Source of the DNA: Granulicella sp. L60
GTDB lineage: Bacteria > Acidobacteriota > Terriglobia > Terriglobales > Acidobacteriaceae
DNA length: 64,000 nt
Assembly (NCBI RefSeq): GCF_009765825.1
Contig: NZ_LMUR01000010.1
Coordinates: 571,783 to 635,782 of the forward strand
Direction of reading: 5' to 3'
Under the pieces are notes generated by a model that saw nothing but the letters and a program-made list of their open reading frames with translations, did no database searches and was not told the DNA's origin. Position numbers and translations under genes: made by a program. Below are positions 1 through 64,000 of the stretch, one piece after another (position 1 is the stretch's first letter; the number at the start of each line of letters is the position of its first letter).

Positions 1-688
1 GCATCGACTTTTCCATCAGCGCGTTGCACGGACAGACCGTCACGCAGTGGCCGCAGGAGACGCAGCTCGAGCCTTCGATCTGCATGCCTCCATCCCACAG
101 CACGCGGGGATGGTCGCTCTCCCAGTCGATCGAAAGCGTCTCGTTCACCTGTACGTTCTGGCAGGACTCCACGCATCGCCCGCAGAGAATGCACTGATCG
201 GGATCGTAGCGGTAGAACGGGTTCGACATGTCCTTCTCGTACGGCTTCCGCTTATACTCGCGCGACTGGTGCTTCACATCCAGGACGGCGGTGGTGTTGT
301 GGATCGTGCAGTTCTGGTTGTTGTTATCGCACACGGTGCAGTAGAGCATGTGGTTCTGCAGGATACGGTCGAAGGCTTCGCGCTGTGCGATGTCCACCGT
401 CTCGCCCGCAGTCTCTACGTTCATCCCTGCGACAATCTTTGTCGCACATGCGCGAACCAGCTCCCCGTTGACCTTCACCATGCAGGTATCGCAGCTTTGG
501 ATGGGTCCCATCTGCTCCAGATAGCAGACCTGAGGCACGGGCTTTTGCACGTGGGCTGCGGTGCGCTGGTTTAGCAGATCGATCAATAGTCCACCCGCGT
601 GTGCCGGGACCTTTAGTCCATCGATCGTCAGCTCTGTGTTTGGGGTGTGATCGACGGGGGTATTGAGAAGTTTCTTCATGTTCGCCAT
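1..688 (-). CDS. Formate dehydrogenase alpha-type subunit, N-terminal iron-sulfur part (partial)
   Basis: The gene runs off the left edge; 229 N-terminal residues are visible. It starts at ATG 688 with an AGGA element a few bases upstream; a second ATG lies three codons later. Four cluster-binding groups are visible: a [2Fe-2S] ferredoxin set at C55/C66/C69/C81, a His-Cys [4Fe-4S] set at H113/C117/C120/C127, and two bacterial ferredoxin sets at C166-C176 and C209-C219. This order is typical of NAD-linked formate dehydrogenase catalytic subunits and of [FeFe]-hydrogenase-like proteins; NuoG has only one of the last two clusters. The molybdopterin domain would lie outside the window, so the substrate is inferred. 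The His-Cys set has six residues before its last Cys, against five in NuoG. Confidence 0.8.
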
Positions 689-898
689 AGTGTCCTGACC
701 ATTGGATGCAGCAAAAAGATTACGAGCGCCCAGCGTTTCCGCACTCTCCTTTCACATTACACCTATTTTGCAGTGACGAAATCTCGACAAAAGTATACGT
801 CCGACTGTGCTCTGGAAGCATCGAAGGAATCCGTTTGATCTTTGGGATAGGTTTGGTCCTCAGTCTAATGAACTGGTTAAGATGAACTTAGAAGCGCG

Positions 899-2202
899 TC
901 ACTCGCCTGATGGGCTGGTGACTGACTGGTTGAGGATCTGATCCGCGGCCCGCAACCCGGAGCGCATCGCTGCATGCACTGTGCCCCAATGCCCGGTGGT
1001 GTCGGTGTGCTCCCCGGCGAAGAATAGCGTTCCAGCGACCGGCTCCGACATCTTCTTCGACGCGTCCAATCCGCCGGTAGCCACGTAGCTGTAGGCGCCC
1101 TGGAAGAGAGGATCGTGCTGCCAGTCATGGGTGTGACAGCCTAGCAATAGTCCACGAAGTTGTTGCTCGTCCAAGGCGAATATCTTTGCCAGCGTTACGC
1201 ATGCGTGGAGGCCGAGTTTTTCTTCGTCCATGTCGGCGAGTGCGGCTGAACGCGGCCCGCCGACCAGCCCGTGATCGTATGACTCACCTCTGGATGGGGT
1301 GTCCACCACACTGGCGGCATCTCTGAGAAGGCAAAGAGGAAGCTCAGATCGTTGAGCTCAGGTTGCGGCTCCAGTCTCTTCCAGAACAGGTCGCGGAACA
1401 GCAGGGTGAAGCGGCGAACCTGCCCCATGCGCAGACGTCCCGCAGCTTCGAGTATGGAGTCGGGTCGCGGCGAGATTTCAACAGCACCGGTCTGCAGTAC
1501 GCCCAGCGGCAGGGTCACCACGACATGCTTCGCGCTATAGCTGCCTGTACCTGTAACTACTTGGGCTTGCCCAGGTTTCCACCGAATTGAGGACACGGGG
1601 GTGCCGGTCAAAAGCCTGCCACCCAAAGCGTCGATCTTTTTAGCGAGATACGCGGGGAGCTGGTCGTAGCCACCACGCAGCCTGTAGAGGCGGTCGCCCT
1701 CACTTGCGTCCTCGGCTTTCTGCTGCGCTCCGAGAGCGGCCGCGCTCGCCTTGCGATGATCGGCTGCGTTGAATCCTTCGACGTAGCCGATGGCTCTGCC
1801 GCGCTCTTCCGCCGATATCTCAAGCTGGTCAAGGTACTCCGCGAAGCTAACGTCCGGGCCTTCGAAGCTCTTCAGCTTCTCCAGCGGTTCGAACATCTTG
1901 TCCCGCTCGTCGCCGCATTTGTCGAGCTTTCCGTCCTCGAAGCACATCTGCGCTCCGCCGCGCTCGTAGGTCTCAAGTCCAGCCTCATCGACGAGTGCCC
2001 ACAGCTCTGGTGGTCGCCCGTGAATGAACTCCGCGCCAAGCTCAATTGCCTCATCGCCGACGTGCCTCGTCAGGATGCGGCCGCCGATCCGCTCCTGCGC
2101 CTCCACGACAAGGACTTTCATTCCTGCTTCGGCCAGCGCGCGTGCCGCCGTCAGTCCGGCCATTCCCGCACCGATTATCAGAACCTCGTTTTCTGCCTTC
2201 AT
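899..2202 (-). pseudogene. Flavin monoamine oxidase family protein, frameshifted
   Basis: FAD-dependent amine oxidase family. The first part (2202 down to about 1264) has the Rossmann FAD motif VLIIGAGMAGLTAARALAEA, then ERIGGRI and LGAEFIHG. The C-terminal part (about 1263 down to 899) lies in another frame and carries the second FAD contact GTLFFAGEHTDTTGHWGTVH. The frames meet around 1260-1266: reading TGW on into VGGPRSAALADMDEEK needs one extra G near 1263/1264. The two parts together give about 434 residues, normal for the family, so this is a single-base deletion in a whole gene rather than two genes. It may be a real recent inactivation or a base error in the assembly. The substrate cannot be predicted. 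Confidence 0.85.
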
Positions 2203-2410
2203 AAGTAAAGTTTAGATGCGTAGCCGGGGCGCTGCGTCTTTTGGTATGGAAGACGTAAAAGCATCCGGGACTTCGCTCGTCTTTTATATGCGCATCCCGA
2301 TGCATCCCCTTGCGCTCGATCCATCCCTCGAAAGCGGCATCTTTGTCGGCGTCGGGATATCATTCCGTCATCGCCTGCGGGCTGCGGATCGGTTAGAGTG
2401 GTTTGTGTCG

Positions 2411-3196
2411 ATGTTCCAATCCAACATGCTCCATGCGAGCCGGCGGTTTATGTTTTTCAAGCCCCTTCAACTCGTCCATCCCGTAGTTCGCCTTGCTGTC
2501 GTCGCAGGAGCCCTCACGCTGCTCTCCGGCTGCCAGGCTGTTGTGAGCACCGCGCCAGCTGCTCAGGTCCGCATTATCAATGCCTCTCCGGATGCTCCGG
2601 GTCTGGACATGTATGAAGGCAGCACCGCGCTCGCTTTCAACCTGGGCTTCGGCACCATCACGTCGTATATCCCCATTGCTCCCGGCAGCTTCACTATCAA
2701 TGCGGACGCCTCGGGAAGCAAGCAGGCACTAGCTACAAACAGGAGCATCTTCGCCGGTTCGACCCAGTACACCATCCTGGTCGGCAACACGCTCGCGAAC
2801 CTGCAGCAACAGACGCTCACCGATCAGAGTCAGCCGGCGCCATCGGGCCAGGTCTCGCTGCGTTTCATCGATCAAACTACACGCAGCGGCGCCGTGGATA
2901 TCTATCTCGTTCCCTCCGGCCAGAAGCTCCCCGCCGTCACTCCGCTGGTTACTGGCGTAGTCTTCAGTACCAACACCGGGTACCTCAATGTTCCGTCGGG
3001 TGCTTACACCATCGTCATGGTGCCATCGGGAACCGCCATCACGACCACCACGATCCCTTCCTACACGGGGCCGCAAGTCGCCTACGCCGCTGGTGCTGTA
3101 AGGACTATCGTTCTCATCGATCAGCAGTTGATCACCGCGCCGGGTCTTCAGGTCATCACCGCCGAGGACTTCAACTCAGCCGTGGCCACCAGCTAA
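2411..3196 (+). CDS. DUF4397 domain lipoprotein
   Basis: An exported protein of 261 residues. A hydrophobic stretch ending in LLSGC is a lipobox, so the mature protein is probably lipid-anchored at the cell surface or periplasmic face. The segment VRIINASPDAPGLDMYEG is the hallmark of DUF4397, and a second related unit begins at VSLRFIDQTTRSGAVDIYL, giving two beta-rich repeats. The open frame extends upstream to 2216, but the residues before 2411 do not resemble a signal peptide; starts at 2411, 2426 or 2450 are all possible and none has a strong ribosome binding site. Function is unknown; such domains occur in surface and adhesion proteins. Confidence 0.75.
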   Translation: MFQSNMLHASRRFMFFKPLQLVHPVVRLAVVAGALTLLSGCQAVVSTAPAAQVRIINASPDAPGLDMYEGSTALAFNLGFGTITSYIPIAPGSFTINADASGSKQALATNRSIFAGSTQYTILVGNTLANLQQQTLTDQSQPAPSGQVSLRFIDQTTRSGAVDIYLVPSGQKLPAVTPLVTGVVFSTNTGYLNVPSGAYTIVMVPSGTAITTTTIPSYTGPQVAYAAGAVRTIVLIDQQLITAPGLQVITAEDFNSAVATS

Positions 3197-3254
3197 GTTC
3201 AAAGCTAGCTGTCGCACGAGCTAAGTGAATCTTTTCATGTGGAGCACAAAGGAA

Positions 3255-3287
3255 AACGGCCACCAGATGAATTCTCTGGTGGCCGTT
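3255..3287 (-). terminator. Hairpin terminator between convergent genes
   Basis: A perfect 13-bp stem (AACGGCCACCAGA pairing with TCTGGTGGCCGTT) and 7-nt loop lie between the DUF4397 gene and the 3' end of ahcY. Read on the minus strand it is followed by a T-rich run (TTTTCCTTTG), so it fits ahcY best; it may also stop transcription from the other side. Confidence 0.85.
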
Positions 3288-3306
3288 CTCTTGTGACCGT
3301 TAAAGA

Positions 3307-4755
3307 CTAGTAGCGGTAGTGCTCAGCCTTGTATGGCCCTTCCACCGGCACGCTCAGGTAGTCAGCCTGCTTCTTCGAAAGTGTGGTCAGCTTCACGCCG
3401 ATCTTCTCCAGGTGCAGACGTGCAACCTCTTCGTCCAGCTTCTTCGGCAGAATGTAGATCCCGACCTTGTACGTGTCCTTGTTCTTCCACAGGTCAAGCT
3501 GTGCCAGCGTCTGGTTGGCAAAGCTGTTCGACATCACAAAGCTCGGATGCCCAGTAGCGCAGCCCAGGTTCACCAGCCGACCCTCAGCCAGAACGAAGAT
3601 GCTGTTGCCGGTCGCGAACGTGTACTTGTCTACCTGCGGCTTGATATTCAGCTTCTTCACGCCGGAGAGAGCATTCAGCTTCTCCATCTGGATCTCATTG
3701 TCGAAGTGGCCGATGTTGCACACGATCGCCTGGTCTTTCATCAGCTTCATGTGCTCGACGGTGATGATGTCGACGTTGCCCGTGCAGGTGACGTAGATGT
3801 CGCCGCGGCCCAGCGTCTCCTCAAGCGTAGTGACTTCATAGCCTTCCATGGCAGCCTGCAGCGCATTGATCGGATCGATCTCCGTCACCACAACTCGAGC
3901 ACCAAGCCCACGCAGCGAAGCCGCCGAACCCTTGCCCACATCGCCGTAGCCGCAGACCACCGCAACCTTGCCTGCGATCATGACGTCGGTGGCACGCTTG
4001 ATGCCATCGACCAGCGACTCGCGGCAGCCGTACAGGTTGTCGAACTTCGACTTCGTCACCGAGTCGTTGACGTTGATCGCAGGCACAAGCAGCGTGCCCT
4101 TCTCGAACATCTTGTACAGACGGTGAACGCCGGTCGTCGTCTCTTCGGAGACGCCGCGCCACTCCTTGGCTACATCCTGCCAGCGCGTCGGATACTGCGC
4201 GTGAACCTTTTTCAGCAGCGTCTTGATCACATCTTCTTCTGTTGAGTCGGACGGCGAATCAATCCATTTGTCGCCCTTCTCCATCTCGACGCCTTTGTGA
4301 ATCAGCAACGTGACATCGCCGCCGTCGTCGATGACAAGCTGCGGTCCAAGGAGTCCGCCCTTGCCGTCTGGGAAGCTCAGCGACTCGTTCGTGCACCACC
4401 AGAACTCTTCGAGCGTCTCGCCCTTCCAAGCAAACACCGGTACGCCAGCGGCGGCAATTGCGGCGGCGGCGTGGTCCTGGGTGGAGAAGATGTTGCAGCT
4501 TGCCCAGCGCACCTTCGCGCCCAACGCTACCATGGTCTCGATCAGCACGGCGGTCTGGATGGTCATGTGCAGCGAGCCGGTCACGCGGACGCCTGCAAGG
4601 GGCTTGCCCGCGGCGTACTTGTTGCGGATCGACATCAGCCCCGGCATCTCCTGCTCGGCGATATCAATCTCTTTGCGGCCAAACTCCGCCAATGAAATAT
4701 CCGCTACCTTGTAGTCCGCCGCCTTCGTCGCGTGATCGATCGTCGCTGTTGCCAT
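3307..4755 (-). CDS. ahcY: Adenosylhomocysteinase
   Basis: S-adenosyl-L-homocysteine hydrolase: cleaves SAH reversibly to adenosine and homocysteine, clearing the inhibitory by-product of SAM-dependent methylation in the cytosol. 482 residues, the family's usual length. Visible features are the N-terminal substrate domain with [19 protein letters not shown], the NAD-binding Rossmann segment [20 protein letters not shown], and the conserved end PYKAEHYRY. The ATG at 4755 is preceded by TGAGGTTTTCACA, a suitable ribosome binding site. Together with metK about 5 kb away it supplies the SAM cycle. No SAH riboswitch could be recognised in the roughly 150 bp upstream. Confidence 0.97.
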
Positions 4756-4915
4756 TGTGAAAACCTCAGAATGCTAAATTTTTACCTACTCCAGAATACC
4801 ATTGGAGGCCTTAGATTTCGGCTTAAACGGCGGGGATGGCGTTGGTGGGATGGAACTCTTCAGGCAACTTTTTATCATTGGTCCGGATATGCTCTAATGG
4901 CCTGTCTGCAGCGGG

Positions 4916-6229
4916 CTAACCCTTGCTCTCGATGGGTAACTGCTTCTGTATGTTCTTTGCCAGCAGTGCGAGCGTGGCCGCGCCAAGCGCCAGCACACTC
5001 ATGGTATACAGACCGCCGGTGAAGCTCTGAGTCGCATCGCGAAGCCGTCCTGTCATATACGGCCCGGCAAATCCACCAATGCCACCGACCATCTGCAAAA
5101 TTGCCACGGCTCCAGCGGCAGCGGTTCCGCTCAACATGCTCGTCGTCAGCGTCCAGAACGGACCCATCATGCTCCACAGCCCCACCGCAGCCAACGTCAT
5201 TGCGCACAGCGCCGCAGCAAGCGAGTGCGCCCACGCGGCCCAGGCAAACCCTGCCGCCGAGAGTGTCAGACAAGCCGCGATGTGCCCGCGCCGCTCCTTG
5301 CGCTTGTCTGAACTCCAACCGACTACAACCGTCATTGCCGCCGCGGCTAGGTATGGAAACGTCGCATATCGTGCAATCAAGCTCGTATCGCTCGCGCCCC
5401 CGTGCGAGAAGCTGGTGAGAATCAGCGGCATCCACAGGTTCACGATGTACACGCCCACCTGGCTCACAAAGTACACACCAGCCAGCACCCACAACGCTGG
5501 AATACGGAAAGCGTCCATCAGCCTGTGATGTCCAGACGCGCCTGATAGCTCCCTATCTCGCTGCAACTCACCCTCCAGCCAGGCTCGTTCCTCCGGGCTT
5601 AGCCAGCTAGCCTTTGATGGCTCATCCTTCAATACGAAGAGCACGGAGATGCCGAGCAGTATGGTCGGGACTCCCTCCGACAGAAACAGCCATTGCCACC
5701 CCCGCAGTCCCGCCAGCCCATCCAGCTTCAGCAGGTAGCTCGACAGCGGGCCGCCCACCACTCCGGCAAGCGAGGTCGCCGTCATGAACTTTGCTACCGC
5801 GCGTGCGCGCTCCTGCGTTGGGAACCAGTAGGTGAGGTAGATGATCATGCCAGGGAAAAATCCTGCTTCGCTTACTCCCAGAAGAAATCGCAGTATGTAG
5901 AACGACTCCGTCGAATGCATAAACATCATGCAGGTCGAGATAACTCCCCAGGAGATCATGATGCGTGCGATCCAGATGCGCGCGCCAACCTTCGTCAACA
6001 TCAGGTTGCTTGGCAGATCGAACAAAACCGATCCCAAAAAGAATATTCCTGCGCCGGTCCCATACACAGTGTTGCTGAAGTGCAGATCGCGCTGTAGATC
6101 GGCAGCTGCGAATCCCACATTTACCCGGTCCAGGTAAGCCACGATATACAGCAGGAAGATGTATGGAATCAGGCGCCACGAGATCTTCGAGTACAGCGCA
6201 CGTCCATCCACAGCTTCGGTCAATTCCAT
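4916..6229 (-). CDS. MFS transporter, anion:cation symporter type
   Basis: An inner-membrane major facilitator of 437 residues with about twelve hydrophobic segments. The start (RLIPYIFLLYIVAYLDRVNV), the loop PSNLMLTKVGAR and the stretch LGVSEAGFFPGMIIYLTYWF are typical of the anion:cation symporter branch, whose members import organic acids such as tartrate, hexuronates or phthalate. The exact substrate cannot be told from sequence. A hydrophilic central loop (KDEPSKASWLSPEERAWLEG) separates the two six-helix halves. No catabolic genes for a sugar acid lie nearby, so context does not help. Confidence 0.88.
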   Translation of the reverse strand: MELTEAVDGRALYSKISWRLIPYIFLLYIVAYLDRVNVGFAAADLQRDLHFSNTVYGTGAGIFFLGSVLFDLPSNLMLTKVGARIWIARIMISWGVISTCMMFMHSTESFYILRFLLGVSEAGFFPGMIIYLTYWFPTQERARAVAKFMTATSLAGVVGGPLSSYLLKLDGLAGLRGWQWLFLSEGVPTILLGISVLFVLKDEPSKASWLSPEERAWLEGELQRDRELSGASGHHRLMDAFRIPALWVLAGVYFVSQVGVYIVNLWMPLILTSFSHGGASDTSLIARYATFPYLAAAAMTVVVGWSSDKRKERRGHIAACLTLSAAGFAWAAWAHSLAAALCAMTLAAVGLWSMMGPFWTLTTSMLSGTAAAGAVAILQMVGGIGGFAGPYMTGRLRDATQSFTGGLYTMSVLALGAATLALLAKNIQKQLPIESKG

Positions 6230-6260
6230 CGCCCCATCTTATCCGCTTACCTGCATCTGC

Positions 6261-6593
6261 TTAACTTTGAGAACTGACGTCATGTGCCGGTGGAATAATC
6301 TGCACGCGCCTCGACTCCCGGTAAGACTGCCAGCCTGCGATCGCCATCAGCAGAAATAGTCCACCAAACCCCAGCGCCACGCCGAGCGCTCCCGCTACCC
6401 CTAGCAGAGTTACCCACAGCGGGTTCGTCTTATCCGAAAAGTAGACGAACGCAGCAACGATATCTCCGAGCACGAGCAGCAGGGAGAACAGCAACAGGCT
6501 CACGCTCACAACAATCCAAGTCTTGAAGCCATCCGGAAGTGGCTTACTCTTTGCGATACTCACTCTCTCCTCAGTCCTCTCACAAGGGTCCAC
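6261..6593 (-). CDS. Small two-helix membrane protein
   Basis: Not recognised. A 110-residue protein with two long hydrophobic helices (about residues 25-52 and 58-85) and a basic stretch (YRESRRVQ) after the second. The open frame starts at GTG 6593, overlapping the end of the Ada gene by 14 bases and preceded by GGAG at short spacing. A second GTG at 6563 has GAGGAG only three bases before it and would give 100 residues. The overlap suggests co-transcription with the Ada gene, but there is no functional reason to link them. Confidence 0.6.
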   Translation of the reverse strand: MDPCERTEERVSIAKSKPLPDGFKTWIVVSVSLLLFSLLLVLGDIVAAFVYFSDKTNPLWVTLLGVAGALGVALGFGGLFLLMAIAGWQSYRESRRVQIIPPAHDVSSQS

Positions 6594-7719
6594 CCTTCTC
6601 CGCCTCGAGCAGCCTGCGCTTTCTGTCTACGCCCCAGCGATATCCCGTCAACGCGCCGCCCTTTCCGACGACACGATGACACGGCACCGCCACGGCGATC
6701 GGATTTGCGCCGCATGCCCCGGCCACAGCACGCGAGGCCGTTGGCGAGCCCAGCTCCAGAGCAAGCTCTGAGTAGCTGCGTGTCTCGCCCCGAGGAATTC
6801 TCTGCAACGCCCTCCACACCCGCTGCTGAAATGCCGTCGCCCGCACATCCAGCGGGAAGGTCGCCGCCAGCGGATGTTCTCCCAACTGGCTCGACACGAA
6901 CGCTACGGCCTCCGCCAGCCAACCGGTATTCCCCTTGGCCGATACCAGTTGCGCCTTGGAGAACAGCTCGCGCAAGCCCTCGACCAGCTCCTTATCGTCC
7001 CTTCCAAAGGCGATCGAGCAGATCCCTACATCGGTCGTCGCCACCAGCATCCGTCCCAACGGACTTGCCGCCGTGCAGTACCGGATCAGCAATCCCGCTC
7101 CGCCTTCGCGCATGGTGCGTGGGGTCATTCCCAGCGTCGCAGAGCTCTTCTCGTACAGCCTGCTGCTCGACCCGAATCCCGCATCATAGATCGCATCGGT
7201 GATCGGAGCCTTTGCCTTCTTCGGTTCCCGCACCTTGCTCTTGAACCTCTCCAGCCGAGCTTCTTTTGCATACTGTCCCGGACTCACACCCAGTACACGT
7301 TTGAAGCCTCGCAGAATCGTCAGCCGTCCTACGCCTGTGGCCTTAGCTACATCTGCAAGGCGTGTACGCTCTTCGGCGTGATCCTTCAGATACTCCGTCA
7401 CAGCGGCGATCGCTCCCGCCTGCGGATCAGGCCTGGCCTCGGCGCGCTCCGGTTCACATCGCTTGCATGCGCGATAGCCCGCAGCCTCGGCCAACGCCGG
7501 GGTAGGGAAGAACGTCACATTCTTCTTCGCCGGGCGCCTGCTCGCACAGCTCGGCTTGCAGTAAACCTTCGTTGATCTCACGGCATAGACAAACTGCCCA
7601 TCCGCGCTGGCATCACGTCCCAGCACCTGCTGCCACTGCTTGCCGGGGAAGTAGCTTGGAACCGCTGCCACGTCAGCATCCGTCCCGCCTGAACTCTTTA
7701 CTGCACCTGTCATCGTCAT
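6580..7719 (-). CDS. ada: Ada-type bifunctional regulator and O6-alkylguanine-DNA alkyltransferase
   Basis: Repairs alkylated DNA and acts as its own methylation-activated regulator. 379 residues in the canonical order: an N-terminal Cys4 zinc domain (YCKPSCASRRPA ... YRACKRCEP, with the first Cys as phosphotriester acceptor in the family), an AraC-type helix-turn-helix (ATGVGRLTILRGFKRVLGVSPGQY), and a C-terminal alkyltransferase with the active-site motif PCHRVVG. The open frame extends to 7932, but ATG 7719 has GGAGG eight bases upstream and begins just before the recognisable domain. It is divergent from the DUF3455 gene, so the intervening 88 bp should hold the promoters. Confidence 0.93.
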   Translation of the reverse strand: MTMTGAVKSSGGTDADVAAVPSYFPGKQWQQVLGRDASADGQFVYAVRSTKVYCKPSCASRRPAKKNVTFFPTPALAEAAGYRACKRCEPERAEARPDPQAGAIAAVTEYLKDHAEERTRLADVAKATGVGRLTILRGFKRVLGVSPGQYAKEARLERFKSKVREPKKAKAPITDAIYDAGFGSSSRLYEKSSATLGMTPRTMREGGAGLLIRYCTAASPLGRMLVATTDVGICSIAFGRDDKELVEGLRELFSKAQLVSAKGNTGWLAEAVAFVSSQLGEHPLAATFPLDVRATAFQQRVWRALQRIPRGETRSYSELALELGSPTASRAVAGACGANPIAVAVPCHRVVGKGGALTGYRWGVDRKRRLLEAEKGGPL

Positions 7720-7807
7720 TCCAGTATCCTCCCATCGGCGGCCTCGCGGCACACTCCGTTTCGTTCCTTCAAACTCGTAAGCCTGTTCTCGGCGTAAACT
7801 GGCATCG

Positions 7808-8317
7808 ATGACGCTACCTATCCGCCTCTGCCTGACTATCGCCGCCACCATTCTTCCTTTTGTTACTACACACGCACAAACACCCACCGACCCGCCGCCA
7901 TCGCAGCACGCCATTCTCACCGCCACCGGCAAAGGCGTGCAGATTTACACCTGTCAACAGACCACCGGTTCGCCGCAATGGGTCTTTCAGGCGCCCGAGG
8001 CTAATCTCATCAACGCCCGAGGCAAATCCATCGGCTCCCATGGCGCCGGCCCCATCTGGCGCTCGAAAGACGGTAGTACCGTCACCGGCAAGTTGCTTCA
8101 AAAGAGCTCCTCCGACGAGCCCGGTGCGATCCCCTGGCTTCTCCTCCAGGCTGCCTCCACCGAAGGCACCGGAGTAATGTCCAGGGTGGAGTACATCCGC
8201 CGCTCCGCCACCCACGGCGGCGACGTTCCTACCGCCCCCTGCGACGCCCAGCACCTCAACATCACCACCCGCGTGCCCTACAGCGCTACCTACACCTTCT
8301 ACTCCGCGAAACCCTGA
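7808..8317 (+). CDS. DUF3455 secreted protein
   Basis: A 169-residue protein with an N-terminal signal peptide (cleavage probably after THA, residues about 1-23). The mature part contains ATGKGVQIYTCQ, GPIWRSKDGSTVTGKL and PWLLLQAAS...G, the recurring blocks of DUF3455. Function is unknown. Its 3' end overlaps the convergent transglutaminase-like gene by 19 bp. Confidence 0.8.
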   Translation: MTLPIRLCLTIAATILPFVTTHAQTPTDPPPSQHAILTATGKGVQIYTCQQTTGSPQWVFQAPEANLINARGKSIGSHGAGPIWRSKDGSTVTGKLLQKSSSDEPGAIPWLLLQAASTEGTGVMSRVEYIRRSATHGGDVPTAPCDAQHLNITTRVPYSATYTFYSAKP

Positions 8318-9231
8318 ACAGCGCCGGTCGAGCCGCGGTTCATCGCGGTCACGACCTGCTCCTGGGAAACGGCCGGACCTGGCAGACTCGGCACCGTCGA
8401 ACCATCCGCCAGAACTTCGTAGCTGTCGACGTAGAAGTTCGTAAGAAACGCATTCCCAAACGAAGTCGTAATCGCCACATCTGCGGCGTCCCGCCCTGTC
8501 GCCATCAGGATGCGCCCCCTTCGCGGCTCATTATGACGCGCATCCATGGTCATCCACCTGCCGTCCAGAAAGACTTCGTACCATGCGCTGAAGTCTCCCG
8601 GCCCGCTGTAGGGCCATCGAATGTCCCCCAGATATCCGGTCACATACCGCGCCGGAATGTTCTGGCAGCGTGACAGCGTGATCGCCAGGTGCTGATAGTC
8701 GCGGCACACGCCGATCCTCTCCGTGAACACATCCATCGCCGTCTTGGTGGGCCTCGCGGTCTTGTAGTTGAACGTGACCTTCTCATGCACCCAGTCGCGA
8801 ATCGCTGCAGCCCGTGCCCATCCGGGCGCCGTCCATCCAAACATATCCTGCGAGATTGGAACGAACCTATCTACCTCGCAGTAGCGGCTCGGGAGCAGAA
8901 ACTGAAGCACTTCAGACGGTAGATCTTCGATCTGCGCCTGCTGTGCATAGGCATTGATAGGGTCTTCCTCCCCTTCGATGTCGACCACGCTCTGTCCGCT
9001 CAGGCGTATCGCTCCTGCAGGCGTCACAAACCGCGTACAGCGATTGCCAAACACATCGTGATACTCCGTCGTCTTCACATCGGTCTTCGTGTCGCGGTCG
9101 ATGTGCTCTACTTTCAAGTGGTTGCCGCCCTTTACGTGGCGCTCCAACGAGGGATGCAGATGCAGCATCGCCACCATAGGCGTAGGCACAGGGAGATGGA
9201 ATTGAATATCGTATTCAGACTTAATAAGCAT
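8299..9231 (-). CDS. Transglutaminase-like cysteine peptidase family protein
   Basis: Cytosolic protein of 310 residues with an N-terminal beta domain (MLIKSEYDIQFHLP) followed by a transglutaminase-like core: IGVCRDYQHLAI holds the expected catalytic Cys and YEVFLDGRWMTMDARHN the catalytic Asp. At the place of the usual His-Ala-Trp the sequence reads FSAWYEV, so the histidine is not where most of the superfamily has it; from memory this is a feature of this bacterial subgroup. The start at 9231 is chosen because GAGG lies six bases before it; the open frame extends to 9450 but overlaps metK. Substrate unknown. Confidence 0.8.
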   Translation of the reverse strand: MLIKSEYDIQFHLPVPTPMVAMLHLHPSLERHVKGGNHLKVEHIDRDTKTDVKTTEYHDVFGNRCTRFVTPAGAIRLSGQSVVDIEGEEDPINAYAQQAQIEDLPSEVLQFLLPSRYCEVDRFVPISQDMFGWTAPGWARAAAIRDWVHEKVTFNYKTARPTKTAMDVFTERIGVCRDYQHLAITLSRCQNIPARYVTGYLGDIRWPYSGPGDFSAWYEVFLDGRWMTMDARHNEPRRGRILMATGRDAADVAITTSFGNAFLTNFYVDSYEVLADGSTVPSLPGPAVSQEQVVTAMNRGSTGAVQGFAE

Positions 9232-9328
9232 CGAAACCCTCATCTCTACAGGGGTTAGTGTTAAATGAGATGCAATTAAGCGGTAAGCCAGCAGTCTATT
9301 CTGAATCTCGGGAAACATCAGCAAAAAA

Positions 9329-9360
9329 AGAAATGGCAGGCCCGAAGGCCCGCCATTTCT
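9329..9360 (-). terminator. metK terminator
   Basis: A 14-bp stem with one mismatch and a CGAA loop lies about 20 bases past the metK stop codon. On the minus strand it is followed by seven T residues, a standard intrinsic terminator. Confidence 0.9.
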
Positions 9361-9380
9361 CGTTAAATCTGTCCTAAAGC

Positions 9381-10553
9381 CTACTTTGCAGCTGTCTCTT
9401 TCACGCCGGACTGCTCTTTCAAAGCGGTAGCCTTGTCGGTCTTCTCCCACGTGAAGCTGTCGCCCTTGCGGCCAAAGTGGCCGTAAGCAGCGGTTGCTTT
9501 GAAGATCGGCTTGCGCAGGTCCAGGCTTTCGATGATGCCCTTCGGCGTCAGTGAGAAGTTCTTGCGAACCAGATCTTCGAGTTTCGACTCATCGACCTTA
9601 CCCGTGCCGAAGGTGTCCACCAGAACGCTCACCGGCTCAGCCACACCGATCGCGTAGGCAAGCTGCACCTCGCAACGGTCTGCGAGCCCGGCCGCGACGA
9701 TGTTCTTTGCCACATACCGTGCCATATACGCTGCCGAACGGTCGACCTTGGTAGCGTCCTTACCGCTGAACGCTCCGCCGCCGTGCCGTCCCATGCCGCC
9801 GTACGTGTCCACGATGATCTTGCGACCCGTCAAACCGGTATCGCCCATCGGTCCGCCGACCACGAACCGGCCCGTCGGGTTGATGTGGTACTTCGTATCC
9901 TGGTCCAGCAGCTCTGCGGGAATCACAGCCTGGATGACGTGCTTCAGAATGTCCGCGCGCAACTCGTCATTTCCGACGTTCTCGGCATGCTGGGTCGAGA
10001 TCACGACCGCATCCACACGCTTCGGCTTGTGGTTCTGGTCATATTCAACGGTTACCTGGCTCTTGCCGTCGGGTCGCAGGTAGGACATCAGACCGGACTT
10101 GCGAACCTCGCTCAGCTTATGCGCCAGCTTGTGCGCCAGCGAGATCGGCGTCGGCATCAGCTCCGGGGTCTCGTTGGTGGCGTAGCCGAACATCATGCCC
10201 TGGTCGCCCGCGCCGCCGGTATCGACGCCCATGGCAATATCGCCGGACTGCTTGTTGATCGTCGAGATCACCGCGCAGGTGTTCGAATCGAAGCCATACA
10301 GCGCATTGTCGTACCCGATCGCCGCAACCGTTCCGCGCACCAGGCTCTGAAAGTCTACATAGGCCTTCGTCGTGATTTCGCCGGCGATGACCACCAGACC
10401 TGTGCAGGTCAGCGTCTCGCACGCCACGCGGCTATAGGGATCCTGCGCCAGGCAGGCGTCCAGAATCGCATCGGAGATCTGATCCGCAATCTTGTCCGGA
10501 TGCCCCTCGGTTACTGACTCACTGGTAAATAGAAAACGGTCGCGTGTCGCCAA
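9381..10553 (-). CDS. metK: S-adenosylmethionine synthetase
   Basis: Makes SAM from ATP and methionine. 390 residues, full length. Diagnostic segments are [20 protein letters not shown], the flexible loop and ATP motif [12 protein letters not shown], and [19 protein letters not shown]. The start is TTG at 10553: GGAGG lies seven bases upstream and the protein reads [13 protein letters not shown] from there, so a non-ATG start is clear. Upstream, about 200 bp separate it from the HTH membrane gene. That leader contains a GC-rich hairpin just before the ribosome binding site, but no known SAM riboswitch class could be recognised. Confidence 0.97.
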
Positions 10554-10757
10554 AACTAATCCTCCACAGAGTGCCTGCCGGACACTTAGCCCGGGCAGCG
10601 TATAACCTTTCCATTTTACCTATGCCTGGCCGATGGGGGCAAAGCCCAGCACCCATTGGCGAACCTGCGCCGCTCAGTGGCGATATACGGCATTCAACGG
10701 GACTGGTCGAGCTTGTAAGCTGCTCGATCTTCTATTTAGAAGACAGATCGAAGGAAT

Positions 10758-11183
10758 CTAAAACAGGCGTCCATGCAGTGCGAGATGCCATACGCCCCAG
10801 CCCAGCGCAGCGAGCGACGCCAGCATCATGGCCACGCCGGCCCAGCGTAGTCCGGTGCCGGACTCCGATGCTGCCCTGTTTCTGCGTACGTTCTCGGCGA
10901 ACTCGGCCCAGTCTTCGCCGCTTGTAGCTGCGCTGCCGTGCTCGCGCAGGCTCGCTTCAAAGCGTTCGATCCACGTGGCCTCATCCAAGTCGAGAGCGGC
11001 TAAGTAGCTGCGAACAATGCCTTTGCGGAAGACGCCGCCGGGTAGCGCGTCGTACTCTCCTGCCTCCAGGGCCAGCAGATGGCGAGACGATACCTTGGTC
11101 TCCTCGCAGATCGTGTCGATCGAGACCTGTCGCCGTTCGCGCTCCCATCGCAGTTCGTCGCAGAATCGTTCCATGCGCTCCAT
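10758..11183 (-). CDS. RodZ-like helix-turn-helix membrane protein
   Basis: 141 residues. The first 80 form an HTH_25 domain (LRWERERRQVSIDTICEETK, then LLALEAGEYDALPGG and FRKGIVRSYLAAL) like the cytoplasmic part of the cytoskeletal protein RodZ. A single transmembrane helix lies near residues 113-132 and only a few residues follow it, so the long periplasmic tail of true RodZ is absent. It could be a minimal RodZ relative or a membrane-tethered DNA-binding protein. Starts at 11183 or 11174 are both possible. Confidence 0.7.
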   Translation of the reverse strand: MERMERFCDELRWERERRQVSIDTICEETKVSSRHLLALEAGEYDALPGGVFRKGIVRSYLAALDLDEATWIERFEASLREHGSAATSGEDWAEFAENVRRNRAASESGTGLRWAGVAMMLASLAALGWGVWHLALHGRLF

Positions 11184-11384
11184 TCGTTCCGGTTGCTCGA
11201 AGAATAGATGAGTAATTTTTCCAAGTCAAAGCACTTTTGCGCTTCCGCAGCCGTTTTGCGAGTGGGAACCAGACTTGCTAAGTCCAATCGAATCTGTGCG
11301 GAAGGCTGTTTTTCGGGAACGCGACTCTGCATCTGAGCGAGCAGACTTGCACTTTGAAAAGGGTTGAAGGTGGATTTTCGGTGT

Positions 11385-11575
11385 GCTTTTTTCTGAGCGT
11401 GGTGGATAGGCGTTTTTGCAGGGGTTTTTTGGCAAAAAGCGGATGCAAGACGTGGTTTCTTGCTGGTGAGTTGTGGTGGTTAGCGTGGTGGAACGTGGTT
11501 CGCTAGCGGCAGCTTTTTTGGGTGCGGAAAGTACGACAGGTTTTCGATTTTTTTTTACCTTCCCAATGTGGGCAT
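11385..11575 (+). repeat. Dispersed intergenic repeat family 1, copy A
   Basis: A T- and GTGG-rich non-coding stretch filling most of the 412-bp gap between 11184 and 11595. It matches 33512-33705 over about 190 bp with few differences. Shared blocks include GCGTGGTGGATAGGCG, TTTTTGCAGGGG, GGCAAAAAG, GTGCTGGTGAGTT-like and AGTACG. The open frame across it on the minus strand is low-complexity and includes repeat sequence, so I do not call it a gene. It lies past the 3' end of the acyltransferase gene and upstream of the RodZ-like gene. Confidence 0.8.
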
Positions 11576-11595
11576 CGCCTCGACCTAGGACTGCT

Positions 11596-12684
11596 CTATC
11601 TTCTCTCTCGCATATGGGTTCCGATACGTCTGCCAAGGCGCTGCGAAGGTTCTTCCAGAAAGACGCAGAACAGGTGCGAGATGACCAGCGTTGCTGCTCC
11701 GTAGATAACAGCCAGCCATGCTAATGGGATCTTGCCGTACAAGAGGCTTAGCAGAGTGAACAGAACGGTTCCGTGAACCAGGTAGGAGCTGTAAGAGATG
11801 CGTCCCAGGTATTCGGCGGCACGACTCTGTAACCCCAGGTGCATTCTGGGATCCTGGATAAGGATAATCAGGCAACAGACCGCGACCATCTCGTAGTTCC
11901 CCGCATTGTTCGAAAAACTTGCGATGTAGAAGTATGTGATCACGGTCAGGGTGAGGGTTATCCAGAGGGGTGGCTGGCTCATCCGGCTGACCAGTCTTTT
12001 CAGCGGTTCCTGCGCGCGTGCGATCGTTGCGCCAGCTATAAAGAACTCGCTGTAGCTTAGGGTCAGCATCCAGTGGCTCTGGCCGAAGCGGCTGCCTAGC
12101 AGAACATGGGACACTGCTTTGATAGCCAATATCAGGAATATTCCGGAGTAGCGCCCTGTTCGGAGCATCAGCATACACACGAACGGAAAGATGAGGGACA
12201 TCTCCATCTCGTATCGGAGCGACCAGAACGCAGTGTTGAGTTGTGGCCCCGGATCCATCAGTATCTGCCGGAAGATCAGTTGAGGGCTTAGGGGAGTGTG
12301 CCAGGTCTCATAAAACCAGGGCGTCAGCGGCAGAAGAGAGTTTCCAAAGAAGTAGCACCCGACGATAGCCAGAGCTAAAGCTGCCAGATAGGGCAAGTAG
12401 ATCCTGCAAACTCGCCTCACAAGGTACTCGGGATAGGGTGGCTGTCGCTCTCGCCAGACTGGCAGAGAGAGCACATAGCCGCTTAGGACGAAGAAGAGGA
12501 TGACCGCCTCATAGCCAGAGACCAGCGGGATGAGAGGCCAGGACGGACGATTAGCCCAGAGCGCACGGTCCCAGTGGTGGCATACAACTGTGACCGCTGC
12601 CAGTCCGCGCAGGGAGTCCAGTTGATGCACTCGTCCTCGCATCGAGGATGCGGGCAGAGAGCCTTTCGTCTCTAAAGCCACCAT
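11596..12684 (-). CDS. Acyltransferase 3 family membrane protein
   Basis: A 362-residue polytopic membrane acyltransferase that probably O-acetylates a surface polysaccharide or lipid. The start QLDSLRGLAAVTVVCHHW holds the family's conserved R and H, and FFVLSGYVLSL and FWSLRYEMEMSLIFPF are further hallmarks. About ten hydrophobic helices. The ribosome binding site before ATG 12684 is weak. It lies just left of the polymerase and glycosyltransferase island but is transcribed in the opposite direction. Confidence 0.88.
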   Translation of the reverse strand: MVALETKGSLPASSMRGRVHQLDSLRGLAAVTVVCHHWDRALWANRPSWPLIPLVSGYEAVILFFVLSGYVLSLPVWRERQPPYPEYLVRRVCRIYLPYLAALALAIVGCYFFGNSLLPLTPWFYETWHTPLSPQLIFRQILMDPGPQLNTAFWSLRYEMEMSLIFPFVCMLMLRTGRYSGIFLILAIKAVSHVLLGSRFGQSHWMLTLSYSEFFIAGATIARAQEPLKRLVSRMSQPPLWITLTLTVITYFYIASFSNNAGNYEMVAVCCLIILIQDPRMHLGLQSRAAEYLGRISYSSYLVHGTVLFTLLSLLYGKIPLAWLAVIYGAATLVISHLFCVFLEEPSQRLGRRIGTHMRERR

Positions 12685-12941
12685 TGCTCAAACATACCTT
12701 AGCGGAAGGCGCTTTCTTGTTTGAGTAGCTCTCTTGATTCCGGCCTGCTCTGCAGAGCCAGCAGACGGGCGTAATCGAGTCTCCATCAGCTTTGACTAGA
12801 CAGCTACCCGACGATATGATCGGCAGAAGCCTGCGTCGAATGCCAACAGGGGTCTTTGTGACTCAGATATGACTCTCATGGGCACTGGTGGCGACTGGCC
12901 TCCAACGTCGAAGTAGCCCCACCCCGGAGCAAGGATAACGA

Positions 12942-14450
12942 GTGCGCCTCCCTTTTCCTGAACGCATTTCTTTCGTCTATACCTTTTACTTCGCGTCGGC
13001 GCTGTGCATCGCCCAGCTGATTGAAAAGACTGACCCTACGTTTTCGCTCCTCAGTTTTCTCTTTATCTTAGTTGCGGCCCTGGCTTTCAATGTTTGCGGC
13101 GGGTTTACACGTCCTTCAGGATCGTACGTCTTCTTCTTCGCCACCCTGTGCTTCATCATCGGGGTTACGTGGAAGGCGATTCTCGGCGAACCGGCAGAGT
13201 CGAACCTGCAGGCTCCGCTGCTGACGATGTCTATCTATCTAGGCTGCATGACTTCGATGCTGGCGGCAGCGGTCATCAGCCGAAAGCTGACGCGAACGCG
13301 TCCGATTCTCGGAAACCTGATTAATGAACAGAACGTACAGAGGGCGACGGTCGGATGCCTGGTCGTCGGACTGGGGCTGACTATCTGCCTGATGGTTCTC
13401 CCCACCGGCAGCGGCTCGGTCCTGAGTGCGCTTAATCAGATGAATCAGTTCCTGCCGCTGGCCATGATTCTTGGCACGATTCATGCGATTCGACGCTCCG
13501 GAGGAACAAAGGCCTTTAGCTTTCCCGTCCTGGTGGCGGGATCGTTCATGTTTCTTCAGGGGATCTTTGGCTTTTCCAAGCAAGGTATCTTCACGCCGTT
13601 TGTATGCTGGATGCTCGCCGCATCCTCACAGCGTTACAGAATCACGGTCAAGCAGATCATTCTGGGCGCTGTAGCGGTCTTTTTAAGCTTTCACTATCTT
13701 GTTCCATACTCCCAATACGGAAGGACGTTCCGCGAGGAATCGATATCGACGAACCTTAAGGTTGCCTTCGGTTTGATGTCGCACCTGGGAGATGTTCGCG
13801 AACTTTACCTGCAGACCGTCGAAGATAACGCCTCCGAGTATCAATACTCCTGGTACAACACGCCGCAGGGGTTCTTCGAACGACTTCAGTCTGTAACTAT
13901 TGACGATGCCCTGATCGCTAATAAGTCCAAGAGCTCATTCGCAGGCTACGGTCCGCTCGAAGAGGACTTCCTCAATCTCATTCCTCACTTCATCTGGAAG
14001 AGTAAGCCTATATCGAACCAGGGAAATGGATATGCCCATGATATCGGGATCCTCGCGGATGACGATACGACGACCGGCGTTTCTTTTTCGCCCGCCGCGG
14101 AGGCATACGTCCTGATGGGATGGACGAGCATTATTCTGGTTGCTCCCGCTCTTTGGATCGCTCTCTTTACAGTCTTCGATTCTCTCTGTGGCGATACTCG
14201 CCAAGCGCCGTGGGGGCTGCTTGTCGCCCTCCTCTATGCCCACAATGCCCCGGAGGGTGGTCTCGGGGGCATTGTCTATATGCTTGGCTATACCGTGATC
14301 GGCATCGTCTTCGCCGCGTTGACAGCCGCCTATCTCATGCCCGTCATCGGAACCTTCCTGATCGGTCCGGAGGGCATCTTCATCAAACGTGCCGCGCCCA
14401 TTCGCGCTATTCCGAACCGGCTGGCTACTGCGCCCACGCCGGAGAGCTAA
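12942..14450 (+). CDS. Wzy-like polysaccharide polymerase
   Basis: A 502-residue membrane protein with about ten to twelve helices and one long hydrophilic loop (residues about 255-365, including EYQYSWYNTPQGFFERLQS and GPLEEDFLNLIPHFIWK). This layout fits O-antigen or exopolysaccharide polymerases; sequence identity in this group is low, so the call rests on topology and neighbours. The start is GTG 12942 with AAGGAT about seven bases upstream. It heads a run of four plus-strand membrane proteins reaching 18964, which suggests an envelope glycan locus. Confidence 0.6.
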   Translation: MRLPFPERISFVYTFYFASALCIAQLIEKTDPTFSLLSFLFILVAALAFNVCGGFTRPSGSYVFFFATLCFIIGVTWKAILGEPAESNLQAPLLTMSIYLGCMTSMLAAAVISRKLTRTRPILGNLINEQNVQRATVGCLVVGLGLTICLMVLPTGSGSVLSALNQMNQFLPLAMILGTIHAIRRSGGTKAFSFPVLVAGSFMFLQGIFGFSKQGIFTPFVCWMLAASSQRYRITVKQIILGAVAVFLSFHYLVPYSQYGRTFREESISTNLKVAFGLMSHLGDVRELYLQTVEDNASEYQYSWYNTPQGFFERLQSVTIDDALIANKSKSSFAGYGPLEEDFLNLIPHFIWKSKPISNQGNGYAHDIGILADDDTTTGVSFSPAAEAYVLMGWTSIILVAPALWIALFTVFDSLCGDTRQAPWGLLVALLYAHNAPEGGLGGIVYMLGYTVIGIVFAALTAAYLMPVIGTFLIGPEGIFIKRAAPIRAIPNRLATAPTPES

Positions 14451-14501
14451 GCCTCAGGCGTTGGCTGGGCCGGCAGTGCTCTCCCATACACTGTTAGAGG
14501 T

Positions 14502-15593
14502 ATGAATAAACTGGTTGTCGGCAATCTCGTCCATCGTCCTCTGCGGTCGCTCATCAGCTGCCTCGCAATTGCCATTGAGGTGATCATGATTCTGTCGATC
14601 ACCGCCATCCTGATGGGCAAGCTCAATGGGTTCAAGGACCGCACCAACGGCATCGGCATGGACATGTTCGTCCGACCCAGCACAACCAATAACTTTATCG
14701 GCATGAGCCCGGCCGGGGCGTCGATCAAGGTCGCCGAGGTTCTCTCGCAGATTCCACACATCAAGGTCGTCGCGCCGGTGAACATTCAGATCACCACGTC
14801 GCTCGACAACATCTACGGCATCGACTTCAAGACTTACGACGGTCTTCTGCCGTTTGTCTTTCTCTCCGGCGGGCCGTTCCAGGGGCCTAACGACGTGATC
14901 GTGGACGACTACATCGGCGCGGGGAAGAAGGTGGGCGACACGCTGCAGATTCTCAACCATCCGTTCCGTATCTCCGGCATCGTGCAGCATGGCAAGGGTG
15001 GGCGCAAGTTCATCCCTATCGACACCATGGGCACGCTGACCGGCACGGAGGGCAAGGCTACTGCGTTCTATCTGAAGACTGAAGCTCCACCGAAGTATGA
15101 GGAGGAGGTTCGCAAGTCCATTCTCGCGACCTCCGGCATGAGCCAGTACAACGTCATTACGACGGATGAGTATCTCTCTTCGATGACGCCAAGCGCGTTG
15201 CCTGGCTTCAACATCGGCTTGCGCGTGGTGATCGGGATCGCTGTGGTCATCGGCTTCCTGGTCATCTTCCAGTCCATGTATACGGCTGTGATGGAGCGCA
15301 CACGCGAGATCGGCATCCTGAAGTCCATGGGGGCGTCGCGGTCGTACATCGTCGGCATCGTGCTTCGTGAGACTGGGGTGCTGGCGACTGTCGGCATCCT
15401 CGTCGGCATCCTGGCCAGCTTCGCGCTGAGTGCGGCGCTTGAGGCTCGCTTTCCCACGCTGGACTTCGTCATCAACGTGCCCTATGTCTGGAAGTCCGTG
15501 CTTATTGCGTTCGTGGGGGCGATCCTTGGGGCGCTCTATCCGGCGCTCAAGGCAGCAAGCAAAGATCCTATCGATGCTCTCTCTTACGAGTAG
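14502..15593 (+). CDS. FtsX/MacB-type ABC transporter permease
   Basis: A 363-residue permease: an N-terminal helix (residues about 15-40), a periplasmic MacB-like core domain, then three C-terminal helices containing the FtsX segment MERTREIGILKSMGASRSYI and ending in YPALKAASKDPIDALSYE. Such proteins act with a cytosolic LolD/MacB-type ATPase to move lipids, lipoproteins or peptides across the envelope. No ATPase gene adjoins it; the nearest candidate in the window is at 32752-33507. It has no MacB ATPase fusion. Confidence 0.88.
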   Translation: MNKLVVGNLVHRPLRSLISCLAIAIEVIMILSITAILMGKLNGFKDRTNGIGMDMFVRPSTTNNFIGMSPAGASIKVAEVLSQIPHIKVVAPVNIQITTSLDNIYGIDFKTYDGLLPFVFLSGGPFQGPNDVIVDDYIGAGKKVGDTLQILNHPFRISGIVQHGKGGRKFIPIDTMGTLTGTEGKATAFYLKTEAPPKYEEEVRKSILATSGMSQYNVITTDEYLSSMTPSALPGFNIGLRVVIGIAVVIGFLVIFQSMYTAVMERTREIGILKSMGASRSYIVGIVLRETGVLATVGILVGILASFALSAALEARFPTLDFVINVPYVWKSVLIAFVGAILGALYPALKAASKDPIDALSYE

Positions 15594-15637
15594 GGAGATT
15601 GTCTCGTCTTAGTTCTTTCGATCTTGGAAGAGGGATT

Positions 15638-17179
15638 ATGTTGACCAATAAAACCTTCGGTTTGGCGACTGCGTTTCTGATGCTGTGGCTGGTCGCGTGG
15701 ATATTTCTCTCGTGGGCGGGTGTTCAGGACGACGCTTTCATCCACCTGCGATACGCAAGCAATCTGCTCCAGACTCATCTGATCAGCTACGACGGGGTGC
15801 ATGCGAACTATGGAGCGTCGAGTCTTCTCTATGTCTACCTGCTGTCTCTGCTGAGGATCTTCTCCCACTCTCCGAATCTTCCGCGTTTTGTCTCGAGTTT
15901 TGTTCACTTGCTGCTGATAGTGGGCATTGCGATCTTTTTTCTGCGTTCGGTCCCGCGAGAGTCCACACAGGTGCGTGCTCTTGGCTTGATTCTGATGCTC
16001 GTGCTCGTTGCGCCTTCGTCGGTTCGGTGGCTGGATGACGGCATGGAGACTGGCCTTGTCCTCTGTTTTGTGGCGTCGATCTGTTGGATCACGTCGCGTC
16101 AATCGTCTCTTGACGAGATCGCTTTGCCGCAATATATGGCTTGCGTTGTGCTCGGATTCTTCGCGGTTCTGCTGCGTCTCGAACTTATTCTGCTGTGCGG
16201 TGTTGCCTTAGCGATTCTTGCCTGGAAGGGACTCTTTGCTCCAGCGGGAAGTGGCAAGATGGGTCGGCGCTTCTGGCGCGTCTTGAGCGGAAGCCATCTT
16301 TTTCTGGGGGGGCTTCTGGCTCTGCTGTATATCCAGATCAAGATGCACTTCATCGTTCCTGACACTGCGTTGGCAAAGTCAACCGGTGTCGCGAGCTGGC
16401 ACTACGCTTTCTATGCGACCAGCGAGATTCTTGCAGGATCGTTGTCTTTTGGATCGGGGATGTTCCTTCTCTGGTTTTTGACGATCTTCCTGTTAGCGCG
16501 TGCAGGCCGTTTTTCTATGACGAGCCTCTTCGCCAACCTCGTCTTTCCGGTCTTGTTTGCGCTCGCCGCCGTGCGTGGGCAGCAGATCCAGGGTGCACGT
16601 TACTTCGTCTGGGCGATCTTCTTCTCGACTCTTTGGAACATCCTCGAGATGACGAAGAGCCTACCCACGCTCTCTGCAAATCGTTGGGATTCAAGACTCG
16701 TCTACTGCTTCCTCGCACTTCTTCTTATCGCGATGCCCTTTGAATCTAGGGCGATGTATCCGATGCTCAGAGATCGTTCCACTCTTTTGACGAGCTTCGA
16801 GGGTGATCACCTCAAACACTTCGAGGGCAAACGCGGAGTTGCTTACGATATCGGCTATCTTGGCTACTTTACCGGGGCCAATATCTGTGATGTAGCCGGG
16901 TTGGTGAACGGAAGAGATAAGGCCCGCATGACATCCGATGCGCGCACGGCGGCTTGCTTTGCGGATCACCCGGACTTTATGTTTCTCGATCAGGCCTGGA
17001 TCACCACGGCGGGCAACTACATCCCGCTCAAAGACTGGCAGATCTGCTCCCGCTATGACTTTAGAAATGTGAACTCAACCGATCGCCACTTCCTGCTTGT
17101 GCCGCGATCGACCGCCGATGAGGTCTGCAGAGAGGTTGCGAACTCCGTTCCTATGGATGTACAGCAGTCATCCCAGTAG
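15638..17179 (+). CDS. GT-C-type membrane glycosyltransferase, first of three
   Basis: A 513-residue integral membrane protein. The first luminal loop has the pattern VQDDAFIHLRYASNLLQTH, the paired acidic residues expected of GT-C enzymes that use lipid-linked sugars, followed by about ten helices and a soluble C-terminal domain containing AYDIGYLGYFTGANICDVAGLVN. The start at ATG 15638 is preferred because AGAGGG lies just before it; a TTG at 15599 is the longer alternative. Sugar and acceptor are unknown. It follows the permease gene by 44 bp. Confidence 0.7.
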   Translation: MLTNKTFGLATAFLMLWLVAWIFLSWAGVQDDAFIHLRYASNLLQTHLISYDGVHANYGASSLLYVYLLSLLRIFSHSPNLPRFVSSFVHLLLIVGIAIFFLRSVPRESTQVRALGLILMLVLVAPSSVRWLDDGMETGLVLCFVASICWITSRQSSLDEIALPQYMACVVLGFFAVLLRLELILLCGVALAILAWKGLFAPAGSGKMGRRFWRVLSGSHLFLGGLLALLYIQIKMHFIVPDTALAKSTGVASWHYAFYATSEILAGSLSFGSGMFLLWFLTIFLLARAGRFSMTSLFANLVFPVLFALAAVRGQQIQGARYFVWAIFFSTLWNILEMTKSLPTLSANRWDSRLVYCFLALLLIAMPFESRAMYPMLRDRSTLLTSFEGDHLKHFEGKRGVAYDIGYLGYFTGANICDVAGLVNGRDKARMTSDARTAACFADHPDFMFLDQAWITTAGNYIPLKDWQICSRYDFRNVNSTDRHFLLVPRSTADEVCREVANSVPMDVQQSSQ

Positions 17180-17293
17180 AAAATGACCGGATGAGGCTGG
17201 TGCCCTCGTTGCAACTCCTTTCACGCCATCATCGTCATACTTCTGTAATACTCTGAACTCTCACGACAAAACTGCGTTTAAGTATTTGCAACT

Positions 17294-18964
17294 ATGAATC
17301 ACCCAGGCCCCAGCTCGCTTCGTCTGCTCAAAATCCTCGAGGTCTCTCTCCTCCTCGTCGCGGCGATCTTCCTTTCTTTTCATGCTCTCCATCTCAGCGC
17401 CGACTTTCCGAACCACTCCCCGTGGATGGACTGGGCCAAGTACACCGACGAGGGCTGGTACGGCGATGGCGCCATTCGCCACTTCCAGCGCGGCCACTGG
17501 TACGTTCCCGGAGACTTCAACCCCGCTGCCGCACTCCCTGTCTGGCCTGTGTTGGAGGGTGCGCTCTTTCACTTCACCGGAGTTAGTCTCGATGCGGCGC
17601 GTGCTCTCACCGTCGGCATCTTTGCTCTTATCCTGCTCTCGTCTTACTTGCTTCTGCGCCGCTGGGCTGCCTCTTCCGCCAGCAAGCCGAGAATCTCCCT
17701 GGCTCCATCGGTAGCCGTTCTCCTGCTCGCCGTCAGCCCCTTCTGTTATGTCTTCACCCGGCTGGCCATTCTGGAGCCTCTGCTGATTCTCCTCACGCTT
17801 CTCGCACTTCTGGCTGCCTCGTACGCAACGCCGCCGGTGCAGGGAACTGACACGGCTCCCCCTCCGACCCTGTTACGCCAGGCTCTTCCTCTGGTTGCGC
17901 TTGGCCTGCTGCTTCCGCTGATGGTCCTCACCAAGACCACCGCGATCTTTCTTCTCCCCTCCATCGCCTGGATCTTATGGGCTCGCGCGGGGTACCGTCT
18001 ACGCCCGTTTCTGCGAATGGGTGCTCCCGCTGGTGTCCTCGCCTGCGTCACGTGGCTCAGCTACTACGTCTTCATCGTTCGGCCTCACTTTCTCGAGGAC
18101 TACCACTATCTCTTTAGTGCCAACGCGTACACCGGCATCACCCCGGCCACTGCGCTCTCCGTGCTTGCGGACACGATCACCGACGGACTTTGGATGGGCA
18201 GTATCCTCTACCCGCTGGCCATCCTTGCTGCGGTTACCGCACTGATCCTTCGTCCGCGTCTGCTGCGCAACCCGCTCATTCCTGCGCTTCTGCTGTGGGC
18301 TGCCGGGTATGCGGCATTCCTTGCGTATCACAATAACCTGCAGCCACGGTACTACCTGGTGATCGCTGTTCCGCTCACGCTTCTCGTCTCCGTCGTCTTC
18401 GAGAGTGTGTGGACAGGTCTGCGCAGTCACCTCATCAACCCCCTTGGCCGCCTGGGCATGGGAGCGATCGCGGCTGCCCTCGTCGTGGCCGCCATCAGCG
18501 ACGGCCGCCAGACCATTCAGTTCGTCCGCCACCCGGACTACACCTTTACCAATGCTGCCGAAAAGATCCACCAGATCATCTCCTCCGACCCGGCGCACAG
18601 TCCGCTGATTCTCTCCATCAGCGGCTCCAATCTGTCACTCATGACCGGGCTGCCTTCCATCTGTGACGACTTTGGCACCATGGACCTCGCCGTCCGCGTC
18701 CGCGCTTATCGTCCGGGCTGGTACGTCGCCTGGAACGACGTCGAGGACGACAAGATGGAGGCGCTCGCCCCCATGTATCATCTCCAGCGCGTCGCGGCTT
18801 TTCCTGCCATGGACGACCCGGACCGCAACCTGCTCATCCTCTACCGCCTGGACCCGGTTGCTCCCGGCGCGCCACCACATCGCCGCCATCCCAAGCAGCC
18901 TATCCCGCGTCTTTTGCAGGTCAACTTTGGCCAGCAGCCTAGTCAGATCCAGCTCGAACACTAG
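17294..18964 (+). CDS. GT-C-type membrane glycosyltransferase, second of three
   Basis: A 556-residue membrane protein resembling the PMT/ArnT superfamily. The first loop reads WAKYTDEGWYGDGAIRHF, with acidic residues where GT-C enzymes have their catalytic pair, then FNPAAALPVWPVL. About ten to twelve helices follow and a C-terminal soluble part. It probably transfers a sugar from a polyprenyl phosphate donor to an envelope glycan or protein on the periplasmic side. No strong ribosome binding site precedes ATG 17294. Confidence 0.7.
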   Translation: MNHPGPSSLRLLKILEVSLLLVAAIFLSFHALHLSADFPNHSPWMDWAKYTDEGWYGDGAIRHFQRGHWYVPGDFNPAAALPVWPVLEGALFHFTGVSLDAARALTVGIFALILLSSYLLLRRWAASSASKPRISLAPSVAVLLLAVSPFCYVFTRLAILEPLLILLTLLALLAASYATPPVQGTDTAPPPTLLRQALPLVALGLLLPLMVLTKTTAIFLLPSIAWILWARAGYRLRPFLRMGAPAGVLACVTWLSYYVFIVRPHFLEDYHYLFSANAYTGITPATALSVLADTITDGLWMGSILYPLAILAAVTALILRPRLLRNPLIPALLLWAAGYAAFLAYHNNLQPRYYLVIAVPLTLLVSVVFESVWTGLRSHLINPLGRLGMGAIAAALVVAAISDGRQTIQFVRHPDYTFTNAAEKIHQIISSDPAHSPLILSISGSNLSLMTGLPSICDDFGTMDLAVRVRAYRPGWYVAWNDVEDDKMEALAPMYHLQRVAAFPAMDDPDRNLLILYRLDPVAPGAPPHRRHPKQPIPRLLQVNFGQQPSQIQLEH

Positions 18965-19000
18965 CCGAGCGCTGCGGTTGGTGGATGTTTGAGAGTCGCG

Positions 19001-20572
19001 CTATCGCTCTCCGGCCGGAGTGATTCTCCAAACCGTCATCCAGTTTTTCTGAGTCCAGACAACCTGATCCGGATTGAGCTGAAGCGTGCCTGCCGGAGCG
19101 CTGGGAACCCGAGAGTAGATGTCGGCGCTTGTAGCCTGCCACCAGCCTGCGCCAGCCGGGGTGCAGTGCAGCTCCACCGCAGAGAGAAAGAGCTGTTCGC
19201 AAAAGTCGTTTCGATCGGATTCGTTATAGGGGACAGGCGGCCCAATGAATCCGTCGATATGGTCTTCTGCGGCTATGGCGTTGATGCCCTTCGCTCCAAG
19301 GTCGTGTTGGAAGTTCACATCGCCCATCAGCCCATCCAGAGGGACGATCTCCAGATCCGTGTAGTAACCGAGCAGTCCCGGCTGATCGTAGGAGAACGCT
19401 CTGTGGATGCCGGCCTTCTTGAACACCGTCTCGTTGAACGAGGCTGGCGGTCCTCCGGCTGGCGCGCGATAGCATCGAATGTAGCTGAATCGCACCCAGC
19501 CAAATGCCAGGAGCACAACGATCACGCCCGCCACAGGCATGACAAGCCATTGCCTTTGGCTCATCACCACCGACCCTGCCCGTGCGAGCAGAACTGCAGC
19601 CAGAAGGATCCAGCTGGTGTAGTACCAGCTCCAGCGCGTCTCACTGGACATGCGCAGCACGATGTAGGCGGCATGGCAGAGTATGCCGAGAAAGAACGGC
19701 ACCTCCACCACGCGAAAGAACGTGTCCCGCTTCCGCAGCGCCACTACAAGAAGGCAGATGAAGATCACCGTCAGCGCAAACAAGGCAGTATGCGGCAGAT
19801 TTTGAGCCAGCGAGTGGGCTCTTGCGCTCTTACTCTTCAGCAGGCCGCTAATCGGCTGCAGTGTATGAAAGTTGATCCAGTTGGACGCAAGATATCCGCC
19901 CCAGAACAGCGCATAGATGGGCAGCATCATCAGCTGCAACCGGCGCCCGATGCGCCCGGCATCTCCCTTTAGCGCTATCCACACAGCCAGCCAGACGAAT
20001 CCGACGATAAATATATTGTCCAGCCGGCTCAGTACGGCGATCGTCGCGACGAGATTGAAGCGCAGCGCCGATCCTGTCGTCGGAGCCGGGATCATCTCGA
20101 ACGCCGTCAGCATCAGGAGCGCCAGAAGAAACGCGCTCAGCGCCCCCTCCGTGCCAAGCTGCGACAGGAAGCTGAATGGAATCAACAGCACAAACGCCAA
20201 GATCCACAGATCTCCGGCGACTCGCTTCGTCACCCGCCGGACTGTCCAGAGCATTAGCACATCCAGCAGCGTCACCACCACTGCAATGGCGTGCATCCCC
20301 GCCATCTTTGCGGGCACAACCTTATAGACAGCCGTGCAGATCAGCATCCACAGGGGGTGGTAACCGTTGGTGGGCATGATCGTGTTGAACGTGCTCCCCA
20401 TCCCCCGGGCGAAGTTCCAAGCCACCTGGAGATAGAAGTAGGTATCGTCCGCGAAGAGTTGGTCAGGCCTTAGGATGAAGACGCCGGCGTAGAGGACTAC
20501 AAATCCCGAAAAAATGACTGCAAGCCAGAGATTGCTTCGTCTCCCCAGGAAACCCGGCGAACTATCCTTCAT
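19001..20572 (-). CDS. GT-C-type membrane glycosyltransferase, third of three
   Basis: A 523-residue membrane protein whose first loop is LFADDTYFYLQVAWNFARG, the DD pair of the GT-C fold, followed by NGYHPLWMLI. The C-terminal soluble domain has YDQPGLLGYYTDLEIVPLDG, closely parallel to YDIGYLGYFTGANICDVAG in the protein at 15638, so the two are related. The start at ATG 20572 is preceded by GGAAGG; a GTG at 20581 is also possible. It converges on the second glycosyltransferase with only 36 bp between stop codons. Confidence 0.7.
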   Translation of the reverse strand: MKDSSPGFLGRRSNLWLAVIFSGFVVLYAGVFILRPDQLFADDTYFYLQVAWNFARGMGSTFNTIMPTNGYHPLWMLICTAVYKVVPAKMAGMHAIAVVVTLLDVLMLWTVRRVTKRVAGDLWILAFVLLIPFSFLSQLGTEGALSAFLLALLMLTAFEMIPAPTTGSALRFNLVATIAVLSRLDNIFIVGFVWLAVWIALKGDAGRIGRRLQLMMLPIYALFWGGYLASNWINFHTLQPISGLLKSKSARAHSLAQNLPHTALFALTVIFICLLVVALRKRDTFFRVVEVPFFLGILCHAAYIVLRMSSETRWSWYYTSWILLAAVLLARAGSVVMSQRQWLVMPVAGVIVVLLAFGWVRFSYIRCYRAPAGGPPASFNETVFKKAGIHRAFSYDQPGLLGYYTDLEIVPLDGLMGDVNFQHDLGAKGINAIAAEDHIDGFIGPPVPYNESDRNDFCEQLFLSAVELHCTPAGAGWWQATSADIYSRVPSAPAGTLQLNPDQVVWTQKNWMTVWRITPAGER

Positions 20573-21003
20573 CAAACCCACCTTCCACCCTGTTTAGATC
20601 ACAGATCGTATATGTCACAGATCGATGGGCAAATCGTATCAGATCGTCGTTGACTTCCCCTCGAACTGCCATTATCCTTAAATCTCGCGCAGTCTCGCGT
20701 CTGTACGCCTGTGTCTTTATTGTTCCCAGGAGAGGTACGGTCCCGAGGCATCCGTGGTGGATCCACTGGGGAGCAGCTTTCCATACAGCCGCCCCTGAAG
20801 CACCCATCCCATAGGTTTTGTGCGTAGTCCAGGTCATGCGGTCGTCTCCGCGCGTTTGGAAGGGGGAAGTCTCCTTTTCATCGCCAATCCGCTTTGTCTG
20901 GAGCAATAGAAATTCAGATCGTTCACGAACTATCAACCGGCACCATCTTCTTCATGCACCACGCCGAACACTGAAGACGGCAGAATCAGGGAGTATCTCA
21001 ACG
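20573..21003 (+). other. Gene-free region upstream of rplM
   Basis: About 430 bp between the divergent glycosyltransferase and rplM. It holds a direct repeat TCACAGATCG at 20599-20608 and 20615-20624, close to the glycosyltransferase start. Open frames across it have no family resemblance. The promoter and leader of rplM-rpsI must lie here, but I could not fix a promoter by eye. Confidence 0.5.
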
Positions 21004-21516
21004 ATGTCCACTACTATTCCGAGCGGCAAAGATATTAAGCGTAAGTGGTTTGTGCTCGACGCCAGCGGCAAGACCCTCGGCCGTCTCGCCACGCAGGCCG
21101 CCTCCGTCCTTGCAGGCAAGCTCAACCCCCTCTACACCCCCTACATCGACATGGGCGATCACGTTGTGATCATCAACGCCGAAAAGATCGTGCTGACCGG
21201 CCTCAAGTCTGACCAGAAGCTCTATCGCCGCTACACCGGCTTTCCCGGTGGTCTCCGCGAAGAGTCCTTCATCAAGCTTCTCGCCCGTCGCCCCGAAGCC
21301 ATCGTCGAGCAGGCCGTCAAGGGCATGCTTCCCAAGAACAAGATGGGCCGCCAGATGGCCACCAAGCTCAAGGTCTACAAGGGCGCACAGCATCCGCACA
21401 TCGCGCAGCAGCCTGTAGCCATGGACTTCCATGCCTCCAACGCACCCAAGATCAGCGAGACCAGCAAGTCCAAGGTGATGATGCCGACCCACCAGGCACA
21501 CGCACTCGAAGGCTAA
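21004..21516 (+). CDS. rplM: 50S ribosomal protein L13
   Basis: 170 residues, longer than the usual 142-148 because of a C-terminal tail. Recognised by [40 protein letters not shown], and [24 protein letters not shown]. The open frame extends upstream to 20818, but ATG 21004 with GGGAG about ten bases before it is the proper start. It is followed 78 bp later by rpsI, the usual L13-S9 operon. Confidence 0.97.
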
Positions 21517-21594
21517 GCGTCCCCCTCCTGCTCTGCGGGAGATAACGAAGAATGGGGCGTCAGCCCCCGGGTTTTATCAAGTTCAAGGAGCACC

Positions 21595-21990
21595 ATGGCA
21601 GATCTGATTCAGTACTACGGAACCGGCCGTCGCAAGTCCTCCATCGCACGCGTCTTCCTGCGTCCGGGCAGCGGCAAATTCACCGTCAACAAAAAAGAGT
21701 GTGACGTCTACTTCGTCACCGCACAGCAGCGCGCCGCCGCCAAGCGGTCGCTCGGCATCGCCGACATCGGCGAGACCTTCGACGTCATCACCACCGTAAA
21801 GGGTGGAGGCGTTATGGGCCAGGCCGACGCAGTCAAGCTCGGCATCGCACGCGCGCTCATGGTATTCAACCCCGAGCTCCGCAAGGCGCTCAAGGCAGAA
21901 GGCCTCGTTACCCGCGACTCGCGTGGTAAAGAGCGTAAGAAGTACGGCCAGAAGGGCGCTCGCGCTCGCTTCCAGTTCTCCAAGCGATAG
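21595..21990 (+). CDS. rpsI: 30S ribosomal protein S9
   Basis: 131 residues, normal length. Starts with [19 protein letters not shown] and ends in the basic tail [17 protein letters not shown], whose last residues reach the ribosomal P-site tRNA in this family. AAGGAG lies four bases before ATG 21595. Second gene of the rplM-rpsI unit. Confidence 0.98.
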
Positions 21991-21999
21991 AAAGCTCTT

Positions 22000-22017
22000 C
22001 AGCAGATTTCTCTGCTG
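22000..22017 (+). terminator. Likely rplM-rpsI terminator
   Basis: A 7-bp stem (CAGCAGA with TCTGCTG) and TTTC loop sit ten bases after rpsI and are followed by TTGCTTTTCTCTC. Short but well placed. Confidence 0.6.
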
Positions 22018-22057
22018 TTGCTTTTCTCTCCTTCGAGACAAGGCCCGCACAGTTTGA

Positions 22058-22088
22058 ATGGGTGTCGGATGATGATTCCGGCACCCAT
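22058..22088 (+). promoter_or_regulatory. Leader hairpin upstream of rpsB
   Basis: An 11-bp stem (ATGGGTGTCGG with CCGGCACCCAT, one G-T pair, 9-nt loop) lies in the 237-bp space between rpsI and rpsB, about 140 bases before the rpsB start. Ribosomal protein S2 genes are often controlled through leader RNA, so this is a candidate regulatory element. I cannot match it to a described S2 leader. Confidence 0.4.
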
Positions 22089-22227
22089 CGCATCACCCTC
22101 ATGGGTATCCGCCAACGCGGCTGTTGCATGAGGCTAGGAGTCAAATCTCCCGAGCCTGTCTCGTCAGGCGGAGGATCAATCCAGGCACCGGCACCACGGT
22201 TCCGGCTGTCTTCACTAAGGAGCTACA

Positions 22228-23166
22228 TTGGCAAATATCACAATGAAAGAACTGCTCGAAGCTGGCGTTCACTTTGGGCATCAGACCAAGCGCTGGAACC
22301 CCAAGATGAAGGAGTACATCTTCGGCGAGCGTAACGGCATTTACATCATCGACCTTCAGAAGACCCTCAAGATGTTCAAAGAGGCTTCCAAGTTCGTCAC
22401 CGATCTCACCTCCACCGGTAAGCTCGTCCTCTTTGTCGGCACCAAGCGCCAGGCACAGGACGCCATTGCCGAAGAGGCCACCCGCGCCGGCATGCCTTAC
22501 ATCAACAGCCGCTGGCTCGGCGGTCTCCTGACCAACTGGGTCACCGTGCAGAAGTCCGTCAAGCGCCTCGCCGAACTGGACGACATGTCCACCGACGGCC
22601 GCTACGAGCTGCTCACCAAGAAGGAAGTCATCAAGCTCGAGCGCGAGCGGAAGCACCTCTCGACCAATCTCTCGGGTATCAAAGCCATGAAGCGTCTTCC
22701 CGACGCCATCTTCGTCGTTGACTCCAACAACGAAGCCATCGCCGTCGCAGAAGCCCGCAAGCTCGGCATCCCGGTCGTCGCGGTCGTCGATACCAACTGC
22801 GACCCGACTGTGGTTGACTATGTGATCCCCGGCAACGACGACGCCCTCCGCGCCATCCGCCTCTTCACCACGAAGATCGCTGATTCGGCCTACGAAGGCG
22901 TCCAGATGGTCTCCGAGAAGGCGTTCGCGACCGAGTCTTCTGACGTTCAGCCTCTCGAAGTCTCCCCCGAGCACATCGGCGAAGACGGCGAGACTGTCGC
23001 CTCCGACCTCGAAGTCCACGAGTCCGCCGGCATCGCCGAAGCCTCCACCGAAGACGACGAGACGGTCGACCTCGAAGCGGTCCTCGGCGGCAACATCCGC
23101 AAGGCTCCGGCTGCAAGCGAGCCCGACACCGAGACCGAAGCTATCTCCGCCCAGGCCGCCGTCTAG
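22228..23166 (+). CDS. rpsB: 30S ribosomal protein S2
   Basis: 312 residues. The core matches S2: [51 protein letters not shown], and the segment [20 protein letters not shown]. It starts at TTG 22228 with AAGGAG five bases upstream. The last 80 or so residues form an acidic, low-complexity tail (rich in E, D, S, A) beyond the 230-240 residues of most S2 proteins. Followed 132 bp later by tsf, the standard partner. Confidence 0.97.
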
Positions 23167-23193
23167 CTCAGGCCACGAACACCCACTCTGAGG

Positions 23194-23233
23194 GAGCGTG
23201 GCTGCCCGCGAAAGCGAATTCGGCGCCACGCTC
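23194..23233 (+). terminator. Hairpin between rpsB and tsf
   Basis: A 9-bp stem (GAGCGTGGC with GCCACGCTC) encloses a 22-nt loop and is followed by TTTCTGC. It may act as an attenuator that lowers tsf transcription relative to rpsB, or as an RNA-processing site. Confidence 0.5.
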
Positions 23234-23298
23234 TTTCTGCGTCAACGACCCAGTAACACTCACGCTGCATCATCAGCAAAAGGATTGCGAACACACCC

Positions 23299-23958
23299 AT
23301 GAGCGAAACCCAGGTAAAGATCGACGCAAAACTCGTCAAGGAACTCCGCGAAAAGTCCGGCGCCCCCATGGGCGACTGCCTCAAGGCCCTCCAGGAAGCC
23401 AAGGGCGATATGGAAGACGCCTTCGTCGTCCTGCGCAAGCGCGGCATGGCGTCGGCTGCCAAGAAGGCCAGCCGCACCACCAATGAAGGCGCTGTTGGCA
23501 CCTACATCCACGCAGGCGGCAAGATCGGCGTTCTGCTCGAGCTCAACTGCGAGTCCGACTTCGTCGCTCGCACCGAAGACTTCCAGGAGCTGCTCCGCGA
23601 TGTGGCTATGCACATCGCCGCAGTAGATCCTCGCTTCGTCAGCCGCGAGGATGTCACCGAAGCCGACCTCGAGCGCGAGAAGGACGTCTACCGCGCCCAG
23701 GCTGCAGCCTCCGGCAAGCCCGCGAACATCGTAGAGAAGATGCTCGAAGGTAAGCTCGCCAAGTTCTACGAAGAGTTCTGCCTCCTCGACCAGCCCTTCA
23801 TCAAGGAGTCCACGCAGACCATCGCGCAGCTCATCGCCACCAAGGTCGCCAAGCTCGGCGAAAACATCAGCGTTCGCCGCTTCGCCCGTTTCAAGGTCGG
23901 CGCTCCCGACTGGACCGTAGCCCAGACCAAGGCAGCGACAGAAGAAGCCTCCGCCTAA
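23299..23958 (+). CDS. tsf: Elongation factor Ts
   Basis: Nucleotide exchange factor for EF-Tu. 219 residues, of the shorter class like that of Thermus (E. coli has about 280). Visible parts are the N-terminal UBA-like domain (VKELREKSGAPMGDCLKALQ), the TDFVAR-type motif in NCESDFVARTEDFQEL, and VEKMLEGKLAKFYEEFCLLDQPF. The ribosome binding site is poor: the nearest AAGGA is about 16 bases before ATG 23299, so translation may be weak or coupled. Confidence 0.96.
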   Translation: MSETQVKIDAKLVKELREKSGAPMGDCLKALQEAKGDMEDAFVVLRKRGMASAAKKASRTTNEGAVGTYIHAGGKIGVLLELNCESDFVARTEDFQELLRDVAMHIAAVDPRFVSREDVTEADLEREKDVYRAQAAASGKPANIVEKMLEGKLAKFYEEFCLLDQPFIKESTQTIAQLIATKVAKLGENISVRRFARFKVGAPDWTVAQTKAATEEASA

Positions 23959-23977
23959 CCGGTAATTACTCCAAAAA

Positions 23978-24012
23978 CACGAAAGCCCGAGCCACCGGCC
24001 CGGGCTTTCGTG
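23978..24012 (+). terminator. tsf terminator
   Basis: A perfect 12-bp stem (CACGAAAGCCCG with CGGGCTTTCGTG) with an inner GCC/GGC pairing, 20 bases after the tsf stop codon. The T residues are within the stem's right arm rather than after it. Confidence 0.85.
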
Positions 24013-24033
24013 CGCATGAAGCCCACTTTCATT

Positions 24034-24126
24034 CGACCAACGGGAGGACCCTCACCCCCCGTTCCGGCAAAAGAAAAAAAGCCAGGGAATGGCCGCCCTC
24101 CGCGCAGGAGGCCCGTCTGGCAGGAC
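24034..24126 (-). repeat. Dispersed repeat family 2, degenerate copy
   Basis: Read on the minus strand this starts with GTCCTGCCAGACGGGCC and ends with CCTCCCGTTGGTCG, the two ends of the repeat units at 42794 and 48683 (there GTCCTGCCGGACGGGCC and CCTCCCGTCGGTCG or CCTCCCGTTAGTCG). The middle is more divergent, with a run of seven T residues. It lies in the 379-bp gap between tsf and pyrH, which otherwise holds only the tsf terminator. Confidence 0.55.
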
Positions 24127-24337
24127 CGCGTCGGTTATAAGTTCGCGTCAGTTGACAAAACCAGCTCTCCGGCGCATCCCGCATAAATGCGCCTGCTATC
24201 CGCTCCTAACACAAGTCCAAAGCTAAGTCTCGTTTCCTGAAGACTTTGCACCATATCGACGGGGTGGGGAGTACCGCGCGACAGCTCCTCGTGCCCCTCC
24301 GTCGTTTGCCCTGCTCCGTGCGATACTAAAAACTGAC

Positions 24338-25042
24338 ATGTACAAAAGAGTCCTCCTCAAGCTCTCCGGAGAAGCCCTGGCTGCAGGCCGCGGCTTCGGT
24401 ATCGACGCCATCTTCATTCACAAAGTAGCCGCAGAGATCGCCGCCGTTCATGCCCTGGGCTGCGAGATCGGCATCGTCGTCGGCGGAGGTAACTTCTTCC
24501 GCGGCGTGGCCCAGCAGGCCATCGACATGGACCGCGTCGCCGCCGATCACATGGGCATGCTGTCTACGGTCATCAACGCGATCGCTCTCCAGGACGCCAT
24601 CGAAAAGCTCGGCCTCTTCTGCCGCGTCATGTCCGCCATCGAGATGCACCAGGTCGCCGAGCCGTATATTCGCCGCCGCGCCATGCGCCACCTCGAGAAG
24701 GGCCGTATCGTCATCTTCGCCGCCGGTACCGGCAACCCGTTCTTCTCCACCGACACCGCTGCCAGCCTCCGCGCCATGGAGATCAAGGCCGATATCCTCC
24801 TCAAGGCGACCTCCGTTGATGGCATCTACACCGCCGACCCCAAACTCGATCCCGAGGCCACCAAGCTGCCCCAGATCACTTATAACGACATCATGCGCCT
24901 CAACCTGCGCGTGATGGACCAGACGGCCGTCTCCCTCTGCCGCGATAACAATATGCCCATGATGGTCTTCAGTATGCGCGAGCAGGGAAACATCGTTCGC
25001 GTCGTCAGCGGCGAAAAGATAGGCTCGCTCGTCACCGCCTGA
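24338..25042 (+). CDS. pyrH: UMP kinase
   Basis: Phosphorylates UMP to UDP with ATP, first step from UMP to all other pyrimidine nucleotides. 234 residues, full length. Starts [13 protein letters not shown], then [14 protein letters not shown] (nucleotide loop), [17 protein letters not shown], and [20 protein letters not shown] (UMP binding), and [15 protein letters not shown]. Stands downstream of rpsB-tsf as in most bacteria; frr would often follow but does not here. The ribosome binding site is weak. Confidence 0.97.
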
Positions 25043-25200
25043 TGCGTTTGCTCTCCCTTTGCAAGGCGTCTTCGGTTCGCGCCCGTCAGAAACTGCGCAT
25101 AAAAAGCCATCTATCTCAGGTTAAGACACGTCAAATCTTCTGAAACAGCGTTAGAACAGTTGCACACTCTTTTGCATCCCGCACAGGCAGGAAGAACCTT

Positions 25201-26382
25201 GTGAACATCGGCACTCTCGAACCGGAGATCGCGCAGCATCCAGCCCCGGCTGCAAAGCCCGCGGAGATCTCCACTCGTAAGCCGCCGTTGCCCGCGCTTA
25301 CCGGGATACGAACCCTGCTGGCACTTGCGATCATCCTGTTTCACTTCACCCCGCCACACCTCGGGATACTCTATCCCTTCATCGATAACGGGTACGTCTT
25401 TGTCGGCGCCTTCTTTATCATCTCGGGCTACGTGCTCACCTATAACTACGCCGACCGCGCCAAAACTCTGGTCAAACGCGAGTTCTGGCTCGCTCGGTTT
25501 TCCCGGCTCTATCCCGTCTATCTTCTCGTCCTGGTGCTCTCCTTTCGCATGGTGCAGGAGGAGTGGCACGCTCGATCCCACTTCGAGTTTTGGCAGGGAA
25601 TGATCCTCACGCCATTGGTTCTCCAAGGCTGGAGCCCATCCGTTGCGACCTTCTGGAACACCGTGGCCTGGACGCTATCGAGCGAGATCGTCCTTTACGC
25701 GGCTTTTCCCTGGGTCATTCGAGCGCCGTGGCCAAAGAAGCCGTTGAACCTGATACTTCTTCTCTTCATCTTCTGGGCCATCGGTCTTATTCCTCACTCG
25801 CTCTACCTTTGGATCAACCCAGACCACATCGTCGGGCCTGTGGATCGCTATAGCTCCACGCAACTTATCCGTTTCCTGAAGTACACGCCGCTCCCCTACG
25901 TGTGCACCTTCCTGGCCGGCGTGACCCTGGGTAAACTTCAACTTGCCATCACCCTCACACCGCGTCAGCGAGCTGTTCTCTGTGCCATTAGCCTTGTTGC
26001 CGTCGGTATCTTCTTCTACACCCAAGTCAACCGTACGCCATACCTTCTCATGCATGGTGGGCTTCTGACGCCTATCTTCGCCGCGCTTGTGCTTGGTCTC
26101 AGCGGACCGCACCCGATCTCCGCACTGTTTTCCTGGCGTCCTCTTCTTCTGGTGGGAGAGAGTAGCTACTGCCTATATCTTCTTCACTTTAACGTCTTCC
26201 AGCTCATCCACATCTACCATGTGCCGGAGCGCCTTCATCTTCTGGCCTTTGACCCCTGGCTCTCCTACGCGATTTTGATCGTGCTGTCGCTTGCTGTCTT
26301 TCATTTCGTGGAGACGCCCGCCCGCAAGGCCATCCTTCGCCGTTTCTCGAACAAGCACCGCACGCTCCTTCCCACCTCCTAA
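25201..26382 (+). CDS. Acyltransferase 3 family membrane protein
   Basis: A 393-residue polytopic acyltransferase with a proline/alanine-rich cytosolic start and about ten helices. Hallmarks are ALTGIRTLLALAIILFHFTP, with the conserved R and H, FFIISGYVLTYNY, and FWNTVAWTLSSEIVLYAAFP. It probably acylates a surface sugar. The start is GTG 25201 with GGAAG upstream. It differs in sequence from the one at 11596 and belongs to another subgroup. Confidence 0.88.
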   Translation: MNIGTLEPEIAQHPAPAAKPAEISTRKPPLPALTGIRTLLALAIILFHFTPPHLGILYPFIDNGYVFVGAFFIISGYVLTYNYADRAKTLVKREFWLARFSRLYPVYLLVLVLSFRMVQEEWHARSHFEFWQGMILTPLVLQGWSPSVATFWNTVAWTLSSEIVLYAAFPWVIRAPWPKKPLNLILLLFIFWAIGLIPHSLYLWINPDHIVGPVDRYSSTQLIRFLKYTPLPYVCTFLAGVTLGKLQLAITLTPRQRAVLCAISLVAVGIFFYTQVNRTPYLLMHGGLLTPIFAALVLGLSGPHPISALFSWRPLLLVGESSYCLYLLHFNVFQLIHIYHVPERLHLLAFDPWLSYAILIVLSLAVFHFVETPARKAILRRFSNKHRTLLPTS

Positions 26383-26647
26383 GCAAGAGAAGTGTTCCTC
26401 GTTTCTGTGTCTCTTTCTCTGAGGCATCTCCAACGCTTGTCTGGTGTTTGTGGCTTACTCTCTCAACTGGCCTGGTTCAACCTTCATCCTACCGGGCGAA
26501 TAGCTGAAGATGAAGGTGTGATGATCTTCGTTTGTAGAAGGCGCAGAGATAGGCTGAGTAGCTGCGAAGCTGATCGTGTATGGCTTCGTACACCGCCTTG
26601 CTCAGCAAAAGCATTGATCGATCAGCGGGTAAAACTTTGTTCCGCAG

Positions 26648-26685
26648 GCAGCAAAAAGTCCCGCGAAAGCGGGACTTTTTGCTGC
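26648..26685. terminator. Bidirectional terminator
   Basis: A perfect 17-bp stem with a GAAA tetraloop; each arm carries a run of five A or T, so it works in both directions. It sits in the 320-bp gap between the convergent acyltransferase and beta-propeller genes, much nearer to the latter. The rest of the gap holds nothing I can name. Confidence 0.9.
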
Positions 26686-26702
26686 AATCAGAGTGACTAG
26701 TT

Positions 26703-28013
26703 TTAGGGATTGATGATCTGTGTCGGGTGCGATCCATTCGCAACGGCCACAGCACAGGTTGGCAATGGAGAAGAGGGGAACGGAGTGTTTTGGATCGACC
26801 CTAATCCACCATTGTTCGGGTTGAGTTTCATCGCCGAAACATCGCTTGCCAGGTTGTTTGGGGCGTATGCGTAGATACCTAGTGCCGGCTCGATCGTAAT
26901 GCACATCGGTCCCGTACCTACTGCCGTCGAAGTCGATCCAATCGATCCAACCGCTGTGCCGGTAGCGGTGTCAATCGTGTAAGCGCCTACAGTCCCGGAA
27001 GAGTAGTTTGCAACATAGAGGAATTTACCACGAGGATCGACCGTCACTGCCACCGGAAACTGCCCTGTGGCAAAGGGTGAATTCAACATAGGCGACAGGG
27101 AACCATTGTTCGCGACGGTGTTGCCATAGAGTTGATTCGTTGCCTGATCGGTGATGTACACAAACCGTGCCGACGGATCTTCTGCGATGGCGCTTGGAGT
27201 TGTTCCGGCGTTATAACCCATTGCTAGCGTCTTGCCGGAAGCATCGGTTGTAATCGTTGTGCCCGGTGTAGGTGTCAGGGTGCCATTCGCTTCGTTTTGG
27301 GAGAATCCGAGCACTATGCCATTCGGGATATCCTGATCCAGCACGTAGACGAAGGAGGTCAGATTGCCAGTACCGCCGTTATTGGCGAACGTGCAGGTCG
27401 GATTCGCACTGTTGATGGGGCTCGGCGCTCCGCATTGTGGACGGCTTACTACAACGCCCACCGGATTGTTTCCGACATTCTGTGTAAGAGGAGTGCCCAG
27501 GGTTCCGTCAGAGTTGACTGGAAAGATGGTCACGCCGCCAGGTCCGGGGGCAGCGGGGGAGTACAACTGCTGCCCACCCGGGCCAACCTGATACTGGAAG
27601 GGCACGTATAGGAACGCGCCCGCAGCATCGATCGCAATCGATGTCGGAAAGCTGCCGGTCACGTTATACGTGTTCTGCAGATAGATCTTCCCATCCGTTC
27701 CGATGGAGTACTCGCCGATGGTCGAGTCGTCGTGATTGACGACATACAGGTTCAACCCGTTAGGCGAAGCTACCAGGGTGACCGGCTTTCGGCCCGCCTG
27801 AATCGGTGAGTCCGCTAACGGTGTCAGCGAACCAATCTGGAAGTCCACCGCATACGCGCTCACACCGCCGTTCGGCGAGGAGGTGGTGAGCGGCTGCGAC
27901 GTGGTGACATACACATACGCCAGTACATAGTCGCGGCTGCACGCCGTTACGCTGACTAACGCCAAAGACAACATCGAGGCCAATGTTCCGCGGCCCATCT
28001 TATTCCACTTCAT
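26703..28013 (-). CDS. Beta-propeller lipoprotein, lactonase-like (paralog 1)
   Basis: A 436-residue exported protein. The signal peptide ends in SVTAC, a lipobox. The mature part consists of repeated blades such as RKPVTLVASPNGLNLYVVNH, FPTSIAIDAAGAFLYVPF, PSAIAEDPSARFVYITDQ and FPVAVTVDPRGKFLYVANY, typical of the seven-bladed YncE/6-phosphogluconolactonase fold. In acidobacteria such exported forms are many and their function is unknown; they probably bind rather than hydrolyse lactones. The start at ATG 28013 has AGG just upstream; the longer TTG start at 28034 is less likely. Related to the next gene. Confidence 0.8.
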   Translation of the reverse strand: MKWNKMGRGTLASMLSLALVSVTACSRDYVLAYVYVTTSQPLTTSSPNGGVSAYAVDFQIGSLTPLADSPIQAGRKPVTLVASPNGLNLYVVNHDDSTIGEYSIGTDGKIYLQNTYNVTGSFPTSIAIDAAGAFLYVPFQYQVGPGGQQLYSPAAPGPGGVTIFPVNSDGTLGTPLTQNVGNNPVGVVVSRPQCGAPSPINSANPTCTFANNGGTGNLTSFVYVLDQDIPNGIVLGFSQNEANGTLTPTPGTTITTDASGKTLAMGYNAGTTPSAIAEDPSARFVYITDQATNQLYGNTVANNGSLSPMLNSPFATGQFPVAVTVDPRGKFLYVANYSSGTVGAYTIDTATGTAVGSIGSTSTAVGTGPMCITIEPALGIYAYAPNNLASDVSAMKLNPNNGGLGSIQNTPFPSSPLPTCAVAVANGSHPTQIINP

Positions 28014-28119
28014 GCTTACCTGACTCCGGGGCAAATCGTTTCCGCCCGCTACTACTGTCCCGATACTCAGAATTCATACAGACATTCTGCCCTGGTTCTC
28101 CAGCTGCTTTGCAAGCCAG

Positions 28120-29391
28120 CTAGTCTATGTTTCCGCTTACTGCAAGACATGTCGCCTGTCCTACCGCTGTAAAGGTGGATCCTCGCGTCAGATCTGAAAG
28201 CTTACCCGTATTCCGATCAAGAACCTTACCCGTTACCGTGCCGTCTCCATTGGACGTATACAGGTATTGGTTTGAAGGGTCTTCCACCATGCATACTGGT
28301 GCTGCTCCGACAGGGTAAGGATTCAGTGGAGGATCCGGAATGGCCTGTAGAACGCTGGTCGTCGGCGTCAAGGTGAAGGCCGTGATGGAGCTGTTCGGAT
28401 TCGTTGTGTTTGTTGTCGACTGGTTAGCAACGTAGAAGTACTTGCTTGAGCTGTCCAACAAGGAATACACCGGATTGGAAGCCGGCGAAATGTTTGCTGT
28501 CGGTCCGCCCGTGAGAGTGTTCAGAGAGCACGCCGTCGCGCCAACAGTAAAGGGCAGAATTTGTCCTGGGCTGTTGGTGTTCGGAGCTCCTGAGTCTGTG
28601 ATGTAAACGGAACTCCCACCTGTGATGATCGAGGTCGCATGGGTCGCTCCCGTATTGATCGTCGAGTTGGTCGTCAGCGTCAGTTGTCCCGTTGCGCCAG
28701 AGGCGTAAGGGGATACAGTCTGATCCGAATTCAGCGTAAACAGGCAAGAACTCGCGAGGGTAAGCATCGTCGGCGTATTTCCAACAGGGAAGTAGGTCAA
28801 CTGAAGCTGCGTCACCGGGTCCTTGATCTGCTGATTGAGCACGAGCGTCAGGCGGCCTGTGTTCGGATCCACTGAAAATACCGTGATGTCGCCGAAGCAG
28901 GAGCCTGGCGTAGCGGCAGTGCCGCATACGGCAGTCGGTGCCACCTGGTCCAGCACATAGAGGAAGTTGCCCGTGCTGTCGTGCGCCGCCCAGACCGGGG
29001 TGGAACCCTGGCTCTGGAAGCACTGCTGGAAGGTCAATACACCCTGTCCGCCCACGCTGAACTCCGTGATGCCGCCCGTGGTCCCGCAAGGCAGATCTCC
29101 GGATGCGCTGGTGGTTGCACCGCCGCCCTTGTTGACGACATAGACGAAGCGACCGCCTGGCTTTACCACGATGGCGACCGGGTTCGACCCGCCAGAGGTA
29201 AACGGCGAGTGCGGAACCTGGGTCAGGTTTCCTGAAAAGTCGTCGATCTTGAAAGCTGCAATCTGGTTGTACTGCGTTCCCAGAACCCACATGAACCCGA
29301 TCGTGCCGCCACCGCACGCCGTCATGCCCAGACCCATCGCTACGGAGACTACCAAGGCCATTGAAACACGGCCAATCCTGCTCAACTTCAT
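28120..29391 (-). CDS. Beta-propeller lipoprotein, lactonase-like (paralog 2)
   Basis: A 423-residue exported protein with lipobox GMTAC followed by three Gly. Blades include SNPVAIVVKPGGRFVYVVNK, TPVWAAHDSTGNFLYVLDQ and NPVYSLLDSSSKYFYVANQ. It is organised like the gene downstream (26703-28013), same strand, 106 bp apart, and both start with a basic N terminus and a short lipoprotein signal; a tandem duplication is likely. AAGGA lies six bases before ATG 29391. Confidence 0.8.
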   Translation of the reverse strand: MKLSRIGRVSMALVVSVAMGLGMTACGGGTIGFMWVLGTQYNQIAAFKIDDFSGNLTQVPHSPFTSGGSNPVAIVVKPGGRFVYVVNKGGGATTSASGDLPCGTTGGITEFSVGGQGVLTFQQCFQSQGSTPVWAAHDSTGNFLYVLDQVAPTAVCGTAATPGSCFGDITVFSVDPNTGRLTLVLNQQIKDPVTQLQLTYFPVGNTPTMLTLASSCLFTLNSDQTVSPYASGATGQLTLTTNSTINTGATHATSIITGGSSVYITDSGAPNTNSPGQILPFTVGATACSLNTLTGGPTANISPASNPVYSLLDSSSKYFYVANQSTTNTTNPNSSITAFTLTPTTSVLQAIPDPPLNPYPVGAAPVCMVEDPSNQYLYTSNGDGTVTGKVLDRNTGKLSDLTRGSTFTAVGQATCLAVSGNID

Positions 29392-29412
29392 GCGCTTCCT
29401 TAATCCTCGCCA

Positions 29413-29431
29413 GTGAACGGGTCTCGTTCAC
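29413..29431. promoter_or_regulatory. Palindrome upstream of beta-propeller gene
   Basis: GTGAACG, five bases, CGTTCAC: a perfect inverted repeat 22 bases before the start of the gene ending at 28120. It could be an operator or a leader hairpin; no matching copy precedes the paralog. Confidence 0.3.
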
Positions 29432-29745
29432 CTTCTGCCGCGAGCAAATCTGTAGGGTTACGATTCCTCCGCTTATTGTAGAAGCTGTCGCGACTTTGTG
29501 CCACTTGTCGTCAGGATTCTGCCAATCTGCGCGCTGTTTTCTGAAGTTACTGCCTAGGGGTTACCTCCGCTTGACATGCTTGAATATACGGAAAAGGCGA
29601 TGAGCGGACCATGTCTCAAGTCACGCCTTTACGTTTGTCGATAATCGGGGAATATCGTGGGCTGCTTTGAATAGTTGAGTTCCATCATCGCACTAACGCG
29701 ACATGATGGAACAGCAGACGTCACCTCATGTATAGCCAAAGCAAA
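29432..29745. other. Gene-free stretch
   Basis: About 310 bp between the beta-propeller lipoprotein and the MCE gene terminator. I see no convincing gene or repeat; it should hold the promoter of the lipoprotein pair. Confidence 0.4.
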
Positions 29746-29750
29746 GAAAA

Positions 29751-29775
29751 GCGGGCCAGGCTAAGCCTGACCCGC
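29751..29775 (-). terminator. Terminator after the MCE gene
   Basis: GCGGG-CAGG pairs with CCTG-CCCGC around one mismatch with a 5-nt loop; on the minus strand it is followed by TTTTCTTTGC. It lies 44 bases past the stop codon of the MCE protein. Confidence 0.75.
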
Positions 29776-29818
29776 CGTGATTCTGTTGCTGATGTGTTGC
29801 AGTGCGTGAAGGCGATCC

Positions 29819-30904
29819 TTAGAAGATCTTCAGGTGGATCGTCAGGTACTTCTTCGGGTCGCTGCGAATCGTCGTCACCAGATCGGTGCTGGCGGTGAGC
29901 AGCTTGTTGACATTGGTGTAGGCTGCATCGTCGGTGGCCAGCTTGCCCAGGGTTCCTCGACCGTCGTTCACACCTGAGATCAGCTCATTCACCTGTGCCA
30001 GCGTGTGGCTCAGATCCTGCCGGAACTTCGGATCCTTCAACATCAGTCCCAGACCGCCTTTGCCCTCATCCGCCTGCGCAAGAATGGAGTTCGCATGGAC
30101 GAGCGTTGAGTTCAGGTTCTTGTACATCGAATCGTCTTTGAGCAACATGCCTGCGGTACCCTTGCCGCTGTCCAATGCGTTAGCGATGTCCTCAAGCTTC
30201 GCGGCGGTGCCATTCAGGCGGTTATACAGGGCGTCGTCCGTAACCAGCTTGCCGATCGACCCGCGACCCGCGTTGATGTTCTTCTCCAGCGTAAGCAGCT
30301 CGTTTACCGTGGCGTTGGCCTTGTTGTACAGATCGGGGTTGTTGATCAACTGCCCGATGGAACCCTTGCCTGACTGCAGGTTATCCACAATCACGTTCAT
30401 CTTCGCCAGAATCACGTTCAGGCTCTCGATGGTTCCCTGGCTGGCTTTCACCACATCAGTCAGGCTTGGCGTCTCTGTCGTCTTCAGGACATCACCGTCC
30501 TGCAATGGAGGCCCTACGGCGAACTGGCTGTTGATATCCACCACCGTGTCGCCCAGCACCCCTACGGTCGATAACGACGCCTTCGAGTCCTTCTTCAGGT
30601 TGACTGCAAACTTGTCATTCAGCTTCATCGTGACCTTCACCGGCGTCAGCTTATGCTCCGGTGAGTTATCGATCGTCACAGTCTTTACCGTGCCGATGGT
30701 TACGCCCTCAAGGTTCACTGCCGCGCCTGTCTTCAGGCCTGCGGAGTTCTCAAAATACGTCGCAACCGTCAGCTTATGTGAGAGGATCCCGAGTCCTGAA
30801 GAACTGGTCATCAGGAACAGCAGCGTGACCAGGACCACCGTAGAGATCAATACGATTACGCCCACCTTCAACTGCGACCATCGAACTTCCTGCTGGCTGG
30901 GCAT
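29819..30904 (-). CDS. MCE/MlaD family protein with five 34-residue repeats
   Basis: A 361-residue protein with one N-terminal membrane helix (residues about 13-33) and an MCE domain (about 43-130, with YFENSAGLKTGAAVNLEGV and GVLGDTVVDI). MCE proteins form hexameric rings that carry lipids between inner and outer membrane. The C-terminal half is a helical region in which the motif G-K/R-G-x-x-G-x-L/M occurs at residues 179, 213, 247, 281 and 315, exactly 34 apart, each followed by a D/N-rich turn and Y/F. No MlaE permease or MlaF ATPase adjoins it. AGGAG lies just before ATG 30904. Confidence 0.88.
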   Translation of the reverse strand: MPSQQEVRWSQLKVGVIVLISTVVLVTLLFLMTSSSGLGILSHKLTVATYFENSAGLKTGAAVNLEGVTIGTVKTVTIDNSPEHKLTPVKVTMKLNDKFAVNLKKDSKASLSTVGVLGDTVVDINSQFAVGPPLQDGDVLKTTETPSLTDVVKASQGTIESLNVILAKMNVIVDNLQSGKGSIGQLINNPDLYNKANATVNELLTLEKNINAGRGSIGKLVTDDALYNRLNGTAAKLEDIANALDSGKGTAGMLLKDDSMYKNLNSTLVHANSILAQADEGKGGLGLMLKDPKFRQDLSHTLAQVNELISGVNDGRGTLGKLATDDAAYTNVNKLLTASTDLVTTIRSDPKKYLTIHLKIF

Positions 30905-31133
30905 AGATCTCCTGATTCTCCTTTAGGCTTCTTTTATCACGTTGCAACAACAGGACATTTCCGTTCTCTTCTGCGCTTCGACACAACAGAGCTTCCGGTA
31001 ATTGAGAGGATACATGACCCACCTCCGATACTCGCTGAGAAAACGCGATCGATCAATCAAGCTAAAAGGGCTTTGTCTTCAATGGATGCCAAAATCTTGC
31101 TGATGGTTTCAATCTTCCCTCAATTCGCGTATT

Positions 31134-31514
31134 TCAATCCTCCACCACCACTACGGCCATGGCCATCTCCCGGCTGTGGGTGAGGCTCAGTTGGATTCTG
31201 CGCACCCCCATCACGCTGGCGAGCTCGGCAGCCCTTCCGCTGAGGTGTAGCGTCGGCCGTCCGCTGGGCTCGCGCCTTACCTCAAACTCCTTCCAGCTCA
31301 CCCCATGGCTGATTCCGGTTCCCAGAGCCTTGGCTCCAGCCTCTTTTGCTGCGAATCGAGCGGCAAAGCTCTCAGCTGCGTTTTTTTTCTTCCGCATGCA
31401 GTAGGAGATCTCCCCTTCCGTGAAGATTCGGTCCAGAAACCGCTGCCCAAACCGGTCGATCGTCTCTTGGAGACGCCTGGTCTCGATCAGATCCGTCCCT
31501 AACCCCAGCACCAT
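31134..31514 (-). CDS. acpS: Holo-[acyl-carrier-protein] synthase
   Basis: Transfers 4'-phosphopantetheine from CoA to acyl carrier protein, activating fatty acid synthesis. 126 residues, normal length. The metal-binding Asp is in LGTDLIE and the Glu in RFAAKEAGAKALG; the end SLTHSREMAMAVVVVE is also typical. The start at ATG 31514 has GAGG about eight bases upstream; the longer frame to 31529 is less likely. About 230 bp separate it from the MCE gene downstream. Confidence 0.95.
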   Translation of the reverse strand: MVLGLGTDLIETRRLQETIDRFGQRFLDRIFTEGEISYCMRKKKNAAESFAARFAAKEAGAKALGTGISHGVSWKEFEVRREPSGRPTLHLSGRAAELASVMGVRRIQLSLTHSREMAMAVVVVED

Positions 31515-31731
31515 ACTGCAACCTCGCACACTTATCCTCCTACACTCCCGCCGTTCTGTCGCCTGATTGCCAGGATGTTTGGGAGGGAATCACAATCCTC
31601 CTGTTATGAGCGTGGTAACCGCTTAGAGGTCACGTGACCACCGTACCTGTCTCCGGGTTCACGCTTCGCCGGGTGTGTCCGATGAAGGTCCTAGCGGCGA
31701 ATACGCTCTTTCCGTTGCGGAGACTACTACC

Positions 31732-32097
31732 ATGCAATCGCTCGACATCCAGGGCTTCAGCTACGAAGAGCGCCACGGCCTGTTGCCCACGCTCACCTCG
31801 GCGTTCGCGGAGTGTGGCGGCTGGGTCCTCGACCGCAGGACACTCTCGCCGAACTCCATGGAGTTCCGCCTCGAGATTCAGCTTCGGGCCATCCTCGATC
31901 TCTATGCATCTATTGTCTCTTCGGGGCTTGAGCTTACACGCGATGGACATCTGGGTCTCACCCATCTATGCACCTGCCGCAGAAACCTCATGAGTTCTGC
32001 GGATCTTGGCCAGATCGTGGCCATTCGGCTCCAGATCAGCTTTCTTGAGGATGTGACGCTGCACTCGCTGTTTCTTGCCGGCAGGGTGCCTGCTTGA
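31732..32097 (+). CDS. Conserved-looking hypothetical protein
   Basis: Not recognised. A 121-residue soluble protein with no signal peptide or membrane helix. Two predicted beta-rich parts surround WVLDRRTLSPNSMEFRLEIQ and a central helix; the Cys pair in HLCTCRRN near residue 80 could bind metal. The start at ATG 31732 has GGAG nine bases upstream; a GTG at 31675 is the longer alternative. Convergent with the next gene, 25 bp apart. Confidence 0.6.
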   Translation: MQSLDIQGFSYEERHGLLPTLTSAFAECGGWVLDRRTLSPNSMEFRLEIQLRAILDLYASIVSSGLELTRDGHLGLTHLCTCRRNLMSSADLGQIVAIRLQISFLEDVTLHSLFLAGRVPA

Positions 32098-32122
32098 GCA
32101 GGACCCTGGGGAATTCGCAGCG

Positions 32123-32716
32123 CTAGCGGGCTAGATCTACCGCGGTGTGACGGTGCAGGAGGCTGTCCGAGTCGCCGATGACCATGACTCCGGGCTGCTT
32201 CCAGCCGTGCGTGAAGACCAGCTTTAGTCCTGTTGCGTCGCCGGACACTTTGAATACGGGTTCGCTCACCACGGAGGCTCCGGGCGCTACGGTTGCGGTT
32301 AGCCGTACTCCGCTAATTCCTGTGGACTGCTCCCATCGCCGGCCTTGCGCGTCGAGCATGTAGGCGTGGATGAGGTTGTCGCTTTTGGTGCTTGTTCCGC
32401 GGTTTGTGATTTGGATGGGTACGCGGATCAGTCGTCTGCCGTCGCGGATGAGATAGCCCGGGACCTCCTCTGTTCCGGTGACGATGAAGCACATCTTACC
32501 GAAGCATTGCTGCTGTCCGATGGCTATGATCCTTTGTTTCTGCAAAAGGGAAAACCCAATCAATGTAAGGAGATAGAGGATCCAAACGGCGGCCAGCCAG
32601 GCTACTCCGCGCCTTACGCGATTCCTCTCGCCGCGCCGGTGCGAGACGATGATTCCCAGCAGACCTATCGCCGTCCACGCTGCTATACCTGCCAGCAAAA
32701 GCTCTGTTGCCTTCAT
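32123..32716 (-). CDS. Membrane-anchored protein with Ig-like extracytoplasmic domain
   Basis: A 197-residue protein with two N-terminal helices (about residues 5-24 and 36-57) and a C-terminal soluble domain. The domain pattern RRLIRVPIQITNRGTSTKSD, DAQGRRWE and a stretch of alternating hydrophobic residues resembles the DUF4352-type immunoglobulin-like fold; this is a weak match. Two Cys (QQCFGKMC) may form a disulfide. The start at ATG 32716 is preceded by GAGGGTGGG. Divergent from the ABC ATPase, 35 bp apart, so the promoters may overlap. Confidence 0.55.
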   Translation of the reverse strand: MKATELLLAGIAAWTAIGLLGIIVSHRRGERNRVRRGVAWLAAVWILYLLTLIGFSLLQKQRIIAIGQQQCFGKMCFIVTGTEEVPGYLIRDGRRLIRVPIQITNRGTSTKSDNLIHAYMLDAQGRRWEQSTGISGVRLTATVAPGASVVSEPVFKVSGDATGLKLVFTHGWKQPGVMVIGDSDSLLHRHTAVDLAR

Positions 32717-32751
32717 CCCACCCTCGTTCACGATAGACTTCAAAGAACTAC

Positions 32752-33507
32752 ATGTCTGTTTATTCTTCCACGTTGCAGCCCGACCCATCCCTTAGCTCCG
32801 CTGCAACTCCTATCATTCTGGCTCGAAACGTTGGCAAGACGTACCGCTCCGGGAAGCTTGAGGTTCCGGCTCTACGCGATGTTAATTTTGCGATTACACC
32901 GGGGGAGTTCGTTGCGATTGTTGGGCCTTCGGGTTCGGGTAAGTCGACGCTGTTCTATATTCTTGGCGGACTTACGGGCGCGACGACGGGGTCGGTTCTG
33001 ATTGATGGCATTGACTTTGCCACGTTGACCGACGCGGAGCGGACGAAGACGCGGCGGGCGAAGATCGGGTTTATCTTTCAGCGGTTCAACCTTTTGCCTA
33101 CGCTCTCGGCGATGGGGAATATTGAGATCGCCCACGATATCGCGAACCTTGGGTCTGCGGCGAAGCGTGAGCTGGATCGTCCTTTGCTTGAGCATCTTAC
33201 GGAGATGTTGGGGATTCAGGGGCGGCTGGAGCATAGGCCGAATGAGCTGTCGGGCGGCGAGCAGCAGAGGGTGGCGATTGCGCGGGCTTTGATCAATCGA
33301 CCGGCGATTGTGCTGGCGGATGAGCCTACGGGAAATCTGGATACGAAGAACTCGGATGCGGTGTTGAAGATGCTGCGACAGTCGAGCCGGGATTTGAAGC
33401 AGACGGTGCTGATGATTACGCACAACCCGGAGGCTGCCCAGATCGCCGACCGGATTCTGCACATGCGCGATGGAGAGATTACGCACATCGAGACGGTCCA
33501 GAGATAG
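32752..33507 (+). CDS. ABC transporter ATP-binding protein, LolD/MacB type
   Basis: A 251-residue ATPase. Visible are Walker A GPSGSGKSTLFY, Q-loop FIFQRFNLLPTLSAMGN, signature LSGGEQQRVAIARAL, Walker B IVLADEPTGNLD and switch His in MITHNPEAA. The NLLPTLSAMGNI and NLDT segments place it in the LolD/MacB/FtsE group, whose partners are FtsX-like permeases. No permease gene adjoins it here. An N-terminal extension of about 20 residues precedes the usual start of the fold. Confidence 0.92.
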   Translation: MSVYSSTLQPDPSLSSAATPIILARNVGKTYRSGKLEVPALRDVNFAITPGEFVAIVGPSGSGKSTLFYILGGLTGATTGSVLIDGIDFATLTDAERTKTRRAKIGFIFQRFNLLPTLSAMGNIEIAHDIANLGSAAKRELDRPLLEHLTEMLGIQGRLEHRPNELSGGEQQRVAIARALINRPAIVLADEPTGNLDTKNSDAVLKMLRQSSRDLKQTVLMITHNPEAAQIADRILHMRDGEITHIETVQR

Positions 33508-33511
33508 AGTT

Positions 33512-33705
33512 TCTGGTGCGTTTTTTCTAGGCGTGGTGGATAGGCGTTTTTGCAGGGGTTTTTGGCAAAAAGTGGGTGCAAGACGTGGTTTTTTGCTGGT
33601 GAGTTCTGGTACTTAGCGTGGTGAACGTGGTGGGTTCGCGGTCACTTTTTGGGGTGGGAAAAGTACGTCAGGTTTTTCAACTTTATTTTTCGACTCTTTC
33701 TACGT
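33512..33705 (+). repeat. Dispersed intergenic repeat family 1, copy B
   Basis: Starts five bases after the ABC ATPase stop codon. It aligns with 11385-11575 almost base for base through GCGTGGTGGATAGGCG, TTTTTGCAGGGG, GGCAAAAAG, GGTGCAAGACGTGG, TTGCTGGTGAGTT and AAGTACG, then drifts. In both copies the plus-strand text has the same orientation. It ends close to a GTCCTTCACTTCGTTCAGGA block at 33746-33765 that I also recall from acidobacterial intergenic DNA. Confidence 0.8.
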
Positions 33706-33807
33706 GGGCGAGTACACCGGCGATTGGGTCAGGCGAAATACAGGGGTCCTTCACTTCGTTCAGGATGACGACGTAAACGGACAACCAAGCGGACACGGGC
33801 TTGGTCG

Positions 33808-34233
33808 CTACTTTGGTGGGGTGAAGCTGACGATGACGATGGTCTGGACGTATCTGGCCTTGCCGTTGAGTTGGTAGGGCTTGTAGGTCCATTGGCGGAC
33901 GGCGGCGAGGGCGGGTTCGCGCAGGAGATCCGGGCCGGAGAGTGCGGTGAGTTGGGATACGTTGCCGTCGGGGTCGATGACGGCGACGAGGGATATTGCG
34001 CCGCTAATGCCGTTGGCGTTGGGTGGGTAGGTGGGTTCCACGCGGTGCTGGAGGAGTGCGGCCATGACGCCGCTGGAGACCCGCATGGGGTGGTCTTTGG
34101 TTCCCGCGCCTGCGGCGGGCAGGTTTGACGGTGGGCCTGAGCTGTCTGAAGCGCTATCGGACTGTGCGTGTGCAGTGCAGGCGCCGAGGGTTGCGGCCAG
34201 GGTCAGGACTACGATTCGAATTGCCGCTCGCAT
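33808..34233 (-). CDS. TonB C-terminal domain protein
   Basis: A 141-residue exported protein. A signal peptide (residues 1 to about 24, cleaving near AHA) is followed by a Ser/Gly/Pro linker and a TonB C-terminal domain: VEPTYPPNANGISGAISLVA, VIDPDGNVSQLTALSGPDLL and AALAAVRQWTYKP. It lacks a membrane-spanning TonB N terminus and box of prolines, so it is a periplasmic TonB-C protein, not an energy transducer in the strict sense. The start at ATG 34233 has GAGG upstream. Confidence 0.8.
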   Translation of the reverse strand: MRAAIRIVVLTLAATLGACTAHAQSDSASDSSGPPSNLPAAGAGTKDHPMRVSSGVMAALLQHRVEPTYPPNANGISGAISLVAVIDPDGNVSQLTALSGPDLLREPALAAVRQWTYKPYQLNGKARYVQTIVIVSFTPPK

Positions 34234-34356
34234 GCTTTTTCCTCTCCTCTGTCTCTCATTTGCCAACTGTCTTCCTTGTCTTCTGCTTGTTCGTTCGTTG
34301 CGTCTGATGTGAGTTGACGCATGAGCCTGAATTTGGACCGCCTGCTGTCTCTGGAC

Positions 34357-34515
34357 TTACGGGAGGTCGATCTCACATGGCTGAAATGGAACGCCCCATA
34401 AGACTAGGCCCTCATAGAGGATTTGCGCATAGGGCTTAATCTCTTCAGCTACCCGCTCGACGAGTGACTCGGCGATAATGCGCTCGTTGACGACCCGCGC
34501 GGAAGGACTATCTGT
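34357..34515 (-). pseudogene. Remnant of a coding sequence
   Basis: About 50 codons on the minus strand read as good protein: RVVNERIIAESLVERVAEEI, then KPYAQILYEGLVLWGVPFQP, and end at a stop codon, but a TAA lies just upstream and there is no start. It looks like the 3' end of a decayed gene. I do not recognise the family. It occupies the 392-bp gap before the alpha/beta hydrolase gene. Confidence 0.3.
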
Positions 34516-34625
34516 TTAGCATTTAGCAGGACTATGGTTTTGATCCAAGGCGCAAAGTCCTCGCGGCAGATTAGGCCGCCATGTTAAATCGGATCATTGA
34601 AAGCCATCTGACTTCGCGAGACACG

Positions 34626-35642
34626 CTATTGCGGCAAGGTGTTGATGAATCCATCGAGCGCCTTTCTCGTCTCAGTCCCGTTTGATTCGAAGATAAAGTG
34701 ATCTGCGTTTGGGATCCGGACTACTACGGCCTGCGGATTGCCCCGGCTGAAGGCATCGGCCTGTGCTGAAGTCTCGGATTGATCTTTATCCTGAGCTGCT
34801 TTCAGAGCCTCCGGATGATCTTTGAACTGAACCCCAAATGAGTGTGGGTCGGCATACAGTGCCAAGATGGGGCATTTGACCCCGCCGAACTTCTGTTCAC
34901 CGCGGAAAATGGCGACATCCACTCTGTTCGCTGCCGTGTCCTCGGGTGCAGGGGCACTGTCTGGTGCGGCGGCGAAGCGTGCCTGATAAGGGGCGAGGTC
35001 TTTCTGGAAACGTGGCAGCGTTGCCACAATGTCCGCCAAGAGTTCCTTACGTTCCTTCATAGGCACGAGTGCCGTAAAGCGATCGAGTTGTTGACGCAGT
35101 GTGTTGTAGTCGATGGTCAGGTCTCCCGTCCCAGCGTCATAGAACGAATAAGCGTAACCCGCGTCTAGATAAACCAGCCCGGCAACTCTGTCGGGCGCCC
35201 GTATACCGATTGAACTCAACTCCTCGCCCGCTATTGAGTGGCCAACCAACACTGGCCGTACCAGCTTTAGCTGCTCCACTACCGCAAGAACATCATCCCC
35301 AAGCCGGTCTGCTGAGTAATTTGCGTCCGTGGTCGGCGGAACACTTGAATTACCATATCCGCGGCGAGTAATCGCATAAACGTGATACTTCGTAATTAAC
35401 GTAGGCGCAAACTGGTCGAACACGTGAGCGGTAAAACCTTTCCCCGCTAACAGAACGAGCGGCCGGCCGGTCCCTCCCCAGTCAAGAACCTCCAGCGCGA
35501 CATCGTTTTCAACATTAATCATTCGCACCGCATGCGGTGAAGTGTCCTGTACGGTGTGTGACGCGGCATCCTGCGCGCGAAGCATGCAGATGAAGCAAAA
35601 AAAGATTACAACGTGAAAAGCGTGTGATCTGTGTAGTCTCAT
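34626..35642 (-). CDS. Alpha/beta hydrolase, exported
   Basis: A 338-residue protein with an N-terminal signal peptide (residues about 1-24). The hydrolase fold shows LVLLAGKGFTAHVFDQFAP (oxyanion part), the nucleophile elbow GHSIAGEE, and the catalytic His in PNADHFIFESNG. The substrate is unknown; such exported forms act on esters or epoxides. The start at ATG 35642 has GGAG eight bases upstream and begins with the signal peptide; the frame runs open to 35702. Base composition here is more balanced than in the neighbours. Confidence 0.85.
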   Translation of the reverse strand: MRLHRSHAFHVVIFFCFICMLRAQDAASHTVQDTSPHAVRMINVENDVALEVLDWGGTGRPLVLLAGKGFTAHVFDQFAPTLITKYHVYAITRRGYGNSSVPPTTDANYSADRLGDDVLAVVEQLKLVRPVLVGHSIAGEELSSIGIRAPDRVAGLVYLDAGYAYSFYDAGTGDLTIDYNTLRQQLDRFTALVPMKERKELLADIVATLPRFQKDLAPYQARFAAAPDSAPAPEDTAANRVDVAIFRGEQKFGGVKCPILALYADPHSFGVQFKDHPEALKAAQDKDQSETSAQADAFSRGNPQAVVVRIPNADHFIFESNGTETRKALDGFINTLPQ

Positions 35643-35748
35643 TGGCCAACTCCGGTACAGCTTTCTTGATTGAAGGACTTTCTGGGCGCGACGCGAGGAC
35701 AAAGGACAACAAAGTGGAGGGAAGAACTCTCGCTGATAGAAACGTTCG

Positions 35749-36108
35749 CTAGAAACTCGACATCACCATCTCCAGACAAAGAACAATGCTAAAGATGCTG
35801 AACAGGCAAGAGAAAACGAGGAAGCCTCCTTGTGCGATCTGAGTCAAAAGAGCAGAGGGACTCATCTGCTCGATCGGTGGTCCAAGCGTTTCTGGCTGCT
35901 GCTGGTCGCGCAATATGCGTTGAATGAAAGCTGAATGGGCGGCATCCAGTAACAGTTGCGCGCAAAGAACAACGCGAGCTACGCCGCCTTCGCCGCAACG
36001 CATCTGTTCATCAAAGATCCAAAGCATTTCCTCACCGAATTCGGCCCGGAACTCGTGAGGTTGCAGATGCAAAATGAAACCGTAGGCGATGCGAGCGAAA
36101 GTTCTCAT
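35749..36108 (-). CDS. PadR-linked small membrane protein
   Basis: A 119-residue protein overlapping the PadR gene stop by four bases (ATGA). The N-terminal half has the pattern ILHLQPHEFRAEFGEEMLWI, like the N-terminal prefix found on some PadR-controlled permeases, and the C-terminal end (about residues 92-117) is one membrane helix. The permease itself is missing. It may be a free-standing version of the prefix or the remnant of a lost permease. No exact function is known. Confidence 0.65.
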   Translation of the reverse strand: MRTFARIAYGFILHLQPHEFRAEFGEEMLWIFDEQMRCGEGGVARVVLCAQLLLDAAHSAFIQRILRDQQQPETLGPPIEQMSPSALLTQIAQGGFLVFSCLFSIFSIVLCLEMVMSSF

Positions 36109-36458
36109 GCGTTTCTCGGCCTCCTCAGACGCGAGTGCGCAGCGACAAGGTTCTCCAGCCGCGCGATCTCAGTAGCAAGAATCTTGCGGCCATTCGGTGT
36201 AATTCTGTAGAAGCGCCGGTCGTCTTCCTTGTCGTTGCTCTCCGCGCGCGGCGCATCAACAACAAGTCCTGCGTTCATCAATTTCTTCAGATTGTCGTAG
36301 AGCGTTCCTGGTCCTACACCATAGTTACCCCCGCTTAGCTGAAGAACCTCCTGAACGATTCCGTAACCATGCAGGTCTTTGCCGGCCAGAGCAAGAAGGA
36401 TGTATTGAGCGGCGGTGGAAAGTGGCGCGGTTGATGGCTCAGACTTTATCGGCTTCAT
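36105..36458 (-). CDS. PadR family transcriptional regulator
   Basis: A 117-residue winged-helix regulator: TAAQYILLALAGKDLHGYGI, then VGPGTLYDNLKKLMNAGLVV (recognition helix and wing) and DRRFYRITPNGRKIL. It probably represses its own operon with the 119-residue membrane protein. The start is ATG 36458, which lies inside a palindrome (36457-36475); the open frame extends to 36557, but the leading residues do not look like PadR. Confidence 0.85.
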   Translation of the reverse strand: MKPIKSEPSTAPLSTAAQYILLALAGKDLHGYGIVQEVLQLSGGNYGVGPGTLYDNLKKLMNAGLVVDAPRAESNDKEDDRRFYRITPNGRKILATEIARLENLVAAHSRLRRPRNA

Positions 36459-36491
36459 AGTCGTAAAGCGACTATATCGAAATCCGACTAT
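36457..36491. promoter_or_regulatory. Putative PadR operator
   Basis: A perfect inverted repeat, ATAGTCG-taaag-CGACTAT (36457-36475), overlaps the PadR start codon, and a third half-site CGACTAT follows at 36485-36491, 16 bp from the second. This fits an autoregulatory PadR site that blocks transcription or translation start. Confidence 0.55.
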
Positions 36492-36633
36492 CGTGACAAC
36501 TAATTTTGAGGCAAATATTCTGCCGGCCATTTCGGCGGTTCGGCGTGGCGTGTGCACTCTGTGAGTGATCTCTTTTGCTTGAGCGCTAACCGACGAAGCG
36601 TTGGCTTGAATTCGTTTCGGAGGTTAAAGAGTT

Positions 36634-36663
36634 CGGCCCTTCGCACTTGGGTTCGAAGGGCCG
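36634..36663 (-). terminator. Hairpin after the M1 peptidase gene
   Basis: A perfect 10-bp stem (CGGCCCTTCG with CGAAGGGCCG) and 10-nt loop, 35 bases past the peptidase stop codon. The T run on the minus strand is weak. Confidence 0.6.
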
Positions 36664-36698
36664 ATGTTGAGTTCAGGCTTGCTTTACTTCATTTATTT

Positions 36699-38696
36699 TT
36701 ACTGCGCTTTCTTGGTGTTGTTGCTGCGGTCGTCGTCGGGGAGTACGTGGTCGGGATCGACGACGACCTGGGTGATGGGTGACTTGTTCTGGAGCGCCCA
36801 GGTGTAGGTGCCTTTGGAGAGCCAGGTTTCGACGGGCAGGGTGACGCGGGTTTTGGTGCCGTCCTGGAAGGTGAGCTCGACGGGGGTGGGAAGGACGAGC
36901 TGGCCGCGGTTGACGATGGTGACGGTTGAGCCTTCGATCTTGTTTTCGATCTTGTCTACGGAGACGTCGTACTTCCAGTTGTTGAGGTACCAGCCGCGCC
37001 AGAACCAGGTGAGGTCTTCGCCGCCTTCGTTCTCCATGGCGCGGAAGAAGTCGGAGGGCGATGGGTGTTTGAAGGCCCAGTCGTGGATGTACTTGCGGAA
37101 GGCCCAGTCGAAGCGCTGGGGGCCGAGGATCTGTTCGCGGAGCAGGACCATGCCGTAGGCTCCCTTGAAGTAGCTGATGGGATGGCCGAGCTGTCCGGGG
37201 TAGGTGTCTGCGGGCATGAGGAGGGTGCCTGCGTCGGGGTTGTCGAGCACCTTGAGGATGGTGTCGGGCGGTTCGCCGTTGGCGGAGTACTCGGAGTCGC
37301 GCTTGGGTCCGTACTTGCCGCCCATGTACTCGGCGGACTCTTCGATGTCGATGAAGGTGTTGAAGCCCTCGTCCATGAAGGCGTGGCGGCGCTCGTTGGA
37401 GCCGACGATCATGGGGAACCAGGTGTGGCCGAACTCGTGCGCGGTGAGCCAGAAGAAGAAGGGGCCTTTGTCGGTGACGCCGTCGAAGACGACGCCGGGA
37501 TACTCCATGCCGCTGGAGAAGCCGGCGATGCTGACGGCGGCGGGCCAGGGGTAGGGGTACCAGTGTTTGGAGAAGCGCTCGATGGTGTCCTTGGTGTATT
37601 CGGTGGATTTATCCCAGGCGTCGGGGCCGGCGCTCTCGGGTGGATAGACGCTCATGGCGAGAGATTTTTTGCCGTCGGGGAGGTTGATGCGGGCGGCGTC
37701 CCAGAGGAAGGTGGGCGAGGCGCTCCAGACGACGTCGCGGGTGTGGTCCATGTGGAAGTGCCAGGTGAGGGTGCCGTCCTGTTTGGGTCTGCTGGCGGGA
37801 TCGGAGACCTCGGCGAGGGTGCGGATGTAGACGGTCTTGTCGCTGTTGCGCGCCTGGTCGAGGCGTTCGACCTGGGTCTTGGTGAGGACTTCTTTGGGGT
37901 TCACGAGTTCGCCGGAGCCGGCGACGATCATGTTGGATGGGACGGTGACGTAGTAGTCGAAGTGTCCGTACTCGAGATAGAACTCGCTGCCGATGTAGGG
38001 GAGGGTGTCCCAGCCGCGGATGTCATCGTAGACACACATGCGGGGATACCACTGGGCCATGTCGTAGATCTCGCCGTGAGCGGTGGCGCCCCAGGAGGTG
38101 CGGCCGCCCCAGACGCCGGGGATCTGGTAGTGGTACTTGATGTGGATCTTGAGTTGGCCGCCGTGGCCTGCGAGCGGTGTAGCGAGGCGGATCTGCATGC
38201 GGGTGTCGGTGACGAGGTAGTCGGCCTTGGTGGTCTGTTTGCCCTGCTCGATCTCGATGTCGTCGAAGAGATAGCCTTCGGTGGAGGGCGTGGGGCCGGA
38301 GTCGTCGCCACCGCGTCTGCGCCGGGCTCCGCCGTTGGCGATTCTTGAGCGCGAGTCCTGGCGGTAGGTGTTCTGTTCGACCTGAATCCAGAGGCTGGGA
38401 AGGGTGTCGGGACTGTTGTTAGTGTAGGTGATGGTCTCAGTGGTGTTGAGCTGCTTGGCTGCGGTGTCGAGCACGGGGCGGAGGTCGTAGTCGGCTTCGT
38501 TTTGCCAGTAGCTGGGGCCGGGTGCGCCGTTGCTGGAGCGGTAGGCGTTGACGGGGTTGGGCAGGGTGAGGGGCGCGAATGTGAGGCGCGGGTCGTATGC
38601 AGAGGCGGCGGAGGATTGCGACTGGGATGCGGGGGAGTGGAGACAGAAGGCAGACAGCAGAAACAGAAGTACACTTGCGCGGAACCGGCTCTGCAT
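36699..38696 (-). CDS. M1 family metallopeptidase, exported
   Basis: A 665-residue zinc aminopeptidase-like protein with a signal peptide (residues about 1-27). Zinc ligands lie in HEFGHTWFP and the glutamate in FMDEGFNTF; the upstream GMEYPG replaces the GAMEN exopeptidase motif. A basic, Gly/Asp-rich insert (GGARRRRGGDDSGP) follows the N-terminal domain. It probably acts in the periplasm on peptides. The start at ATG 38696 begins the signal peptide; a TTG at 38717 is the longer alternative. Confidence 0.9.
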   Translation of the reverse strand: MQSRFRASVLLFLLSAFCLHSPASQSQSSAASAYDPRLTFAPLTLPNPVNAYRSSNGAPGPSYWQNEADYDLRPVLDTAAKQLNTTETITYTNNSPDTLPSLWIQVEQNTYRQDSRSRIANGGARRRRGGDDSGPTPSTEGYLFDDIEIEQGKQTTKADYLVTDTRMQIRLATPLAGHGGQLKIHIKYHYQIPGVWGGRTSWGATAHGEIYDMAQWYPRMCVYDDIRGWDTLPYIGSEFYLEYGHFDYYVTVPSNMIVAGSGELVNPKEVLTKTQVERLDQARNSDKTVYIRTLAEVSDPASRPKQDGTLTWHFHMDHTRDVVWSASPTFLWDAARINLPDGKKSLAMSVYPPESAGPDAWDKSTEYTKDTIERFSKHWYPYPWPAAVSIAGFSSGMEYPGVVFDGVTDKGPFFFWLTAHEFGHTWFPMIVGSNERRHAFMDEGFNTFIDIEESAEYMGGKYGPKRDSEYSANGEPPDTILKVLDNPDAGTLLMPADTYPGQLGHPISYFKGAYGMVLLREQILGPQRFDWAFRKYIHDWAFKHPSPSDFFRAMENEGGEDLTWFWRGWYLNNWKYDVSVDKIENKIEGSTVTIVNRGQLVLPTPVELTFQDGTKTRVTLPVETWLSKGTYTWALQNKSPITQVVVDPDHVLPDDDRSNNTKKAQ

Positions 38697-38815
38697 AGGG
38701 CTAGGTCTCTCTTTCAAAGGTGAATCTTGGTGGGTTGTTATAGATGATAGACGCAGCGGGCGGTAGGATGGACGCAGCTTCCTGGCCCTTGACGATGTTG
38801 TGAGTGGAGAGACGT

Positions 38816-39700
38816 ATGCCCTGGTATCAGCTGGAAGACGTGAACGACCCGAAGCTGGATGAGCTTGCGCGTCAGTACAAGCTTCACCCTCTGCATATCG
38901 AAGACGCGCGCAGCTCCGATGAGAGCGTGAAGGTGGATAGCGGGCCGAACTATACCTTCGCGGTGTTCAAGCCGGTGCATCTGGAGCCGGACCCGGATAG
39001 TCCCGGCGAGGAGAGGCCTGCGTTCTCTCCGATCGATATCTTTGCGGGTAAGGATTTTCTGATTACGATCTCCGACCCGAAGTGTTCGGCGACGCAGGAG
39101 GCGCTGGCGCGGGCGCGACGCGATGGCAACGACGAACAGCCGGCGCGGCTGGTGTATCTGATTCTCGATACCATCGTGGATCTTTACTTTCCGGCCATCG
39201 ATCACTTCGATGACCGCATCGATGCGCTGGAGGATGCGGTCATCGATTCGCCGACGCCGCAGGTACTGCAGCGGGTGTTTGCGCTGAAGCGGGAGCTGAT
39301 CGATCTGCGGAGGGTGCTGGTGAATACGCGGGATGCGAGCCTGCATCTGCAGCGCGATCCGGACACGATTGTGGACGCGGAGTATCAGCCGTATGTGCGG
39401 GACATCTACGACCATGTGGCGAGGCTGCTGGATTCCGTGGAGACGCAGAGGGACTTGCTGAACAATGTGCTGGATATCTATCTGTCGTCGGTGGCGAACC
39501 GCACGAACGAGGTGATGAAGGTGCTGACGGTGCTGGGCACGATTGTGCTGCCCTCGCTGGCGATCAGCGGGATCTATGGGATGAACCTGAAGGGGCTGCC
39601 ATTTGAGGACTCGCCGCATGGGGCGGAGTGGGTGGGCGGGATCATGGTGGTGGTGACAGCGCTGCTGCTGTTTGTTTTGCGCAAGCTGGACTGGCTGTGA
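38816..39700 (+). CDS. corA: CorA-type divalent cation channel
   Basis: A 294-residue magnesium/cobalt transporter. The N-terminal cytosolic domain has LDELARQYKLHPLHIEDA, a long helix runs through EALEDAVIDSP and RVFALKRELIDLRRVL, and two C-terminal membrane helices flank the signature YGMNLKGLP. The start at ATG 38816 has GGAG six bases upstream; a GTG at 38804 is also open. The protein is somewhat shorter than the E. coli CorA (316). Confidence 0.92.
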   Translation: MPWYQLEDVNDPKLDELARQYKLHPLHIEDARSSDESVKVDSGPNYTFAVFKPVHLEPDPDSPGEERPAFSPIDIFAGKDFLITISDPKCSATQEALARARRDGNDEQPARLVYLILDTIVDLYFPAIDHFDDRIDALEDAVIDSPTPQVLQRVFALKRELIDLRRVLVNTRDASLHLQRDPDTIVDAEYQPYVRDIYDHVARLLDSVETQRDLLNNVLDIYLSSVANRTNEVMKVLTVLGTIVLPSLAISGIYGMNLKGLPFEDSPHGAEWVGGIMVVVTALLLFVLRKLDWL

Positions 39701-39752
39701 GGCGGGTGGATCGTTTCTGATTGCTATTGCTTTCCCATAGAGGTTGTGGGAT

Positions 39753-39777
39753 ACTCCTGTTTGGAACCAATAGGAGT
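39753..39777. promoter_or_regulatory. Possible operator over the PadR ribosome binding site
   Basis: ACTCCT and AGGAGT form the ends of a 25-bp imperfect inverted repeat that includes the ribosome binding site of the PadR gene at 39780. It may be the PadR autoregulation site or a leader hairpin; it bears no likeness to the site at 36457. Confidence 0.3.
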
Positions 39778-39779
39778 GG

Positions 39780-40127
39780 ATGATGGGTGAGAAGGCGGAC
39801 GTCTGGCAGGGAACACTGGCGCTGATGGTGCTGAAGACGATTGAAGCGCTGGGGCCGATGCATGGGTATGGGATTGCGCGGCGGATTGAACAGACGAGCG
39901 GGAATGTGCTTTCGCTGAACTATGGGACGCTGTATCCGGCGCTGTTGAAGCTGGAGCAGGAAGGTGCGATTGCGTCGGAGTGGGGGACGTCGGAGAACAA
40001 TCGGCGAGCGAAGTTTTATAAGCTGACGCGGGCGGGGCTGAAGCAGATTGCGAAGGAGACTAGCAACTGGGAGCAGACGACGGCGATATTGGCTCGGTTT
40101 CTCGGGCCATCGGAGGACCTGGCATGA
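39780..40127 (+). CDS. PadR family transcriptional regulator
   Basis: A 115-residue winged-helix protein: WQGTLALMVLKTIEALGPMHGYGIA, NYGTLYPALLKLEQEGAIAS and NRRAKFYKLTRAGLKQI. Its stop codon overlaps the start of the permease gene (ATGA), so the two form one unit, the pairing characteristic of acidobacteria. AGGAG lies close to ATG 39780. Presumably represses the operon until a ligand is present. Confidence 0.93.
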   Translation: MMGEKADVWQGTLALMVLKTIEALGPMHGYGIARRIEQTSGNVLSLNYGTLYPALLKLEQEGAIASEWGTSENNRRAKFYKLTRAGLKQIAKETSNWEQTTAILARFLGPSEDLA

Positions 40128-42781
40128 GCGCTCTACGGGCGTGGATGAGGCGGTTGGGCGGGGTGTTCTCCGCGGGCAGGCGGGAGCAGGAGTTTGCACG
40201 TGAGCTGGAAGGCCACCTGCAGATGCATATCGACGACAATGTGCGCGCGGGGATGACGGCAGAGGAGGCTCGGCGAGATGCGATGTTGAAGCTGGGCGGG
40301 CTGGAGATGACGCGGCAGGCGTATCGGGAGCGCGGGACGGTGCCGTGGCTGGAGGCGCTGATGCAGGATGTGCGGTTCGGCGGGCGGCAGTTGCGTCGGA
40401 GTCCGGGGTTTACTGCGACCGCGGTGATGATGCTGACGCTGGGGATTGCAGCGAGTGTGGCGATCTTTGCGTTTGTGGATGCGGCGCTACTGAAGCCATT
40501 GCCGTATCCGAGTCCGGCGTCGCTGGTGGATGTGACGGAGACTATCGCGGTGTTTCCGCATGCGAATCTTTCTTATCTTGATTATCTGGACTGGAAGCGG
40601 ATGAATCGTTCGTTTCGGTCGCTGGATGTTTATGCAGGCGCGGGTTATCTGCTGGAGAACGCTTCGGGCACGGAGCCGGTGCGGGGAGCGCGGGTGAGCG
40701 ATGGGTTCTTTCGCACGCTGGGCGTTGCGCCTCTGCTGGGGCGCGATTTTTTCACAGGAGAAGATCTGCCGAGCGGGCCGAGCACGGTGATTCTTAGCTA
40801 TGCGACGTGGCAGAGGCGGTACGCGGGGCGGAAGGACGTGATCGGGCAGGTGGTTTCGTTGAGCGGCATTCCGTACACCATCGTGGGCGTGATGCCGCAA
40901 AGCTTCGTGTTTGCGCCGCACAACGATGCGGAGTTCTGGGCACCGTTCCATGCGATGGGCGAGTGTGATTTCAGACGGAGTTGTCATGGGCTGCTGGGTG
41001 TTGCGCGGTTGAAGGATGGCGTGACGGTGCAGGCTGCGCTGGCGGATACGAGCGCGATTGCAAAGCAGTTGGAGGTGCAGTATCCGGCGACAAATCGGGG
41101 ACAGGGTGCGAGCGTGCTTCCGCTGGCGAAGGTGATTGTGGGGGATGTGCGGCCGGTTCTGCTGATTTTGCTGGGTGGTGCGGGGCTGCTTTTGTTGATC
41201 GCGTGCGTGAATGTTTCGAGTTTGCTTCTGGTGCGGTCGGAGAGCAGGAAGCGGGAGATTGCAGTTCGTTCGGCACTGGGCGCGTCGCCTTCGCGGTTGA
41301 ATCGCCAGTTCATGACGGAGGGCGTGCTGCTGGTGGGGATCAGCGTGGTGCTGGGCGTGGCGGCGGCGTATGGCGCGTCGCAGGTGCTGCTTCGTCTGCT
41401 CTCGAAGGACATGCTGATCCAGATGCCGTATCTAAATGGCGTGGGACTTAATCTGCGGGTGCTCTCGTTTGCTGCTGCCATCGCTGTGCTGGCGACGCTG
41501 GTGTTTTCGCTGACGCCGATTTTGCGGCTGTCGTTTATGGAGATGCGGGAGGGACTGAGCGAGGGAGGGCGCGGTGCGGCGGGAGTTTTGTGGAGACGCA
41601 TTGGAGCGAACCTTGTGGTCTTCGAGCTGGCGATTGCGATGGTTCTGCTGGTGGGTGCGGGGCTGCTGGGCAAGAGCTTTTATCATCTGCTGCATGTGAA
41701 TCTGAACTTCGATCCGGAGCACCTGGCGACGATGCAGGTGGAGTTGCCGGAGACGGTGTATATGAAGCCGGACAGGATCGTCGCGGTGCGCAGGCAGATC
41801 AGCGAACGAGTGGCGGCGCTGCCGGGTGTGGTTGCTGTGAGCGCGACGAGTCTTCCGCCTACGTCGGGAAACGGGAACACGGCATGGATACGGTTTGTGG
41901 GGCGCACGTACAACGGTGTACACAACGAGGTAAACGAGCGGGATGTGACGGGGAATTACTTCTCGACGTTGAAGACGAGGCTGCTGCACGGGCGTTTTTT
42001 CAATGAGGATGACGATGCATCGAAGCCGTTGGTGGCGGTGATTAATCAGTCGCTGGCGAACCAGTACTTTCCGGGTGAGGATCCGATTGGGAAGAGGATT
42101 GGAGATTCGGATCTCTCTCCGAAGTCGATCCGGACGGTCGTGGGTGTGGTGGAGGATCTGAGGGAGTCGTCGCTCGATACCGATACGCTGCCAGCGATCT
42201 ACTATAACGCTGAGACGCCGCAGGATTCGGATGGGACGTACTTCCACCTGATGGTGCGCACGTCGGGGTCAGAGGCGGTGTTGCTGCCTTCAATGGTGGC
42301 GGCGGTGCGTGGGGTGTATCGGGGGATTGGAGTGTCGGACGAGTCGGCGATGGTGCAGGTGATCAACGAGTCGCAGACGGCGTATCTGCATCGTTCGTCG
42401 GCGTGGCTGGTGGGCGGGTTTGCTGTGCTGGCGCTGCTGCTGGGTGCGGTGGGGCTGTATGGGGTGATCGCTTATTCGGTGGGTCAGAGGACGCGGGAGA
42501 TTGGGGTGCGGATGGCGCTGGGAGCGCAGCGGGGATCGGTGCTGCAGTTGATTTTGCGTGAGGGTGGGCGGCTGGCGGCGTGGGGGATTGCGTGCGGCCT
42601 GGTGTGCTCGCTGGTGATGACGACGCTGCTGCGGAGCATGTTGTTTGGGGTGCGGTCGTGGGATGTGGCTACGTTTGCGGGCGTGGCTGTGGTGTTAGCT
42701 ACGGCTGCGCTGCTGGCTAGTTATATTCCGGCGCATCGGGCGGCTTCGATTAATCCGGTAGAGGCTCTGCGGGCTGAGTGA
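40124..42781 (+). CDS. ADOP family permease (acidobacterial duplicated orphan permease)
   Basis: An 885-residue membrane protein. A cytosolic prefix (residues about 10-75, REQEFARELEGHLQMHIDDN and TAEEARRDAMLKLGG) precedes two repeats of a MacB-like periplasmic domain plus FtsX helices: LRRSPGFTATAVMMLTLGIA, then SESRKREIAVRSALGASPSRL, and finally GQRTREIGVRMALGAQRGSV. It lacks an ATPase, hence orphan. The family is paired with PadR in acidobacteria; its substrates are unknown but antimicrobial export or lipid movement are proposed. Confidence 0.93.
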   Translation: MSALRAWMRRLGGVFSAGRREQEFARELEGHLQMHIDDNVRAGMTAEEARRDAMLKLGGLEMTRQAYRERGTVPWLEALMQDVRFGGRQLRRSPGFTATAVMMLTLGIAASVAIFAFVDAALLKPLPYPSPASLVDVTETIAVFPHANLSYLDYLDWKRMNRSFRSLDVYAGAGYLLENASGTEPVRGARVSDGFFRTLGVAPLLGRDFFTGEDLPSGPSTVILSYATWQRRYAGRKDVIGQVVSLSGIPYTIVGVMPQSFVFAPHNDAEFWAPFHAMGECDFRRSCHGLLGVARLKDGVTVQAALADTSAIAKQLEVQYPATNRGQGASVLPLAKVIVGDVRPVLLILLGGAGLLLLIACVNVSSLLLVRSESRKREIAVRSALGASPSRLNRQFMTEGVLLVGISVVLGVAAAYGASQVLLRLLSKDMLIQMPYLNGVGLNLRVLSFAAAIAVLATLVFSLTPILRLSFMEMREGLSEGGRGAAGVLWRRIGANLVVFELAIAMVLLVGAGLLGKSFYHLLHVNLNFDPEHLATMQVELPETVYMKPDRIVAVRRQISERVAALPGVVAVSATSLPPTSGNGNTAWIRFVGRTYNGVHNEVNERDVTGNYFSTLKTRLLHGRFFNEDDDASKPLVAVINQSLANQYFPGEDPIGKRIGDSDLSPKSIRTVVGVVEDLRESSLDTDTLPAIYYNAETPQDSDGTYFHLMVRTSGSEAVLLPSMVAAVRGVYRGIGVSDESAMVQVINESQTAYLHRSSAWLVGGFAVLALLLGAVGLYGVIAYSVGQRTREIGVRMALGAQRGSVLQLILREGGRLAAWGIACGLVCSLVMTTLLRSMLFGVRSWDVATFAGVAVVLATAALLASYIPAHRAASINPVEALRAE

Positions 42782-42793
42782 TGGTTAGGTGCT

Positions 42794-42989
42794 TGTCCTG
42801 CCGGACGGGCCCACTGCTCGTGGGGAGGTCACTTCGTGACTTTTGTATCCCTTTGGGTGGGCCTCCCGTCGGTCGGCGCGATGATGATTGCCGGCCAGCG
42901 GGAGGCCCTTTGCTTGTGATCCTGGCAAGACAAGGCATACGCGTCACGAAGTGACCTCCCGCGGAGTAAGCGGCCCGTCCGGCAGGACA
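42794..42989. repeat. Dispersed repeat family 2, tail-to-tail dimer
   Basis: A 196-bp element with 47-nt imperfect terminal inverted repeats (42794-42840 and 42943-42989) each opening with TGTCCTGCCGGACGGGCC and carrying the palindrome GTCAC-TTC-GTGAC, and an inner inverted pair around GGGCCTCCCG. It lies exactly between the convergent permease and TonB receptor genes, so it may also stop transcription from both. No open frame inside. Confidence 0.85.
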
Positions 42990-42995
42990 GTATCT

Positions 42996-45278
42996 TTAGA
43001 ATTTAAATCGGTAACGGAGTTGAGCGAAGATCTCGCGTGGGTCGTTGTAGTGGAAGCCGCCAAAGGTGAGGCTGTTGTCGAGCAGCACGCGGCGGTTGGC
43101 TACGTTGGTGGCGGTGATGGAAGCGTTGATGTTTTCGCCGAAGGTTTTGCCGATGGCAACGTCGAAGGTGGTGTGCTCGGGCAGGTAGGCATTGGGGTAC
43201 GGAGTGTTGGGATCGGGGTCTCCGTTGGTGAAGCCGGAGCCGTAGTAGACGTTGGTAGACGCGGTGGTATGGAAGGGAAGCGAGGCGTTGAAGCCTACGT
43301 TGAGGGTGTTGCGCTGGTCGTGGTCGACGGGCGTGTAGCCGGGGGCGACGTCGCACTCGGGTGAGGTGACGGGGAAGCAGATGAGGCCGCCGGTGATGGC
43401 TCCGCGCTGCTCGGCGATCTGGTTGGAGTAGGCGAGGTGGAACTGGCCGACGTGGGCGAGGCGCGGGCTGCGGAGGGTGAGCTCCCAGGCGCGGATGAGG
43501 GCGCCGTCGACGGTGACGGGGAAGTAGATGCTGGAGTCGCCGATGTTGGAGTGGTCGAGGAAGTTGTTGACGCGGGTCTTGAAGGTGTCGGCATCGAGGA
43601 GCCAGCCGCGATAGGGGATCTGGACGCCGAACTGGTGCTCTTCGTCGCGTTCGCCGTGGAGTGGGGTGAAGCTGGTGTCGTTGGCCTGCGCGAATTGCAC
43701 AATGGGGCCAGCGGCGGTGAGCAACGGTGGAGGTTGGTAGAAGCGGCCGTAGAAGCCACGGAAGACCCAGTTGAGTTTGGGGATGCGGATGGCTGCGCCG
43801 ACGCGCGGGTCGGTCTCGTTCTCGGTGAACGCGCCTTGAAAGTGGGTCTGGCGCAGGCCGGCGATGAGGGTGAGCCATGAGGTGGGTTTGTAGTTATCGG
43901 AGACGTACTCTTCGATGACGCCGCCGTTGGCTGAGTCGGGGATGGAGAAGGGTGCGGTGCCGGAGCCGTCGTTGAAGATGGCGCCGAAGAGGTAGTTGTC
44001 GTGCTGGCCGAAGGAGTAGAAGCCGGCTTCGAGGGTGTTGTGTGCGATCTCCGTGGTGATGGAGGCTTGCGCGCCGCCGTAGGTTGAGCTGCGGTGCGAG
44101 GTGGTGGCTACGGGAGTGTCGTTGGGGTTGGCGTCGTAGTCGGCGCGGTTGTAGTGGAAGAAGGGCGAGACCTGAAGAACGGTGGAGGGGTTGAAGGTAT
44201 GGAGCCAGGAGAGAGCGGCGATGCCGTCGGTCTCGTGCTGAACGTCGCGGAGGCCGCTGGAGTCGAACTGCTGGTTTTCGAAGTCGTTGGAGTTGGGGTC
44301 GTAGGGGATCTGGAAGAAGTCGTTGCGCGCCTGAGAGACGAGGCGGAACTGATCTTTGGGGGTGCGGTTGTAGATGAGGGAGGCGAAGCCGCCGTAGCCG
44401 TTGGTGGCGTCGTGGAAGGTCTGACCGATGGGTGGGGAGAGGCCGTAGTCGCTGCGGTTGCCGTTGAGGCTGGCGTAGTAGGCGAACTTTTCGGTGTGGT
44501 CGCCGAGGTTGATCTGGTCGTTGGTCTGGAGGAAGCTTCCGGCGGAGAGGACGAGTTCGGCCTGACGGGTGCGCTCGAAGCCGGTGCGGGGAACGACGTT
44601 GAAGACGCCGTAGGTGCGGTCGCCGGTATCGGCGGTGTAGCTGCCGCGCTGGACTTCGATGTAGTCGATGTCCTTGGGGTCGATCTGGGCGCCGAGGTTG
44701 GAGGCGATGTTGGTGTTGGGGATCTGGACGCCGTCGATGAGCCAGGAGACTTGGTGGCCGCCGCGCATGTGGAGCATGTCGTGGGTCATGTAGGCGCCGG
44801 GGACGTAGTCGGTGATCATGGCCATGCTGTTGGTGCGGTCGGCGCCAGGGGTCTGGGCGATGTCTTCGCGGCTGATGAGGGCGGTGGGGGTGACGGTGTT
44901 GACGTTGGCGCTGTTGGTCTCGGTGGTGACGGTGGTGGACTGCTGGACGGTGTTGAGTTGGAGTTCGAAGTGGAGGATGGGTGCGGTGTCGGAGGCGAGG
45001 GTGAGGGTTTGAACGATGGAGGAGAAGCCGGGTTGGGAGACGGTGACGGTGTAGTCGCCGAGGGGGATGGAGGAGAGGGTGAAGGAGCCATCGGGGTTGG
45101 TGAGGGTGGATTTGGTGAAGGCGGAGTTGGCGGCGTGGAGTTCGACGCGGACGCCGGCGATGGGGCGGTGCTGCGGGTCGTGGACGACTCCGCGGAGCTG
45201 GCTGAAGATGCTGCTGGCGTGGGCAATGGAGATGCCGATGAGGAGCGACAGGGTACAGAAGAGGGCGAGCTTGCGCAT
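42996..45278 (-). CDS. TonB-dependent receptor with carboxypeptidase-regulatory-like domain
   Basis: A 760-residue outer-membrane receptor. The signal peptide (about residues 1-21) precedes a regulatory-like domain (LRGVVHDPQHRPIAGVRVEL to about 110), then a plug domain (MLHMRGGHQVSWLIDGVQI, IDYIEVQRGSYTADTGDRTYG) and a 22-strand-type barrel ending in F. The substrate is unknown. The upstream gene on the same strand, 124 bp away, encodes a Cys-rich exported protein, so the two may work together. Confidence 0.9.
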   Translation of the reverse strand: MRKLALFCTLSLLIGISIAHASSIFSQLRGVVHDPQHRPIAGVRVELHAANSAFTKSTLTNPDGSFTLSSIPLGDYTVTVSQPGFSSIVQTLTLASDTAPILHFELQLNTVQQSTTVTTETNSANVNTVTPTALISREDIAQTPGADRTNSMAMITDYVPGAYMTHDMLHMRGGHQVSWLIDGVQIPNTNIASNLGAQIDPKDIDYIEVQRGSYTADTGDRTYGVFNVVPRTGFERTRQAELVLSAGSFLQTNDQINLGDHTEKFAYYASLNGNRSDYGLSPPIGQTFHDATNGYGGFASLIYNRTPKDQFRLVSQARNDFFQIPYDPNSNDFENQQFDSSGLRDVQHETDGIAALSWLHTFNPSTVLQVSPFFHYNRADYDANPNDTPVATTSHRSSTYGGAQASITTEIAHNTLEAGFYSFGQHDNYLFGAIFNDGSGTAPFSIPDSANGGVIEEYVSDNYKPTSWLTLIAGLRQTHFQGAFTENETDPRVGAAIRIPKLNWVFRGFYGRFYQPPPLLTAAGPIVQFAQANDTSFTPLHGERDEEHQFGVQIPYRGWLLDADTFKTRVNNFLDHSNIGDSSIYFPVTVDGALIRAWELTLRSPRLAHVGQFHLAYSNQIAEQRGAITGGLICFPVTSPECDVAPGYTPVDHDQRNTLNVGFNASLPFHTTASTNVYYGSGFTNGDPDPNTPYPNAYLPEHTTFDVAIGKTFGENINASITATNVANRRVLLDNSLTFGGFHYNDPREIFAQLRYRFKF

Positions 45279-45401
45279 GAGACTCCCTTGTCAGTGAGCT
45301 GACAGAGCTGGAACTTCAGATAGGAATGCACGGGTGCCGCGACCATGGGCTCGCTGGAGTGAGACGAAAGCGAAGACAGAGGGGCGGTGCCGGGCGTTGC
45401 G

Positions 45402-45782
45402 CTAGAGGAGTTCGGAGGCGGGAGGGCCGCGCTTTTGGCGGGAGCGATCGAGAGCCACGCGGGCGCGGGCTTCGGTCTGAGTTTTGCTGGTGGGATGGCT
45501 TACGATCTCTGCAACGATGAGCGAAGCGGCGTGAAGGAAGAGGTCACCGTGTTGAACCGGGGTGACCGCAGCCGGGTAGGCAGGGCATCGTGGCGGGATC
45601 TCCGAGAGGGAGATTCCGGGGCCGGATGACTCTGCCTGTAGCTTCATCGTGCAGCGATGCGCGCCATTGCGTCTGCAGCAGGCCGGGAGATTGACGTCGG
45701 AGATGGCCGCGAGGGCCAGCACCGGCGAGATCAGCGGCAGGCTGAAGAGAAGGAGCAGGGTAATGCCAATGAGGCGTCGCAC
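45402..45782 (-). CDS. Cys-rich exported protein next to TonB receptor
   Basis: A 126-residue protein with a signal peptide (residues about 1-25). The mature start LPACCRRNGAHRCTMK holds three Cys and a His, and a fourth Cys is in PPRCPAYP; such a cluster could bind a metal like copper. A basic region (ARARVALDRSRQKRGPP) closes it. The name of the family is not known to me. It lies upstream of the receptor gene at 42996 on the same strand, and I think the pairing recurs in acidobacteria. Confidence 0.6.
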   Translation of the reverse strand: MRRLIGITLLLLFSLPLISPVLALAAISDVNLPACCRRNGAHRCTMKLQAESSGPGISLSEIPPRCPAYPAAVTPVQHGDLFLHAASLIVAEIVSHPTSKTQTEARARVALDRSRQKRGPPASELL

Positions 45783-45846
45783 AGGCTGATTGTAGCGGAA
45801 CGCTGGGGAGGAGTTGTCGTGGAAAGGTAAAGATTTTGCAGGAAAA

Positions 45847-45871
45847 GCGCCGGTGGTTTGAGTACCGGCGC
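45847..45871 (-). terminator. Hairpin terminator after BON gene
   Basis: A perfect 8-bp stem (GCGCCGGT with ACCGGCGC), 9-nt loop; on the minus strand it is followed by TTTTCC, and on the plus strand by CTTGGTTTTTT. It lies 56 bases past the BON gene. Confidence 0.75.
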
Positions 45872-45927
45872 CTTGGTTTTTTACTTCTTCAATTTTTACT
45901 TCCCTGATTTGCAGCTTCCGCGTTTTA

Positions 45928-46608
45928 TTACTTCGATGCGGGCTTGGAGGAGGAGTTCTGAACGATGATGTCGTTGTCTACGCTGAAGGCTCCGGGTGCG
46001 GAGTTAGCCTGCATCCCGGCGATGGACGAGTCGCTCTGATTGAGAACGACGCCGTAGAGGATGACGTGACCGTTGTTCACGATGATGTGGATGGCGTGGT
46101 AGCCCATGGGTGGGCTGTTGGTGACGCCGCCCGCAGCCAGCGCGATGCCTGCTCCGGGTCCGATGGCGCGTCCGAGGGAGCCCTGGTTGGCGTTGTACTT
46201 GCGCAGCGAGGGCTGAGTGTAGATGCGGTTATAGACGGCAGCGCGGATGCGGTCGTCGTTAGGCGAGTAGGGCAGGACTTCGATCTGGTTGATGACGGAC
46301 TCGACGCCGGGGATTCCTTTGACGACGCGGGCTGCGTCGTCCTTAAGGACGGGGCGTGAGGCGTATCCCTTGAGCACGATGCTCTTGCCCTGAATGCCGA
46401 AGGTGATCCAGTCGAAGACGCCGTAGTTGGTAAGGCCGCCGAGTTTCTTCTGGACTTCGTTGACGATGCGGAGACCGTCCTCCTGCGACCAGGTGGGGCC
46501 GGGAGCGGTGGGGCTTGGAGCGGTGGCGTTCTGCGCAAGTATGGCAGGAGCTGAGAGAGTGAAGGCGAGGAAAGACGCGGCGAGAACTGGCAGGAAGCGG
46601 CGATTCAT
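45928..46608 (-). CDS. BON domain protein, periplasmic
   Basis: A 226-residue protein with a signal peptide (residues 1 to about 25, cleaving after LAQ). Two BON domains are visible: GVFDWITFGIQGKSIVLKGY with VVKGIPGVESVINQIEVLP, then MGYHAIHIIVNNGHVILYGV. BON domains bind phospholipid in proteins such as OsmY. A low-complexity Gly/Ala segment separates them. The start at ATG 46608 has GGAG seven bases upstream. Confidence 0.85.
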   Translation of the reverse strand: MNRRFLPVLAASFLAFTLSAPAILAQNATAPSPTAPGPTWSQEDGLRIVNEVQKKLGGLTNYGVFDWITFGIQGKSIVLKGYASRPVLKDDAARVVKGIPGVESVINQIEVLPYSPNDDRIRAAVYNRIYTQPSLRKYNANQGSLGRAIGPGAGIALAAGGVTNSPPMGYHAIHIIVNNGHVILYGVVLNQSDSSIAGMQANSAPGAFSVDNDIIVQNSSSKPASK

Positions 46609-46728
46609 GACATCACTCCATCGAGTAGGATGATCTTCGATCAAAACAATATCCTACAAAGGAGGCCGAGTCCAGAGGGCCTACCGCCCTGCCGGTTCAG
46701 AGCGAACTTTTGACCAGGCGCGGGAAGA

Positions 46729-47322
46729 TCAGTGACGATAGCCGCGCGGATTGAAGTTGAAGGTGTAGTTCAGACCAAGGGTGACGACGGTGGGGTGAAT
46801 GACACCTGAGGCCACGACGGGACTGTCCCAGTGCTGGAACTGTGCGTCACCCTTGAGGGCGAAGCCGTAGAAGAGGTCGTAGTCGACGCCTGCGCCTGGG
46901 GAGTAGACGGTGGTGTTCGAGCTGATGTACTCCACCGGGCCGACGATGAAGAGGCCTTCGTTATAGTCGATCTCGCCGCGGCCGATGAGGAAGTCTGCGT
47001 AGGGATGGATGCGGCGTCCGAGGGGGAACTCGACCTTGGGACCGGCGAGGATGTACTTCAGGGAGTCGATATGTCCGTCGTACACGGGATAGCTGCCGCG
47101 AACCTCGATGGCCGGTTTGAAGAGGCGGAAGTTGAGGTAAGCGAGATCGGCGCCCGCGGTGAAGCTAAGATTTTTGCCGCCATCCAGATCCGTTAGGACT
47201 CCGGAGCCGCCCGCAAAGACGGAGAGCTGTAGCTTCTGCGTTGCGGTGGGCATACTCTGCGCGGATGCAGAGAGCGCCGCTACGAGCAGGGTCAAGCTTA
47301 CAACGTAGTGTTTAAACTTCAT
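46729..47322 (-). CDS. Outer membrane beta-barrel protein
   Basis: A 197-residue protein with a signal peptide (cleaving after SASA) and alternating hydrophobic beta strands with tyrosine/phenylalanine ends (LSVFAGGSGVLTDL, FTAGADLAYLNFRL, IHPYADFLIGRGEI, VVTLGLNYTFNF), as in eight-stranded OmpA/OmpX-like barrels. It may be a porin-like or structural protein; no peptidoglycan-binding domain follows. GAGGGCCGA precedes ATG 47322. Confidence 0.75.
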   Translation of the reverse strand: MKFKHYVVSLTLLVAALSASAQSMPTATQKLQLSVFAGGSGVLTDLDGGKNLSFTAGADLAYLNFRLFKPAIEVRGSYPVYDGHIDSLKYILAGPKVEFPLGRRIHPYADFLIGRGEIDYNEGLFIVGPVEYISSNTTVYSPGAGVDYDLFYGFALKGDAQFQHWDSPVVASGVIHPTVVTLGLNYTFNFNPRGYRH

Positions 47323-47753
47323 TCGGCCCTCTGAATGTACTTCTTCTTCAACTTATTTTACGACCACTGCGCTTGGACACGATGTTCCTGCGTGTCGAAC
47401 GGGATCTGTTGGCTGTCCGGTGGATGGGGAGGTGCAATGAAGCGTAAAATCAATCGATTCAAGCAGAATGTTATTCCATAAGATGCCGCATGGGAATCCA
47501 TAAGATGTAGCACTCTGGAGGTATTTTCATATGAAAAAAGTTAACCGCCTATTGGCGGCTGAGGTTACTCGGTGAGTGTGAACCTCGTGTTTCGAGGCGA
47601 TGGGGGAGGGCTGCGAGGTGGCCGAGGACGAGCCTCTATTCATGATTCTGCCCCGCTTCATGCGACGATGCAAGCCTGTATACGCTGTCTTCTGGCCGTG
47701 ATGGAAAGTTATGATGGACGTCTAACGAGGTGGGTTGTGGGGTCTATCGGCTG
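47323..47753 (+). other. Gene-free region with direct repeat and mini-ORF
   Basis: Contains TCCATAAGATG at 47475-47485 and again at 47497-47507, starts 22 bp apart, and then at 47531-47575 a 14-codon ORF (MKKVNRLLAAEVTR) with GGAGG eight bases upstream. It could be a leader peptide or a chance reading; its middle can fold as CCGCC-TATT-GGCGG. Nothing else is recognised. Confidence 0.35.
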
Positions 47754-48038
47754 ATGAGTCTTTGGTTGGAACGGTTGATGAGGGTTGTGGTGGGGCTGGC
47801 AGCGTTGAGTGCGTTGATCTATCTCGGCGACTGGTTGGCGATTAAGGTACGTGTCTCGCATGGTACGGCCTACGGAAGCGTGATGGTGAATCAGTTTCTG
47901 GCGACGCCTCTGAAGGGAAACAAGGTCGAGTACGATCTGATGGGGACGGCGCAGCAGACGTGCAGCCGCTCCATCTTTCCGCAGCAGGGGTATGAGGCCT
48001 GCTGGTGGCTGGAGCGGCACAAGTCGCAGTGGGAGTAG
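47754..48038 (+). CDS. Small membrane-anchored protein
   Basis: Not recognised. A 94-residue protein with one N-terminal helix (residues about 9-29) and a periplasmic part: VRVSHGTAYGSVMVNQFLAT then YDLMGTAQQTCSRSIFPQQG and CWWLERHKSQWE. Two Cys could form a disulfide. The start at ATG 47754 is preceded by GTGGGG; the frame runs open to 47730. Convergent with the next gene, 18 bp apart. Confidence 0.6.
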   Translation: MSLWLERLMRVVVGLAALSALIYLGDWLAIKVRVSHGTAYGSVMVNQFLATPLKGNKVEYDLMGTAQQTCSRSIFPQQGYEACWWLERHKSQWE

Positions 48039-48056
48039 ACGCTTCGACCTAGACGT

Positions 48057-48548
48057 TTAGACGTGGAACAGAAGCTGGACGATGCGCCGGGAGAGGTCTT
48101 CCGGCTGGGCGAACTGGCGTGGGTTGTCTCCGAAGGACTCTTGTACGGAGAGAGTGTCGTCGTCGGCGACGTGGAAGGTGAAGAGGCAGGTCTTGCGGTC
48201 GAGTGTGGGATTACCTGCCACACCGAGCCCCTTGGCGTAGTCGAGGGTGATGGTGGCGTCGTTGTGGACGATCTGGGCGTCGAACCATGGGAAGCGGCCG
48301 CGGTAGAGCTTCACGGTAGTGGGGTTTACGTTCTGAATGGTGGTCTCGGAGGCGGTGACGTCGCCCTGAAGCTGGCGTCGAACGTCGTTGATGTCCTCCT
48401 CGAGGCAGAGCACGAAGGCGGTGAAGAAGGGTTTGCCTTGCGCGGTGACGATGCCTGATTTGTGCTGCTCTCTGCCGAAGTTTTCAGCAGCTTCGCGGTT
48501 CTTCTGCTTGATGTCCTGCGCCAGGTTCGCGATCCACTCTTTGCCCAT
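48057..48548 (-). CDS. Hypothetical cytosolic protein
   Basis: Not recognised. A 163-residue soluble protein: an N-terminal basic helix (IANLAQDIKQKNREAAENFG), then beta-rich sequence with TAFVLCLEEDINDVRRQLQG and RGRFPWFDAQIVHNDATITL. No signal peptide, no known motif. GGAG lies 11 bases before ATG 48548. It has a full coding pattern and ends in LLFHV close to the convergent small membrane gene. Confidence 0.6.
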   Translation of the reverse strand: MGKEWIANLAQDIKQKNREAAENFGREQHKSGIVTAQGKPFFTAFVLCLEEDINDVRRQLQGDVTASETTIQNVNPTTVKLYRGRFPWFDAQIVHNDATITLDYAKGLGVAGNPTLDRKTCLFTFHVADDDTLSVQESFGDNPRQFAQPEDLSRRIVQLLFHV

Positions 48549-48682
48549 GCTTGCGTAAGCTCCTGCATCCGGCCGCCGGCGAATTCTGGCGGGGCGGATG
48601 TTATTGGTTGGACGACAGATGGGCGGGAAAAGCCGCTTGTGGGATTTAGTTTTGCGTGGCGCGCTGCTTCTTTAGCTGCGAT

Positions 48683-48785
48683 TGTCCTGCCGGACGGGCC
48701 CACTGCTCGTGGGGAGATCACTTCGTGACTTCTATACCTTGTCTCGGTAGGGTGATGGGCTGGGGGCCTCCCGTTAGTCGCCGGA
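48683..48785 (+). repeat. Dispersed repeat family 2, single arm
   Basis: The first 47 bases match 42794-42840 with one difference (GGAGATCAC for GGAGGTCAC), and the tail GGGGGCCTCCCGTTAGTCG matches the end of that unit. There is no inverted partner. It fills part of the 483-bp gap 48549-49031, the rest of which holds no visible gene and the promoter of the PEP-CTERM gene. Confidence 0.85.
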
Positions 48786-49031
48786 GACGGCGGCTTGCGG
48801 CGCTATCTATAGTTGCCCCGAAGTTCCCCAAGAATTCAGGGTGAAGTGGAAAATATTTTCCCATGAGATGCTTCGATGTTGCATACGTGGCTTCTTGTAT
48901 TTCAGCGAGTTAGATCGCCGTAGTGATATGGGCATTGGATTGCAGCATTGCAAGCGAACGCCTGCTCTCAGCCTCCGGAAATCTGTCAGGACCGACTGGA
49001 TTGCAGATCTACTTATAGATAAGGATTCGTT

Positions 49032-49628
49032 ATGACTCTCTCGAAGTTTTGGTCCTTCGCCACACTCTCTGCCCTGGCTGTTATGTTGCTCGCACTGCCT
49101 TCCTCGGCGTCCGCGGATACCTACGAGATCATCAATCTGGGCAACGCGAACAGCAACAGCGTCTTCGGCATCGACGCGGCGGGGGACGTCGTGATCCGTG
49201 GCCAGACCGGGTGTGGAGGAAGCTTCGGCTCCTGCTATAAGACCTACGACGATGGCGTGCTCACCTCCGTGTCATCCAAGATGCCGACTCTGGACTTCGA
49301 TGACGGCACGCCCTGCAAGCCCACGGCCCAGGCGACGAACGGAGCATGCAACGCCGGACGTGAGGCTTTCGGAGGCGATCTGGGTTCGACCTTTGGATTG
49401 TTTACCGGTACCGATCCTCTGACGGACAATATCTTTGGCGGTTCGGTGGATTCGATCGTGCTGAACAGTAGCGGCGACATTGCGTGGACGGACGGCATGA
49501 ACGAGTGCAACTACGAGGCGATCGATCTTTCGGGCAGCCCGGTGCCGGAGCCGAATACACTGCTTCTGCTGGCGACGGGTGTGGCTGGCGCGGCGGGTAT
49601 GTTGCGTCGGCGGTTCGTGCGCGGCTAG
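49032..49628 (+). CDS. PEP-CTERM sorting domain protein
   Basis: A 198-residue exported protein: signal peptide (cleaving near ASA, residue 28), a Cys-containing central part (TGCGGSFGSCYKT, DDGTPCKPTAQATNGACNAG) and the C-terminal sorting signal PVPEPNTLLLLATGVAG followed by RRRF. The signal is cut by an exosortase and the protein goes to the cell surface, typically with exopolysaccharide. No exosortase gene is in the window. AAGGATTCGTT precedes ATG 49032. Confidence 0.9.
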   Translation: MTLSKFWSFATLSALAVMLLALPSSASADTYEIINLGNANSNSVFGIDAAGDVVIRGQTGCGGSFGSCYKTYDDGVLTSVSSKMPTLDFDDGTPCKPTAQATNGACNAGREAFGGDLGSTFGLFTGTDPLTDNIFGGSVDSIVLNSSGDIAWTDGMNECNYEAIDLSGSPVPEPNTLLLLATGVAGAAGMLRRRFVRG

Positions 49629-49715
49629 GCATATTCCAAGTCTGCTGACGAAGGCGTTCTCCGAGTTGCGGATGAGAGACACGTGATGGATGAGCAATAG
49701 AGATCAGGGCAAAAT

Positions 49716-49756
49716 AAACCGCTCTTCCACCTGAACAACGGCTGGAAGAGCGGTTT
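49716..49756. terminator. Bidirectional terminator
   Basis: A 14-bp perfect stem (AAACCGCTCTTCCA with TGGAAGAGCGGTTT) and 13-nt loop, flanked by A-rich and T-rich tracts on either side. It lies between the convergent PEP-CTERM and M28 peptidase genes. Confidence 0.9.
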
Positions 49757-49776
49757 TATTTTGTTAGAGGTATTGG

Positions 49777-51432
49777 TTAGTTTCCGGTAGACGACGCGGG
49801 TGCGGCGGTCGGCGTATCGAGGCGAGGCAGCATGGAGGGGCGGGTTGCTGCGTTGTAGACGAACCATGCCTCGATCGCGGCACCCTGCATGACGTCGCCG
49901 ACCTGAACGCGGTCGTAGAGGTCCATGTTGGAGTGGTGGGTGCGGGCTGCGTACTCGAGCGGGTCCTGCATGAAGCCGAAGCCGTCGAGACCGATCCAGG
50001 AGAAGCTGGTGGAGTCGGTGCCGCCGGGCTCGCGTGTGGGAGCGGCGGTGGCTCCAGTGACGGCTTGGAATTCCAAGTCGCGGATGGGAGCTGCCCACTG
50101 TTTGAAGATGGCGGCGATCTCGTCGTTGCCGTCGGAGGAGATGCCGCGAAAGCGTCCGCTGCCGCTGTCGTCGTTGAAGTAGGCGTCGAGCTTCGCGTAC
50201 TCGGGCGTGAGCTTCATGGTGTCGCGCGGGGCGAAGTGATGCTGGACGTAAAACTTCGATCCGAGCAGACCTTCTTCTTCGCCGCCCCAGAGAGCGATGC
50301 GGACGGTGCGGGCCATGGGGCGATGGAGCTGCGTGAGGATGCGGACGGCTTCGATGGCGACAGAGGATCCGGTGCCGTTGTCGGTGGCGCCGGTTCCGCC
50401 TTGCCAGGAGTCGAGGTGTCCGCCGAGCATGACGACCTCATCTTTTTTGGTGGTGCCGGGGATCTCGCCGACGACGTTGAATCCCATCTGATCCGTCTTG
50501 TAGGTCTCGGCCTGAATGTCGAAGGTGACCTTGGGGCTCATGTGGTGTTCGATGAGACGAGCGATGCGGTTGTAGTGTTCGGGAGTGATGGCGACCATGG
50601 GGGGCGGGACGGGATCGTTGGGATCCTGCGAGCCGCCGAAGGATGCGAAGACGGTGCCGCCGTCGCCGTTGGTGCCGTAGTTGACGGCGACGAGCACGCC
50701 CTCGTCGCTGAGGAACTTGCTGGTGTCGTTGCGCAGACGCAGGGCCGCGGTGCGATCCACGACGGGAGGTGCAGGTGCTGCTGCTGCTCCACGTCCGCGT
50801 GCTGCGCCTCCGCCGCCGGGACCGAGGCGAGAGGGATCGGAGACGATGGTACGGGCTTCGATCTCTTCATCGGTGAGGCGGTGGGCTTCGGGTTCCGTGT
50901 GCATCAGAATGACTTTGGGATCTGCGATGAGGACGATCTTGCCTTTGAGTTTGCCTCTGTACTTTTCGAAGTCAGCTTGAGTGTGGATGGGAGCGAGTAC
51001 GGCTTCGGCGGTGACGGGGCCGTCGGTACCGGGCGTCCATGCGAGCGGAAAACCGATGAGCGGTGCGTAGTTCGGTTCAACGAGTGCGCCGTAGAACTTT
51101 TTATACTGCCAGGAGTTTCCGAAGGGTCCCCAGGGTTCGAGGTGGACGTTCTGCAGACCGTATGACTGAAGGCGCTTGACGATCCACTCGGCAGCGGCGC
51201 GGTGGTTGGGTGAACTGGTGATGCGCGGGCCGTAGACCTCGGAGATGTAGAAGAGATGGTCCATGACCTGCGAGTGCTGAAAGGCCTGGGTCTTGATGTC
51301 GTGCAGGACGGTGAGGTCGATCTTCTCGGGTGCTGCCTCCTGCGCCGCGAGAGGAGACGCGGGCAGGAGGCAGGTTGTAGCGATGAGTGCTGCGGCGATA
51401 GCTTTTACAGGCCGGTATGCGATGTTGATCAT
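49777..51432 (-). CDS. M28 family metallopeptidase, exported
   Basis: A 551-residue zinc peptidase. Signal peptide (residues about 1-30, cleaving at LAA), a PA-like domain in the middle, and the M28 core with ligands in LGGHLDSW, GATDNGTGSS, GGEEEGLLGS and RTHHSNMD. A low-complexity Gly/Ala/Pro insert (GPGGGGAARGRGAAAAPAPP) interrupts the part before the core. The start at ATG 51432 lies two bases after the stop codon of the TonB receptor, so they are translationally coupled; it probably releases amino acids from peptides taken up or held by that receptor. Confidence 0.9.
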   Translation of the reverse strand: MINIAYRPVKAIAAALIATTCLLPASPLAAQEAAPEKIDLTVLHDIKTQAFQHSQVMDHLFYISEVYGPRITSSPNHRAAAEWIVKRLQSYGLQNVHLEPWGPFGNSWQYKKFYGALVEPNYAPLIGFPLAWTPGTDGPVTAEAVLAPIHTQADFEKYRGKLKGKIVLIADPKVILMHTEPEAHRLTDEEIEARTIVSDPSRLGPGGGGAARGRGAAAAPAPPVVDRTAALRLRNDTSKFLSDEGVLVAVNYGTNGDGGTVFASFGGSQDPNDPVPPPMVAITPEHYNRIARLIEHHMSPKVTFDIQAETYKTDQMGFNVVGEIPGTTKKDEVVMLGGHLDSWQGGTGATDNGTGSSVAIEAVRILTQLHRPMARTVRIALWGGEEEGLLGSKFYVQHHFAPRDTMKLTPEYAKLDAYFNDDSGSGRFRGISSDGNDEIAAIFKQWAAPIRDLEFQAVTGATAAPTREPGGTDSTSFSWIGLDGFGFMQDPLEYAARTHHSNMDLYDRVQVGDVMQGAAIEAWFVYNAATRPSMLPRLDTPTAAPASSTGN

Positions 51433-51434
51433 GC

Positions 51435-54400
51435 TTAGAAGCTCACTTTCAGTGCAAGCTGCACGTTGCGTGGTTCGCCGAATCCGAGACCGGGCGCAAG
51501 AGATCCGTTGTAGGTGTTGGTGACGAGGCCGAAGGTGCTGCTGGTGATGCTGGTCACGCTGGGGTTGGCGAGGTTGGCCTGGTTGGCGATGTTGAAGCAC
51601 TCGACGCGGAACTCGGTGTTGACCCTTTCGGTGATGGGCGTGTGCTTGAAGAGGGAGAAGTCTACGTCGCCAAGACCGGGACCGTAGTAGGCATCTCTCT
51701 GCTCGTTGCCGTAGACGCCGAAGGTGGGCGTGGTGGCGGGTGAGGCGAATGCGGCGGGGTTGAGGTACTGATATTGGCGTGCGCTCGAGACCGTCTTGAG
51801 CGTGCGCCCGGAGTATGCCTTGACGTTGGCTACAACGTTCGGACGGTCATTGTTCTGGTCGGTAAGGCTGACGTCTTTTCCAATCAGCGGGCTGAGCGGA
51901 GAGCCTCCCGTAAAGGTGTACAAGGCGTTGACCTGCCATCCTTTGGTGAGGCGCGGAGCGAAGTGTCCCAGCTGCGGAACGTCGTACGAGGCGAAGCCTG
52001 TGAGTACGTTTCGCCGATCGAAAGTGCTGGCGCCGTAGTCCTGCTTGAGGTTGTAGCTATTCATCGGGTTGACCTCCGAGGAGGCGTAGTCCATGGAGTG
52101 GCTCCACGTGTAGTTCATGGTCGCGGTGATGCCGTGCCACATGCTCTGGCGGAGCGTGACCTGCAGCGAGTTGTAGTTTGAGCTCGCGCCCGAGTTGACC
52201 TGGTTGATACCAGCCAGGGTGTTGGTGTTCGTGATGGTCTGGCCTGGATAGCTCGTCGCGGAGAAGGGACGAATGTAACTGCCATTCGCGTAGCCGATGG
52301 GTTGGTTGAGATCGTAGAGAATGGCGAGGCGGCGTCCCTGCGTCCCGACATATCCAACCGTGAAGAGTGTCGTATTCGAGAGCTGCTGTTCGATGTTCAG
52401 GCTGAAGTTCATGCTGTAAGGAATTCTGAAGTTGGGATTGACTCCCATCGCGCCAAGTTGCGGCGGCGCGGCTCCTGTGAAGGCGTTTACGTTGTAGGCG
52501 AACTGTACGTTGCTCGCAGAGTAGATCACGGCTGGGTCAGGTCCTGCGGGATTGTTCTGCGTGTACTGCGCGCCTCCGTTCTTGGTGGTTCCGCTCACCA
52601 TGTTGCTCATGGGAGGAACGTCGTAGAAGAGGCCGAAGGATCCGCGAATTGCGGTGCGGCTGTCTGCCAGCGGCGAATAGGAGAAGCCGGCGCGTGGAGC
52701 AAAGGCGGTGTAGTACTGGTTGTAAAGAGGCCTGACGAAACCTTTGCCCGGCACGAAGCTGTACAGATCGTCTTTCGCGTCGCTGACGACTCCGGGGAAG
52801 CTGTAGCGGATTCCATAGTTGACGGTGAGGTGCGGGGAGACCTGGTAGTCATCCTGCGCCCAGGCATCGGCCGTGTTGAGCAGATAGACGCGTTGTGCAT
52901 CTCCCTGAAGCAGCTTGGCGCCGGAGGCATTGCTTGGTGTTCCATTCAGGAAGTCGGCGAGAGAGAGAATGGAAGAGCTACAGGCGCCTGTGCTGGTGAC
53001 TTGACCGATCGCCAGGCAGTTTGCGTTGTCGGTTGCGGTGCCTTTATTCCATGGACCGCGCGTGCCGTCGAAGGCGAAGGTGCCGCGTGAGTTTGAGAAG
53101 TAGAGAAGGTTGATGTTGGCGTGGCGATACTCGCCGCCGAACTTGAGCGAGTGAGCCCCGATGGTCCAGTGGAGCGAGTCGGTAACGTGGCCGGTGACGT
53201 CGGTGCGGCCGGAGGGCTGCGTGGCGCCGATCTCATCGAAGCCGGTGATCGTGACGGTGGGAGATCCTGCGGCGATGATGCCGGTGAGGCCGAGGTTCAG
53301 GCCGCAGCAGGTCGCGGGATTGAAGTTCTGATCAGCATCGTTGAAGGTCTGGAGAAAGTAGTTCGTGCCCAGCGTCACCACGTTCAACAGATGGCTGGTG
53401 AAGATGGAGGTCTGCACGACGGAGAAGTTGTGAATGTGCATCGGCGCGGTCTGGAAGAACGGAGCGTAGTCGGAGTTCGTGATCGCGGTTTGTCTGCCGG
53501 TGGTGCCGAGATAGCGAATCGACAGCGTCTCCTTATCCGTAAAGCGATGGTCGAGCTTGATGACGCCGTTGTAGCTGTTGTAGTTCGAGGGCGCGTCAGC
53601 GAAGTAGTTTCCTGTAGTGGCGCCTGCGCCGTTGGCTACCGCGGGGTACACGTTCTTGTAGAGGGCCACGGTGACTGGGTTTGGCGCGAGGTTGTACTTC
53701 TGCAGGAAGGTGGTTCCTGCTGAGATCCACGCATCATTCAGCACGGTGTCGGAGATGGCGTTGTTCGCCTTCGCAAGCTGGATCTCACCGGCGAGGAAGA
53801 GGAAGGTGTGGTCTTTCCAGATGGGGCCGCCGAGGGTGAAGCCGAACTGGTTGTTGCGGATGACCGGCTTGCGGCTATCGACAGGCGCGACGGGCGAGAT
53901 GGAGGCGAAGAATTCGTTGCGGTTGAAGTAGAAGAGGTCTCCGTGAATCTGGTTGGTCCCGGACTTCAACACCATGTTCTGTGTGGCTCCTGCGTTGCGC
54001 CCCTGGTCTGCTTCGCCGGCGGCCTGCATCGAGAACTGGTCGATAGCCTCGATGGGAATCAGACCTCCGGGGATGCCTTCGATACCGCCTTGGTTGGAGG
54101 CAACGATGCCAAGATAGGCGTCCACGTTGTCGGCGCCGTCGACCTGGAAGTTGATGCTGGCCGTGCGCGAGCCGTTGACGGAGTTGTTGAGATTGACGCC
54201 GGGAGCGAACTTCACCATCTGCGTGAAGTCGCGGCCGTTCATGGGCATATCCTGCACGGACTTCGAGTCGATGACGGTAACGAGCGCGCTGGAGGTGGTG
54301 TCGGTCTGCACGCCGCTCGCGCTCACATCCACGATGGTGTTGTCCGCGCCTACGCTGAGCTCGACCTTAAGGTTCGCCACCTTGGAGACCTCGACGTGGA

Positions 54401-54683
54401 TGTCGTCGATCTTCTTGGTCTGGAAGCCGCCGAAGATGGCGGTGAGCTGATAAGTGCCAACGGGAAGCTCTGGAAAGTTGAACTCGCCGGCCTTATTCGA
54501 CTTGTCAGAGAGAACCTGTCCTGTCGCCGGATTGGTGAGTTGAAGGGCAGCGTCTGCGATGACCGCTCCCTGCGTGTCCGTCACGATGCCCGAGACTGTT
54601 CCGTGAATCGATTGGGCGAAAGAGGAGATGCCGGCGAAGAGGAAGATGACGAGAGGAAGGCACTTTTTCCAGTGGCAGGTCAT
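51435..54683 (-). CDS. Large TonB-dependent receptor, carboxypeptidase-regulatory-like type
   Basis: A 1082-residue outer-membrane protein, typical of acidobacteria. The signal peptide (about residues 1-22, cleaving after SFAQ) is followed by a regulatory-like domain (VSGIVTDTQGAVIADAALQL to about 110), a plug domain (DMPMNGRDFTQMVKFAPGVN, FQVDGADNVDAYLG) and a very large barrel ending in SF. Function: active uptake of an unknown ligand, perhaps a peptide or sugar oligomer, given the coupled M28 peptidase. ATG 54683 has AGGAG nine bases upstream. Confidence 0.93.
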   Translation of the reverse strand: MTCHWKKCLPLVIFLFAGISSFAQSIHGTVSGIVTDTQGAVIADAALQLTNPATGQVLSDKSNKAGEFNFPELPVGTYQLTAIFGGFQTKKIDDIHVEVSKVANLKVELSVGADNTIVDVSASGVQTDTTSSALVTVIDSKSVQDMPMNGRDFTQMVKFAPGVNLNNSVNGSRTASINFQVDGADNVDAYLGIVASNQGGIEGIPGGLIPIEAIDQFSMQAAGEADQGRNAGATQNMVLKSGTNQIHGDLFYFNRNEFFASISPVAPVDSRKPVIRNNQFGFTLGGPIWKDHTFLFLAGEIQLAKANNAISDTVLNDAWISAGTTFLQKYNLAPNPVTVALYKNVYPAVANGAGATTGNYFADAPSNYNSYNGVIKLDHRFTDKETLSIRYLGTTGRQTAITNSDYAPFFQTAPMHIHNFSVVQTSIFTSHLLNVVTLGTNYFLQTFNDADQNFNPATCCGLNLGLTGIIAAGSPTVTITGFDEIGATQPSGRTDVTGHVTDSLHWTIGAHSLKFGGEYRHANINLLYFSNSRGTFAFDGTRGPWNKGTATDNANCLAIGQVTSTGACSSSILSLADFLNGTPSNASGAKLLQGDAQRVYLLNTADAWAQDDYQVSPHLTVNYGIRYSFPGVVSDAKDDLYSFVPGKGFVRPLYNQYYTAFAPRAGFSYSPLADSRTAIRGSFGLFYDVPPMSNMVSGTTKNGGAQYTQNNPAGPDPAVIYSASNVQFAYNVNAFTGAAPPQLGAMGVNPNFRIPYSMNFSLNIEQQLSNTTLFTVGYVGTQGRRLAILYDLNQPIGYANGSYIRPFSATSYPGQTITNTNTLAGINQVNSGASSNYNSLQVTLRQSMWHGITATMNYTWSHSMDYASSEVNPMNSYNLKQDYGASTFDRRNVLTGFASYDVPQLGHFAPRLTKGWQVNALYTFTGGSPLSPLIGKDVSLTDQNNDRPNVVANVKAYSGRTLKTVSSARQYQYLNPAAFASPATTPTFGVYGNEQRDAYYGPGLGDVDFSLFKHTPITERVNTEFRVECFNIANQANLANPSVTSITSSTFGLVTNTYNGSLAPGLGFGEPRNVQLALKVSF

Positions 54684-55132
54684 GAACACGGACTCCTATG
54701 AGTACTGATGAAACTGTTTTCAGGACGTAGAGATCCTGGAACCCGCAGAGCGCGGATTTTTGTTGGAAGACTAGCTGGGGAGAAAGGCTAGACAGTGTTC
54801 CAAAACAGAAAATGAGTAATGATTTTTAGAAAGTACTGTGAACGCCCGGTTACGTCAACAAAAAAATATCACCCTTTAGATATCACCGGATTGCACCAAT
54901 GCATGGGAGAAATTACCGGCGAAAGTCGCGTATCGCGTATAGAAATGCTTCGAGATCGCGGTGAACGAAATGCTCTGTACGGAGGCACGCGCTTTGTTCA
55001 CTTGTGCGGAGCGATCGTGCATCGAAGCATGGATCTATGGAGACGTAATATTCTCTCGATAGGGAACACTCAACTGTCGTCATCATGGGCCAAGTAGAAC
55101 AAGGCGGATCGTCTCCGCAGATAGAGAGCAGA
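54684..55132. other. Divergent promoter region
   Basis: 449 bp between the receptor operon and the oxidoreductase gene. It holds the direct repeat ATATCACC at 54866-54873 and 54880-54887 (14 bp apart, about one and a third helical turns), a candidate regulator site. No convincing gene; the short frames have no family resemblance. Confidence 0.4.
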
Positions 55133-56482
55133 ATGAACTCACTGAATCGAAGGAATTTTCTCAAGGCCGCGAGCGCGACTGCGGCAGGCTCGTTTGTCGG
55201 ATCCGCTTTGCCGATGTTTGCCGCTGCACAGGAGCCCGCGCGCGCCATCGCCAAAAACGACCATCTGCAGATTGGGTTGATTGGTGCGGGAATTCAGGGA
55301 CAGGGAGATACGAAGGTTGCGCTGCAGGTTCCGGGCGTCAAGCTGCTCGCCGTTGCGGACTGCTATCAGGGCAGGCTCGATCACAGCAAGGAGCTGTGGG
55401 GCAACGATCTTTTTACGACGCGCAACTACAGCGAGATTTTGGCGCGCAAGGATATCGATGCGGTGATCATCGCGACGCCCGATCACTGGCACAGGCAGGC
55501 CGCCGTGGACGCGATGCACGCAGGCAAGGACGTCTACTGCGAGAAGCCGATGATCCATCTCTACTCCGATGGGCCGGAGATTATTGAGACAGCTCGGACG
55601 ACGAATCGCGTCATTCAGGTCGGCAGCCAGCGCGTCAGTTCGGTGGTGTATGCGAAGGCAAAGGAGCTGCTCGCGTCGGGCGCGATCGGTCAGCTCAACA
55701 CTGTAACGGCGCGCTGGGATCGCAACTCGTCGATGGGCGCGTGGAACTACACGGTGCCCCTGGATGCGAACACGGAGACCTGCGACTGGCCGCGCTTTCT
55801 GGGCACCGCACCGAAGATTCCGTTCAACGCGGAGCAGTTCTTCCAGTGGCGCAAGTGGAAGGCCTACGGCAGCGGCGTGGCGGGCGATCTGTTCGTTCAC
55901 CTCTTCAGCGGAACGCACTTCATCACCGGATCGAAGGGACCGACACGCGCCATGGCGACCGGCGGACTGCGCTTCTGGAAGGATGGCCGCGACGTACCTG
56001 ACGTGCTGCTCGCGCTCTTCGATTATCCCGAGGGCTTCAACCTTAGTCTGCGTGTGAACTTCGTCGACGGCGGCGATGAGAGCGAAGGCTTCATCTTTAC
56101 CGGCTCCGAAGGAACGATGGAGATCGCTGGCAACACCGTCAGCGTCAGCCGCACGCCGCGCCCAAGCGCTCCCGGATACGCGATCGGCACCTACACCGAT
56201 GCCATGCAGAAGCGCCTTCTGGACGCGTATCACGACAAATATCCCAACAGCCACCAGCCTGCGGAGACTTCGATGAACTTCGAGAAGTTCATTGCGCCAT
56301 CCGGCTATAGCGACAGCTACGACCACTTCAACAACTTCTTCCAGTCGGTCCGGAGCCGCAAGCCGGTGGAAGAAGACGCGGTGTTTGGCTTCCGTGCCGC
56401 GGGGGCCGCGCTGCTCAGCAATCTCAGCTACGAGCGCGGCGCAGTCGTCGGATGGGACCCCGTCAACATGAAGCTGACTTAG
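55133..56482 (+). CDS. Gfo/Idh/MocA family oxidoreductase, Tat-exported
   Basis: A 449-residue NAD(P)-dependent oxidoreductase. The Tat signal NRRNFLKAASATAAG begins the protein, then the Rossmann motif IGLIGAGIQGQG, the catalytic Lys in CEKPM, and the C-terminal alpha/beta domain. Tat export indicates it is folded with its cofactor before crossing to the periplasm. Probable role in sugar or cyclitol oxidation; the substrate is unknown. The start at ATG 55133 is chosen because the Tat signal begins there; the frame is open to 55085. Confidence 0.9.
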   Translation: MNSLNRRNFLKAASATAAGSFVGSALPMFAAAQEPARAIAKNDHLQIGLIGAGIQGQGDTKVALQVPGVKLLAVADCYQGRLDHSKELWGNDLFTTRNYSEILARKDIDAVIIATPDHWHRQAAVDAMHAGKDVYCEKPMIHLYSDGPEIIETARTTNRVIQVGSQRVSSVVYAKAKELLASGAIGQLNTVTARWDRNSSMGAWNYTVPLDANTETCDWPRFLGTAPKIPFNAEQFFQWRKWKAYGSGVAGDLFVHLFSGTHFITGSKGPTRAMATGGLRFWKDGRDVPDVLLALFDYPEGFNLSLRVNFVDGGDESEGFIFTGSEGTMEIAGNTVSVSRTPRPSAPGYAIGTYTDAMQKRLLDAYHDKYPNSHQPAETSMNFEKFIAPSGYSDSYDHFNNFFQSVRSRKPVEEDAVFGFRAAGAALLSNLSYERGAVVGWDPVNMKLT

Positions 56483-56520
56483 CGCCGCAGCAGGCGAAAC
56501 AACTTCCTCTACGCGTTCGA

Positions 56521-56555
56521 CCTCCAGGGTGGTAGGATTCTGCCACACCTGGAGG
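56521..56555 (+). promoter_or_regulatory. Hairpin holding the ribosome binding site of the 57-codon gene
   Basis: CCTCCAGG at 56521-56528 pairs with CCTGGAGG at 56548-56555, and inner TGG with CCA. The right arm contains the GGAGG of the following gene. It could stop the oxidoreductase transcript or block translation of the small gene. Confidence 0.55.
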
Positions 56556-56562
56556 TGCTGCC

Positions 56563-56736
56563 ATGAAATTCATCTGTCTCGAAGGAAAGTGCATCAACCC
56601 GAGCGCCATTGAGATTGCACGTCCCGGCAAAACCCCGACCGGCGGCGACATCAGCATCATCTCCTTCAAAAATGGAGACACGCTGGAGGTCGGCATGTCT
56701 ACGTCGGCGCTGGCGTGCATGTTGAATAAGTACTGA
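56563..56736 (+). CDS. Small protein of 57 residues
   Basis: Not recognised. Begins MKFICLEGKCINPSAIEIAR and ends SALACMLNKY, with balanced amino acid use, three Cys, and alternating strands that suggest a small beta fold. GGAGG lies seven bases before ATG 56563. It is too short for many gene finders but reads like a real gene. It lies 80 bp after the oxidoreductase gene on the same strand; no signal peptide. Confidence 0.65.
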   Translation: MKFICLEGKCINPSAIEIARPGKTPTGGDISIISFKNGDTLEVGMSTSALACMLNKY

Positions 56737-56938
56737 GCAGGCTTCGCTACAGCGAAGGAGTTCTCCGTCATCCTGTCTGTGCAGGACGGCAGGGCCTGCC
56801 CGTGTCCCCAAAAGACTATGCATTCCAGTCTCCGCGATGAGGTATTTCGTCAGAAGCTGGTTACAACTATCGGGCCATTAAGTAGCTTTCTAGTAACTGC
56901 TACTGTCTCCTCACTGCGCTATTCGAGCAGGAGGCCAC

Positions 56939-57628
56939 ATGACACTTATTCAAAGTATCTCGCTGGCGTGTACCCTCGCCTCTGCAACATTTTCTGCCGC
57001 CTCTGACGTCTCAAAGACGATTCTTCCTGATAACGTAATGCTCTGCCAGCCGAGTGCTGGCTGTACGAATCAGACTCTCTTCGGCCGAACTTACAAGGTC
57101 ATCGCCACGCCTCGCTATGTTGTGATGGTCTCGGTCTCCACAGAGGGCGAATACACCCGGGCCGACGTGAGCATCGCTAATAACACCGGCCTGCCGCTGA
57201 GCCTTACTCCTGATGACTTTCGCGTCGAGGTGGTCTCGCCGAAGCCGAGGGTTCTGCTCTACATCCCTCCCGCGCAGTTGAAAGACATTCCTCCGCCGCC
57301 GTCCGTTCCGGCAGCCGCACAGACGGAAGAGGCTCCGAAGCCTGAGGGCACGGCTTCCACGGCTGAAGCATCCTCCGCACCGGTAGCGCCCAACTCCGCA
57401 ACCCCTGATATCGATGCGCTCTACGCCGCTGCGAAGAAGAAAGCAGCTCTCCGCGAAGCCGCCGACAAAGCTGCCGCACAACAGAACCTAGCTGCGGTCG
57501 AGATTCAGCCTAACGCGGTGACTCGCGGCCGCGTCTACTTCGAGCGCGACAAGCATGCGCATCAGATCAACGTCGTCCTGCCTATCGCAGGTGTCGTCTT
57601 TGAGTTTCCCTACGCCGCGAAGCCTTGA
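56939..57628 (+). CDS. Exported hypothetical protein
   Basis: A 229-residue protein with an N-terminal signal peptide (cleaving near FSAA, residue 21). The beta-rich first half (VIATPRYVVMVSVSTEGEYT, TPDDFRVEVVSPKPRVLLYI) is joined by a Pro/Ala/Glu linker (PPPPSVPAAAQTEEAPKPEG) and a helical AAKKKAALREAADKAAAQQN to a last strand pair. Such domains occur in acidobacterial surface proteins but the function is not known. AGGAGG lies four bases before ATG 56939. Confidence 0.7.
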   Translation: MTLIQSISLACTLASATFSAASDVSKTILPDNVMLCQPSAGCTNQTLFGRTYKVIATPRYVVMVSVSTEGEYTRADVSIANNTGLPLSLTPDDFRVEVVSPKPRVLLYIPPAQLKDIPPPPSVPAAAQTEEAPKPEGTASTAEASSAPVAPNSATPDIDALYAAAKKKAALREAADKAAAQQNLAAVEIQPNAVTRGRVYFERDKHAHQINVVLPIAGVVFEFPYAAKP

Positions 57629-57751
57629 CGTCGGGGCAGGGAGACGGCCTCCTCCTCCGGCTCCCTGCGCATTGCTCCCACTGCCGGAAGTTGTCGTTCA
57701 GGAGTCGCAGAATCAATGCATTAGCTCGCGTACGCTAGTACAATCGGAGCT

Positions 57752-58462
57752 ATGAGTGGACGTTACCTCCGCCGATCCGACAAGCAGCGTTTGGCCGAAA
57801 CATTCGGCATCAAGGGGGATCTCAGCCACCTCACCATCGCACCCACCGACTACAACATCGCTCCTAACAGCACGCAGCCCGTGATTCGTTGCAACCGTAA
57901 GACCGGCGAACGCGAGATGGTTCTGATGCGGTGGGGACTGGTCCCGCAGTTTGCTAAGTCGCTCAGCGACTTTGAAGGCGCAACAACCATCAACGCACGT
58001 GCCGAAACTCTCACCGGCAAAGCCATGTGGCGCATCCCCTTCGAGAGCCGACGCTGCATCATTCCTGCAGATGGTTTTTACGAGTGGAAGAAACTCGAAG
58101 ACATGACAGGCACACAGAGCCGTCGCATCTCCAAGCCATACGCCTTCACGATGAAGGACCCGCAAAACTCTCCCTTCGCCTTCGCCGGCATATGGTCCGC
58201 GTGGAAAGATCCGAGCGGTTCGTGGCTTCAGAGCTTCGCCATCGTGACGACGACGGCCAACGAACTCGTCGAACCCATTCACAACCGCATGCCTGTCATC
58301 CTTCAGCCGCAAGACTACGATCGCTGGTTCACCCGTAGCCGCACTCAGTTGAACGAGAGCAGCGTCCCCACAAGTGAACTGCCTCTCGACCTGCTTCGTC
58401 CCTACCCGGCTGATGCCATGCAGTCCGTTCCGCACAACCCACTGGATCCCAATCCTTTGTAG
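57752..58462 (+). CDS. SRAP (HMCES/YedK) family protein with Cys2 replaced by Ser
   Basis: A 236-residue SOS-response-associated peptidase fold protein. In the family Cys2, exposed after Met removal, forms a thiazolidine link to abasic DNA. Here codon 2 (57755-57757) is AGT, Ser, in MSGRYLRRSDKQR. The other active-site residues remain: N81 in INARAE, E111 in FYEWK and H177 in EPIHNRMPV. So the fold and DNA-binding surface are kept and only the crosslinking thiol is gone, by one base change (TGT to AGT). GGAG lies close to ATG 57752. Confidence 0.93.
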   Translation: MSGRYLRRSDKQRLAETFGIKGDLSHLTIAPTDYNIAPNSTQPVIRCNRKTGEREMVLMRWGLVPQFAKSLSDFEGATTINARAETLTGKAMWRIPFESRRCIIPADGFYEWKKLEDMTGTQSRRISKPYAFTMKDPQNSPFAFAGIWSAWKDPSGSWLQSFAIVTTTANELVEPIHNRMPVILQPQDYDRWFTRSRTQLNESSVPTSELPLDLLRPYPADAMQSVPHNPLDPNPL

Positions 58463-58566
58463 CCAGCGAACAGGCCACAACTCCGACGAAGATTCGTCTT
58501 CTCCACAACAACTTACTGTCTGAAAATAACGTCCTAACGGTGAGTAGTTATAAGGAGATTTGTACG

Positions 58567-58863
58567 ATGAAGAAAGTCCTCTTCTCTGGCGTATGTGTTC
58601 TGCTTTTGACCGCAGGCATCGCGCAAGCGCAGGTTGTCGTCCGTGTTGGACCACCCGCGCGGCCTTATGAACGGATTCCGCCGCCACCGCCCGAGCATCG
58701 CGACTGGGCATGGCACGGCGGATATCATCGCTGGGATGGAGCCCGGTATGTCTGGGTTCCCGGAAGCTATGTCGCGCCTCCGCGTCCGCATGCCCATTGG
58801 GTCGATGGCCACTGGGACCACAGGGGTGGCGGCTACGTCTGGACCGAAGGCCGCTGGCGCTAA
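58567..58863 (+). CDS. YXWGXW-repeat type exported protein
   Basis: A 98-residue protein with a signal peptide (residues 1-21, cleaving after AQA). The mature part is Trp-, His-, Pro- and Arg-rich: WAWHGGYHRWDGARYVWVPG, HAHWVDGHW and GGYVWTEGRW, as in YXWGXW-repeat proteins. Function unknown; probably a periplasmic or surface protein. AAGGAG precedes ATG 58567. Confidence 0.85.
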   Translation: MKKVLFSGVCVLLLTAGIAQAQVVVRVGPPARPYERIPPPPPEHRDWAWHGGYHRWDGARYVWVPGSYVAPPRPHAHWVDGHWDHRGGGYVWTEGRWR

Positions 58864-58882
58864 CCTTACCTTCGAACCCCAA

Positions 58883-58915
58883 CCTTGGCGGATCATCTCA
58901 AATGGTCCGCCAAGG
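58883..58915 (+). terminator. Hairpin between YXWGXW and KdsC genes
   Basis: A perfect 10-bp stem (CCTTGGCGGA with TCCGCCAAGG) and 13-nt loop, 19 bases past the stop codon and 12 bases before the next start codon. It has no T run, so it may act as leader structure of the KdsC-like gene as well as terminator. Confidence 0.6.
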
Positions 58916-58927
58916 TATCATCGTTCC

Positions 58928-59509
58928 ATGAACGCTGAAGCCCGCGCCAAAAAAATCAAAGTCCTCATCTTCGACGTAGACGGCGTCCTCACCGACGGCC
59001 AGATCTTCGTCATCCCCAACGCAGAGGGTCACGGCATCGAAGCCAAAGGCTTCGCCGCACACGATGGACTCGGCATCTCGCTTGGCCGTCTCGGTGGACT
59101 GCGCATCGGCATCATCACCAAGCGCAACTCCCAGACCGTGGCCATCCGCGCCAACGACCTCAAGCTTGAGTTCATCTATCAAGGCCAGGCGCACAAGATG
59201 CACGCGATCAATGAGATCCTCGCGAAGACCGGTCACAGCATCGATGAACTCGCCTACGTCGGCGATGACATCATCGATCTTCCAGTGATGCGTCAGTGCG
59301 GTCTAGCCATTGCGACTGCGAACGCACGCCAGCAGGTAAAGGCTGTCGCGCACTATGTCACGCCTAATGCGGGCGGCTTCGGCGGCGGCCGCGATGCCAT
59401 CGACTTCATCCTCACCGCGCAGGGTTCGCTCGAAAAGGTGATCGAGCAGTACCTCGACGAATCCAGCGAAGCAGCGGCCTCCTCCGACGTGGGCCAAGGC
59501 AACATGTAG
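58928..59509 (+). CDS. kdsC: KdsC-type phosphatase (HAD superfamily)
   Basis: A 193-residue HAD-superfamily phosphatase, close to the usual length. Motifs: IFDVDGVLTDGQ, GIITKRNS and YVGDDIIDLPVM. KdsC removes the phosphate of KDO 8-phosphate during lipopolysaccharide core synthesis. An acidic tail of about 25 residues follows. No other Kdo gene is close by. The frame is open to 58634 because it overlaps the gene upstream in another frame; ATG 58928 begins the fold. Confidence 0.88.
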   Translation: MNAEARAKKIKVLIFDVDGVLTDGQIFVIPNAEGHGIEAKGFAAHDGLGISLGRLGGLRIGIITKRNSQTVAIRANDLKLEFIYQGQAHKMHAINEILAKTGHSIDELAYVGDDIIDLPVMRQCGLAIATANARQQVKAVAHYVTPNAGGFGGGRDAIDFILTAQGSLEKVIEQYLDESSEAAASSDVGQGNM

Positions 59510-59559
59510 AAAAGAAACAGCGAAGAAACATCGAACAAAACTCGCGCTACAATCAGCAA

Positions 59560-62500
59560 ATGCCGCTGGAGATTCCACCCTCACTCGCCTGGGCGCATCC
59601 TGTCACGGCCGAGTGGTTTCTCACCAAATTCGGCAGTCCCACCGAGCCGCAGACCCACGGCTGGCCCTGCATCCTCGCGGGCGAAGCAACACTCATCTCC
59701 GCCCCCACCGGCAGCGGCAAAACCCTCGCTGCCTTTCTCGTCTGCATCGACCAGCTACTCCGCGAGTCGCTCTCCGGCCAACTTGCACCCTGCACGCAGG
59801 TCGTCTACGTCAGCCCCCTCAAGGCCCTCTCCAATGACGTTCAGAAAAATCTCGACGGCCCGCTCGCCGAGATCCAGCAGCTTGCCATGCAGCGCGGCTA
59901 TCTCTGCCCTCAGATCCGCACCGGCGTCCGCACGGGCGACACCTTGCCAAAAGAACGCGCCGCCATGCTCCGTCATCCGCCCCACATCCTCGTCACTACG
60001 CCGGAGTCGCTCTACATCCTCCTCACCGCGGGCAAGAGCAGGGAACACCTTCGCCGCGTTCGCACCGTCATCGTCGACGAGATTCACGCCGTCGCCGACG
60101 ACAAGCGCGGTGCCCACCTCGCTCTCTCGCTCGAACGCCTGGACGCGCTCGTAACCGGCGCAAACCGGCTCAGCCCCGGAGCCTTCCTCACCGGCCTTGC
60201 CACTCCTCCGCAACGCATCGGCCTCTCTGCCACGCAAAACCCCATCGAACTCGTCGCCGACTTCCTCACCGGCATCCACGAAGATCGCCCGCCCGCTACC
60301 ATCGTGCAAGTAGGCCAACGCCGAGAGCTCGACATCGCCATCGAAGTTCCCAGCGATGAACTTAGCTCTGTCACCACCAACGGCATGTGGTCGGAGATAT
60401 TCGATAAGCTCGCGGTCCACGCGGAGAATCACCGCTCCACGCTGGTCTTCGTCAACACGCGCCGCCTCGTCGAAAAGATCTCCTTCGAACTAGCCTCGCG
60501 CCTCGGCACGGAGCATGTCGCCGCCCATCACGGCTCGCTCTCCCGCACCCTCCGCCTCGACGCGGAGCAGCGACTGAAGAACGGCGAGATCAAGATCCTC
60601 ATCGCGACCGCATCACTCGAACTGGGAATCGACATCGGCGACATCGACCTCGTATGCCAGATCAGCACCACGCGCGCCGTCGCCGTGGCCATGCAGCGCG
60701 TAGGCCGCGCGGGCCACTGGCGCGGAGCCATCCCCAAAGGTCGTCTCTTCGCCACCACCCGCGACGACCTGATAGAGCAGGCAGCGCTCATACGCAAAAT
60801 GCGCGCCGGCGAACTCGATCAGTTACAAATTCCTCCGCAGCCTGCCGACGTCCTCATGCAACAGATCGTGGCCTGCTGTGGTGCGGAGCCGTGGGAGGAA
60901 GAAGCTCTCTTCAACACGCTCCGCCGCGCCTATCCGTATCGAAACCTCACCCGCGAAGCCTTCAACGACCTCCTCACGCTTCTCAGCGAGGGCATCGAAT
61001 CCACGCGCGGACGCTACGGCGCTTACCTTCTCCGCGACGGTGTCCAGCATCATCTCCATCCTCGCCGTGGCGCTCGCATGATCGCCATCTCGAACGGTGG
61101 CGCCATCCCCGACGTCGCCCTTTATAACGTCATCCTCCAGCCGGAGGGCGTTCAGATCGCTACACTTGACGAGCACTTCGCAGTCGATTCGAGCCCCGGC
61201 GACGTCATCCTCCTCGGCAACTCCAGCTGGCGCATCCAGCGTGTCGAGGCCGTCGGCAGAGTCCTCGTCGAAGACGCCCACGGCGCACCGCCCAGCCTGC
61301 CCTTCTGGGAGGGCGAAGCTCCACAACGCACCGCAGTTCTTTGCGACGGAGTAAGCGAGCTCCGCGAACAGATCTCCACCCTCACCCCGAACGTCACGCC
61401 CGGCTACATCTCCCCGGCGCAGCCAGAGGTCGCCTCTGCCGCCGCGTGGCTCATGGAGCAGTGCGGAGTCTGCGCAAGCGGAGCGCAGCAACTGATCGCC
61501 TACATCGTCACCGGCCGCGGCGTTCTTGGAGCCGTGCCATCCAAGACCACCATCATCGCCGAGCGCTTCTTCGACGACGGTGGCGGCATGCAGCTTATCC
61601 TTCACGCTCCCTTCGGAGGCCGCGTCAACAAAGCCTTCGGTCTCGCGTTGCGCAAACGCTTCTGCCGTGGCTTCAACTTTGAACTCCAGGCCGCCGCCAC
61701 CGACAACGGCATCAACATCTCCCTCGCCGAACAGCACAGCTTCCCGCTCGCCGACGTCTTTCAGTTCCTCACCGAACACACCGCAAAGGAGTTGCTCGAA
61801 CAAGCCGCGATCGCTTCACCCATCTTCAAGAATCGCTGGCGCTGGGCCGCGGGCCGCAGTCTTCAACTCCTTCGCTTCTCCAAGGGAAAGCGCATCGCAC
61901 CGCAGATCCAGCGCACCCGTTCCGAAGATCTCATGGCGTCCGTCTTCCCTCAGGCCGCAGCCTGCTTCGAGACCATCGTCGGCGACATTCAGATCCCCGA
62001 TCACCCGCTCGTCAACGAGGTCATGCAGGATGTTCTGCAGGAGGCGATGGACCTCGAAGGCCTCATCGAACTTCTGCGTGGAATAAAAGACGGCACCATC
62101 CGCTGCCTCGCCGTCGACACGCCTACACCCTCAGTCTTCGCCCACGAACTCCTCAACGCAAATCCCTACGCCTTCCTCGACGAGGCTGGTCTCGAGGAGC
62201 GCCGCGCCCGCGCAACCTCGCTGGGCCGCAATCTTCCCGAAGCCCCCGGAAGACTCGATCAAGCCGCCATTGATGCCATCCGTCGCGAGATCTGGCCCAA
62301 CCTCCGCGACGAGCACGAACTCCACGACCTTCTCCACTCCTTGATTGCGCTTCCTTTACACACTTTAGATGAAAGCGAAACCCGCCACTGGCCTGCCTTT
62401 TACGAACGCCTCGTCCAAACTGGACGTGCCCAAACCATTGACTGTGGCGGATCTCCCAGTTGGGTGGCAACCGAACGCCTTCCCCATGTCGTCGCACTCT

Positions 62501-63972
62501 GGTCCGGTTTTACTAATGAAACAAATACAGTTACAAAAGAAGAAGCCGTACAGAAGTATGTTCAGGGATGGTTACAAATCATCGGGCCCACAACGGCCAA
62601 AGCCCTTGCGAGCAACCTGAACCTCGACGCCGCCTCAGTCTTTCAGGCATTCCTCGCCATGGAGATGCAGGGCCTGCTCATGCGCGGCACCTTCGAATAC
62701 CCCGCGCTAGAGACATCAACGAATACAGACTCCGAACACGAAATAGAGTGGTGCGAACGCCGCATCCTGCAACGCATCCACCGCCGCACCGTGGCCACGC
62801 TCCGCAAGCAGATCGAACCCGTCACGCCTGCCGTCTACATGCGCTGGCTCCTCGGCTGGCAGCACCTCGCGCCCCAGACACAGCTCTCCGGCGAAGAAGG
62901 GGTCTTCGAGGCACTTCGCCAACTCGAAGGCTTCGAAGCTCCAGCTGTCGAGTGGGAGCGAACCATCCTGCCTGCCCGCGTGGCCAACTACGACTCACGC
63001 TGGCTCGACGCCCTCTGCCTCTCCGGCGCCGTCGGCTGGGGCCGCATCTCGCCTCATCCGGCATGGTCCGCCGGCGATGGAGCCGCACCGCGCCGCGTCA
63101 TCCCCACCAACGCCGCGCCCATCACCTTCTACATCCGCGAGACCGCCGACTGGCTCCCTCACGCCCTCGCGCAGCAGTGCGTCGAAGAAGAGAAGTTGGC
63201 CGCCGCTCTCAGTCCCGAGGCGCTTCAGCTTCGCCATCTTCTCCAGCAGCGCGGAGCATGTTTCGCCAACGACATTCAGCGCATCGCCAGCCTCACCCGT
63301 CAGCAGACGCAGCAAGCGCTTTGGGAGCTAGCCACCGCAGGCCTCGCCGCCGCCGATGGATTCGACCAGCTCCGCGCCTGTATGGATCCTCGCCGCCGAT
63401 CCACCACCACAGAAAATCCAGGCAAGCGTGTCCTTCGCAACTCCGCCGGGCGCTGGTCTCTGCTCTGCGAAGAGGTTCACGCTGCCTCAACCGCAATCGA
63501 ACAAGCCCGTCGCACCGACGCTGCCATCGAATCCTTCGCCCGCCAGTTACTCGCTCGTTACGGAGTCCTCTTCCGCGATCTTCTCGCCCGCGAGTCCAAC
63601 GCCCCCAGGTGGCGCGATCTTCTCGGCATCCTTCGTCGACTCGAAGCCCGTGGCGAAGTCCGCGGCGGGCGCTTCCTCTCCGGCTTCGGCGGCGAGCAGT
63701 ACGCACTCCCCGAAGCCGTCGAATCTCTCCGCGCTGCCCGCACCCGCGAGTGCTCCGCCATCATCTCCGTCGCTGCAGCCGACGCCATCAACCTCGCTGG
63801 TATCGTCGTCCCGGGCGACCGCGTCCCCGCAGTTCCGGGCAAGCAGGTTCTCTATCGCAACGGCAAACTCTATACAGATGAAGCTGACGCCACCACAGAC
63901 GTGCTCGACGCAGACCTCGCCTCCGCAGTGATCCCCACCGTCTCAAGCGCCCAAGGTCTAAGATTGTTCTAG
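59560..63972 (+). CDS. lhr: Lhr family ATP-dependent DNA helicase (long form)
   Basis: A 1470-residue protein, full length (E. coli Lhr is about 1540). The helicase core has Walker A APTGSGKT, the DEIH box in VIVDEIHAVADDKRG, SLELGIDIGDIDLVCQ and QRVGRAGH, then the Lhr-specific winged-helix and core domains and a long C-terminal part. The protein unwinds RNA:DNA hybrids and DNA in family members and is linked to repair. The start lies 50 bp after the KdsC-like gene. Confidence 0.95.
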   Translation: MPLEIPPSLAWAHPVTAEWFLTKFGSPTEPQTHGWPCILAGEATLISAPTGSGKTLAAFLVCIDQLLRESLSGQLAPCTQVVYVSPLKALSNDVQKNLDGPLAEIQQLAMQRGYLCPQIRTGVRTGDTLPKERAAMLRHPPHILVTTPESLYILLTAGKSREHLRRVRTVIVDEIHAVADDKRGAHLALSLERLDALVTGANRLSPGAFLTGLATPPQRIGLSATQNPIELVADFLTGIHEDRPPATIVQVGQRRELDIAIEVPSDELSSVTTNGMWSEIFDKLAVHAENHRSTLVFVNTRRLVEKISFELASRLGTEHVAAHHGSLSRTLRLDAEQRLKNGEIKILIATASLELGIDIGDIDLVCQISTTRAVAVAMQRVGRAGHWRGAIPKGRLFATTRDDLIEQAALIRKMRAGELDQLQIPPQPADVLMQQIVACCGAEPWEEEALFNTLRRAYPYRNLTREAFNDLLTLLSEGIESTRGRYGAYLLRDGVQHHLHPRRGARMIAISNGGAIPDVALYNVILQPEGVQIATLDEHFAVDSSPGDVILLGNSSWRIQRVEAVGRVLVEDAHGAPPSLPFWEGEAPQRTAVLCDGVSELREQISTLTPNVTPGYISPAQPEVASAAAWLMEQCGVCASGAQQLIAYIVTGRGVLGAVPSKTTIIAERFFDDGGGMQLILHAPFGGRVNKAFGLALRKRFCRGFNFELQAAATDNGINISLAEQHSFPLADVFQFLTEHTAKELLEQAAIASPIFKNRWRWAAGRSLQLLRFSKGKRIAPQIQRTRSEDLMASVFPQAAACFETIVGDIQIPDHPLVNEVMQDVLQEAMDLEGLIELLRGIKDGTIRCLAVDTPTPSVFAHELLNANPYAFLDEAGLEERRARATSLGRNLPEAPGRLDQAAIDAIRREIWPNLRDEHELHDLLHSLIALPLHTLDESETRHWPAFYERLVQTGRAQTIDCGGSPSWVATERLPHVVALWSGFTNETNTVTKEEAVQKYVQGWLQIIGPTTAKALASNLNLDAASVFQAFLAMEMQGLLMRGTFEYPALETSTNTDSEHEIEWCERRILQRIHRRTVATLRKQIEPVTPAVYMRWLLGWQHLAPQTQLSGEEGVFEALRQLEGFEAPAVEWERTILPARVANYDSRWLDALCLSGAVGWGRISPHPAWSAGDGAAPRRVIPTNAAPITFYIRETADWLPHALAQQCVEEEKLAAALSPEALQLRHLLQQRGACFANDIQRIASLTRQQTQQALWELATAGLAAADGFDQLRACMDPRRRSTTTENPGKRVLRNSAGRWSLLCEEVHAASTAIEQARRTDAAIESFARQLLARYGVLFRDLLARESNAPRWRDLLGILRRLEARGEVRGGRFLSGFGGEQYALPEAVESLRAARTRECSAIISVAAADAINLAGIVVPGDRVPAVPGKQVLYRNGKLYTDEADATTDVLDADLASAVIPTVSSAQGLRLF

Positions 63973-63974
63973 CC

Positions 63975-64000
63975 ATGCAGGACGCCGCCAAACCCGCAGC
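63975..64000 (+). CDS. Possible 5' end of next gene (partial)
   Basis: An ATG two bases after the Lhr stop codon opens a frame reading MQDAAKPA to the window edge. No good ribosome binding site; coupling to Lhr is possible. Too little to name. Confidence 0.3.

Follow-up and report, generated by a model that had tools for sequence, protein, structure and literature searches.

A SRAP protein with serine in place of the crosslinking cysteine in Granulicella sp. L60, and apparently maintained Cys2-less SRAPs in Cytophagales

The closest described systems are E. coli YedK and human HMCES, members of the SRAP family. Excerpts of one report (PMC3765255) describe a cysteine that is absolutely conserved in SRAP and is always residue 2, and excerpts of a study of YedK (PMC9436759) call Cys2 invariant. 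According to the latter excerpts, YedK without the Cys2 thiol forms no stable crosslink, the N-terminal amine of its C2A and C2S mutants gives a Schiff base that borohydride can trap, and C2A cuts AP-DNA at the abasic site in a reaction that is 25-fold slower with E105Q. Among the literature matches listed, titles and abstract openings contain no description of natural Cys2-less SRAPs.

We analyzed a stretch of 64,000 nucleotides from the soil bacterium Granulicella sp. L60 (the window), which contains a SRAP gene whose product carries serine at residue 2, as the initial annotation had claimed. Positions 57752–57766 read ATG AGT GGA CGT TAC, the frame is open up to 58462, and the protein matches PF02586 with an E-value of 1.1e-60 (205 bits). 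The claim that the rest of the active site is conserved also stands, with Asn81, Glu111 and His177 all encoded (Table 1). The AF2 model, built from a 36-row alignment, has a mean pLDDT of 89.2. A PDB fold search with this model gave 21 matches at E ≤ 0.001 (lowest E 3.9e-19), all of which are SRAP entries that are also related to the protein by sequence or are further chains of such SRAPs, including HMCES (5ko9), YedK (6nua) and the YedK C2A Schiff-base complex (8d2m). The protein has the sequence, the fold and the Asn/Glu/His set of SRAP but lacks cysteine at residue 2.

Table 1. Features of the SRAP locus, in window coordinates.
Feature	Position	Strand	Evidence
SRAP gene (PF02586), 236 aa, MSGRY start	57752..58462	+	ORF, Pfam match, AF2 model
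Ser2 codon AGT; TGT/TGC in relatives	57755..57757	+	Sequence; 103/106 starts with Cys codon
Asn81 codon AAC, active-site Asn (YedK position 75)	57992..57994	+	Sequence, alignment
Glu111 codon GAG, active-site Glu (YedK Glu105)	58082..58084	+	Sequence, alignment
His177 codon CAC, active-site His (YedK His160)	58280..58282	+	Sequence, alignment
C-terminal end HNPLDPNPL-stop, VGNxxNNGPE-like motif missing	58430..58462	+	Subfamily alignment
Left flanking gene, no Pfam family, same place in relatives, outside SRAP	56939..57628	+	Pfam, synteny
Right flanking gene, WXXGXW repeat protein, same place in many relatives, outside SRAP	58567..58863	+	Pfam, synteny
Stretch without counterpart in two syntenic relatives	57616..58499	.	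Nucleotide comparison with L161 and L163

The N-terminus of the protein is fixed, since an in-frame TAG lies at 57722–57724, ten codons 5´ of the ATG, and no ATG, GTG or TTG occurs between it and 57752; an alternative start codon was rejected on these grounds. No downstream M-C-G-R start, which the initial annotation had named as grounds for dropping its claim, exists anywhere in the protein, and the Ser2 start stands. A GGAG at 57746–57749 is just 2 nt from the ATG, which is poor Shine-Dalgarno spacing. The GC3 of the gene resembles that of the neighbouring genes. By the rules of methionine aminopeptidase, removal of Met would leave Ser2 as the N-terminal residue. As assembled, the feature is a real Ser2 SRAP.

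The identity of residue 2 was read in 107 SRAP loci, 105 of the genus, 5 of them in the window's genome, and 2 of the family's other genera. Locus L026 has no N-terminus, which leaves 106 start rows (104 from the genus and 2 from the other genera). The census covers the matches listed that begin within about the first 7 residues, apart from four short fragments beginning at residue 1 or 2 (in G045, G055, G005 and G034). In three pairs the first 300 nt are identical (L050/L052, L065/L073 and L082/L083), and the 106 rows are accordingly not fully independent. Among the matches listed, 103 of the 106 starts have a Cys codon at position 2: 100 including L106, whose start codon is changed, together with L081, L085 and L053, which has lost its start codon. 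The exceptions are the window copy (Ser2), L070 (Tyr2) and L028 (shifted start). This distribution places the Ser2 of the window copy beyond chance variation. The initial annotation had proposed a survey for homologs sharing Ser2; the 106 starts from the genus and family in Acidobacteriota hold no second one. The nearest relatives, found in a search of 62 genus and 398 family genomes, are 61–62% identical and start with MCGRY, thus having Cys2, and 57–64% of third codon positions differ between them and the window gene. None of the genomes searched has a relative above 62% identity by which the change could be dated. Among the starts read, the window copy is alone with Ser2, and related genomes sharing the loss in a constrained ORF were not found.

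Decay of SRAP genes is frequent in the genus, with a frameshift in L002, a lost or shifted start in L053, L106 and L028, and Tyr2 in L070. The last of these (G037:C9:4959-5770) starts with MYVRY, has also lost Gly3 and retains an open frame of 239 aa. The window's genome (5.9 Mb in 22 contigs, given as 99.9% complete) has five PF02586 matches. The other four, which the initial annotation had missed together with the missing C-terminal motif, start with MCGRY and all have Cys2. With P0001 as the query, six matches are found in this genome, the sixth of which may be a piece of L002 (G000:C17:277332-277865), a copy of the same genome with Cys2 present and a frameshift near residue 43. Another copy in this genome, L005, has a tail unlike that of its kin. 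SRAP is amplified in the genus: among the matches listed, 42 of 60 genomes have a match and G034 has 21, and 10–21 matches per genome occur in G034, G037, G055, G011 and G016. The high copy number, the identical first 300 nt and the many decayed copies suggest SRAP mobility in the genus. A SRAP of genome G031 lies at position 95478 of contig C2, and plasmid NC_015058 of Granulicella tundricola MP5ACTX9 has a SRAP at the same coordinate. SRAP is common on mobile elements (58 phage records and 2051 plasmid records). A phage or plasmid origin of the window copy was considered and rejected, as no match is as high as 60% identity.

The downstream HAD-hydrolase gene (Pfam: Hydrolase_3), which we take to be KdsC, is matched in 61 of 62 genus genomes, in two of them at 40–44% identity only, and is followed by the Lhr helicase gene in all 30 loci read. 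A SRAP within 1.5 kb upstream of KdsC occurs only in the window's own locus and in none of 29 other syntenic loci; 12 of these 29 show the left flanking gene as well, and a farther-out SRAP is possible in the rest. Nucleotide homology stops at 57613 (L161) or 57615 (L163) and restarts at 58502 or 58500, respectively. These breaks, together with the empty loci of the relatives, are most simply explained if the window SRAP is a lineage-specific insert. The gap between the two flanking genes holds the SRAP here, ~620 bp of unrelated DNA in L161 and ~120 bp in L163, and is possibly a recurrent insertion spot. A search of the L161 gap for a SRAP remnant found none.

To place the window protein within its subfamily, 53 copies including it were aligned, chosen by a start motif that permits Cys or Ser at residue 2. 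The VGNxxNNGPE-like C-terminal motif is common, not universal: 44 of the 53 copies have it (the window counted), and the window copy is among the nine without. Three of the eight other motif-less copies (L029, L071 and L072) have an alternative tail in common and appear sound. The window protein retains 16 of the 17 invariant columns; among the 32 columns conserved at ≥95%, it retains 30 and deviates at Cys2 and Leu193; two or more such deviations are found in 21% of the other 52 copies and are not rare. In a quick tree, the end branch of the window SRAP carries 0.35 changes per column. Full relaxation would be expected to produce ~9 changes in the 31 other columns and 1 is observed (P ~3e-4 in a crude test), which indicates that the gene was constrained for most of its history. 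The pattern of substitutions suggests that the Cys2 loss is either recent or tolerated. Because the gene is otherwise sound, any loss of function would be recent.

Ser2 was also sought by a pattern scan for AGY at residue 2 (TCN serines lie outside the pattern) in 84,980 species genomes, with the window's genome excluded. Run with a Cys codon instead, this pattern finds 40 of 80 viral loci, 52 of 108 from the genus and family and 13 of 17 from Cytophagales, so that about half are missed. The scan returned nine stretches, of which six are SRAPs with an AGY serine (a raw count) and three (L037, L039 and L041) are chance matches and not SRAP. Asn, Glu and His are intact in L036, L040 and L042, the last of which is cut by a contig end, and Asn and His are lost in L038, L043 and L044. 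L036 (L036:5157-5801) comes from a Bacillota MAG and is the only SRAP match in its genome; its 77% identical relative L315 has Cys2, a parallel to the window case. Where Ser2 came with an otherwise intact site, the cases were isolated. Viral SRAP loci (80 of 116 confirmed loci) have Cys2 in 78 of 80, and no MSGR start occurs among the 80. One of the two remaining rows, L292, is cut by a contig end, and the other, L269, has an unrelated N-terminus and begins with MSRL by chance. In this viral locus (L269:1863-2579), ~40 unrelated residues (MSRLTYTADM..., HYCEHTGC) replace the Cys2 segment before the NVAP motif.

The loss of Cys2 is widespread in one family of Cytophagales. Sixty genomes were drawn from the family of L043, and all 44 with a match were read, which together with L122 (the L044 gene) gave 45 copies (L130-L159, L122 and L190-L203; for example, L151:1495-2193 on the minus strand and L043:7119-7814 on the plus strand). 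The proteins are near-constant in length (231–237 aa). MCGR with intact Asn, Glu and His is present in 17 copies. Among the 28 others, 23 have Ile, Pro, Ser, Val, Leu, Gly or Tyr in place of Cys2, and the remaining five have Cys2 and have lost Gly3 and Glu. Ser2 within this set is found in L043 and L044 (Mangrovivirga and Marinigracilibium), L191 and L193. The 17 intact copies have 65 columns conserved at 95%, of which 36 are still conserved at ≥85% in the 28, and Arg4 and many other conserved columns are retained in the Cys2-less copies; the original residue is present in fewer than half of the 28 at C2, G3, F84, E102, K111, H159 and V205. Between L043 and L044, 37 first, 10 second and 112 third codon positions differ over 232 codons, with a dN of 0.10 and a dS beyond measure, as would be expected of a Ser2 protein under strong purifying selection. 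The model of the L043 protein has a mean pLDDT of 87.0. L151 starts with MIERY and has Gly for Glu, yet its SRAP score is 196 bits.

Among 14 Cytophagales loci whose flanks were compared, 11 (3 intact and 8 not) have an upstream alpha/beta-hydrolase gene in common, and 5, including L043 and L044, in which the hydrolase is not in view, have a downstream 3-oxoacyl-ACP synthase III gene in common. These neighbours were identified by Pfam matches of full-length proteins; two 50-residue fragments gave none. The common neighbours indicate that the Cytophagales copies are most likely one orthologous gene. On a quick tree of 62 rows, in which 25 of the 59 inner branches are weak, the Cys2 state has to change 6 times within this set. 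Copies without Cys2 have lost Glu in 18 of 23 cases and copies with Cys2 in 5 of 22, a strong co-loss in raw counts (Fisher 3e-4); the independent pairs of the tree (1 on well-supported branches, 6 on all branches) do not establish it. Such co-loss would fit selection against an unprotected lyase, and simple relaxation fits as well. Further SRAP matches are found in nine of 12 searched genomes of the Cys2-less type and in none of the other three (G439, G438 and G424); the further copies in the L043 and L044 genomes start with MCGRY. Related genomes in this set share the loss in constrained ORFs, and the Cytophagales SRAP is apparently a maintained non-crosslinking lineage in which Cys2, Glu and His were lost repeatedly.

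We consider it probable that the window gene is a supernumerary copy that was gained at this site, lost its crosslinking cysteine by one base change and had its C-terminus altered. An extra SRAP gene would have been inserted here in this lineage; we infer that a Cys codon was ancestral, TGT if the change was a single step, and became AGT. The stable thiazolidine link, which is the defining SRAP function, would no longer be formed, and the copy would most likely be on its way out in a cell with four sister copies, one of them frameshifted. If the protein is expressed, the N-terminal amine, Glu111 and His177 should still open an abasic site and form a Schiff base, which would then be resolved by hydrolysis or strand cleavage, as with C2A YedK. 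The initial annotation had weighed a new class of variant against recent inactivation of the gene. A Ser2 class is not supported here, as the 106 starts contain no second Ser2 member, and inactivation is favoured by that absence, by the gene not being seen at 29 syntenic loci and by the altered C-terminus. The Cys2-less kind that does exist is found in Cytophagales, mostly with other active-site residues lost as well, and not here. Against inactivation, the frame is fully open, GC3 is neighbour-like and the other catalytic residues are kept, which makes function possible.

A functional Ser2 enzyme, which would act through an amine Schiff base (possibly with a transient Ser oxazolidine) as an AP lyase or short-lived cap, would account for the retention of N81, E111 and H177 and of 30 of the 32 conserved columns. 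It would agree with the Schiff base of C2A and C2S YedK and the Glu105-dependent cleavage by C2A in the excerpts of PMC9436759, and with the occurrence of Ser2 and intact Asn, Glu and His in four unrelated lineages (the window, L036, L040 and L042 at a contig end). We nevertheless regard it as unlikely, given that no two close relatives were found to share Ser2 and an intact site, that L036, the sole case whose kin were read, has a Cys2 sister, that Glu is mostly lost along with Cys2 in Cytophagales and that the C-terminus of the window copy is altered. The serine-based link suggested initially found no support as a stable one. A SRAP that is no longer catalytic and is retained for binding DNA or for signalling, as an independent recruit to the Cytophagales kind, has a precedent in that apparently maintained lineage with its retained R4 and conserved columns; Glu and His drift there and not in the window copy, and Acidobacteriota provided no second Ser2 member among the starts read, which leaves this reading quite doubtful. 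An assembly or base-calling error at 57755, with TGT as the true codon, is conceivable for a single-base difference in one genome, and is made improbable by the near-complete 22-contig assembly; the AGY serine that six other public records have at this position demonstrates no more than the natural occurrence of this state. We give hardly any credence to a mis-annotated start with the Cys2 start elsewhere: the short GGAG spacing would favour it, and it is opposed by the upstream stop, the absence of other start codons and of a downstream MCGR, and the alignment of relatives at MxGRY.

Taken by itself, the window copy is a duplicate that is probably dying. As a natural Ser2 copy with an intact site, it offers a test of whether the thiol alone separates an abasic-site cap from a cutter. 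The invariance of the SRAP cysteine fails widely in one Cytophagales family, where copies are apparently kept without the crosslinking residues, and this raises a directly testable question, that of SRAP roles beyond crosslinking; that lineage is more interesting than the window copy and is the finding worth following. Speculatively, and with a low probability in our own estimate, Cys2 loss may turn the SRAP cap into something that bacteria keep: first an AP lyase that works through the amine alone or a transient binder, the state of the window protein, and then, with Glu and His gone, a non-reacting binder of ssDNA or AP sites, as in Cytophagales. On this path, the window copy would stand for an early stage that occurs in nature.

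Compared with E. coli YedK and human HMCES, the window protein has the same family, fold and active-site Asn, Glu and His, and differs in having Ser for Cys2 and in missing the C-terminal motif of most genus relatives. It has the same lesion as the engineered C2A and C2S YedK, with the N-terminal amine kept and the thiol gone; the window case is natural, and its protein is 20–22% identical to YedK over structural alignments. This configuration predicts that the protein, if made, would act as a weak AP lyase or bind transiently rather than protect, forming a Schiff base and cleaving the strand, with no thiazolidine link expected from the chemistry. The initial statement that it could bind but not protect fits the mutant behaviour in the excerpts of PMC9436759, and missed that the mutants still form a Schiff base and that C2A cleaves DNA. 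The Cytophagales proteins are likewise SRAPs without Cys2, some with Ser2. They are near-constant in length and have mostly common neighbours, and most have also lost Glu, His or Asn, whereas the window copy is an isolated insert with all three intact.
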